From: an uncultured Clostridia bacterium
GTDB lineage: Bacteria; Bacillota; Clostridia; Christensenellales; UBA1750
Assembly: GCA_944383925.1 (NCBI GenBank)
Contig: CALWRM010000134.1
Location: 1 to 35,819, forward strand
Reading direction: 5' to 3'
DNA: 35,819 nt
The position numbers and the translations under genes were made by a program. Shown piece by piece: positions 1 to 35,819 of this stretch. The notes under the pieces are model-generated. The model saw only the letters and a program-made list of their open reading frames with translations. It was not told where the DNA came from and did no database searches. Numbering within the stretch: position 1 is the first letter of the stretch; each line of letters begins with the position of its first letter.

Positions 1-1
1 C

Positions 2-970
2 CTCAACGGCACGGGGCTGGCGCCGGTGAGCGAGGTGTTTTCCAGAATCGGCGTGGGCCGCCTGACCGTGGTGGAGGCCCAACGCCTGCCCGACGGCCAT
101 TTCCCCACCTGCCCCAAGCCCAATCCGGAGCTGCCCGAGGCCGTGGCCCTGGGCATCCAAACCGCCAAGGCGCAAAACGCGGACCTGCTCATCGCCACCG
201 ACCCGGACTGCGACCGGGTGGGCGTGGCCGTCCGCAACGCGCAGGGCGACTATGAAATCCTCAGCGGCAACGAGGTGGGCCTGCTGCTGCTGGACCGCCT
301 GCTCTCCAAGACCCAGGTCGAGCGCCCCCTCTGCATCAAGACCATCGTCACCTCGGACCTGGCCTTTTCCATCGCGAAGGCCCACGGCGCGGAGTTGACG
401 GAGGTGCTCACGGGCTTTAAGTACATAGGCGAGGCCATCGGCCGTCTGGAGGCCAAGGGCGAGGCGGAGCGTTTTGTCTTTGGCTTTGAGGAAAGCTGCG
501 GCTACCTGGCCGGCGCCCACGTGCGCGACAAGGACGGCGTGATGGCCGCCATGCTGGTGGCCGACTACGCCGCCGCCCTCAAGCGCGAGGGGAGGAGCCT
601 GCTGCGGGAAAGGGACGCCCTGTACGCCCGCTACGGCTATATGGCCAACCGCCTGCTGAACGTGGACATCGAGGACGCCGTGCCCATGGAGCGCATGGCC
701 GCCATCCTCTCCGCCCTGCGCGCAAAGCCGCCCAAATCGCTGTGCGGCTTTGCCGTGTGCAGCGCCAAGGACTACCGGGACGGGCTGGACGGGCTGCCGC
801 CCTCCAACGTGCTCAGCTTTGCCAACGAGCAGGGCTGCAAGCTCATCGTCCGCCCCTCCGGCACCGAGCCCAAGGTCAAGCTGTACCTTTCCGCCAAGGG
901 TGCCAGCATGGAGGAGGCCCTGCGCAAGCTCGACGCCCTGGAAGCCGACGCCCGCGCCCTGGTGCGCTGA
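2..970 (+). CDS. Phosphohexomutase (phosphoglucomutase/phosphomannomutase family), 3' part
   Basis: The gene is cut by the left edge; an open frame runs from base 2, so the GTG at 26 is internal. About 322 residues remain, covering domains 2 to 4 of an alpha-D-phosphohexomutase, which moves phosphate between C1 and C6 of glucose or mannose. Seen are the metal-binding loop DPDCDRVGV (near base 215), the sugar-specificity motif GFEES (near 485) and the phosphate-binding RPSGTEPKVKLYL near the C-terminus. The catalytic phosphoserine lies upstream, outside the window. The GFEES motif and overall length favour a PgcA-type phosphoglucomutase that supplies glucose-1-phosphate for glycogen or envelope sugars; substrate choice is inferred. 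It is distinct from the GlmM paralogue at 9089-10435. Confidence 0.93.
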   Translation, partial: LNGTGLAPVSEVFSRIGVGRLTVVEAQRLPDGHFPTCPKPNPELPEAVALGIQTAKAQNADLLIATDPDCDRVGVAVRNAQGDYEILSGNEVGLLLLDRLLSKTQVERPLCIKTIVTSDLAFSIAKAHGAELTEVLTGFKYIGEAIGRLEAKGEAERFVFGFEESCGYLAGAHVRDKDGVMAAMLVADYAAALKREGRSLLRERDALYARYGYMANRLLNVDIEDAVPMERMAAILSALRAKPPKSLCGFAVCSAKDYRDGLDGLPPSNVLSFANEQGCKLIVRPSGTEPKVKLYLSAKGASMEEALRKLDALEADARALVR

Positions 971-1007
971 AAGCCCGGCGTCCCCGACCGCGCCGCCGAC
1001 CCATTCC

Positions 1008-1088
1008 GCCGCCCGGCTGGCCCTTGGAGCAGTCGGGCGGCGCTGTCTCCCCCGCCATCCCCCTGTGCGGCGCAGGGAATGGCGGGGG
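1008..1088 (+). other. Two consecutive GC-rich hairpins between the mutase and the methyltransferase
   Basis: Two perfect inverted repeats lie in the 161-base gap. The first pairs 1008-1015 (GCCGCCCG) with 1034-1041. The second pairs 1049-1058 (CCCCCGCCAT) with 1079-1088, with an inner CCCTG/CAGGG stem. Neither is followed by a T-run, so they are not classic intrinsic terminators. They could still slow polymerase or separate the two messages. Confidence 0.5.
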
Positions 1089-1131
1089 CGCGAGGACGGG
1101 GAGCGCCGGCATCAAAAAGGAGGAGCGTGCC

Positions 1132-1905
1132 TTGACCGCCTTTGAGACCACCTTCGACCAGGAGGCGGAGGCCTATGACCGCCTTCGCCCGGACTATGTG
1201 GAGGAGCTTTTCCAGGACCTGTTCGAATACCAGCCCATAGGGCCGGACAGCCGCGCGCTGGAAATCGGCATGGGCAGCGGCAAGGCGTCCAAGCCCTTTC
1301 TGGATCGCGGCTGCGAGCTGATCGGCTTGGAGCCGGGGGCGCGGCTGGCCAGATACAGCCTGGCCAAATACGGCCGGACGCCCCGCTTCCGCCTCGAGCA
1401 GACCACCCTGCAGGACTATGTCTGTCCGGATGGCGTCTTCGACCTGGTGTATGCGGCCACCGCCTTTCACTGGATCCCGGAGGAGTACGGCTACCGGCGG
1501 GTACACGCCCTGCTTCGGCCAGGCGGCGCCTTTGCCCGCTTTGCCTACCACGCAGGGCCGGACCACAGCCGTCCCGCGCTGGTGGAGGAAATCCAGGCCT
1601 GCTACCGCCGCTATGCCGGTTGGACGAGCGCGCCCAAGGAGTTTGACCTGGACGACGCCCGGAAGCTGGCCTCCTTGGCCGGCCGCTATGGCTTCGTGGA
1701 AACGCGCTGCCGGCTCTACCGCTGCCAGAAGGATTTCGATCCCGAGGCGTATTTGGGCCTGTTGCGAACCTATCCGGACCACATGCGCCTGGAAGCAGCC
1801 GCCCGAACGGCCCTGTTCCAAGGCATCCGCGACGCCATCGTTCGCCACGGGGGCGTCCTCACCGTCCACTACACGATGGATCTGGAGCTGGCCCGCAGGC
1901 CCTGA
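1132..1905 (+). CDS. Class I SAM-dependent methyltransferase
   Basis: A 257-residue protein of the methyltransferase-11/25 type. It shows the SAM-binding glycine motif I (ALEIGMGSGKAS, residues about 41-52), an acidic motif II region (IGLEPG) and the post-motif segment FDLVYAATAFHWI, common in small-molecule methyltransferases of unknown substrate. The start is a TTG at 1132, chosen because AAGGAGG lies eight bases upstream; the frame stays open further upstream but that part reads as low-complexity Arg/Pro sequence typical of non-coding GC-rich DNA. It stands alone after the mutase and converges with the flavodoxin-ddl-murF operon. The substrate cannot be told from sequence. Confidence 0.88.
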   Translation: MTAFETTFDQEAEAYDRLRPDYVEELFQDLFEYQPIGPDSRALEIGMGSGKASKPFLDRGCELIGLEPGARLARYSLAKYGRTPRFRLEQTTLQDYVCPDGVFDLVYAATAFHWIPEEYGYRRVHALLRPGGAFARFAYHAGPDHSRPALVEEIQACYRRYAGWTSAPKEFDLDDARKLASLAGRYGFVETRCRLYRCQKDFDPEAYLGLLRTYPDHMRLEAAARTALFQGIRDAIVRHGGVLTVHYTMDLELARRP

Positions 1906-1939
1906 CGCAGGGGGCAGCGGCCGCGCCAACACAAAGCAA

Positions 1940-1966
1940 GGGCGCTTGCCTTTTTGGCAAGCGCCC
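1940..1966. terminator. Perfect 11-bp hairpin downstream of the methyltransferase
   Basis: GGGCGCTTGCC at 1940-1950 pairs with GGCAAGCGCCC at 1956-1966 around a TTTTT loop. On the plus strand there is no T-tract after the stem. On the minus strand it is followed by CTTGCTTTG, so it may work poorly alone. The same stem recurs at 2114-2141. Confidence 0.55.
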
Positions 1967-2069
1967 GCAGGCCGTCGCCCCCTTTGCCTCTGGGGATGCA
2001 GGAAGGCGCGGCGACCCCGTTCTGCCTTTTTATCCGCATAGGCAGCGTGTACGACGCCTGAGAGCGGGC

Positions 2070-2141
2070 CAAAGGCCGCTTTGCGTGCGCGCCGGCAAAA
2101 CCGGCACGCAAAAGGGGCGCTTGCCCTTTGGCAAGCGCCCC
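2070..2141 (-). terminator. Terminator of the flavodoxin/ddl/murF operon
   Basis: Immediately after the flavodoxin stop codon on the minus strand, GGGGCGCTTGCC (2141-2130) pairs perfectly with its complement at 2125-2114 and is followed by TTTT, an intrinsic-terminator layout. A further inverted repeat, TTTGCGTG/CACGCAAA with inner CCGG pairs, adjoins it on the far side. The stem is almost identical to the hairpin at 1940-1966. Confidence 0.7.
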
Positions 2142-2144
2142 TCC

Positions 2145-2591
2145 TCAATGGTCCCATTCTTCCTGCCGCTGCGCCCCTGTTTCCTCGGCCAACAGCTGCT
2201 TGGCAAAGCACGCCGCCCTTTCCAGGTCCTTTTCATTGGGTCTTCCGGGGTGTGCCTTGTGAAACTGGCCGCGACAGTGAAACTCCCTTTCGTCCAACGG
2301 GATCTGGGCCCGCTTGGCCGCCCGAGATAGGGGGCCGCGCAGGGAGCGCATCATGGCCGAGGTTCCCACGCAGACGAGGCGGCCAATTTTTAGGCGGTTC
2401 TCCAGCAGGAAGCTTTTCACCGCCGGGTCCACGTCGAAGGCATAATAGGAGCAGCCCAGCACCAACAGATCCACCCGCTCCGACAGGGGATGGCTCAGGT
2501 CCAAGGCCTGCTGGCCCAGCGCTTGGGCCACGGCCTCGGCCAGGCGCTTCGTGTTGCCGGACCTTGTAAAGTAGCGCACCGCCAGCTTCAT
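2145..2591 (-). CDS. Flavodoxin-like protein
   Basis: A 148-residue flavodoxin-fold protein, at the short end for the family. The N-terminus MKLAVRYFTRSGNTKRLAEAV carries the FMN-phosphate loop (TRSGNTK, residues 9-15), followed by the strand LLVLGCSYYAF that normally flanks the flavin ring. The C-terminal Lys/Glu-rich tail (GRPNEKDLERAACFAKQLL) is the usual last helix. It probably carries electrons or acts as a small flavoprotein; the partner is unknown. It is the last gene of the operon, 26 bases after ddl, with AAGGAGG nine bases before the ATG. Its pairing with cell-wall genes looks positional rather than functional. Confidence 0.85.
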   Translation of the reverse strand: MKLAVRYFTRSGNTKRLAEAVAQALGQQALDLSHPLSERVDLLVLGCSYYAFDVDPAVKSFLLENRLKIGRLVCVGTSAMMRSLRGPLSRAAKRAQIPLDEREFHCRGQFHKAHPGRPNEKDLERAACFAKQLLAEETGAQRQEEWDH

Positions 2592-2617
2592 TCCGCCCTT
2601 CCTCCTTTTTCCCTCGC

Positions 2618-3811
2618 CTAGCGCTTGCTTCCGCCCACCTTATCCAGAATGGCCGACCGGAAGCTGAAGGAGGAGCGGTTCTTGTCCTCCCGCGCCTTGA
2701 AGGCGTCCTCCACCAGGGCGTCCAGCAGCTTGGCATAGGGAATGCCCAGGGGTTCCCACAGGTAGAAGGCCAGGGAACCCGGGATGGTGTTGACCTCGTT
2801 GACGTACACCTGGCCGCTCTCCTGGTCGATGAGATAGTCCACGCGCACCACGCCCTTGAGATCCATTAGGCGGAACATCTCCACGGTGATTGCCTGGATC
2901 TTCTCCGTGGTCTCCTGGGGAATGGGCGCGGGAATTTGGCGCCCCAGGGAGGCCATGCCGCCCTTGGCCGGGGCCTTGTTAGACCCCTTGGCGCCCTTGG
3001 CGCCGTGGAGGTATTTGTCGTCGAAGCTGAGGAATTCCTCCCAGGAGACGGGCATCTCGCACACGGAGGCGCGCACGTCCCCGCCGTATCCCAGGGCCGC
3101 GCAGTTGACCTCCTTGGGCTTTTCCAGGCCCTTTTCCACCAGGATGCGCTTGTCAAAGCCGGCCGCCACCTCGATGGCCTGTTCCAGCGAGGCGCGGTCC
3201 TTGGCCTTGGTGATGCCGATGGAGGAGCCGAGGTTGGCGGGCTTGACGAAGCAGGGATAGCCGAAGGCCCGCTCCACCCGGTCCAGCTGGGCCTGGCGGT
3301 CGCGCTGGAAGTCCTCCCGCAGGAACCACACCATGTCCAGCACCGGGAAGCCCGCGCCCTTGTAAAGCAGCTTCATGGCGATCTTGTCCATGCCGGCGGC
3401 GGAGCCCAACACGCCGGAGGAGGTGAAGGGAATGTCGTACAGCTCGAGCAGGCCCTGGATGGTGCCGTCCTCGCCGTTCATGCCGTGAAAGGCCAACAGG
3501 CAGCAGTCCACCCTGGCCAGCTCGTCCGCGCCGCCGAAGAGGGAGCGCTTCTTGGGCCAGCGCTCCAGCAGGCCCTGGCCGTTGCCGGCCGGGCTCAGGC
3601 GGCAGGGCGTGACCTTCGCCTCGTCAAAGGCCTTATAAAAGCGCACGTCCCGCAGGGCCTGGCCGGTAAACCAACGGCCGTCCTTGGCCAGGTAGACGGG
3701 GATGACGTTGTACTTGCTCCGGTCCAGGTTATCCATGGCCTGCAGGGCCGTGACGATGGACACGTCGTGCTCGCAGGCGCGGCTTCCGTATAGAACAGCC
3801 AGGTTGATCAT
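2618..3811 (-). CDS. ddl: D-alanine--D-alanine ligase
   Basis: ATP-grasp ligase that joins two D-alanines for the peptidoglycan stem peptide; 397 residues, cytoplasmic. The N-terminal motif GSRACEHDVSIVTA, the central FVKPANLGSSIGITKAK (ATP grasp), and the C-terminal RVDYLI ... VNEVNTIPGS (Mg and phosphate ligands) are all present. The omega-loop has DDKYLHG rather than the EVDQ-type sequence of VanA ligases, so it should make D-Ala-D-Ala. The loop carries a Lys/Gly/Ala-rich insertion (residues about 265-285), seen in other clostridial Ddl proteins. The ATG at 3811 has GGAGG nine bases upstream; a longer open frame upstream is a shadow of murF. It follows murF by 34 bases, so its product feeds directly into the MurF step. 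Confidence 0.95.
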   Translation of the reverse strand: MINLAVLYGSRACEHDVSIVTALQAMDNLDRSKYNVIPVYLAKDGRWFTGQALRDVRFYKAFDEAKVTPCRLSPAGNGQGLLERWPKKRSLFGGADELARVDCCLLAFHGMNGEDGTIQGLLELYDIPFTSSGVLGSAAGMDKIAMKLLYKGAGFPVLDMVWFLREDFQRDRQAQLDRVERAFGYPCFVKPANLGSSIGITKAKDRASLEQAIEVAAGFDKRILVEKGLEKPKEVNCAALGYGGDVRASVCEMPVSWEEFLSFDDKYLHGAKGAKGSNKAPAKGGMASLGRQIPAPIPQETTEKIQAITVEMFRLMDLKGVVRVDYLIDQESGQVYVNEVNTIPGSLAFYLWEPLGIPYAKLLDALVEDAFKAREDKNRSSFSFRSAILDKVGGSKR

Positions 3812-3845
3812 GGCGGCATGCCTCCTTCCAGCCGTTTGGGCTGGG

Positions 3846-5414
3846 CTAATAGTTATCCGGCAGGTCGTTTTCAAACAGCACCACGTCGCCGGGCCTGCCG
3901 TTTTGGGCCAGGAAGGCCGTTGCTTGGTCCAGGTTTTCCATCCGGTGGGCGTTGGCCTTGGGGAAGCCGGCCTCCTCCAAGCCCTCGAACAGGGGCTGCA
4001 CGCGCTTCTCCTTGCCCACGAGCAGGGCGATATCCGCCGCGGCGGCGATCTGGCGGCCCAGGGCGCGGTTGCGCTCGGCCTCCTCCTCGCCCAGCTCCAC
4101 CAGGCCCGGGGTGACCACCACGCGCCTGCCGGGGAAGCCTGACAGCACCTCCATGGCGGCCCTTGCGCCCTCGGGGTTGGCGTTGAAGGCATCGTCGATC
4201 ACCGTGACGCCGCCGGCGCCGTGGATCAGCTGCAGCCGGTGCTCCACCGGCTCCAGCTTGGCGATGCCGCTGGCGATCTGCTCCAGGCTCAGGCCCAGGC
4301 CTTGGGCCGCCGCCGCGCAGAGCACCACGTTTTGCACGTTGTGCTTGCCCAGCAGGGGCGAGACGCAGGGGATCTCCCCCTGGGGCGTGACCAGGGTGAA
4401 GCTGGTGCCGGAGGGGGACACGGAGATGTCCTTGGCGCGGAAGGGCGCGCCCTCCTTCAGGCCGGCCAGCGTCTTCTGCTTGCGGCACTGGGCGTAGAGC
4501 ACCTCGCACCAGCCGCCGTCCGCCGCGAAATAGGCCTGGCCGTCCTCCGGCAGGCACTCGATCAGCTCGTTTTTCGTGGCCGCCACCTTCTCGATGGAGC
4601 CGAAGGTCTCCAGGTGCTGCGGGCCTACGCTGGTCAGCAGCCCCAGCGTCGGGTGCACCAGCTGGCACATTTCCCGAATGTCGCCCACATGGCGCGCGCC
4701 CATCTCCGCCACGAAGACCTCGTGCTCGGGCCGGAGCTGTTCGCGGATGACCCTGGTCACGCCCATGGGCGTGTTAAAGCTGGAGGGGGTCACCAGCACC
4801 CGGTACTTTTCCTGCAGGATGGTTCCAAGGATGAACTTGGTGGAGGTCTTGCCGTAGCTGCCGGTGATGCCGATGCGAATCAAGCCCTGATGGCCCAGCA
4901 GCATGCGCTGGGCGTCGCGGAAGTACCAGTTGTTCACCGCCCGCTCCATGGGCGCGGCCAGGGCGGCCGACAGGGCCAGGCTCAGGCAGGACAGGGCCGG
5001 CAGCAGGTAGGCGGCGGGCCAGACGAAGGGCAGCAACAGCGCCAGGGAAAGCGCAAAGCCCAGCGCCAGCTGCACCAGCAGCAGGCGGAAGGCCCGCTTG
5101 GTCACCACCAGGGGCTTCTTGGCGGGCAGGCGCTTCACCTGGACGTACACAAGGACGGACAGCAACAGCGCCGCCAGGGAGGCCACCAGCTGGCTATAGC
5201 CGTTTTGCGCCAAGAGGCGCATCAGCGCCAGGGCGGCAAAGGCGCCGAGGCTTGGCAGGCACTGCCTGGCAAAGGCCCTGCCCGGATTTTGCCGCAGCCA
5301 GCGGAAATACCCGGGCAGCTGGTAGCTCTCCAGCTGCAACATGTGCAGCGGGTCAAAGGCGCTCAGCACGCAGGCAACGGCCAGCAGCGCCGCGCTCAGG
5401 ACGGAAATACCCAA
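3846..5414 (-). CDS. murF: UDP-N-acetylmuramoyl-tripeptide--D-Ala-D-Ala ligase with membrane N-terminus
   Basis: Mur ligase of 522 residues. Residues about 1-165 form around five hydrophobic segments, which cytoplasmic MurF lacks; residues about 178-522 are the Mur ligase. The ATP loop GITGSYGKTSTKFIL, the ADAEMG-like segment VAEMGARHVGD, the TSVGPQHLETFGS motif and the C-terminal VIDDAFNANPEG all match MurF, which adds D-Ala-D-Ala to UDP-MurNAc-tripeptide. The start is TTG at 5414 with AAGGGG ten bases upstream; an internal ATG 24 codons later lacks a clear ribosome site. It sits between a hydrolase gene and ddl. Membrane-fused MurF proteins occur in some Clostridia, so this is likely functional; true MurF versus a MurF-like paralogue cannot be decided here. 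Confidence 0.92.
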   Translation of the reverse strand: MGISVLSAALLAVACVLSAFDPLHMLQLESYQLPGYFRWLRQNPGRAFARQCLPSLGAFAALALMRLLAQNGYSQLVASLAALLLSVLVYVQVKRLPAKKPLVVTKRAFRLLLVQLALGFALSLALLLPFVWPAAYLLPALSCLSLALSAALAAPMERAVNNWYFRDAQRMLLGHQGLIRIGITGSYGKTSTKFILGTILQEKYRVLVTPSSFNTPMGVTRVIREQLRPEHEVFVAEMGARHVGDIREMCQLVHPTLGLLTSVGPQHLETFGSIEKVAATKNELIECLPEDGQAYFAADGGWCEVLYAQCRKQKTLAGLKEGAPFRAKDISVSPSGTSFTLVTPQGEIPCVSPLLGKHNVQNVVLCAAAAQGLGLSLEQIASGIAKLEPVEHRLQLIHGAGGVTVIDDAFNANPEGARAAMEVLSGFPGRRVVVTPGLVELGEEEAERNRALGRQIAAAADIALLVGKEKRVQPLFEGLEEAGFPKANAHRMENLDQATAFLAQNGRPGDVVLFENDLPDNY

Positions 5415-5474
5415 GGCGAAAATTCCCCTTTCTTTTCAACGAAGCCGCCGAAGGGCCCGTTGCGCACCTGGACC

Positions 5475-6233
5475 TTAGGTTTCGAACAGATAGGCGTCCA
5501 TGATGCGCAAAAAGTCGTACAGCTTATCCAAATAGGCGAAATGGCCCGCATTTTCCAACACCACCAGGCCGGCGCCCGGAATTTCCCGCTCCATTTTCTG
5601 GCCCATCCACAGCGGGGTTTCCGTGTCCTGCCGGCCGAACACCAGCAGGGGCTGGGCCTTGATGCGGGGCAAATAGGCGCTCAGGTCCTCGTTGACCACC
5701 TTGACGAAGGTCCTGCGCATGTTCTCCGGCAGGGCGCGATAATCCCTGGAGCCGAAGCGGTCCGCCAGGCGCTTGCGCAGGGCCTGGCCGTTGGGCAAGA
5801 GGCGGCAGCAGGCCTTGAGGCCCTTGTACAGCCCCTGGCGCAGCCGCGCCGCGGGGCCGGGCTTCTTGCGCAATCCGGCCGCCCCCGTCAGGAGCAGCTT
5901 GCCCACCAGCTCCGGCTGCTGGGCGCTGAGCACGATGCTCACCCGGCAACCGAAGCTGTGGGCCACGATGTCGCAGCCCTCCAGGCCCAGCGCGCGGATA
6001 AAGTCGGCGGTGAAGTCCGCGTAATCGTGGACGCTCCAACCCTCCTCCGGCGGAAGGCCGCTTCTGCCGTGGCCCGGGAAATCCAGCGCCGTGACGCGGC
6101 ACTTCTCGCGTAGATGATGGTACACGGGCAGCCAGCTGGCGGCCTCGCCGCCCCAGCCATGGAGCAAGAGCACGTTCTTCCCCTCGCCGGCCTGTTCATA
6201 ACGGCACTTGACGCCCTTGATCGTAATCTCCAA
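5475..6233 (-). CDS. Alpha/beta hydrolase
   Basis: Alpha/beta-hydrolase-fold protein of 252 residues. The oxyanion motif HGWGG follows the first strand, the nucleophile elbow is AHSFG, the acid is the Asp of FGRQDTETPL and the catalytic His is in NAGHFAYLD, so the triad is complete. Such enzymes hydrolyse esters or other acyl compounds; the substrate is unknown. The TTG at 6233 with GAGAGGG nine bases upstream gives the expected N-terminus; an ATG at 6266 would add eleven residues but has no good ribosome site. It is the first gene of the operon, 60 bases ahead of murF, under a TATACT element. Confidence 0.88.
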   Translation of the reverse strand: MEITIKGVKCRYEQAGEGKNVLLLHGWGGEAASWLPVYHHLREKCRVTALDFPGHGRSGLPPEEGWSVHDYADFTADFIRALGLEGCDIVAHSFGCRVSIVLSAQQPELVGKLLLTGAAGLRKKPGPAARLRQGLYKGLKACCRLLPNGQALRKRLADRFGSRDYRALPENMRRTFVKVVNEDLSAYLPRIKAQPLLVFGRQDTETPLWMGQKMEREIPGAGLVVLENAGHFAYLDKLYDFLRIMDAYLFET

Positions 6234-6285
6234 CGGTTCCCGCCCTCTCTTTTTGCAGGTTCGCATGCCTTAAGCATACGCATCC

Positions 6286-6291
6286 AGTATA
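6286..6291 (-). promoter_or_regulatory. -10 element of the hydrolase-murF-ddl-flavodoxin operon
   Basis: TATACT on the minus strand lies about 53 bases before the preferred TTG start. The -35 position (ACAGGT or AACAGG) is a poor match, so the promoter may be weak or need an activator. The same -10 hexamer serves the SRP RNA, ribU, spoIIE and secG. Confidence 0.5.
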
Positions 6292-6367
6292 GAATCTTTC
6301 CCTATTTTACCTGTTTCCACGCAAAAAGAAAAGCCCGAACCCGGGGCGCTTTCATTAAATAACAGGC

Positions 6368-6436
6368 AAAACGCCCCCCGGCCGGCCGCTTGCGCGCGGG
6401 GGGCCAAACAAAAAGGGCCGCGTCCAGCGGTCCTTT
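6368..6436 (-). terminator. Tandem terminators after rimI
   Basis: Reading the minus strand after the rimI stop, the first hairpin pairs AAAGGaCCGC with GCGGcCCTTT (6436-6412) and ends in TTTTTG. The second pairs GCCCCCC (6404-6398) with GGGGGGC (6379-6373) and ends in GTTTTG. Together they close the ribU-tsaE-tsaB-rimI transcript. Confidence 0.75.
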
Positions 6437-6463
6437 GGAGAACGGTTCCCCAAGGTTTGGGGG

Positions 6464-6964
6464 CTAGGGGGCTTCGCCCGCCTTTTTCGGCGGGGGCGGC
6501 AGGTCCCGCAGGGCCCGTTCCAGGCGGTCGTTGACCATGATGTGGGCGTCCTCCCGGTTGTCCTCGTAATAGCCCTTGCGCACGCCCGCCTTTTTAAAGC
6601 CAAGCCCCTTGTACAGGGCGATGGCCGCCTCGTTGGAGACGCGCACCTCCAGCGTCATGTAGGTGACGCCCAGCTCCCGCAGGAGGGCGATGAGCGCCCG
6701 GAGCACGGCCTTGCCATAGCCCCGGCGCCGGGTTGCCGGATGCACGGCCACGTTGGTCACATGGCCCTCGTCGATCACCACCCAGGCTCCGGCATAGGCG
6801 CAGGGCTGACCATCCTCCAGCAGCACCAGGTAGCGGGCGGCGGCGTTGCTTAGCTCCGACTCCATGGCCTCCCTGGACCAGGGCGTGGCGAAGCAGAGGC
6901 GCTCGATCTCCATAATTCGGTCGATGTCGCCAAATTCCATGGGGCGTATGCGCGTTTCAGGCAT
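6464..6964 (-). CDS. rimI: Ribosomal protein S18-alanine N-acetyltransferase (GNAT)
   Basis: GNAT-fold acetyltransferase of 166 residues that acetylates N-terminal amino groups, classically ribosomal protein S18. Visible are the acetyl-CoA loop RRRGYGKAVL (motif A, residues about 80-90), the preceding strand GHVTNVAVHPA, and the RimI-type NEAAIALYKGLGFKKAGVRKGYY. It is a little longer than usual because of a Pro/Lys-rich tail. Its ATG overlaps the end of tsaB by eight bases, the common tsaE-tsaB-rimI arrangement, which supports the name over a generic GNAT. Confidence 0.92.
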   Translation of the reverse strand: MPETRIRPMEFGDIDRIMEIERLCFATPWSREAMESELSNAAARYLVLLEDGQPCAYAGAWVVIDEGHVTNVAVHPATRRRGYGKAVLRALIALLRELGVTYMTLEVRVSNEAAIALYKGLGFKKAGVRKGYYEDNREDAHIMVNDRLERALRDLPPPPKKAGEAP

Positions 6965-7634
6965 GGGCTTGTTTCTCCAATCTGGCCCGCTCCGCGGACG
7001 GGGCGCGCAGGTAGATGGGCCGCAGGCTTTCCGCGGGGCCCCAGCTGTCCTCGCGGTCCAGTGCCAGCTCGCACACGGCGCCGCCGTGCAGGCCCAGCAG
7101 GTTGGGCCCGCCCAGCCTGCCCAGGCCCGAGGCCTCCAGCGCCTGGGCGTGGACGCGCACCCCGTCGCCCACGAACAGGCAGGGGGCGCGAAGGGAGCGC
7201 AGGGACTGCAAATACCCCTCCAAGGGCAGGGCCGCGCCAGCCAGGACCTCCCGCCCGTCCCGGTAGGCCGCGGCGTACACCTGGCCGGCCCGGGCGTCCA
7301 GCAGGGGGCAGATTAGGCCCTGGAAGCCCTGCGCCTGCCGGGCGAGGGCCTCCAGGGTGTTGACCGCCGCCGCGCGCCGGCCCTCCGCCAGCCCCATGGC
7401 CGTGGCCACGGCGATGCGCACCCCCGTGAAGGAGCCGGGGCCCGCCGCCACGGCCACCAAGCCCACCTGCTCCATGGTCCTGCCGGCCAGGCGCAGGCAG
7501 AAATCCACCATGGGCATCAGGCTGGTGGAATGGGTGCGGCCGTTTTGGGCGTAGCACTCCGCCAGCAGCACCCCCGATTCATGGAGCGCCGCACAGGCCG
7601 AGAGCGAGGATGCGTCCAGGCTCAGGCAAAGCAT
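6957..7634 (-). CDS. tsaB: tRNA threonylcarbamoyladenosine biosynthesis protein
   Basis: TsaB partners TsaD and TsaE to make t6A37 in ANN-decoding tRNAs. The 225-residue protein has the ASKHA-like N-terminus [17 protein letters not shown] and the diagnostic AAGPGSFTGVRIAVATAMGLAEG near residues 63-85. It is paralogous to TsaD but lacks the metal-binding HxxxH. Its start overlaps the tsaE 3' end by 56 bases, an unusually long overlap. The ATG is not preceded by a strong ribosome site, so translation is probably coupled to tsaE. Confidence 0.95.
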   Translation of the reverse strand: MLCLSLDASSLSACAALHESGVLLAECYAQNGRTHSTSLMPMVDFCLRLAGRTMEQVGLVAVAAGPGSFTGVRIAVATAMGLAEGRRAAAVNTLEALARQAQGFQGLICPLLDARAGQVYAAAYRDGREVLAGAALPLEGYLQSLRSLRAPCLFVGDGVRVHAQALEASGLGRLGGPNLLGLHGGAVCELALDREDSWGPAESLRPIYLRAPSAERARLEKQAHA

Positions 7635-8052
7635 CGAATCCCTCCAGTGCTATGGTTCTCAAATCCCCCTCGCCCGCCGTCAGGCGCACCGTCTTGGGCT
7701 TGGCGGGCCGCAGCAGCTCCAGCGCGCAGTCCGGCCACTCCACGGCGCACACCCCCTGGCCGAAGAAGAACTCCTCAAAGCCCAGCTCCTCGGCCTCCTG
7801 GCCGCTGAGGCGGTAGAGGTCGAAGTGGTAGAGGGGCAGACGGCCCTGGTACAGCTGGAGCAGGGCGAAGGTGGGGCTGGAGACCTCGTCCTCATCCGCC
7901 CCCAAGCCCCTGGCCAGGCCGCGCACGAAGGCGGTCTTGCCCGCGCCCAGGTCTCCTTGCAGCAAGAGCACGTCGCCGGGGCCCAGGTCCTGGGCCAGCA
8001 GGGCGGCCAGGGCCTGGGTCTCCTCCTCCCCATGGCTGAGGTATGCGGGCAT
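7579..8052 (-). CDS. tsaE: tRNA threonylcarbamoyladenosine biosynthesis ATPase
   Basis: P-loop ATPase of 157 residues needed for t6A synthesis together with TsaB and TsaD. The Walker A motif [13 protein letters not shown] lies at about residues 33-45, followed by the TsaE signature [11 protein letters not shown], the HFDLYRL Walker B-like strand and VEWPD. The C-terminus reads through into tsaB. The ATG at 8052 has AGGAG seven bases upstream and follows ribU by only 21 bases with no terminator, so it is very probably co-transcribed from the FMN-riboswitch promoter. Confidence 0.95.
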
Positions 8053-8073
8053 ATGGCGTCTCCTCCCTCGTGT

Positions 8074-8697
8074 TTAGGAAGCGGGGGTCTGCTTGTCCTG
8101 CCGTTCGCTCTTCTCGTGCAGGATGGGCGAAACCCGCTTGTAGAGCAGCAGGGTGATCAGGCTGACCACCACGCCCTTGAGCAGGTTGAAGGGCAGCACG
8201 CCGTAGACGAGGTAGCCCTTGACGTCGGTGATGGCGGCGTTGCTGCTCGCGGCGGCGCCGATGACCTCTTCCATGCTCATGGACTGGGTGTACAGGGGCA
8301 GCATGATGTAGTAATTGCTCAAGAGGCCCACCACCGTGGCGCAGACGATGCCGGCGAGCAGGCCGATCAGGGCGGTTCTAAAGTTCTTCCTGTACCGGTA
8401 GAGAAGGGCCGCAGGCAGCATCAGGCTCACACCCATGAGGAAGTCCGCCAGCTCGCCAACCCCGCCGGTGGAGGACCAGAACAGGTGCAGCAGCGACTTG
8501 ACCGCCTGCACGGCCAGGCCGCCCACCGGCCCCATGGCAAAGCCCGCCAGCAGCACGGGCACGGCGGAGATATCCAGCTTGAGCCAGGGGGGGAAGAAGG
8601 GCAGGGCCAGCTCGAAGGCGGGCATAAACAGGATCAGGGAGATGGCGGCCAGCACGGCCGCGCGGGTGAGCATGCGCAGATTTCTTCTGCCGTTCAT
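8074..8697 (-). CDS. ribU: Riboflavin ECF transporter substrate-binding subunit (RibU type)
   Basis: A 207-residue membrane protein with about six hydrophobic segments, the size and layout of ECF S-components. The [37 protein letters not shown] stretch is split here by family pattern: LKLDISAVP followed by GPxxG is characteristic of RibU. The FMN riboswitch directly upstream confirms that the ligand is riboflavin. The ATG at 8697 has AAAGGGG nine bases upstream. The energising subunits EcfA/EcfT are not in the window. It is the first gene of ribU-tsaE-tsaB-rimI. Confidence 0.93.
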
Positions 8698-8799
8698 AAA
8701 AAACGACCCCTTTCTTAAAGCGTTTTTGAGCCTAAACGATACGTCCAGGGTCCAAAAACGTTTAAAAAAGGGGGAAATGCCCAAATTTTAAGCGCTTTG

Positions 8800-8924
8800 C
8801 CTTCTTCCATCCGGACTGTAACCGTCGGCCCCGGAATTGCGCCGGGTCTGCGCGCGGCCCAAGGGCCGCCGCTGGCGGGCTATCACCGCCGGTGGGGACT
8901 TTCGCCCCGCCTTGAAGACGTAAG
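8800..8924 (-). promoter_or_regulatory. FMN riboswitch (RFN element)
   Basis: On the minus strand the conserved pieces come in order: GGGGCGAAAGTCCCCACCGG (8907-8888), CGGTGATAGCCCG, a variable GC-rich arm, GGGCCGACGGTTACAGTC, and the closing AGTCCGGATGGAAGAAGG (8817-8800). These are the six-helix RFN core and its end signature. The following hundred bases before ribU hold AT-rich segments and a CCCCCTTTTTT run; the switch could act by early termination or by hiding the ribosome site, which the sequence does not settle. FMN binding normally turns expression off. Confidence 0.95.
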
Positions 8925-8938
8925 GTTGCTCCAGAAGC

Positions 8939-8967
8939 AGTATAGCGGCCCTTGGAGCGAAATGCAA
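8939..8967 (-). promoter_or_regulatory. Promoter of the FMN riboswitch/ribU operon
   Basis: TTGCAT (8967-8962), a 17-base spacer and TATACT (8944-8939) on the minus strand. Transcription should start near 8932, just ahead of the riboswitch. Confidence 0.75.
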
Positions 8968-9026
8968 GGGCCGGAAGTGTTAAACCGGGGACGCGGGGGC
9001 GGGTTTTTCGGCCGGCCCGCGCGTGC

Positions 9027-9068
9027 AAAAACAGCCCGGGGGGAGCCTTGCGGGTCCTCCGGGCTGTC
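9027..9068 (-). terminator. Terminator of glmM
   Basis: On the minus strand ACAGCCCGGaGG pairs with CCcCCGGGCTGT around a twelve-base loop and ends in TTTTTG, about 20 bases after the glmM stop. It separates glmM from the riboswitch promoter. Confidence 0.85.
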
Positions 9069-9088
9069 CTTCCGTATGGATGTTGCCT

Positions 9089-10435
9089 TTAGTCGCCCAG
9101 GCGCCGGCGCATGCGCTCCGCCAGGGACTCCACCAGGGCCTGGATCTGCGCCCTGTCCTTGCCCTCGACCATGATGCGCACCAGGGCCTCCGTGCCCGAG
9201 GGGCGCACGAGCACCCGGCCTTGGCCTTGCAGCGCCTGCTCGGCCTGGGCGATGGCCTCCCGCAGCTCCGGGTCCGAGGCGAAGGCGTGCTTCTTTTCCT
9301 CCCGCACGCGCACGTTCACCAGCACCTGGGGCAGCACCTCCATGGCGCCGGCCAGGACCGAGAGGGGCTTGCCGGAGGCCTTGAGGGTGGAGAGCAGCTG
9401 CATGGCCGTCATCAGGCCGTCGCCTGTGGTGTTGTGCTCCAGGAAGATCACGTGGCCGGACTGTTCCCCGCCCAGCACGAAGCCGTTTTCCAACATGTTT
9501 TCCAGCACGTAGCGGTCGCCAACGGCGGTGCGCTCCACGCATATGCCCTGGGCCTGCAGGGCCAGGTCCAGCCCCAGGTTGCTCATCACCGTGGCCACCA
9601 CGGTGTTGCCCTTGAGCTTGCCCTGGCGCTTGAGGTCGGTGGCGCAGATCACCAGCACCTGGTCTCCGTCCACCAGCGCGCCCTTTTCGTCCACGGCGAT
9701 GAGACGGTCCGCGTCGCCGTCGAAGGCCAGGCCCACGTCCGCGCCCAGCTCCTTCACCGCCGCGGCCAGGCTCTCTGGATGGGTGGAGCCGCAGCCCCGG
9801 TTGATGTTCATGCCGTCCGGCTGGGCGTGCAGGGCCGTAACCTGGGCGCCCAGCTCCCGGAAGAGCACGGGCGCGATGGCGCTGGCGGAGCCGTTGGCGC
9901 AGTCCAGCACCAGGTGCAGGCCGGACAGGTCCAGGGGCAGCTTGTTCTTGAGCAGGTCGATGTAGCGGCGCTGGGCCTGGCCGTCGCGCTCGATGCGGCC
10001 CAGGTCGTCGCCAATGGGGCAGGGCAGGCTTTCGCCGGAGCGGATGATGCCCTCGATGCGGTCCTCCAGGGCGTCGGAGAGCTTATAGCCCTGGCCGTTG
10101 AAGAACTTGATGCCGTTGTCCTTGGCGGGGTTGTGGGAGGCCGAGATCATCACCCCCGCATCCGCGCCGTATTCGCGCACCAGCATGGCGATGGCCGGCG
10201 TGGTGACCACGCCCACGTCGATGGCGTGGGCGCCCACGGAGCAGATGCCCGCCATCAGCGCGCAGGAGAGCATGTCTCCAGAGGCGCGGGGGTCCCTGCC
10301 CACGATGATGGTGGGCTTGCGCCGGTCGCTGACGAGCACCTGGGCGCCCGCCTTGCCCAGCTGGTGGGCCAGCTCGCAGCTCAGCTCGCTGTTGGCCACG
10401 CCGCGCACGCCGTCCGTTCCAAATAATCTGGCCAA
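9089..10435 (-). CDS. glmM: Phosphoglucosamine mutase
   Basis: Converts glucosamine-6-phosphate to glucosamine-1-phosphate for UDP-GlcNAc and peptidoglycan. The 448-residue length and the N-terminus ARLFGTDGVRGVAN are diagnostic of GlmM. The phosphorylated serine is Ser100 in ISASHNP, the metal loop is FDGDADR (about 238-244), the sugar loop GGEQSGH, and the phosphate-binding motif RPSGTEALVRIM. The start is TTG at 10435 with GGAGG nine bases upstream. It follows trxB by 39 bases and ends at a strong terminator. Confidence 0.97.
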   Translation of the reverse strand: MARLFGTDGVRGVANSELSCELAHQLGKAGAQVLVSDRRKPTIIVGRDPRASGDMLSCALMAGICSVGAHAIDVGVVTTPAIAMLVREYGADAGVMISASHNPAKDNGIKFFNGQGYKLSDALEDRIEGIIRSGESLPCPIGDDLGRIERDGQAQRRYIDLLKNKLPLDLSGLHLVLDCANGSASAIAPVLFRELGAQVTALHAQPDGMNINRGCGSTHPESLAAAVKELGADVGLAFDGDADRLIAVDEKGALVDGDQVLVICATDLKRQGKLKGNTVVATVMSNLGLDLALQAQGICVERTAVGDRYVLENMLENGFVLGGEQSGHVIFLEHNTTGDGLMTAMQLLSTLKASGKPLSVLAGAMEVLPQVLVNVRVREEKKHAFASDPELREAIAQAEQALQGQGRVLVRPSGTEALVRIMVEGKDRAQIQALVESLAERMRRRLGD

Positions 10436-10474
10436 TGGTCTTCCCTCCGAAACGCTGAATTGATGGAAAGTCTT

Positions 10475-11380
10475 CTAGAGCAGGGCCTGCTGGGCCGCGC
10501 CGGCCGCAACGGCGCCGTCGCTGACCGCGCAGACGATCTGGCGCAGCGGCTTTTTGCGGATGTCCCCGGCGGCGAACACCCCCGGCACGGAGCTGCGGGT
10601 GTCCTCCCCCGCCAGCACATAGCCGCCCTCGTCCAGGGCGACCTGGCCGCGCACCAGCTCGCTGCCGGGCACGTTGCCCACGGCGACGAACACCCCGGCC
10701 ACGGGCAGGCGGCTTTCCTGGCCGCTGCGCAGGTTTTTCAGCCGCAGGCCCTCCAGGGCGGTCTGGCCCAGGAATTCCTCCACCACGGTATCGTATGCAA
10801 AGCGGATGTTTTTCATCTCCTCCATGCGCCGGACCAACACCTTGGCGGCGCGGAAGCTGTCGCGGCGGTGGATCACGGTGACGGAGTTGGCGATGCGCGC
10901 CAGGAACAGGGCGTCCTCGGCGGCGGTATCGCCCCCGCCGACCACGGCCACGTCCTTGCCCTTGTAGAAGGCCCCGTCGCAGGTGGCGCAGTAGGAAACC
11001 CCCCTGCCCCGCAGCCGGTCTTCGCCGGGCGCGCCTAGGGGCCTTGGCGTGGCGCCCATGCACAGGATCACGGTGCGGGCCTCCACCTGGCCATCGACCG
11101 TGAACAGGCGCTTGGGGTTGGCCTGCAGCTCGACCCGTTCCACCCGATCGTAGCGGATGCGCAGGCCAAAGCGCTCCGCCTGGCTCTGCATGGCCATGGA
11201 AAGCTCCGGCCCGCCGATCCCTTCCGGAAAGCCGGGGTAGTTCTCCACCAGGTTGGTGGTGGCCTGCTGGCCCCCGGGGAAGCCCCCTTCAAACAGCTCG
11301 CAGCTTAGCCCCGCCCGCGCGGCGTACAGCCCCGCCGTCAGGCCGGCGGGACCCCCGCCGATGATCGCCACGTCCAACAT
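10475..11380 (-). CDS. trxB: Thioredoxin reductase (NADPH)
   Basis: FAD-dependent reductase of 301 residues that reduces thioredoxin with NADPH. The FAD-binding GGGPAGLTAG is at residues 8-17, the redox-active CATC at 131-134, the NADPH loop GGGDTAAEDA and the 2'-phosphate-recognising HRRDSFRA further on, and the second FAD motif FAAGDIR near the C-terminus. The ATG at 11380 has AGGAGG nine bases upstream; thirty extra codons open upstream but read as non-protein. It lies between an ArsC/Spx-like gene and glmM. No thioredoxin gene is in the window. Confidence 0.96.
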   Translation of the reverse strand: MLDVAIIGGGPAGLTAGLYAARAGLSCELFEGGFPGGQQATTNLVENYPGFPEGIGGPELSMAMQSQAERFGLRIRYDRVERVELQANPKRLFTVDGQVEARTVILCMGATPRPLGAPGEDRLRGRGVSYCATCDGAFYKGKDVAVVGGGDTAAEDALFLARIANSVTVIHRRDSFRAAKVLVRRMEEMKNIRFAYDTVVEEFLGQTALEGLRLKNLRSGQESRLPVAGVFVAVGNVPGSELVRGQVALDEGGYVLAGEDTRSSVPGVFAAGDIRKKPLRQIVCAVSDGAVAAGAAQQALL

Positions 11381-11424
11381 ATGGCGCAGCCTCCTTTCCA
11401 AATCATTGCATCTCCAACGGGCGG

Positions 11425-11784
11425 CTACTTGGCCGCCTCCTGCATCCATTGTTCCCAAACCTCGGGGCAAAAGCCCACGGTCGCCTTGCGGCCGCAGCGA
11501 AGGATCGGCGTCTTGAGCAGGCGCTGGTTTTCAAAGAGCAGCCTGCGGATGAAGCCGGGGTCCGAGGTGAAGCGCAGCGGGCTTTCCAGATAGAGCTTGG
11601 ATTCCTGGTCGATCAGGGACAGCAGGCCGACGGCCGCCACCACGGAGTCGAACTCGCCCTTGGAAAGGGGCTTTTTGTTCAGGTCCACCAGCTGCAGGGG
11701 GATGCGCCGCTCCTTGAACCAGCGCTCCGCCTTCTGGCAGTCGAAATTCTTCTTTCCCAGGAACATTTGCAGGTTGAGCGCCAT
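11425..11784 (-). CDS. ArsC/Spx-family protein
   Basis: A 119-residue thioredoxin-fold protein of the arsenate reductase/Spx family. It matches by its N-terminal beta-alpha unit with Cys16 before a KAERWF helix, by LLKTPILRCGRKATVGF, which is the family's cis-proline segment, and by length. The usual CxxC of Spx is absent: a single cysteine follows GKKNFD, as in ArsC-like proteins of unknown role. Gene neighbours (thioredoxin reductase) fit a redox function, but arsenate reduction is not shown. The ATG at 11784 has AGGGGG six bases upstream and trxB follows 44 bases later. Confidence 0.85.
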   Translation of the reverse strand: MALNLQMFLGKKNFDCQKAERWFKERRIPLQLVDLNKKPLSKGEFDSVVAAVGLLSLIDQESKLYLESPLRFTSDPGFIRRLLFENQRLLKTPILRCGRKATVGFCPEVWEQWMQEAAK

Positions 11785-11858
11785 GTGTTTCCCCCTTTGC
11801 AAGGCCATAACAAAGACGGCCGCGCCTGCTCGCGTAGACAGCCTGAAGGGCCCGTTCC

Positions 11859-11983
11859 GGGCAGGCTTGTCCGCGGCACACGCCAACTTCCGCTTAGTGC
11901 TGCTGCCTTCCGGCCCTGACACGGTTCACGGCATAGCGTTGCACGGGGCCCGCCCCTCATCACAGAGCCTCCCAGGCTGCCCG
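11859..11983 (-). ncRNA. ffs: Signal recognition particle RNA (small bacterial type, 4.5S-like)
   Basis: The minus strand holds the universal SRP domain IV: GTGAACCGTGTCAGGGCCGG, then GAAGGCAGCAGCACTAAGCG, with the symmetric-loop GTCAGG and the GGAAG tetraloop. It is flanked by GTGCAACGCTA on the 5' side and GGCGTGTGCCG on the 3' side, as in E. coli 4.5S RNA. The ends are set by pairing GGGCAG (11983-11978) with CTGCCC (11864-11859) and are approximate; the primary transcript should start near 12007. No Alu domain is present, so this is the short form. Confidence 0.93.
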
Positions 11984-12013
11984 CGCCGGCATGCGCGGCC
12001 AGTAACTTTGTTT

Positions 12014-12042
12014 AGTATAGCGAAGACAGGGGAAAAAAGCAA
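12014..12042 (-). promoter_or_regulatory. Promoter of the SRP RNA gene
   Basis: TTGCTT (12042-12037), 17 bases, TATACT (12019-12014) on the minus strand. The start would be about 12007, some 25 bases before the folded RNA. No strong terminator separates the RNA from the ArsC/Spx-like gene 75 bases beyond, so read-through is possible. Confidence 0.8.
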
Positions 12043-12078
12043 GCAAATTTCCTGCAAACCTCCGCCCGTCTTGGGGGG

Positions 12079-12107
12079 ATGACAAAGCCGCTTTCCGCGC
12101 GTACAAT
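12079..12107 (+). promoter_or_regulatory. Promoter of the CorA-like gene
   Basis: ATGACA (12079-12084), 17 bases, TACAAT (12102-12107). It lies 45 bases ahead of the ATG and is divergent from the SRP RNA promoter. Confidence 0.7.
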
Positions 12108-12152
12108 GGAACAAACGGGCGCGCGACCCGCGCCGGAAAGGAGCCCTTGCCC

Positions 12153-13046
12153 ATGTTCTACTCCCTTTCCCACGGCCTGACCCCGGTGGAGGGGCCGCTG
12201 CCGACCGCTCCCTACGCCGCCTGCCTGACGACGCAGGCCTGGCCGGACTTTGCGGCCGGACAAGGGCTTCCGCCGCTGCCCTGCGCGCCGGAGGCCATCG
12301 CCTTTTGCAAGGTGGAGCCGATCTCCAACTGCCTGCTTGGCACCCTCGCCTTGCCCCCTCGTGGCCCCAAGCGGCCCGCCGTGCGCTTTTTCTTCTGCCT
12401 GGGCGGACAGGGGCTGTGCCTGGCGGACGACGGCGGACATGTGCAGGCCGCGATGCAGGCCCTCGCCTCCGCCTTGCCCGGCCAGCGGCTTTCCCCGGCC
12501 GCCCTGCTGCTGGCCCTCTTCTCCCAGCTGATCGAGGGGGACCTGCTGTTCCTGCAGGGCCTGGAGGACCGCCTGTCCGCCCTGGAGGACGAGGTGGAAG
12601 GCCTGCGCCAGGACGCCGCCGGCCAGCTGCGCCGCCTGCGGCGGACCGCCGCCCGGCTGGAGCGCTGCTATGCCCAGCTGGCGGATCTGGCCCAGGTGCT
12701 GGACGAGAGCGAGCTGTACGACAAGGCGGGCTTTTCCGGCTTCCAGGCCTTTGCCGCCCGCTGCCTGCGCCTGCGCGAGCTGGCCTTGTCCCTCCGGGAG
12801 CTGTGCACCCAGCTGCGCGAGGAGCGCCAGGCCCTGCTGGCCCAGCGCCAGACCCAGGCCATGAACACCCTGACCGTGGTCACCTCGGTGTTTCTGCCCC
12901 TGTCCTTCCTGACCAGCTGGTATGGCATGAACTTCGCCCACATGCCCGAGCTTGGCTGGCGCTTCGGCTATCCCCTGGTGTGCCTGCTGGCCGCGGGCAT
13001 CGCCCTGGGTTGTTTCCTGCTCTTTAAGCGCAAGCGCTACTTCTAA
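12153..13046 (+). CDS. CorA-family divalent cation transporter
   Basis: Membrane protein of 297 residues. The N-terminal 120 residues are a soluble domain, then come long Leu/Arg/Glu-rich helices (about 120-235) forming the stalk, and two C-terminal membrane segments. The signature YGMNF, which lines the pore of CorA Mg2+ channels, follows the first segment, and the chain ends in the basic KRKRYF. The soluble domain is shorter and diverged compared with E. coli CorA, as in many clostridial homologues; Mg2+ is the likely ion but is inferred. The ATG at 12153 is preferred over the TTG at 12147 because AAGGAG lies nine bases before it. Confidence 0.88.
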   Translation: MFYSLSHGLTPVEGPLPTAPYAACLTTQAWPDFAAGQGLPPLPCAPEAIAFCKVEPISNCLLGTLALPPRGPKRPAVRFFFCLGGQGLCLADDGGHVQAAMQALASALPGQRLSPAALLLALFSQLIEGDLLFLQGLEDRLSALEDEVEGLRQDAAGQLRRLRRTAARLERCYAQLADLAQVLDESELYDKAGFSGFQAFAARCLRLRELALSLRELCTQLREERQALLAQRQTQAMNTLTVVTSVFLPLSFLTSWYGMNFAHMPELGWRFGYPLVCLLAAGIALGCFLLFKRKRYF

Positions 13047-13061
13047 AATAACCCTTAGGCT

Positions 13062-13100
13062 AAGGAGGCGCCGGGCCTACGGACCCGGCGCCTTCTTTTC
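13062..13100. terminator. Bidirectional terminator between the CorA-like gene and spoIIE
   Basis: GGCGCCGGG (13067-13075) pairs with CCCGGCGCC (13084-13092), flanked by AAGGA on the left and TTCTTTTC on the right. It can end both convergent transcripts; the plus-strand T-run is the stronger. Confidence 0.85.
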
Positions 13101-13104
13101 GGCC

Positions 13105-15180
13105 TTAGGCGGGCGCGTCCGCCGGCGCCTGGGTTCTGCGGAACACCCTGGCCACCAACACCGTCATGTCGTCCGCCGCGCCCCTCTTGGCCGCCCGCTC
13201 CACCAGCCGTTCGGCGGCCGCCTGGGGCTCACGCAGGGCCAGCTGACCGATCTCCTTCTCCAGCCAACCCTCCTCCGGGCCGGCCGCGTCGGCCACGCCG
13301 TCGGAAAGCATCACCAACACGTCCCCCTCCTGCAGCTGGGTTTCCCCTTCGAAGGGCGACAGCGCGTCCACGATGCCCATGGGCAGCGCGCCGCCGCTCA
13401 GGGCGATGAGCTCCCGGCCGCGCTTGATGTAGCTTTGCACCGCGCCGATCTTGAGCAGGCGCAGCTGGCCCCGCGTCAGGTCCACCAGCGCCAAATCCAT
13501 GGTGGCGAACATCTCGCCCTTTTCCCGCTTGAGCAGCAGGTCGTTGACGCCCATCACCGCCGCGCCCGGCTCAAAGCCGGCCGCCAGATAGTCCTCCAGC
13601 AGCTCCACCGCCGCCCGGGATTCGTCGCAGGCCTTGGAGCCGTGGCCCATGCCGTCGGAGATGGCCAACATGTACTGGCCGCCCGGCAGCTCGCGGAAGA
13701 TATGGTTGTCGCCACAGGAGCCGTTTCCCTCGGCGCTGGCGCGCCTGCAGGCCCCCACCAACAGCTGGTACCTGGTGGCCGGACACAGCAGCAGCTCGTC
13801 CTCGCCTCCCTCCTGTTCGGGCGACAGGCGCAGCGTCAGGCCCAGCTCCGCCGAGAGCACGCGCACGGCCTCCTCCCGCTGCTGCCGGTCCGCATGGCGG
13901 CGAAAGCCCAGGGCCACGCGCGCCTCGCCGCCCTCCTTGTAGGCCCGTATCCGGGAAACGGGCAGGCGCGCCCTGTCCAGCGCCTCGGCGCAGGCCCGGG
14001 CCAGCTCCGGATCGGGCTCCAGCGGCCGCTGCAAGCCCTGGGCCATGGCGCCCAGGGCCGAGGCCACCGCCGCGTATTGCCGCCCGCCCGGCCGCCGCTT
14101 GAGGATCTGGGCCATGTTGTCGTAAAGCTGGGCATAGCCCTCCAGCTTCCTGCGCAGATCCTGCCGCGCCTCGTTCTGGGCGTCGCAGCTTCTTTGGCGC
14201 AGCATGGCCTCCCGGTTGAGGCGCAGGCGCAAGCCCTGCAGAAAGCCGCCCGGCAAAAGGAACAACAGCAGCGCCGCCAGGCCCAGCTGCGCCAGCATCT
14301 CCGGCGCCAGCCAGCTCTCGTGCAGCGCGGCGGACAGCGCCGCCGCCAGGCCCAGGCCCAGGGCGCTTCCCAGGCGGCCGAAGCGATGGAACAAGCCCGC
14401 CAACAGCCCACACAGGGCCATGCCGCCGGCCAAATGGGGCTGGGCGGGCTCGCCCAGGGCGGCCATGGCCCCCAGCGCCGCCCCGACGGCCGCGCCAAGC
14501 CCGGCGCCGCCCAGATGGCCGCACAGCAGGCACAGCGCAAGATAGACCGTCAGCACCGGCGAGACCCCCTGCAGCCGCAGGGGCTTGAGCCCCAGCAGCA
14601 GGGCCGCCAGCAGCAGGCAAAGGCCGCAGGTCTCCTCCAGGGAAAGCAGCTCCCTTTCCCGCCAGCGCAGGTCCAGAGCGCTGGCGTACAGTCCGGAGAG
14701 CAGCATGGAGGCCAGCGCGGACAGGGCCGCCACCACCCACTCGAAGGGGCTTTGGGCCAGGGCCATGGGCAGCGCCCCGGCGAACAGCCCGCAAAGCAGC
14801 GTCAGGCTCAGGTCGCTCGGGCGCAGCCTGGTCAGGCACAGGGCGGCATAGGCGGCAAAGTACAGGCAAACGCACAGCGCCTGCACGGGGTCGCCCGACA
14901 GCGCCGCGCCCGCGCCGCAGCCCAAGGCCGCCAACAGCACGTTCTTGCCCGTCAGCATGCTGGCGCAGAGCAGGGCCATGGCAAAGGGCCTGGCGCCGCC
15001 GGCCAGCGAACCCATGGAGCCGAACAGGCACAGGAGAAACAGCGGCAGCGAGCGCAGCAGGCCCCGCCACACGGGCGCCTCCTCCTCGCCGGCCAGGGCC
15101 CGGGTCCATTCCCGGGCGTCCTGTCTTTTCAGACTCCAAACGTATCTTTTCCGCGTCGATCCAAGCGCGCGCTCGTCCAT
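13105..15180 (-). CDS. spoIIE: Stage II sporulation protein E (PP2C-type phosphatase)
   Basis: Membrane-bound serine phosphatase that dephosphorylates SpoIIAA and so activates sigma F in the forespore. At 691 residues it is shorter than B. subtilis SpoIIE (about 827). Residues about 40-330 form roughly ten membrane helices; a linker follows; about 470-691 is the PP2C domain with SDGMGHGSKACDES, MLSDGVAD and ADDMTVLVARVF holding the metal-binding aspartates. The ATG at 15180 has AAAGGAG ten bases upstream. It stands alone, convergent with the CorA-like gene, and has a Spo0A-type promoter. Its presence implies the organism sporulates or recently did. Confidence 0.94.
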   Translation of the reverse strand: MDERALGSTRKRYVWSLKRQDAREWTRALAGEEEAPVWRGLLRSLPLFLLCLFGSMGSLAGGARPFAMALLCASMLTGKNVLLAALGCGAGAALSGDPVQALCVCLYFAAYAALCLTRLRPSDLSLTLLCGLFAGALPMALAQSPFEWVVAALSALASMLLSGLYASALDLRWRERELLSLEETCGLCLLLAALLLGLKPLRLQGVSPVLTVYLALCLLCGHLGGAGLGAAVGAALGAMAALGEPAQPHLAGGMALCGLLAGLFHRFGRLGSALGLGLAAALSAALHESWLAPEMLAQLGLAALLLFLLPGGFLQGLRLRLNREAMLRQRSCDAQNEARQDLRRKLEGYAQLYDNMAQILKRRPGGRQYAAVASALGAMAQGLQRPLEPDPELARACAEALDRARLPVSRIRAYKEGGEARVALGFRRHADRQQREEAVRVLSAELGLTLRLSPEQEGGEDELLLCPATRYQLLVGACRRASAEGNGSCGDNHIFRELPGGQYMLAISDGMGHGSKACDESRAAVELLEDYLAAGFEPGAAVMGVNDLLLKREKGEMFATMDLALVDLTRGQLRLLKIGAVQSYIKRGRELIALSGGALPMGIVDALSPFEGETQLQEGDVLVMLSDGVADAAGPEEGWLEKEIGQLALREPQAAAERLVERAAKRGAADDMTVLVARVFRRTQAPADAPA

Positions 15181-15243
15181 CCTCGCTCTGCTCCTTTGCT
15201 CTCTTCCCCCGTCCGCCAAGGGACAGGCCCTTTCCTGGTTTGC

Positions 15244-15278
15244 AGTATAGGATGGCTCTTGCCCGGCGCGCTGTCGAA
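15244..15278 (-). promoter_or_regulatory. Spo0A-activated promoter of spoIIE
   Basis: On the minus strand an exact 0A box TTCGACA (15278-15272) is followed by 22 bases and TATACT (15249-15244). No -35 hexamer lies at the normal 17-base distance. This matches the known layout of B. subtilis spoIIG and spoIIE promoters, where Spo0A~P helps sigma A use a -10 element placed 21-22 bases from the -35-like box. The start would lie about 57 bases before the ATG. Confidence 0.75.
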
Positions 15279-15377
15279 CGGCCGCCCAAGGCCCCCGCAT
15301 TTTTGCGCCAGAAGGCGCCCTTCTTCGCCCTCCCCGCCGTTATTTCAAAAAAAGGGGGGAAGATGTCGTTTTAGCCC

Positions 15378-15406
15378 TTGACAGCCGGGGGCAAATATGG
15401 TTCAAT
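15378..15406 (+). promoter_or_regulatory. Promoter of the XRE regulator/pot operon
   Basis: TTGACA (15378-15383), 17 bases, TTCAAT (15401-15406). It lies 128 bases ahead of the regulator start, leaving a long AT-rich leader that carries the palindrome at 15421-15437. Confidence 0.65.
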
Positions 15407-15420
15407 TCCCATGGTGTTTT

Positions 15421-15486
15421 GTTTAGGATTTCTAAACTTTAATTTTACCGTCATGTTTCATCCATTTCGGGTTAAGTGCCGGTAAA
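15421..15486 (+). promoter_or_regulatory. Candidate operator palindromes ahead of the XRE/pot operon
   Basis: GTTTAG (15421-15426) and CTAAAC (15432-15437) form a perfect inverted repeat around five bases, starting 15 bases after the -10 element. A wider repeat, TTTACCG (15444-15450) and CGGTAAA (15480-15486), brackets the next segment. Both suit binding by a dimeric helix-turn-helix repressor, most simply the XRE protein encoded next. Binding is inferred. Confidence 0.5.
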
Positions 15487-15534
15487 CTTTCCCCTTAGAA
15501 TTTATGTCCCGACTTAAAGAAGGAAGTGCGCCAA

Positions 15535-16074
15535 ATGGAATTGGGCGAAAAAATCAAGCGGCTGCGGTTGCGGCACGGTCTGACGCAGGAGGAGCTGGCG
15601 CTGCGTTGCGATCTTTCCAAGGGCTTCATCTCCCAGCTGGAGCGGGACTTGACCTCCCCCTCCATCGCCACGCTGATGGACATCCTCGAGTGCCTCGGCA
15701 CGGACCTAAAGACCTTTTTTGCCGACGAGCAGGAGGAAAAGATCGTCTTTGGCCAGCAGGACATCTACGACACGAAGGACCTGGAGCGCGGAACGGTGAT
15801 CGCCTGGCTGATCCCCAACGCGCAGAAGAACGAAATGGAGCCCATCTTGCTGGAGCTTTCCCCCGGCGGGGCCACGGTGCTGGACAACCCCCACGCGGGG
15901 GAGGAGTTTGGCTACGTGCTTTCCGGCAGCGTGCAAATCGAGCTTGGCAACAAGACGCACAAGGCGAAAAAGGGCGAAAGCTTCTATTTCCGCCCCGAAG
16001 CGCCCCACCGCATCCGCAACGCCAGCAAGCAACCCGCGCGCATCCTGTGGATTTCCACCCCGCCCAGCTTCTAG
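15535..16074 (+). CDS. XRE-family transcriptional regulator with cupin domain
   Basis: A 179-residue regulator. Residues about 5-60 are an XRE helix-turn-helix (LGEKIKRLRLRHGLTQEELA ... GFISQLERDLTSPSIATL); about 105-178 are a small cupin (GEEFGYVLSGSVQIELG, RPEAPHRIRNAS) that usually binds a small ligand. This architecture is that of PuuR-type polyamine regulators, and the gene sits 36 bases ahead of potABCD, so it probably senses polyamines and controls the transporter and itself. The ATG at 15535 is favoured because the GTG at 15526 is only two bases from the AAGGA site. Confidence 0.92.
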   Translation: MELGEKIKRLRLRHGLTQEELALRCDLSKGFISQLERDLTSPSIATLMDILECLGTDLKTFFADEQEEKIVFGQQDIYDTKDLERGTVIAWLIPNAQKNEMEPILLELSPGGATVLDNPHAGEEFGYVLSGSVQIELGNKTHKAKKGESFYFRPEAPHRIRNASKQPARILWISTPPSF

Positions 16075-16110
16075 GGGCGGGGATGCAAAACGCAATGGAG
16101 GGTCCATGCC

Positions 16111-17166
<1,056 letters not shown>

Positions 17167-17169
17167 GCC

Positions 17170-17997
17170 ATGAAGACGAAGGGCTTTGCCGCCCCCTATG
17201 TGGTGTGGATGCTGCTCTTTACCATCGCGCCCATCCTGCTGGTGCTCTGCTACGCCTTCACGGATAGCTCCGGCCAGTTCACGCTGCAAAACTTTCAATC
17301 CTTTCTGGATCCCATCTATATAGGCGTGCTGTTCCGCTCCATCGGCATGGCGCTGCTGTGCACCCTCATCTGCCTGCTGGTGGGCTATCCGGCCGCCTAC
17401 TTCCTGGCCAACCGCTCCTTCGACAAAAAGGGCGTGCTGATCCTCCTATTCATCATCCCCATGTGGATGAACTTCCTGCTGCGCACCTATGCCTGGCTGA
17501 CGCTGCTGGAGTCCGGCGGCCTGATCGCCACCCTCGTCAACTGGGTGCTGCGGCTCTTCGGCGCCAAGGAGGAGGTCCGCCTGCTGTATTCCTACCAGGC
17601 CGTGCTCATGGGCATGGTGTATAACTACCTGCCCTTCATGGTGCTGCCGCTGTATACGGTGCTCTCCAAGATGGACGCCCGCATCGTGGAGGCCGCGGAG
17701 GACCTGGGCGCCAACCGCCTGCAGGTGTTTCTGCGGGTGACGCTGCCCCTCTCCCTGCCGGGGGTTTTTTCGGGCGTCACCATGGTGTTCATGCCCGCCG
17801 TGACCACCTTCGTCATCTCCAGGCTGCTGGGCGGGGCGCAGTTTAAGCTCTTCGGCGATTTGATCGAGCAGCAATTCCTGTTCACCGGCGACTGGAACTT
17901 CGGCTCGGCCATGTCCCTGGTGATGATGGCGCTGCTGCTGATCTCCATGGGATTGATGAACCGCTTCGGCGACAAGGAAGGGGGCGGCGTGTTTTGA
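17170..17997 (+). CDS. potB: Spermidine/putrescine ABC transporter permease
   Basis: Integral membrane permease of 275 residues with about six helices. The cytoplasmic EAA loop, which docks to PotA, reads EAAEDLGANRLQVFLRVTLP near residues 175-194. It starts four bases after potA and overlaps potC by four bases. The N-terminus MKTKGFAAPYVVWMLLF is a typical first helix of PotB. Confidence 0.95.
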   Translation: MKTKGFAAPYVVWMLLFTIAPILLVLCYAFTDSSGQFTLQNFQSFLDPIYIGVLFRSIGMALLCTLICLLVGYPAAYFLANRSFDKKGVLILLFIIPMWMNFLLRTYAWLTLLESGGLIATLVNWVLRLFGAKEEVRLLYSYQAVLMGMVYNYLPFMVLPLYTVLSKMDARIVEAAEDLGANRLQVFLRVTLPLSLPGVFSGVTMVFMPAVTTFVISRLLGGAQFKLFGDLIEQQFLFTGDWNFGSAMSLVMMALLLISMGLMNRFGDKEGGGVF

Positions 17998-18767
17998 AGG
18001 CTTCCCGCTTTTTCAAAGGCCTGTACGTCTCCCTCGTGCTGCTGTTCTTGTACCTGCCCATCCTCACGCTGATCGTCTACTCCTTCAACGCCTCCAAGTC
18101 CAGGGCCAAATGGGACGGCTTCACCTTCGATTGGTACCTGGCCCTGTTCCAAAACGAGGAGATCCTCAAGGCCCTGTACGTGACGCTGGCCGTGGCGGCG
18201 CTGGCCGCCCTCATCGCCACGGTGATCGGCACGCTGGGCGCCATCGGCCTGTTCGCCATGCGGCGCGGCCCGCGGACGCTCTTCCTCTCCATGGCCAACC
18301 TGTCCATGCTCACCCCGGACATCGTCATAGGCGTCTCGCTGATGATCCTCTTCCTCTTCGCCAAGCTGCCCCTGGGCTTTTGGACCATGCTGCTGGCCCA
18401 CGTGAGCTTTAACGTGCCCTATGTCCTCTTTTCCGTGCTGCCAAAGCTCAAGCAGATGAACGCCCACGCCTACGAGGCCGCCCTGGACCTGGGGGCGACG
18501 CCCTGGCAAGCCTTGGTGAAGATCCTCCTTCCGGAGATCCTGCCCGGCGTCGTGTCGGGCCTCATCCTCAGCTTCACCCTCTCGCTGGATGACTTCGTTA
18601 TCTCCTTTTTCACCACCTCCGAGGTGCAGAACCTCTCCATCCTCATCTATTCCATGGCCAGGCTTGGCATCAACCCCACCATCAACGCCCTGTCCACGCT
18701 GCTGTTCGTGGCGGTGATGGCCCTCTTGCTGCTGGTGAACCGGCGCTCCTCCATCCTGGAGCGCTAG
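17994..18767 (+). CDS. potC: Spermidine/putrescine ABC transporter permease
   Basis: Second permease, 257 residues, about six helices, with the EAA loop EAALDLGATPWQALVKILLP near residues 160-179 and the PotC-like LSLDDFVISFF. The start is a TTG whose last two bases are shared with the potB stop codon (TTGA), so its translation should be coupled to potB. Confidence 0.95.
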   Translation: MKASRFFKGLYVSLVLLFLYLPILTLIVYSFNASKSRAKWDGFTFDWYLALFQNEEILKALYVTLAVAALAALIATVIGTLGAIGLFAMRRGPRTLFLSMANLSMLTPDIVIGVSLMILFLFAKLPLGFWTMLLAHVSFNVPYVLFSVLPKLKQMNAHAYEAALDLGATPWQALVKILLPEILPGVVSGLILSFTLSLDDFVISFFTTSEVQNLSILIYSMARLGINPTINALSTLLFVAVMALLLLVNRRSSILER

Positions 18768-18813
18768 GGTCCAGATATCCCATTTCATCAAGAAAGGAAC
18801 ATGCCGAAAAACG

Positions 18814-19857
18814 ATGAGAAAGTACCTTTCCCTCCTGCTGGCGCTCTGTCTTTGCGCCCTGAGCCTGTTTGGCTGCGCCCCTGCCTCGGAAAACTCCATC
18901 ACCGTCTACAACTGGGAGGACTACATCAACCCAGAGGTGATCGACCTCTTTGAGGAAGAAACCGGCATCCAGGTCAACTACGTGCGCTTTACCACCAACG
19001 AGGAAATGTACATCAAGCTGGAAAAGGGCGGCGCCTCCTACGACGTGGCCTTCCCCTCGGACTACATGATCGAGCGCATGATTCAAAACGACATGCTGCT
19101 CCCCTTGGATCATGAAAAGCTGCCCAACTTTACCAACAACGCCCAGTGGCTCCAGGATCCCGACTACGATCCCGACAGCCTCTATTCCGTACCCTACATG
19201 TGGGGCACGGTCGGCATCCTGTACAACACCACCGTCACCGGGGGCGAGATCGACTCCTGGGGCGCCATGTGGGACGAAAAGTATAAGAAAAACGTGCTCA
19301 TGATGGATTCCGTGCGCGATTCCCTCGGCGTCACCCTCTGCTACCTGGGCTATGATCTGAACACCCGCGACGAGGCCCAGCTGGAGGAGGCCAAGCAGAA
19401 GCTGATCGAGCAGAAGGAATCCGGCGTACTGCTGGCCTACGGCGTGGACGAAATCAAGGATAAGCTGGTGGGCGGCGAGGCAGCCCTTGGCCTGGTTTGG
19501 TCCGGCGACGCGCTGACCTCCATGGCCCTCAACGAGGATCTGGCCTATTGCGTGCCCAAGGAGGGCTCCAACGTCTGGGTGGACGGCATGGTCATCCCCG
19601 CCACGGCCAAGAACGTGGAGGGCGCTCACCTGTTCATCGACTTCATGATGCGGCCGGAGATCGCCGCCATGAACAGCGAATACATCGGCTATTCCACCCC
19701 CAACGAAGCCGCCCTGGAGATCCTCGGGCCCGAGTACACCGAGGACCCCACCTTCAACCCGCCCCAGGATGTGCTGGACCGCTGCACCTTCTTCCACGAT
19801 GTGTCCGACGCCGCCAAGATGTACAACGACATCTGGATCGAGATCACGGCCAACTGA
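18814..19857 (+). CDS. potD: Spermidine/putrescine-binding lipoprotein
   Basis: Extracytoplasmic solute-binding protein of 347 residues. A signal peptide with lipobox LFGC places the lipidated cysteine at residue 21, anchoring it to the outer face of the membrane. NSITVYNWEDYINPEVIDLF is the hallmark start of the PotD/PotF fold, and YDVAFPSDYMIERM, MWGTVGILYN and WSGDAL are further family segments. The AAAGGA site lies 15 bases from this ATG, further than usual; a nearer ATG at 18801 is out of frame and short, so 18814 is kept. It closes the operon before the terminator at 19901-19934. Confidence 0.96.
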   Translation: MRKYLSLLLALCLCALSLFGCAPASENSITVYNWEDYINPEVIDLFEEETGIQVNYVRFTTNEEMYIKLEKGGASYDVAFPSDYMIERMIQNDMLLPLDHEKLPNFTNNAQWLQDPDYDPDSLYSVPYMWGTVGILYNTTVTGGEIDSWGAMWDEKYKKNVLMMDSVRDSLGVTLCYLGYDLNTRDEAQLEEAKQKLIEQKESGVLLAYGVDEIKDKLVGGEAALGLVWSGDALTSMALNEDLAYCVPKEGSNVWVDGMVIPATAKNVEGAHLFIDFMMRPEIAAMNSEYIGYSTPNEAALEILGPEYTEDPTFNPPQDVLDRCTFFHDVSDAAKMYNDIWIEITAN

Positions 19858-19900
19858 GCAAGGCGCGGCCCGCGCAGGGCCTTTCCATCCAAAAACAGCC

Positions 19901-19934
19901 AACGGAGGGGGTCGAACGCCCCTTCCGTTTTTTC
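19901..19934 (+). terminator. Terminator of the pot operon
   Basis: AACGGAGGGGG pairs with CCCCTTCCGTT (one G-T pair) around a seven-base loop and runs into TTTTTT. It lies 43 bases after the potD stop. Confidence 0.88.
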
Positions 19935-19952
19935 TCGGGCGTTTCGCCCAAA

Positions 19953-20076
19953 GGAGGTTGGGGGGCGCCAGGGGGAAGGCCTTCCTTCCCCCGGCCTCCC
20001 CTCCGCCAAGGGCTCCAGCGCCCCGCCTACGGGAGGTTGGGGGCGCCAGGGGGAAGGCCTTCCTTCCCCCGGCCTC
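19953..20076. repeat. Two near-identical 45/46-bp GC-rich repeats, each with an internal hairpin
   Basis: Copy one is 19953-19998, copy two 20032-20076; they differ only by one G in a G-run. Each holds GGGGGAA and TTCCCCC around GGCCTTCC, so each can fold back on itself. They lie between the terminators of the pot operon and metY. No reading frame fits them. They look like a small intergenic repeat family; its genome-wide copy number cannot be judged here. Confidence 0.75.
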
Positions 20077-20106
20077 TTCCCCCTCCTTCCCCCTTCGCGC
20101 AGCCAA

Positions 20107-20141
20107 GGAGCCCGGCGGACTTTCGTCCGCCGGGCTCCTTT
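20107..20141. terminator. Perfect 14-bp hairpin downstream of metY
   Basis: GGAGCCCGGCGGAC (20107-20120) pairs perfectly with 20125-20138 around TTTC, followed by TTT on the plus strand. On the minus strand, 26 bases after metY, the T-run is poor (TTGG), so it is a strong stem but a better terminator for plus-strand transcripts. Confidence 0.7.
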
Positions 20142-20166
20142 CGCCGCTCGATTCCCTCCCGGCCCG

Positions 20167-21432
20167 CTAGGCCTTCGCCAGGGCCTGCTCCAGGTCCGCC
20201 AAGATGTCCGACAGATCCTCGCAGCCCACGGAAAGGCGGATCAGGCCCGGCGTGATGCCCGCGCCCGCCAGCTGCTCGTCCGTCAGCTGCCTATGGGTGG
20301 AGGAGGCGGGATGGAGCACCAGGGTGCGGATGTCCGCCACGTGCACCACGTTGGAGGCGAGCTGCAGGCTGTCGATGAAGCGCACGGCCCGTTCGCGGCC
20401 GCCCCTGAGGGAGAAGGACACCACGCCCGCGCAGCCGTTGGGCAAATACTTCTGCTGCAGCGCGTGGTAGCGGTCCTTTTCCAGCCCGGGATAGTTGACA
20501 AACTCCACCTTCTCGTGGCTTTCCAGGAACTTTGCCGCCTCCAGCGCGTTTTTGCAATGGCGTTCCATGCGCAGCGGCAGGGTTTCCAGGCCTAAGTTTA
20601 GCAAAAAGGCGCTCAGCGCATGGGGATAGGCGCCAAAGTCGCGCATCAGCTGCACGCGCGCCTTGACGATGTAGGCCTTCTTGCCAAAGTCATGCACGTA
20701 CCGAACCCCGTGGTAGCTCTCGTCCGCCTCGGTCAGCCCGGGGAAGTTCCCGTTGTCCCAGGGGAAGTTTCCGCTGTCCACGACGGCCCCGCCCACCTGC
20801 ACGGCGTGTCCGTCCATGTACTTGGTGGTGGAATGCACCACGATGTCCGCCCCAAAGTCAAAGGGCCTACACAGCACCGGCGTCGCAAAGGTATTGTCCA
20901 CGATCAGGGGCACGCCGTGCCGATGGGCCAAGCGGGCAAAGCGCTCGATGTCGAACACCGCCAGGGCGGGATTGGCCAGCGTTTCGCCAAACACGGCCTT
21001 GGTGTTGGGCCTAAAGAGCGCCTCGACCTCCTCGTCGGAGGCGTTTTCGTCCACAAAGCTGCACTCGATGCCCAGCCGCTTGAGCGTCACCGCAAAGAGA
21101 TTGATCGTGCCGCCGTAGATGGCCGCGGCGGAGATGAAGTGGTCCCCCGCGGAAAGGATGTTGAGCAGGGCGATCATGCAGGCCATCTGGCCGGAGCTGG
21201 TGCACAGCGCGCCCACGCCCCCCTCCAGGGCGGCGATCTTCTCCTCCACGCAGGCCACGGTGGGGTTGGAAATGCGGGAATACATGTGGCCGTCCACGCT
21301 CAGGTCGAACAGCTTGCCGATATGCTCGCTGGAATCGTAATCATAGGTGGTGCTTTGGTAGATGGGCAGCACGTGGGGCTGTCCGTTGCCGGGCTGATAG
21401 CCTGCATGCAGGGCGATGGTATCAATTTTCAT
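20167..21432 (-). CDS. metY: O-acetylhomoserine sulfhydrylase
   Basis: PLP-dependent enzyme of 421 residues that makes homocysteine from O-acetylhomoserine and sulfide, and can make cysteine-related products. The PLP lysine lies in HSTTKYMDGHA near residue 205; the upstream SSGQMA (PLP-phosphate site) and VDNTFATP are family features, and the long insertion region (DNGNFPGLTEADESYHGVRY) separates the MetY type from cystathionine gamma-synthases. Transcribed alone, opposite the pot operon. AAGGAGG lies about 14 bases from the ATG, with GGAAAG closer. No SAM riboswitch or T-box is visible upstream. Confidence 0.94.
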   Translation of the reverse strand: MKIDTIALHAGYQPGNGQPHVLPIYQSTTYDYDSSEHIGKLFDLSVDGHMYSRISNPTVACVEEKIAALEGGVGALCTSSGQMACMIALLNILSAGDHFISAAAIYGGTINLFAVTLKRLGIECSFVDENASDEEVEALFRPNTKAVFGETLANPALAVFDIERFARLAHRHGVPLIVDNTFATPVLCRPFDFGADIVVHSTTKYMDGHAVQVGGAVVDSGNFPWDNGNFPGLTEADESYHGVRYVHDFGKKAYIVKARVQLMRDFGAYPHALSAFLLNLGLETLPLRMERHCKNALEAAKFLESHEKVEFVNYPGLEKDRYHALQQKYLPNGCAGVVSFSLRGGRERAVRFIDSLQLASNVVHVADIRTLVLHPASSTHRQLTDEQLAGAGITPGLIRLSVGCEDLSDILADLEQALAKA

Positions 21433-21491
21433 TCGCTTTCCGTAGCCTCCTTGGTGTATACTAGAGCAGTGGCGCCGCCGATTTTTCGCTT

Positions 21492-21520
21492 AGCGTATCA
21501 CAGCTATATCCCTGCGTCAA
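21492..21520 (-). promoter_or_regulatory. Possible promoter of metY
   Basis: TTGACG (21520-21515), 17 bases, TACGCT (21497-21492) on the minus strand, 60 bases ahead of the gene. The -10 match is only three of six. A second TATACA lies nearer the gene (about 21460) with no good -35. Confidence 0.35.
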
Positions 21521-21613
21521 CGGCGCTTTTCTTACATTTCTGATACATTTTTATGTTATCGTTTTCCCGCTTCGTCAAGACACTTGCCTATGCAAAGGGG
21601 ATTGGAATGGATC

Positions 21614-22264
21614 ATGAAGGTTCTCATCGTCGAGGATGAACGGCCCATCAACGAGCTCATCGAAATGAGCCTGAGCGAACGGGGCTATCTGTGCGACTGC
21701 GCCTACGACGGGATCACCGCCGCGGACTTTCTTCAGGAAAACAGCTACGACCTGGTGCTGCTGGACATCATGCTGCCCGGCGTGGACGGCTATTCCCTCA
21801 TCGAATACATCCGCACCCTGGACACCCCGGCCATCTTCATCACCGCCAAGAGCTCCGTGGAGGATCGCGTCAAGGGCCTGCGCATGGGCGCGGACGATTA
21901 CATCACCAAGCCCTTCGCCATCGTGGAGCTGCTCGCCCGGGTGGAGACGGTGCTGCGGCGCTACAACAAGGGCGAACAGCGCTACGTGGTGGGCGACGTG
22001 ACCATCGATACCGTCTCGCGCACGGTGCTCAAGGCCGGCACGCCCGTGGGGCTTACCCTCAAGGAGTACGAGGTGCTGCTGCTCTTCGTGCGCAACCGCC
22101 ACATCGCCCTGTTTCGCGAAACCATCTTCCAACGGGTTTGGCAAAGCGATTACCTGGGCGATACCCGCACCATCGACCTGCACGTGCGCCGGCTGCGCAA
22201 AAAGCTGGGCTGGGAGCGGGAGCTGAAAACCGTCTACAAGATCGGCTATCGCCTGGAGATCTAG
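21614..22264 (+). CDS. OmpR/PhoB-family response regulator
   Basis: A 216-residue regulator. The receiver domain (1-115) has the acidic pair VEDE, the phosphorylated Asp51 in LLDIMLPGVDGY, and Lys99 in YITKPF. The C-terminal winged helix (about 125-216) shows LTLKEYEVLLLF and the recognition-helix RTIDLHVRRLRKKLG. The first of four same-strand genes that end at 25571; the histidine kinase follows after 27 bases. The ATG at 21614 gives the canonical MKVLIVEDE start. Confidence 0.95.
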   Translation: MKVLIVEDERPINELIEMSLSERGYLCDCAYDGITAADFLQENSYDLVLLDIMLPGVDGYSLIEYIRTLDTPAIFITAKSSVEDRVKGLRMGADDYITKPFAIVELLARVETVLRRYNKGEQRYVVGDVTIDTVSRTVLKAGTPVGLTLKEYEVLLLFVRNRHIALFRETIFQRVWQSDYLGDTRTIDLHVRRLRKKLGWERELKTVYKIGYRLEI

Positions 22265-22291
22265 CCGCCCATTCCCTCAGGAGGTGCGCCC

Positions 22292-23674
22292 ATGCGCTTC
22301 GCCCTTAAAATCGTCTGCGTCTCCATCATGGCGGTGGCCTTGGCCCTTTCCCTCGGCGCGGCCATGTTGGTCCAGCTTAGCTTCGAGCAAAGCCTCCGCC
22401 GGGAGACGCAGCGCGCGCTGGACGAGCAAAGCCTCATCAAGATGGGCTTTGAAACCGCCGCCGTCACCTACGCCATCCAGGACATCGACCTGGACCTGAA
22501 CACGGTGCTCTCCATCGCCGAACAACTCGGTCAGGGGCGCGCCTTGGCCCTGCTGGACGAACAGGGCCAGATGCTCTACGGCCATTTTCAGATCCCCTCC
22601 CTCTTTGGCGCCGCCTCCTCCAACCGCAACCTGGCCGTTCTGCGCGGCAGCACCGGCGATTACCTCTACGTCTGCGGCCCGCTGGTCCTTGGGGACGAGC
22701 GCTACCAGATCCTTTGCCGCACGGACATCCGCGACCTGTATAGCCAGCGCGACTCGCTGCTGGCCAACTTCCTTGGCATCTATGCGGCCGTGCTCGGCCT
22801 GTCCTCGCTGCTGGTGTTCGGCCTTTCCGTCCTGCTCACCCGGCCCCTCTCCAGGCTGGCGCGCACCTCGCGCCAAATCACCGGCGGCCAATACGAGCTG
22901 CGCGCCGCCCAGCGGGGCAGCGACGAGGTCGCCCAGTTCACCGCCGACTTCAACCGCATGACCGACGCCCTGGTGGACAAGCTGGACGAGCTCGCCCAGG
23001 CCGTCGAACAGCGAGAAACCTTCGTGGCCAACTTTGCCCACGAGCTCAAAACCCCCTTGACCTCCATCATCGGCTATGCGGACGTGCTGCGTTCCCAGGA
23101 GCTTTCCAAGGAGCGCATCTTCCGCTGCTCCAACACCATCTTCAACGAGGGCCGGCGCTTAGAGGCCCTCTCCATCAAGCTGCTGGAGCTGATGGTGGTG
23201 GGCAAGCAGGAGCTGCAAAGAAAGCGGGTCAACCCAAGGCTGCTGGCCCAGGATCTGGAGCTGAGCCTGGCGCCGTTGCTGCAGACCTCCCACATGGCGC
23301 TGCGGGTGCGCGTCCAGGACGGCGTGCTGCTGGCGGACCCGGACCTTCTCAAGACATTGCTGTACAACCTGATCGACAACGCCCGCAAGGCCTCCGAACC
23401 CGGTTCGGAGATCCTGCTCCACGGCGCGATCCGGGACAACCGCTACATCTTCTCCGTGGCGGACCGGGGCCGGGGCATCCCCAAGGTGGAGATCCACAAG
23501 ATCACCCAAGCCTTCTATATGGTGGATAAGTCCAGGGCCCGGGCCCAGAACGGCGCCGGCCTCGGCCTTGCGCTGTGCGAAAAGATCGCCCAGCTCCACG
23601 GCGGCAGGCTGAGCATTCAATCCGAGCTGGGCAAGGGCACCGTGGTCCGGCTGGTGATGGAGGTGGCCCCGTGA
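22292..23674 (+). CDS. Sensor histidine kinase
   Basis: Membrane kinase of 460 residues. Helix one is residues about 5-30, an extracytoplasmic sensor domain about 31-158, helix two about 159-183, HAMP about 184-237, HisKA with the phosphorylated His250 in NFAHELKTPLTS, then the ATPase domain with N box NLIDNARKAS, G1 DRGRGIP and G2 GAGLGLALC. GGAGG lies seven bases before the ATG. Its stop codon overlaps the GTG of the next gene, which ties it to the two accessory proteins. Confidence 0.95.
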   Translation: MRFALKIVCVSIMAVALALSLGAAMLVQLSFEQSLRRETQRALDEQSLIKMGFETAAVTYAIQDIDLDLNTVLSIAEQLGQGRALALLDEQGQMLYGHFQIPSLFGAASSNRNLAVLRGSTGDYLYVCGPLVLGDERYQILCRTDIRDLYSQRDSLLANFLGIYAAVLGLSSLLVFGLSVLLTRPLSRLARTSRQITGGQYELRAAQRGSDEVAQFTADFNRMTDALVDKLDELAQAVEQRETFVANFAHELKTPLTSIIGYADVLRSQELSKERIFRCSNTIFNEGRRLEALSIKLLELMVVGKQELQRKRVNPRLLAQDLELSLAPLLQTSHMALRVRVQDGVLLADPDLLKTLLYNLIDNARKASEPGSEILLHGAIRDNRYIFSVADRGRGIPKVEIHKITQAFYMVDKSRARAQNGAGLGLALCEKIAQLHGGRLSIQSELGKGTVVRLVMEVAP

Positions 23675-24384
23675 AGAGACGATGGAAGGGCGGCCTTCGC
23701 TATGCGGCGCTGGTGGCGCTGGCGCTGTGCGTCGTGCTGCTGGGCGCCCTGTTTCCCGGCTATTACGTCCGCTACCGGGACACCCTCTACCTGGGCCAGC
23801 TGCGCCAGGACGAGGGCGAGCAGAGCAGCTACAACTACCAGGGCGCCCTGCGCAACCGGGCCGATACCCTGGAAAAATGGCTCTCCGCCTCGACGGAGAT
23901 CGCCGTGGACCTGCAGGATGTGGACGACGACGGCCTCGGCTACCTGGACGAGCTGGAGCGCAACCTCCTCTGCGGCTATCCCTCCGCGCCCCTTTCGGGC
24001 CAGCGGGCGGTGCTGGAGCACCTGAGCTATCCCTCCGCCGTCAACATCCTGCGCTTTGAGGGCGGCAACACCCGCTTTTATGTGGACGAGCGCTCCGGCA
24101 AGGTCCTGCGCTTCCAGGGCCCCCTGCCCGCCTGGCTGCGCGACAGCGCCCAGGACTCCGCCGCCCTGATCGAGGTGCTGCCCAACCTGGCCAACAGCTA
24201 CGCCCAATACCTGGGCCTGGGAACCAGCACGGACACCCTTGGCTACAGCCAGGCCTACGGCCTGTATCAAAACGAACTCTTGCAGATGCGCTTTGCCACC
24301 GACCAGAAGCTCGTCATCTCCATCCTGGTCGCGCCGGAGCTGGACATGGTCTACATCAAGCTAGAAAGCGAGGACGGCACATGA
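23671..24384 (+). CDS. Single-pass extracytoplasmic protein, partner of the two-component system
   Basis: A 237-residue protein of unknown family. A basic N-terminus and one hydrophobic segment (about 11-29) anchor it, with the remainder outside the membrane. YVDERSGKVLRFQG resembles the D-x-x-S/T-G-K/E-V turn of PepSY-like lobes; the rest shows no enzyme motif. The GTG start shares bases with the kinase stop (GTGA) and its own stop shares bases with the next ATG (ATGA), so translation of kinase, this protein and the lipoprotein should be coupled. By position it resembles YycH/YycI (WalH/WalI), which restrain WalK; the homology is not proven. Confidence 0.8.
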   Translation: MKRRWKGGLRYAALVALALCVVLLGALFPGYYVRYRDTLYLGQLRQDEGEQSSYNYQGALRNRADTLEKWLSASTEIAVDLQDVDDDGLGYLDELERNLLCGYPSAPLSGQRAVLEHLSYPSAVNILRFEGGNTRFYVDERSGKVLRFQGPLPAWLRDSAQDSAALIEVLPNLANSYAQYLGLGTSTDTLGYSQAYGLYQNELLQMRFATDQKLVISILVAPELDMVYIKLESEDGT

Positions 24385-25571
24385 AACGAGCCCTTCGACG
24401 CGCCTTGGCCGCCTGCCTGTTGCTGGCGCTTTGGCTTTTGCTGGGCTGTTCCGGGTCCGAGGAGGCCTATATGCTGCCGGATCAGGACGCCGCGCCCTCC
24501 CCCGAGCCGGCGGACGCCTCGCCCCTCCCCATGGCGCTGGCCGACGGTTTCGCCGCGCCGCAGCTCCCGGACCAGGCCCTGCCGGCCGCCCTCCGCCGCG
24601 GCTCCTCCCTCTTGGACATGGAGCGCTTCGCCTCCAGCTGGAACCTCTCCGCCAAGGAGGTCCTGGACCCCGTCTACGGGGATCCTTCCGTGTTCGGCTT
24701 GGCCTGCGCCGACAGCTATGGCGAGCTGTTGGCCCTGCTCTACGGCGAGTGGACCGTCGCCCTCCCCATGGAGGGGGACGGCTCCACTCCCGAGGCGAAC
24801 TTCATGGTGGAGGAGCTCTATGCCTCCGAATACACCCTCCTGCGCCTGGTCCGTCTGGACCAGGAGGAGGACTGCGAGCTGTATCTGTGCCAAAACCCCT
24901 ACGCCAGCCCGCCGGTGCTGGGCGCCCAGGGCTGGACGGCCTTGGCGGAGGAACCCGTTTCCCTGAGCTTTGACCAAAGCCAGGCCTATATGAGCGCCTT
25001 TGTGCAGGCCCATCTGCCGGAGCTGGAGCTGACCGCCGGGGCCTCGGACTACGCCTATCGCTGCAAGCTCCAGCGCTATACGGCCGAAGGGCCGCTCTCC
25101 GATGCCCAATACGACGAGGCCCAGCGCCAACAAGACACCCACTGCCTGCTCTTCTACCACCAATACCAGGGGATCCCCGTGGAGGCGGCCTTCTGGCAGC
25201 TGGACCTGGAGGGGGTTTGGGTATCCTTTGGCCGGAACGAGGGGATCATCAGCCTGATGGCCGGCTGGCACGAGCTGCTGCCCGAGGGCGAGGCCATCGA
25301 GCCCCTCGCCCTGGAGCGGGCCATGGAGCTGGCTGCCGCCCAACACCCGGGCGAGCAGCTCATCCTGTTGGACGCCCAGCTCTGTTACTTCAACGGCAAG
25401 GCCCCGGACCTGGCGGACGAGCTTTTCCACCTGCAATGGAAGCTGACCAGCGACCGCTATGTGGACTACGTCAACTGCTCGGACGGCCAGGTATACAGCC
25501 AGCTTTCCCCCGTTCAGGTGCAGGCGGCGTCCCTTGCGCAGCCGGAGCCCGCGGTCGAGGCGGCCGGTTAG
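24381..25571 (+). CDS. Lipoprotein, probable PepSY/YycH-like partner of the two-component system
   Basis: A 396-residue lipoprotein. The signal peptide with lipobox LLLGC puts the lipidated Cys at residue 23, then an Asp/Pro/Ser-rich linker follows. The C-terminal half has a YycH-like repeat pattern: a segment with QYQGIPVEAAFWQLDLEGVWVSF split as family style, then LLPEGEAIEPLALERAM, ILLDAQLCYF and the closing LQWKLTSDRYVDYVNCSDGQ, similar to 'P-W ... y-v-d-a ... G-x-v' ends of PepSY-like domains. It probably senses or modulates the kinase from the outer membrane face; no catalytic residues are apparent. The lipoprotein assignment is firm, the role is inferred. Confidence 0.82.
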   Translation: MKRALRRALAACLLLALWLLLGCSGSEEAYMLPDQDAAPSPEPADASPLPMALADGFAAPQLPDQALPAALRRGSSLLDMERFASSWNLSAKEVLDPVYGDPSVFGLACADSYGELLALLYGEWTVALPMEGDGSTPEANFMVEELYASEYTLLRLVRLDQEEDCELYLCQNPYASPPVLGAQGWTALAEEPVSLSFDQSQAYMSAFVQAHLPELELTAGASDYAYRCKLQRYTAEGPLSDAQYDEAQRQQDTHCLLFYHQYQGIPVEAAFWQLDLEGVWVSFGRNEGIISLMAGWHELLPEGEAIEPLALERAMELAAAQHPGEQLILLDAQLCYFNGKAPDLADELFHLQWKLTSDRYVDYVNCSDGQVYSQLSPVQVQAASLAQPEPAVEAAG

Positions 25572-25660
25572 CCGCAACGGCATTCCGGGCCCCAAGGGCC
25601 GAAAAAGGGGCCGCAATCCGCCCCAACTCTCACAGGAAACCCATCGAAGGGAGATTCGCC

Positions 25661-26176
25661 ATGGACCAAGGCCAACGGGATTTTGAATGGGCGTGGAAGC
25701 GCCTCACCACCCAGGGAGACGCCGGCGGCCCGACGACGCCGAGGGACTTTGCGCCCGTGGGGCTGCGCAAGGACGTGCGGGAAACGGGCCCCCTCTACCA
25801 CGGCACCAAGGCCGACCTGCAGGTCGGCGACTTCTTGCATCCGGGCTTTGCGTCCAATTACGGCTCCGGCCGGCGGGCAAACTTCGTCTATGTCACCGCC
25901 ATCCAGGCGGGCGCGGCCCTGGCGGCGGAGCTGGCCCAGGGCCCCGGCGAGGGCCGGGTCTATCTGGTGGAGCCCACCGGCCCGCTGGAGGACGATCCGA
26001 ACGTGACGGATCGAAAGTTTCCCGGCAACCCCTCCCGTTCCTACCGCACGCGGGAGCCCGTGCGCATCGTGGGCGAGGTGCAGGGCTGGGAGCGCCTGCC
26101 CCCGCAGGTGCTGGAAAAGCTCCGAGAGCGCCAGCGGGAGGCCGCCAGGCTCGGCGTGGAGGCGATCAACGACTAG
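25661..26176 (+). CDS. arr: Rifamycin ADP-ribosyltransferase
   Basis: Transfers ADP-ribose from NAD to the rifamycin ansa chain and so inactivates it. Family motifs are all present: LYHGTKADLQVGDFL (catalytic-region His), the SNYGSGRRANFVYVTA Tyr strand, GRVYLVEPTGPLEDDPNVTD with the Asp, and KFPGNPSRSYRTREPVRIVGEV. At 171 residues it is longer than the usual 140 because of about 40 extra N-terminal residues (DQGQRDFEWAWKRLT ...) and a short C-terminal helix. GAAGGGAG lies seven bases before the ATG. It follows the lipoprotein by 89 bases on the same strand, so it may be co-transcribed with the sensory cassette. Confidence 0.93.
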   Translation: MDQGQRDFEWAWKRLTTQGDAGGPTTPRDFAPVGLRKDVRETGPLYHGTKADLQVGDFLHPGFASNYGSGRRANFVYVTAIQAGAALAAELAQGPGEGRVYLVEPTGPLEDDPNVTDRKFPGNPSRSYRTREPVRIVGEVQGWERLPPQVLEKLRERQREAARLGVEAIND

Positions 26177-26694
26177 GAACACAAGAAAACCCCCGGCAAA
26201 CGCCCGGCGGCCGCAAAAGTAGCAAGACGCGGATCTCTTGGAACCGGCATGCCTTCGGCCGCGCCTGCTCCGCCTATCTCACGCACCCACGGGGATGCAG
26301 CCAGGCGCTATTCGGCATGCGCCCCGCGCTTGCCGCCGGCCTTGTCCGGCGCCTGCGCGGAACCCGCCTTTCCATGGCGCGGGCTCCGTCAGGTCGGCGC
26401 GTCCGCATGCCCGGCGCCGTCTTCGCCAACTGCTGCCGGCTTCCTTTGGGCCTTTGGCCATTTGGTTTTCGCTGTTGAAGATCCGCATTCCCTCGGAGCG
26501 CCGCTCGCGCGGCTTAGGCAAATCCAGCTCGGTTTCATGCCCGTCGATTGCCGTTTTGCGAAGAGCGGCGCTCCTGTTCCGCGCGCCGGGCCGCGGCATT
26601 TCTTGCATATCGGGCCGCGTTCCCGGCCGTTCGCAAGGAGCCTAGTCCGTTTCCGTTATCCGGCGCATTTTCTCCTGAAATGCTCCCCTTAAAA
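26177..26694. other. 518-base gap with no supportable gene
   Basis: Several open frames exist on both strands, but all encode Arg/Pro/Ala-rich sequence of the kind high-GC DNA gives by chance, none has a ribosome site, and none resembles a protein. No tRNA, riboswitch or clear terminator was seen. It may be decayed coding DNA. Confidence 0.5.
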
Positions 26695-26901
26695 TCACTT
26701 TTCTTCGCTTTTGTTGGCAAAGGAGTTGTAAAATTCATAGGCCAATGCGCAAGCGCCCAACACGAGCATCGCGATGGAAATAAGCTTCTCTCCAAACACC
26801 TCGGAAGGGACGCAGCCTTCAAAAGCTGGGTAGATCGTACACGCCGCAAAAAGAATGCTTCCTGCGAGAAACAAACAAGCTCCAATGATCGTCCTTTTCA
26901 C
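26695..26901 (-). CDS. Small two-helix membrane protein
   Basis: A 68-residue protein with two hydrophobic segments (about 4-24 and 40-60) and a charged C-terminal tail KSEEK. Family not recognised. A GTG at 26901 is preferred, since GAGGAGG lies six bases upstream, while the ATG at 26907 abuts that site. Codon use is less GC-rich than in the neighbouring genes, and the gene lies alone in a gene-poor interval near a repeat end (27102-27123), so it is probably a recent arrival. Real coding is likely because of the good ribosome site and clean hydrophobic pattern. Confidence 0.65.
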   Translation of the reverse strand: MKRTIIGACLFLAGSILFAACTIYPAFEGCVPSEVFGEKLISIAMLVLGACALAYEFYNSFANKSEEK

Positions 26902-27006
26902 ATCCATCCTCCTCGTCGAGCCTGTATTCGCAAACCCTTTGGAAATTGGCTCGCTGATTCCAGCTCGCTTCCCAAAGCCTCCAGAAATCTATACTCCGAA
27001 AGAAAA

Positions 27007-27044
27007 AACGATGCCGGTCTTTCGACTCGACATCGTTCTTTTTT
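27007..27044. terminator. Bidirectional hairpin with A- and T-tracts
   Basis: AACGATG (27007-27013) pairs with CATCGTT (27031-27037), flanked by AAAAAA and followed by CTTTTTTG. It can stop transcription in both directions and isolates the small membrane-protein gene from the flavodiiron operon. Confidence 0.7.
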
Positions 27045-27083
27045 GTGGCTGTTCCCAGCCCTGGCCGACAGATGCCGCAAAAT

Positions 27084-27123
27084 AGTAATTGTTTTAGAAT
27101 TACTGTCTTAGGAGCACCCGCCT
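27084..27123. repeat. Repeat end related to the inverted repeats at 35076-35709
   Basis: AGTAATT and AATTACT (27084-27104) form a perfect small palindrome that runs into ACTGTCTTAGGAGCACCCG (from 27102). The bases 27102-27123 match 35695-35716 at 19 of 22 positions. It lies 37 bases from the flavodiiron stop codon. No convincing partner end was found to its left. Confidence 0.55.
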
Positions 27124-27159
27124 AACGGCCGGGAGTGTCATCGATGGGGGCGGCGCCGA

Positions 27160-28338
27160 CTAGAGCAGTTCCTTGCCCAGGGCTTCGGCCTTGTCCAGGT
27201 CCTCCTGGGTGGGCTGTAGCCGCACGCGGAAGGGCTCCTTGGCCTTAAAGCCCAGCTGGCAGAGGCGCTGCTGCAGGTTCAGGGCCGCCTCGCCGCTCCA
27301 GCCGTAGGAGCCGAAGCTCAGGGCCGGGCGATTGCGCCAGGCATAGCTGCCCATGGCGGTGAGCATGGCCCACACCGGGGGCAGGGCGTCGCGGTTGAAG
27401 GTGGGGCTGCCCACGGCCACGGCGCCGCAGCGCTCGGCCAGGGCCGCGGCCGCCGCCGGGTCCTTGGAGATCTCGGTCAGGTAGACCTTGTGGCCCGCCT
27501 CGCCGGCGCCCTTGGCGATGCGCTCGGCCAGGGCCTTGGTGTAGCCGTAGGCGGAGGCGTATCCCACGAACACGGCGTCGGGTTCCCGAGCGTTCACCGC
27601 CTCGCTGGCCCAGGCCTCGTACAGGTCCATCACCATGTGGACGCTCTTGGCGTCGTTGTACACCGGGCCGTGGCTGGGGCAGATGGTGGAGATGGCAAGG
27701 GGCCGGATCTTGGCCACGGCGGAAAGCACGTGCTGCACATAGGGCCCGAAGATGGCGTCGAAGTAATAGCGCCGGTCGTAGGCGGTTTCCTCATCCTCCT
27801 GGGCGAAGACCGCCTGCTTGCCGTAGTGATAGCCGAACACGTCCCCGCTGACCAGGGTTTCCAGCTCGGGGATGTAGGTGAAGATGGAATCGGGCCAATG
27901 GAGGAAGGGGGCGTCGATGAAGCGCAGGGTCAGGTTGCCCAGATCCACCTCATCGCCCTGCTTGACCACCTTGGCGGGGAAGTCGCGGTTGAGGATCTCC
28001 TTCAAGAAGCCGTTGGCGGGCCTGGAGGAGTACACAACGGCGTTGGGCGCGACCTTGAGCAGCTCGTACAGGGCGCCCGCGTGGTCCGGCTCGGTGTGGT
28101 CGCAGACGATGGCGGTGATCTCCTTGGGGTCCACCACGCTGCAGATGCGCTCCACCCATTCCTTGCCGAACTCCGCCTTGGCGGCCTCCAGCACGGCCAC
28201 GCCCTTGTCGCCCTTGACCACGTAGCTGTTGTAGGAGGTGCCCCGTTCGCAGCGCATGATCACGTCGAACACGCGCAGGTCCTGGTCCAGGGCGCCGACC
28301 CACCACAGCCTGTCCCGAATTTGAACAGCGTCAAACAT
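27160..28338 (-). CDS. Flavodiiron protein (A-type flavoprotein)
   Basis: Reduces O2 to water or NO to N2O with electrons from rubredoxin; 392 residues, cytoplasmic. The N-terminal metallo-beta-lactamase-like domain (about 1-250) keeps the diiron ligands: HTEPDH, the His of PFLHWPDS, the Asp of SGDVFG and the His of CPSHGPVY. Residues about 255-392 are a flavodoxin domain with the FMN loop YASAYGYTKALAERI and GSPTFNRDALP. The ATG at 28338 has AAGGAG nine or so bases upstream. It follows the rubredoxin gene by eight bases, its natural electron donor, supporting an oxidative-stress role for an anaerobe. Confidence 0.96.
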   Translation of the reverse strand: MFDAVQIRDRLWWVGALDQDLRVFDVIMRCERGTSYNSYVVKGDKGVAVLEAAKAEFGKEWVERICSVVDPKEITAIVCDHTEPDHAGALYELLKVAPNAVVYSSRPANGFLKEILNRDFPAKVVKQGDEVDLGNLTLRFIDAPFLHWPDSIFTYIPELETLVSGDVFGYHYGKQAVFAQEDEETAYDRRYYFDAIFGPYVQHVLSAVAKIRPLAISTICPSHGPVYNDAKSVHMVMDLYEAWASEAVNAREPDAVFVGYASAYGYTKALAERIAKGAGEAGHKVYLTEISKDPAAAAALAERCGAVAVGSPTFNRDALPPVWAMLTAMGSYAWRNRPALSFGSYGWSGEAALNLQQRLCQLGFKAKEPFRVRLQPTQEDLDKAEALGKELL

Positions 28339-28346
28339 GCTTGTGC

Positions 28347-28505
28347 TCACTCCTTGGAAAACTGATCCTTGCCAACGCCGCACAGGGGGCAAACCCAATC
28401 TTCCGGCAGGTTCTCAAAGGGGGTGCCGGGAGCGATGCCGTTGTCCGGATCGCCCTCCGCGGGGTCGTAAACATAGCCGCAAACATCGCATACGTACTTT
28501 TCCAT
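28347..28505 (-). CDS. Rubredoxin
   Basis: A 52-residue one-iron electron carrier. The four cysteine iron ligands are in [12 protein letters not shown] and [13 protein letters not shown], with the usual acidic loop [18 protein letters not shown] between them. The ATG at 28505 has AAGGAG nine bases upstream. It lies just ahead of the flavodiiron protein and should feed it electrons from an NADH-linked reductase not found here. Confidence 0.97.
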
Positions 28506-28570
28506 GGTTCTGCTCTCCTTTGCATATTCAGCCGACCGGCTCCCCGGCGGCTGGTCTTGTTCAAACCCAA

Positions 28571-28586
28571 GCCGGGCCTTCCCGGC
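28571..28586. other. Short perfect hairpin between DUF1858 and rubredoxin genes
   Basis: GCCGGG, a four-base loop and CCCGGC, without a T-run. It could protect or process the mRNA between the first and second genes of the operon. Confidence 0.4.
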
Positions 28587-28605
28587 GCGCCTCGCCCGCG
28601 GCCGC

Positions 28606-28812
28606 TTAGGCCTTGGAGGCGAAGTACTCGTTGAGCGCCTTGACCAGGGCGTCGGCGTCCACGCCGTGCACCATGGCGGCCTGCTCGATGGACTCGGCGG
28701 AGGCATGGGGGCAATAGAGGCAATGCATGCCATAGCTCATGAACACGGGAGCGGCCTCGGGGTCCTGCTTCATGACGGTGGCGATGGACATGGTCTTATC
28801 AACGGTGAACAT
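28606..28812 (-). CDS. DUF1858 protein
   Basis: A 68-residue protein of the DUF1858 family, found with oxygen-defence and hybrid-cluster genes of anaerobes. The family motif is in [20 protein letters not shown], with the C-x-x-C-P that suggests a metal or redox site; the N-terminal [22 protein letters not shown] is also typical. The ATG at 28812 has AGGAGG eleven bases upstream; the ATG at 28833 overlaps that ribosome site and is less likely. It is the first gene of the DUF1858-rubredoxin-flavodiiron operon; its exact role is unknown. Confidence 0.9.
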
Positions 28813-28850
28813 AGGCGTTACATCCTCCTTCATTGAGTGTTCCTACATGT

Positions 28851-28905
28851 ATGATACCCAAGTTTTGGGCCCTGCGCAAGGCGGAACGCCCCTGGCGCAA
28901 AACTT
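28851..28905 (-). promoter_or_regulatory. Promoter of the flavodiiron operon inside a long hairpin
   Basis: TTGCGC (28879-28874), 17 bases, TATCAT (28856-28851) on the minus strand. A perfect repeat, AAGTTTTG (28860-28867) and CAAAACTT (28898-28905), with an inner GGCG/CGCC stem, spans the -35 box and the stop codon of the GH13 gene. It may end GH13 transcription, act as an operator, or both. Confidence 0.65.
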
Positions 28906-30718
28906 AACGCAAGACGCGCCACACCGGCTCCAGGGGTTCCAGCGCCAGCTCCAGGCCGTCCACGCGCAGGCTCCTCCACTGGCGGCTGACCAGGAACAGG
29001 GCCCTGCCCTGCTTGTCGTAGCGCCGCACGGCCAGGGTATCCGCGTCCAGGGCCTCCAGCATCAGCTCGCCGCGCGTCCACAGCGGGCTTTCCCTGCGTT
29101 TGGCCACGCAGCGGCGGAAGCCCTCCTGCAGGCCCTCGTCCTCGCTGCCCCAGGGGAAGGGGCCCCGGCAATAGGGGTCCTCCGCCCCCTGCATGCCGGC
29201 CTCGTCGCCGTAGAAGATGGTGGGCATGCCGGGCAGGGCGCAGACCAGGGCGAACATGGCCAGCAGCTTTTTTCGGGCCGCGCGGTATTCCTCGCCCGTC
29301 AGGCAGAGCTCCTTCTTTTGCTCCTCGTTCAGGCCCTCGCCGGACCTGCCAGCCAGCATGTTCAGCACCCTGGGCCGGTCGTGGCTGCCCAGCAGGTTCA
29401 TCAGGGAGTAGAACATGGGCTTGGGGTAGTTCTCCTGCAGGGAGCGCAGCCTGCGCGTGAGGCGGAAGGCGTTCTCCTCGCCGCGGAAAAAGGCCAACAG
29501 CATGTCCCGCAGGGGGTAGTTCATCACCGAGTCCAGACTGCGGCCCAGGCCGAAGTTGCGCAGATGGCCGTAGCTGATCTTGTTGGTGGCGTCCTCCCAC
29601 ACCTCGCCGATCACGGCCGCCTGGGGGTTTTCGGCCTTGACCCGCTTGCGCAGCGCCTCGATGAAGTCGTCGGGCAGCTCGTCGGCCACGTCCAGCCGCC
29701 AGCCAGACGCCCCCCGGCGCAGCCACTGGGCCACGACGGCGTCCTCCCCCTCCAGGACGTAGCTGCGGAAGGAGGCCTCGTCCTCGTTGACCTCCGGCAG
29801 GGTCGGGAAGCCCCACCAGCTCCGGTATTCGTCCGGGAAGCGCATGAAGTCGTACCACTTGTAGTAGGGCGACTTTTCCCCCTGGCAGGCGCCCAGGTTC
29901 GGATAGTGGCCGTAGCGGTTGAAGTAGACGCTGTCCTCCCCCGTATGGGAAAACACGCCGTCCAGCAGCACGCGGATGCCCTTGGCGGCCGCCTGCCGGC
30001 ACAGCTCGGCAAACAAGGCGTTGTCGCCGAAGCTGGAGTCGATCTTGGTATAGTCCCCTGTGTCGTACTTGTGGTTGGAGCGGGCCTCGAACAGGGGGTT
30101 GAAGTAGATGGTGTTCACGCCAAGGCTCTGCAGGTAGGGCAGCTTATCGATCACGCCCTGGAGGTTGCCGCCGAAAAAGTCGTAAGGGTAGTATTCCCAG
30201 CTTTCCACCGGCTTGTAGGGCAGGGGTTTTTCCATCCAGGCCTTGTGGCAAAAGACGCTGCGCTTGGTGCTGCGCAGATCCCTGCCGCCCATGCAGAAGC
30301 GGTCGGGGAAGATCTGGTAGACCACGGCCTCGGACATCCAGTCCGGCGTGGAAAAGGCCGCGTCGTATACGGTGAGCTGGAAGCTCTTGCCCTCGCCCTC
30401 CTGCAAACTTCCCACGCCGCCGAGGCCGTCGTCCGCGTTGCCATACCAAAGGATCTTTCCCTCGCGCTCCACCAAAAAGGCGTACCAGAGCACGTCCGGC
30501 GTCTGGGGCAAGGTGTAGCTGGCCTCGAACAGGGCCTGGCCGCCGGAGCGGCGCAGCACGCGCATGGGGCGCAGGCGCGCCTTGTGGCCGTGCCAAAAGC
30601 GCAGGGTGCAGTTGGCGTCCTGGGGGGCTAGTAAGCGCAAACAAACCGTTTCCCCGCAGGGCAGGGCGCCCTGGGGGAAACGGTAGAGCATATCCTGGGA
30701 ATCGTGGTAAACCTTCAT
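28904..30718 (-). CDS. GH13 alpha-glucan hydrolase (neopullulanase/cyclomaltodextrinase type)
   Basis: Glycoside hydrolase of 604 residues. An N-terminal beta-sandwich (about 1-120, CBM34-like) precedes the catalytic barrel: the second-strand DGVFSHTG, nucleophile Asp343 in WRLDVADE, acid/base Glu372 in IGEVWED, and H446-D447 in GSHDRP. The C-terminal beta domain completes it. The N-terminal domain and MPK-free second-strand motif fit intracellular maltodextrin- or cyclodextrin-cleaving enzymes; no signal peptide is present. The ATG at 30718 follows a TTG and has a weak ribosome site. It lies 21 bases after glgP and shares its transcript. Confidence 0.92.
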   Translation of the reverse strand: MKVYHDSQDMLYRFPQGALPCGETVCLRLLAPQDANCTLRFWHGHKARLRPMRVLRRSGGQALFEASYTLPQTPDVLWYAFLVEREGKILWYGNADDGLGGVGSLQEGEGKSFQLTVYDAAFSTPDWMSEAVVYQIFPDRFCMGGRDLRSTKRSVFCHKAWMEKPLPYKPVESWEYYPYDFFGGNLQGVIDKLPYLQSLGVNTIYFNPLFEARSNHKYDTGDYTKIDSSFGDNALFAELCRQAAAKGIRVLLDGVFSHTGEDSVYFNRYGHYPNLGACQGEKSPYYKWYDFMRFPDEYRSWWGFPTLPEVNEDEASFRSYVLEGEDAVVAQWLRRGASGWRLDVADELPDDFIEALRKRVKAENPQAAVIGEVWEDATNKISYGHLRNFGLGRSLDSVMNYPLRDMLLAFFRGEENAFRLTRRLRSLQENYPKPMFYSLMNLLGSHDRPRVLNMLAGRSGEGLNEEQKKELCLTGEEYRAARKKLLAMFALVCALPGMPTIFYGDEAGMQGAEDPYCRGPFPWGSEDEGLQEGFRRCVAKRRESPLWTRGELMLEALDADTLAVRRYDKQGRALFLVSRQWRSLRVDGLELALEPLEPVWRVLR

Positions 30719-30739
30719 CAAGCTTTCACCCGCTCGCCT

Positions 30740-33181
30740 TTATTTGTGCAGCCTCTTGAGGTGCCAGATGCGATCGTTGTACTCGGTGATGGTGCGGTCC
30801 GAGGCAAAGAAGCCGGACTGGGCCACGTTGATCACCGCGCTGCGCCACCACTGTCTCGTGCCATAGAGCCGGCCAATCCGCTCCTGCACGCGGGCATAGT
30901 CGGGGAAGTCCTTGAGCACCAGATAGGGATCGGCCATGTTGTTATTGTCCCCAAAGAGCAGGGCGTGATACAGCTCCGAAAAGGTTCTGCCCTGTTGCAG
31001 GGTGCCGTCGATCAGCTGGTCCAACACCTTGCGCAGCACGGCGCTCTTCTCGTATTCCTCGCCGGCCCTGTAGCTGTTCTGGCGGTAGATGTCCGCCACC
31101 TGCTGGGCCGTCTGGCCGAAGATGAAGATGTTGTCCGCGCCCACCCTGTCGAAGATCTCCACGTTGGCCCCGTCCATGGTGCCGATGGTCAGGGCGCCGT
31201 TCATCATGAACTTCATGTTGCCGGTGCCGGAGGCCTCCTTGCCGGCGGTGGAAAGCTGCTCGGACAGGTCCGCGGCGGGCATGATCTTTTCCGCGGCGGA
31301 GACGGAGTAGTTCTCCAGGAAGATCACGCGGATCATGGAGGCGGCGCGGGGATGCTTTTCGATGAGGTCGGCCACGGCGTTGATCAGGCGGATGATGAGC
31401 TTGGCGCGCATGTAGCCGGGCGCGGCCTTGGCCCCGAAGAGGAAGGTGCGCGGCGCCATCTCGAAGGAGGAATCCTCCACGATGCGGTTGTACAGCGAGA
31501 GCACGTGCAGGATGTTGAGCAGCTGGCGCTTATACTCGTGCAGCCGCTTGGCCTGCACGTCCAGCATGGCCGCCGGGTCCAGGGCGCTGCCCTGGTATCT
31601 GGCCAGGAAGCCCGCAAACTCGACCTTGTTGTCCTGCTTGACGGCGGCGAACTTCTCCAGGAAGGCGGGGTCGTCGGCAAAGGGCATCAGGTCGGTCAGG
31701 CGCTCGGGGTCCTTCACCCAGGCGTCGCCGATGCTCTCGTACAGCAGCTGGGTCAGGCCGGGATTGGCGGCCATGAGCCAACGCCGGTGGGTGATGCCGT
31801 TGGTGATGCCGGTGAACTTGTTGGGCGAGACCAGGTTGAAATCGTGGAAGGTGTCGCGCTTGAGGATCTCCGCATGCAGCTGGGACACGCCGTTGATGGA
31901 ATAGGAATAGGCGCAGCAGAGGTTGGCCATGTGGATCTGGCCGTAGGCGACGATGGCCATGGAGCCGATGCGGTCCCACTGGCCGGGGAAGTAGTTCCAA
32001 AGCCTGCGGCAGTAGTCCTCGTTGAGCTCATGGAGGATCTCGTAGATGCGCGGCAGGGTGGTCTTGACCATCTCCTCGGGCCAGCGCTCCAGCGCCTCCG
32101 CCATCACGGTGTGGTTGGTGTAGGCAAAGGACCTCTCCACCACGGCCTTGGCCTGGTCGAAGCTGAGGCCTTCCTCGTCCATCAGCAGGCGCATCAGCTC
32201 TGGAATGGCCAGGCCCGGATGGGTGTCGTTGATGTGGATGACCACCTTTTCGTGCAGGCGGGTGAGGTCATTTCCATAGTGCTTTTTATAGTTTTTGATG
32301 ATATACTGAACCGTAGCGGAGGTAAAGAAGTAGTGCTGCTTGAGGCGCAGCTCCTTGCCCTCGTAGTGGTTATCCTCCGGGTAGAGCACCTTGGAGATCA
32401 CCTCGGCCAGCTCGCGCTCGTCCACGGCGCGCACGTACTCGCCCCGGTTGAAGTATTCCATGTTGATTCTCTTGGGGGCCTTGGCGGACCACAAGCGCAG
32501 GGGCACCACGGTGTCCACGTCGTAGCCGACGCAGGGCACGTCGTAAGGCACGGCCAGCACGGTGGAATAGTCCACATGGCGGCGCAGCTTCACGCCCTCC
32601 ACCCATTCCTCGATCATTCTGCCGCCAAAGTGCACCTCATAGGTGTCCACGCTCTGGTTGATCTCCCAGATGTTGCCGTTGTCCAGCCAGTTGTCCGGCA
32701 GCTCCACCTGCATGCCGTCCACGATCTTCTGGCGGAACAGGCCGTATTCGTAGCGGATGGAACAGCCCATGGCCGGCAGGTCCAGGGAGGCCAGGGAGTC
32801 CAGGAAACAGGCGGCCAGGCGGCCCAGGCCGCCGTTGCCAAGGCCCGGATCGTTCTCCTGCTCGGCGATGGCGTCAAAGGAGATGTTCAGCTCCTTGAGG
32901 GCCTGCTCGTATTCCTTGGTGCGGGTCAGGTTGAGGATGTTGTTGTGCAGGGCGCGGCCCATGAGGAACTCCACGGATAGGTAATACAGCCTTCTGCTCT
33001 TGCTGTCATGGCGCAGATGGCGGGACTCCACGAACTTATCCATGATCTGGTCGCGCACGGTCAGGGCCACGGCCTTATACAGCTGCTCCTCCGTGGCTTC
33101 CTCCAGGGTGCAGGCGCAAACGCGCTCCAAATAGCTTACGATAGAATCCTTGATCCATTCAACGTCGTACACTCTTTCCAC
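30740..33181 (-). CDS. glgP: Glycogen/maltodextrin phosphorylase
   Basis: PLP enzyme of 813 residues that releases glucose-1-phosphate from alpha-1,4-glucans. The PLP-binding lysine is in GTGNMKFMMNGALTIGT in the C-terminal third; earlier family blocks are EQENDPGLGNGGLGRLAACF, HINDTHPGLAIPEL and AKRLHEYKRQLLN. Length is that of the standard bacterial enzyme. The start is a GTG at 33181, 13 bases after AGGAGG; no better in-frame start is seen. It heads the glgP-GH13 operon, divergent from an MFS transporter. Its product suits the phosphoglucomutase at the left edge. Confidence 0.95.
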   Translation of the reverse strand: MERVYDVEWIKDSIVSYLERVCACTLEEATEEQLYKAVALTVRDQIMDKFVESRHLRHDSKSRRLYYLSVEFLMGRALHNNILNLTRTKEYEQALKELNISFDAIAEQENDPGLGNGGLGRLAACFLDSLASLDLPAMGCSIRYEYGLFRQKIVDGMQVELPDNWLDNGNIWEINQSVDTYEVHFGGRMIEEWVEGVKLRRHVDYSTVLAVPYDVPCVGYDVDTVVPLRLWSAKAPKRINMEYFNRGEYVRAVDERELAEVISKVLYPEDNHYEGKELRLKQHYFFTSATVQYIIKNYKKHYGNDLTRLHEKVVIHINDTHPGLAIPELMRLLMDEEGLSFDQAKAVVERSFAYTNHTVMAEALERWPEEMVKTTLPRIYEILHELNEDYCRRLWNYFPGQWDRIGSMAIVAYGQIHMANLCCAYSYSINGVSQLHAEILKRDTFHDFNLVSPNKFTGITNGITHRRWLMAANPGLTQLLYESIGDAWVKDPERLTDLMPFADDPAFLEKFAAVKQDNKVEFAGFLARYQGSALDPAAMLDVQAKRLHEYKRQLLNILHVLSLYNRIVEDSSFEMAPRTFLFGAKAAPGYMRAKLIIRLINAVADLIEKHPRAASMIRVIFLENYSVSAAEKIMPAADLSEQLSTAGKEASGTGNMKFMMNGALTIGTMDGANVEIFDRVGADNIFIFGQTAQQVADIYRQNSYRAGEEYEKSAVLRKVLDQLIDGTLQQGRTFSELYHALLFGDNNNMADPYLVLKDFPDYARVQERIGRLYGTRQWWRSAVINVAQSGFFASDRTITEYNDRIWHLKRLHK

Positions 33182-33252
33182 AGTTAGCTTCCAACCTCCT
33201 AAAAAAGAAAAAGAAAGTCCTCTACAAACATAGAAAACAGACAATAAATACT

Positions 33253-33293
33253 GCATTCTGGCACATTGTACCACAGAATGCGCCAGCAGGCAA
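33253..33293 (-). promoter_or_regulatory. glgP promoter with overlapping palindromic operator
   Basis: TTGCCT (33293-33288), 17 bases, TACAAT (33270-33265) on the minus strand. The perfect repeat GCATTCTG (33253-33260) and CAGAATGC (33274-33281) is centred on the -10 box, so a bound repressor would shut the promoter. A LacI/MalR-type regulator is plausible but none is encoded in the window. Confidence 0.7.
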
Positions 33294-33407
33294 CAAACAA
33301 GGAAAAAACGGCGTAAAATGCGCGTTGCTTTCCTGGGAGCGGGCGCGGCCGCCCCGCCGCAAACCCCAGGGTTTCCCCATATATCCTATCCAAAGAGGAG
33401 GATTTCC

Positions 33408-34661
33408 ATGAAGCTGAATCTCAAGCGCACCTTCTTCGTCGGCCTGGCCTTTTTGTCCATCTGCGCGTTCTGGCAGCTCTATGACTATGTAATCCCCCTG
33501 ATTCTCAAGGAGCGCTTTCACATGAACGAGGCCTTGGCCGGGGGCGTGATGGCCCTGGACAACGTGCTGGCCCTGTTCCTGTTGCCGCTCTTTGGCGTGC
33601 TCTCCGACCGGACGAAGACCCCCATCGGCCGGCGCATGCCCTTCATCCTCGGCGGCACGGCCGGCGCCGTGGTGGCCATGGCGCTCATCCCCCTGACGGC
33701 CTCCTTCGGCAGCCTCGGCCTGTTCTTCGCGGCCCTGGGCCTGGCCCTGCTCTCCATGAGCAGCTATCGCTCCCCGGCCGTGGCCCTGATGCCGGACGTG
33801 ACGGAAAAGCCCCTGCGCTCCAAGGCCAACGCCATCATCAACCTGATGGGCTCCGTGGGCGGCATCCTGATCCTGGCGGTCATCTCCCTGGCGGCCCCCA
33901 AGGGCGACAACCCCAACTACCTGCCCCTGTTCCTCATCACCGCCGGGGTGATGGTCCTTTCGGTGGCCGTGCTGTTCTTCACCACGCCCGAGAACAAGCT
34001 TCGCCTGCCCGAGGCCCCCGAGACCGCCGGCGACAAGGCCTCCGGCGGCCGGCTTTCGCGGCCGGAGCTGTTGTCCCTTTGCCTGATCCTCCTGTCCGTG
34101 TTCCTCTGGTTCATGGGCTATAACGCGGTCACCACGGCCTTCTCCAAGTACGCCAAGTACTACTGGGGCATGGAGGGCGGGGCGCCGGCCAACACGCTGA
34201 TCGTGGCCCAGGCGGCGGCCATCGTGGCCTATTATCCCGTGGCCCTGGTCTCCTCCAAGCTGGGCAGGCGCAGGACCATCCTGCTGGGCGTAGCCCTGCT
34301 GGGCCTGGCCTTTGTCAGCGCGGCCTTCTTCAAGAGCTTCACCCCTTGGATGTTCGTGTTCTTCTCCTTGGCCGGCATCGCCTGGGCGGCCATCAACGTA
34401 AACTCCTACCCGATGGTGGTGGAGCTGTCGAAGAATTCCAACGTGGGCAAGTATACCGGGTATTATTACGCCTTTTCCATGTCGGCCCAGGTGGTCACGC
34501 CCGTCCTCTCGGGCCTTTTTCTGGAATACGTGGGCTACTGGACCCTCTTCCCCTATTCCACCATATTCGTGGCGCTCTCCTTTGTGACCATGCTGCTGGT
34601 GCGCCACGGCGACGCAAAGCCCAGCGCGCAGGAGATCGTCCGCCAGGACAACGAGGCCTGA
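33408..34661 (+). CDS. MFS sugar transporter (SLC45/GPH-like)
   Basis: Membrane carrier of 417 residues with about twelve helices in two halves split by a charged loop (about 205-225, ETAGDKASGG). The cytoplasmic motif GVLSDRTKTPIGRRMPFIL is the hallmark of sucrose/maltose carriers related to plant and animal SLC45 and of GPH-like transporters; SSKLGRRRTIL is its echo in the second half. The likely substrate is an alpha-glucoside, judging from the divergent glgP-GH13 operon, and coupling to H+ or Na+ is unknown. The ATG at 33408 has GAGGAGG six bases upstream. Confidence 0.88.
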   Translation: MKLNLKRTFFVGLAFLSICAFWQLYDYVIPLILKERFHMNEALAGGVMALDNVLALFLLPLFGVLSDRTKTPIGRRMPFILGGTAGAVVAMALIPLTASFGSLGLFFAALGLALLSMSSYRSPAVALMPDVTEKPLRSKANAIINLMGSVGGILILAVISLAAPKGDNPNYLPLFLITAGVMVLSVAVLFFTTPENKLRLPEAPETAGDKASGGRLSRPELLSLCLILLSVFLWFMGYNAVTTAFSKYAKYYWGMEGGAPANTLIVAQAAAIVAYYPVALVSSKLGRRRTILLGVALLGLAFVSAAFFKSFTPWMFVFFSLAGIAWAAINVNSYPMVVELSKNSNVGKYTGYYYAFSMSAQVVTPVLSGLFLEYVGYWTLFPYSTIFVALSFVTMLLVRHGDAKPSAQEIVRQDNEA

Positions 34662-34698
34662 GCCGGGCAACTTTGCCAAGACTTTGCATGCTTGCGTC

Positions 34699-34727
34699 TT
34701 GTTTTTTGCTCTCCGGCATGCTATACT
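34699..34727 (+). promoter_or_regulatory. Promoter of secG
   Basis: TTGTTT (34699-34704), 17 bases, TATACT (34722-34727). It lies 68 bases ahead of the secG ATG in a locally AT-richer stretch. Confidence 0.6.
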
Positions 34728-34795
34728 ATCTTTCACTATGAGTTTGCGACGGGCTGGGCCTTCGCCGGGCCTGCTCTTATGGGAGGTACATCTAC

Positions 34796-35044
34796 ATGCA
34801 GATCCTTATGACCATCTTGGGCGTGGTGCTGGCCATCGACGCCCTGGCCCTGATCACCCTGGTTTTGATGCAGCAGGGCCGCTCCGCCGGCCTCTCCGGC
34901 GCCATCGCGGGCGGCGCGGAGACCTTCTTTGGCAAGAAGAAGGCCCAAAGCTACGAGGGCAAGCTGCTCCTGTTCACCAAGATCACCGGCACCGTCTTCA
35001 TCGTGCTGGCCATCGCCATGCTGGTGCTGCAAAAGTACGTCTAA
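34796..35044 (+). CDS. secG: Preprotein translocase subunit SecG
   Basis: Small subunit of the SecYEG channel, 82 residues, with two membrane helices (about 3-25 and 55-78). The loop LMQQGRSAGLSGAIAGGAETFFGKK, split by family pattern into QQGRSAGLSG and GAETFFGK, is diagnostic. GGGAGG lies nine bases before the ATG. In Firmicutes secG is usually followed by rnr and smpB; here an AT-rich insert lies downstream. Confidence 0.96.
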   Translation: MQILMTILGVVLAIDALALITLVLMQQGRSAGLSGAIAGGAETFFGKKKAQSYEGKLLLFTKITGTVFIVLAIAMLVLQKYV

Positions 35045-35104
35045 GCGCAAAAAAGGCGCGCCGCCGTTTAGCGGAGTGTTCGTAAGACCGTAAAATAGGT
35101 AAAA

Positions 35105-35133
35105 GGCGTGACCGTGAAGGTCACGCCCTTTTT
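35105..35133. terminator. Bidirectional terminator inside the left end of the insert
   Basis: GGCGTGACC (35105-35113) and GGTCACGCC (35119-35127) with AAAA before and CTTTTTC after. It can end secG transcription on the plus strand and mazG-like transcription on the minus strand. Confidence 0.85.
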
Positions 35134-35137
35134 CTTG

Positions 35138-35259
35138 AGAGGATAGCCGCTTTCGCGGCGCAAGGGATGCAGTCCCTTGTTCGGAACGCAGTAACGCAAC
35201 ATGCACATACTGGGATTGCCCCGTATAGAAGTGCGCCCTGTTTTTCAACAAATCGGAAT
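35138..35259. other. Structured non-coding segment of the insert
   Basis: Successive short hairpins GCCGC/GCGGC and AAGGGA/TCCCTT lie between the terminator and the 3' end of the MazG-like gene. No reading frame or known RNA was recognised. It may be the leftover of a structured RNA or of a larger element. Confidence 0.4.
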
Positions 35260-35586
35260 TTATCGTTCAGACATAAACTGCTCAAGGTTTCTTTCATGAT
35301 GATATTTTATTGAGGCTTTTTTATCTTTCTCCAGAATAACATCATTCAAGTCGATTTGGTTTAATGATGCAATCGCAAAAGCGTAATGAATAACATCCAC
35401 CAATTCATTGGCTAATTGAGATTTCAAATCTTCGTTAACAGAAGCCTTTCTCCCGTCCCGTTTATTTAGAACCTCCGCAACTTCACCTACTTCTTCAACT
35501 AATTTCATAAACAAGCTGGTATCAATACCATGACTCTTATAATGGTCAAATAGGTAATCTTCATAATCCGCAATGCTGATTTTCAT
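35260..35586 (-). CDS. MazG-like nucleotide pyrophosphohydrolase
   Basis: A 108-residue all-helical protein of the MazG/dUTPase-like family, which cleaves NTPs or dNTPs to the monophosphate. The metal-binding EExxE is E31-E32-E35 in KLVEEVGEVAEVL, and the partner E61/D64 pair is in ANELVDVIHYAFAIA. The length fits the short single-domain type found in phages and mobile DNA. The ATG at 35586 has GGAGAG seven bases upstream. Base and codon use (many A/T-ending codons) are sharply different from the GC-rich surroundings, so it was almost certainly acquired by transfer. It lies within the inverted-repeat element. Confidence 0.85.
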   Translation of the reverse strand: MKISIADYEDYLFDHYKSHGIDTSLFMKLVEEVGEVAEVLNKRDGRKASVNEDLKSQLANELVDVIHYAFAIASLNQIDLNDVILEKDKKASIKYHHERNLEQFMSER

Positions 35587-35629
35587 CGTACATCTCTCCA
35601 AATTTCGATTTGTAGGTCCGTTTAATTTT

Positions 35630-35657
35630 ATATTATCACATCACAGGAAAAATACAA
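35630..35657 (-). promoter_or_regulatory. Promoter of the MazG-like gene
   Basis: TTGTAT (35657-35652), 16 bases, TAATAT (35635-35630) on the minus strand, 44 bases ahead of the ATG. Confidence 0.6.
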
Positions 35658-35658
35658 G

Positions 35659-35692
35659 AACAGCCACCGCGGTTCGAACCATGGTGGCTGTT
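35659..35692. repeat. Long palindrome next to the right inverted end
   Basis: AACAGCCACC (35659-35668) and GGTGGCTGTT (35683-35692) pair perfectly around GC-GGTTCGAACC-AT, which is itself palindromic. On the minus strand it is followed by CTTGTATTTTT, so it may stop transcription entering from outside and insulate the MazG-like promoter just beyond it. Confidence 0.75.
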
Positions 35693-35709
35693 AACTGTCT
35701 TACGAACAC

Positions 35710-35819
35710 CTGCCTTTTCCGGGGGCACTTTTGTATGGGTCTGGATTTTTTACTTTTTCCGGGTTTTATTCTGGGAAGAATGGGACGAGCCAGAGGAGTG
35801 AGAGGAAGGATGCTTTCCC
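35710..35819. other. Right-edge segment, possible start of a gene
   Basis: A plus-strand frame opens at ATG 35735 and stays open to the window end, with further in-frame ATGs at 35780 and 35810. None has a well-placed ribosome site and the product was not recognised. secG is often followed by rnr, so the next gene may start here, but nothing confirms it. Confidence 0.25.

Follow-up and report, generated by a model that had tools for sequence, protein, structure and literature searches.

Towards the right end of the window, which is the whole stretch of 35,819 nucleotides analysed from an uncultured Clostridia bacterium, the gene secG (34796-35044, plus strand) is followed by a rho-independent terminator that is occupied by a small element. 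The left half of this terminator, an A-tract and a GC stem that are presumed to form one half of an attB site, lies at 35049-35069 on the plus strand and ends in a TT core at 35068-35069; a second copy of the TT stands at 35716-35717, also on the plus strand. Between the two copies, the element is bounded at each end by a putative attachment half-site of the P-arm type, the left one (35070-35094, plus strand) consisting of AGCGGA and GTGTTCGTAAGACCGTAAA, and the right one (35691-35715, minus strand) being inverted relative to it. Both are recognised from the inverted repeat and from the consensus NGSSSG-GTGTYCRTAARACAGTWAA, which describes both ends of 36 elements. A preliminary description of this DNA had set the limits at 35076-35709. 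The ends are real, and the inverted repeats at 35076-35094 and 35691-35709 (19 nt, 89% complementary) include a perfect 13-mer, GTGTTCGTAAGAC, but the element is better delimited as 35070-35715 with the TT core flanking it.

Other features claimed for this block have held up well. Its base composition is foreign (GC of 40.9% inside the element versus 64.9% in the remaining window), it contains one complete gene downstream of secG, no transposase is encoded within it, and the hairpins at 35101-35131 and 35659-35692 (both plus strand) are stronger than those of shuffled sequences, with z values of -5.3 and -4.9. The first of these hairpins, just within the left end, folds as a bidirectional terminator-like structure and has an equivalent in relatives, while the second, defined by its fold against shuffles, lies just within the right end. 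Between them are found an oriT-like region (35141-35241, plus strand), identified by homology to regions beside MobQ relaxase genes, the cargo gene (35260-35586, minus strand) and an AT-rich segment upstream of the latter (35594-35656, minus strand). This segment is kept between copies that carry different cargo and is a putative promoter; a consensus scan gave no support to the earlier statement that the gene has a promoter of its own. The element is without a match in Rfam, and the only matches of the window, an FMN riboswitch (8795-8923) and a bacterial large SRP RNA (11811-12074), both above the Rfam gathering scores, lie elsewhere.

The cargo gene, the sole gene of the element, is predicted to encode a MazG-like nucleotide pyrophosphohydrolase, of 108 amino acids from an ATG at 35586, which follows GGAGAG, or of 113 amino acids from an alternative TTG start at 35601. 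That it is MazG-like, as proposed before, is confirmed by a match to Pfam MazG (PF03819; 31.1 bits, the cut-off being 22), and the metal-binding motif EExxE...ExxD is present in the protein as EEVGE and NELVD. Its best matches in the PDB are 2q73, 2q9l and 2q5z, which we take to be the integron-cassette iMazG from Vibrio. The suggested link to defence found no backing, as PADLOC returned no match for the three MazG cargo proteins. The gene may be expressed and useful to its host. MazG-like genes occur in at least three elements and were probably acquired independently, since they share only 26-37% identity with that of the window. The preliminary description was right that MazG is the only cargo of this element; in the family at large, it is one cargo among many and is replaceable.

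The junction between secG and rnr is an empty site in relatives, where the congener G001 and others have a plain terminator only. A second copy, beginning with a methyltransferase-like gene, is held by contig C17 of the same genome, and the right flank of this copy leads into rnr. Joined to the rnr-side flank of C17, the secG terminator half forms a perfect 21-bp stem (-42.1 kcal/mol), and with the right flank found in the window it forms only 3 bp of pairing. The two contigs share 75 identical bases across the right end (35645-35719), and the assembly has probably swapped the right flanks of the two copies at this repeat. The right flank in the window, 35720-35819, is therefore probably foreign to this insertion site; these last 100 bp were not found elsewhere in the genome itself or in 20 relatives. 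The C17 copy (locus L002, G000:C17, 1-1265) comprises the start of the methyltransferase-like gene, the same upstream segment and a further stretch of approximately 1 kb, in which a lipoprotein-like gene and a second nic-like sequence, TAAGTGCTCCCTT, are found; this may be a case of a nested element.

Searches with the ends, as the preliminary description had advised, revealed the same ends at many other sites in this genome and its relatives. They recur on C17, and members of other families in this order also have them, with different genes in between; the end pattern, with two mismatches allowed, matched in 12 of 13 genomes with up to 17 copies each, compared with 0-2 for a reversed control pattern. 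A scan of a genome collection, in which most of the genomes analysed are metagenome assemblies, gave at least 118 stretches with these ends, mostly from gut Clostridia. Paired elements were delimited from these searches, 36 distinct ones at first and 43 in the later statistics; most of the approximately 43 elements measure 0.5-2.2 kb, their cargo is unrelated, and none of the delimited pairs encloses a transposase. Near-identical copies are seen at different sites, and the same ends are seen around different cargo: the 832-bp elements of L170 and L180 are 99.4% identical and occupy different terminators in two genomes, L183 and L258 have end regions that are approximately 95% identical and different interiors, and L162 and L256 share one half of the cargo at 97% and differ in the other. 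The element of the window has no match in phage records, and in plasmid records its oriT part alone is matched. Judged by these comparisons, the block is a mobile element that is not autonomous and has one MazG-like gene as its cargo, as had been proposed.

The range of cargo is wide. Pfam matches include GNAT and arylamine acetyltransferases, methyltransferase, SnoaL-like, pyridoxamine oxidase-like, BioY, MerR, ferredoxin-type and aminoglycoside-adenylyltransferase-like proteins, and further candidates, picked by eye from the open reading frames, are sigma factors, kinase-like proteins and an ABC exporter. At L140 (5276-6062), the element carries a nucleotidyltransferase that matches the aminoglycoside-2''-adenylyltransferase family PF10706 and is possibly a resistance gene. 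In L101, L121 and the autonomous L168, the cargo includes a Sigma-70-like factor that precedes a larger protein or is fused to it. Besides their main cargo, L133, L147, L182, L195 and L200 have another gene near the oriT, of the DUF559 type (the Pfam match was run on L195), and this block is common to some of them at 82-85%.

The flanks of the elements reveal where they land. On both sides, going from the outside inwards, an A-tract is followed by a GC stem, an A/T loop and then the end of the element. When the two flanks are rejoined, they fold as a terminator hairpin with a mean of -19.9 kcal/mol for true pairs versus -10.5 kcal/mol for mismatched pairs, and an ungapped stem of at least 8 bp is formed by 22 of 43 true flank pairs versus 2.7% of mismatched ones. 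Because the joined flanks restore terminator hairpins, the elements lie within the loops of rho-independent terminators. The sole clear target duplication consists of two bases, at positions -8/-7 and +7/+8 (identity 0.79 versus 0.46 when shuffled). Read in the frame of the oriT in 35 elements, this core is TT/TT in 20, AT/AT in five and AA/AA in none, the remaining 10 pairs being mismatched.

A duplicated core with a fixed orientation points to a large serine recombinase (LSR) and not to a DDE transposase. A DDE-type duplication was considered on the 2-bp signal and rejected since the orientation of the core is fixed in the oriT frame. A serine integrase would be expected to give such a pattern, since the polarity of its insertion depends on nothing but the core dinucleotide, according to work cited in PMC3783163. 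The half-site length of approximately 25 bp is consistent with an attP arm of a serine integrase (PMC3783163). The ends, which the preliminary description had treated as transposon termini, behave instead like half-sites at which an LSR would attach.

By homology, the interior of the element appears to contain an oriT of the MOBQ type. The oriT-like region precedes the cargo and ends with an inverted repeat (35207-35226, nic-proximal) and the nic core AAGTGCGCCCT (35229-35239), which fits the published MOBQ oriT consensus NWACCNNTAAGTGCGCCCTYNN (PMC3832669). With up to two mismatches, the nic core is present in 40 of 43 elements, leaving three without it, versus 4 of 59 equally long flanks. 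The homologous region adjoins MobQ genes in L168, L205 and L209 and in the Pusillibacter faecalis plasmid pMM59_01; it is also found beside a MobA/MobL-like gene, judged by eye, in genome G040, and in a Subdoligranulum variabile plasmid typed as MOBQ. In the window, the nic core is exact, but approximately 45 bp of the upstream hairpin of the relatives is missing; this shortened oriT may still be functional. At least two types of oriT were seen (L130, L133, L161, L192 and others), one long with several hairpins and the other short, with little beyond the nic-proximal repeat.

Candidates for the missing functions are encoded beside the same end. At L168, L205 and L209, the exact end lies 54 bp past the gene for a serine recombinase of 572 amino acids; genes for a MobQ relaxase and a DUF3847 protein come next, together with an oriT. 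The L168 enzyme has Resolvase, Recombinase, zinc ribbon and DUF4368 domains; the domains were assigned on L168 and extended to L205 and L209 by sequence homology, the recombinases being 95-96% identical. A matching right end for L168 was located at G297:C33:8939-8957, with the complementary terminator half outside it, giving a mobilizable element of approximately 8.4 kb. L168 is the only complete helper-like element with both ends; L205 and L209 have homologous left parts, and no right end was located for either. For most recombinases of approximately 46-77% identity to it, a diverged half-site with a terminator-like flank is seen 34-91 bp beyond the aligned gene end, the comparison being weak for the most distant ones, and for the nearest LSRs outside the three loci (60-77% identical) the half-sites differ at one to four positions. 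DUF4368 is frequent in a clade of multi-targeting LSRs to which TndX-like enzymes belong, and a TT core is shown for one example (Durrant et al., PMC10083194). In the genome of the window, which is 97% complete, neither an LSR at E<=1e-60 nor a MobQ was detected. Given this completeness, both are likely absent, and the window copy may therefore be stranded until a helper enters.

Taken together, we consider it very probable that the element is a minimal non-autonomous mobilizable element, in which LSR half-sites and a MobQ oriT are served by helpers in trans and terminators are the target. The ends, the core, the terminator target, the homology of the oriT, the helper-like elements and the empty sites can all be read from the sequence. 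The inverted ends would be two attP half-sites for a TndX/TnpX-type LSR with DUF4368, whose target would be the loop of rho-independent terminators. Such a helper LSR, acting in trans, would recombine the ends at the 2-bp core to release an excised circle; a MobQ relaxase, likewise provided in trans, would nick the oriT, and a conjugation machine supplied by a helper would move one strand. In the recipient, an LSR would insert the circle into another terminator by joining TT core to TT core, with the core fixing the orientation. The terminator-like hairpins near the ends of the element may compensate for the broken terminator of the host.

Three other readings have to be weighed against this one. 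That the block is simply a fixed chromosomal gene of the lineage with accidental inverted repeats was conceivable from the view of a single contig, yet the empty sites in relatives, the difference in composition and the recurrence of these ends, across many genomes, around other genes already refute it, and we give it practically no credence. A transposon-like origin, in which a MITE or MIC depends on a DDE transposase in trans, would account for the inverted ends, the small size and a cargo gene without a transposase, all as in MICs, and it has a precedent in MTnSag1 and tISCpe8, two very small mobilizable elements whose inverted ends measure 25 bp and whose transposase is of the IS1595 type. 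Yet no paired element has a transposase between these ends, the duplication is of 2 bp with an orientation fixed relative to the oriT and not of 8 bp, and at three loci it is a large serine recombinase that adjoins the same end. IS1595, the DDE family that was searched for by profile (PF12762), was also tried as a partner and set aside, its transposase being absent from ten genomes that bear elements or are related. This reading is accordingly held to be quite improbable, and the window element is probably not a MITE-type transposon.

Closer to the mark, although still unlikely, is a decayed remnant, that is, a CIME left after an old mobilizable element had lost its recombinase and relaxase genes. 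CIMEs by definition lack integration and transfer genes and retain attL and attR, and the window genome, with neither LSR nor MobQ detected and with a shortened oriT, would suit such a history. Against it, the short form is abundant and uniform with different cargo, L170 and L180 are nearly identical in different terminators of two genomes, and half-sites, oriT and intact cargo together in dozens of copies would not be expected from decay. The window copy by itself could be inactive. For the family, the mobilizable reading remains preferred. In its most likely form, the window element is a minimal mobilizable cassette that has neither integrase nor relaxase and is made of attachment half-sites, an oriT and one gene, the half-sites and the oriT being apparently borrowed from larger elements.

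It is instructive to set this cassette beside known systems. The relaxase-less mobilizable elements of Firmicutes MTnSag1 and tISCpe8, as presented in a review (PMC5704250), are likewise very small, with inverted ends of approximately 25 bp and one cargo gene, and are mobilized in trans by a conjugative element, as the window element would be. According to the same review, they encode an IS1595-family DDE transposase, produce 8-bp duplications in AT-rich targets and have an oriT that lies inside the resistance gene and is unrelated to that of the helper, whereas the window element has no recombinase gene, a 2-bp core, a terminator target and a MobQ-homologous oriT. Integrative and mobilizable elements of the Tn4451/TndX type share the type of recombinase, a serine integrase with a 2-bp core and low site specificity, and L168 is of this general type, although it uses MobQ and Tn4451 is listed with MobV; the window element differs from Tn4451 in that the recombinase and the relaxase are both missing. 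As a candidate substrate of a DUF4368 LSR, it has the same half-site that lies beside the LSR in the autonomous L168 and a 2-bp core that appears to set the orientation.

Of the oriT or relaxase expected of an IME, the element has a putative oriT, namely the homologous region with its MOBQ nic core; it is not a strict IME because it encodes no integrase of its own, the MazG-like gene being the only one in 35070-35715. Like a CIME, it has kept attachment sites without integration and transfer genes, and attL and attR are represented by half-sites and terminator halves on both sides, but the description of CIMEs is of remnants that decay from a resident ICE or IME and move only in cis, through accretion, whereas this family is dispersed, with an oriT and exchangeable cargo. 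With MICs and MITEs it shares a passenger gene between inverted ends and the lack of a transposase, and it differs in having predicted serine-recombinase half-sites as ends and an oriT-like region. Integron gene cassettes are also mobile one-gene units with diverse cargo; in contrast, each unit of this family has its own two ends and an oriT, and the units are scattered over terminators. In passing, neither attC nor a tyrosine integrase was noticed in the elements. No description of terminator-targeting, integrase-less oriT cassettes was found in the open-licence literature.

Surveys of mobile elements rely mostly on genes for integrases, transposases and relaxases, and units without any of these are easily overlooked. 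The family appears to be common in gut Clostridia and to move ordinary single genes across species, among them genes for MazG, acetyltransferases, methyltransferases, sigma factors, a BioY-type transporter and a nucleotidyltransferase of an aminoglycoside-resistance-like family. The use of a terminator loop as the landing site spares coding sequence, and a simple signature for searches is available in the combination of ends, TT core and oriT. DUF4368 recombinases are relevant as integration tools, and terminator targeting would be the natural specificity of one clade of them. On balance, we lean towards the view that these elements represent an unnamed and widespread class of doubly dependent gene cassettes in gut Clostridia, 0.5-2 kb in size, which rely on a helper-borne recombinase and relaxase and land in terminators. 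If this is true, such cassettes would play the part of an integron in dispersed form and shuffle single genes from one species to another.
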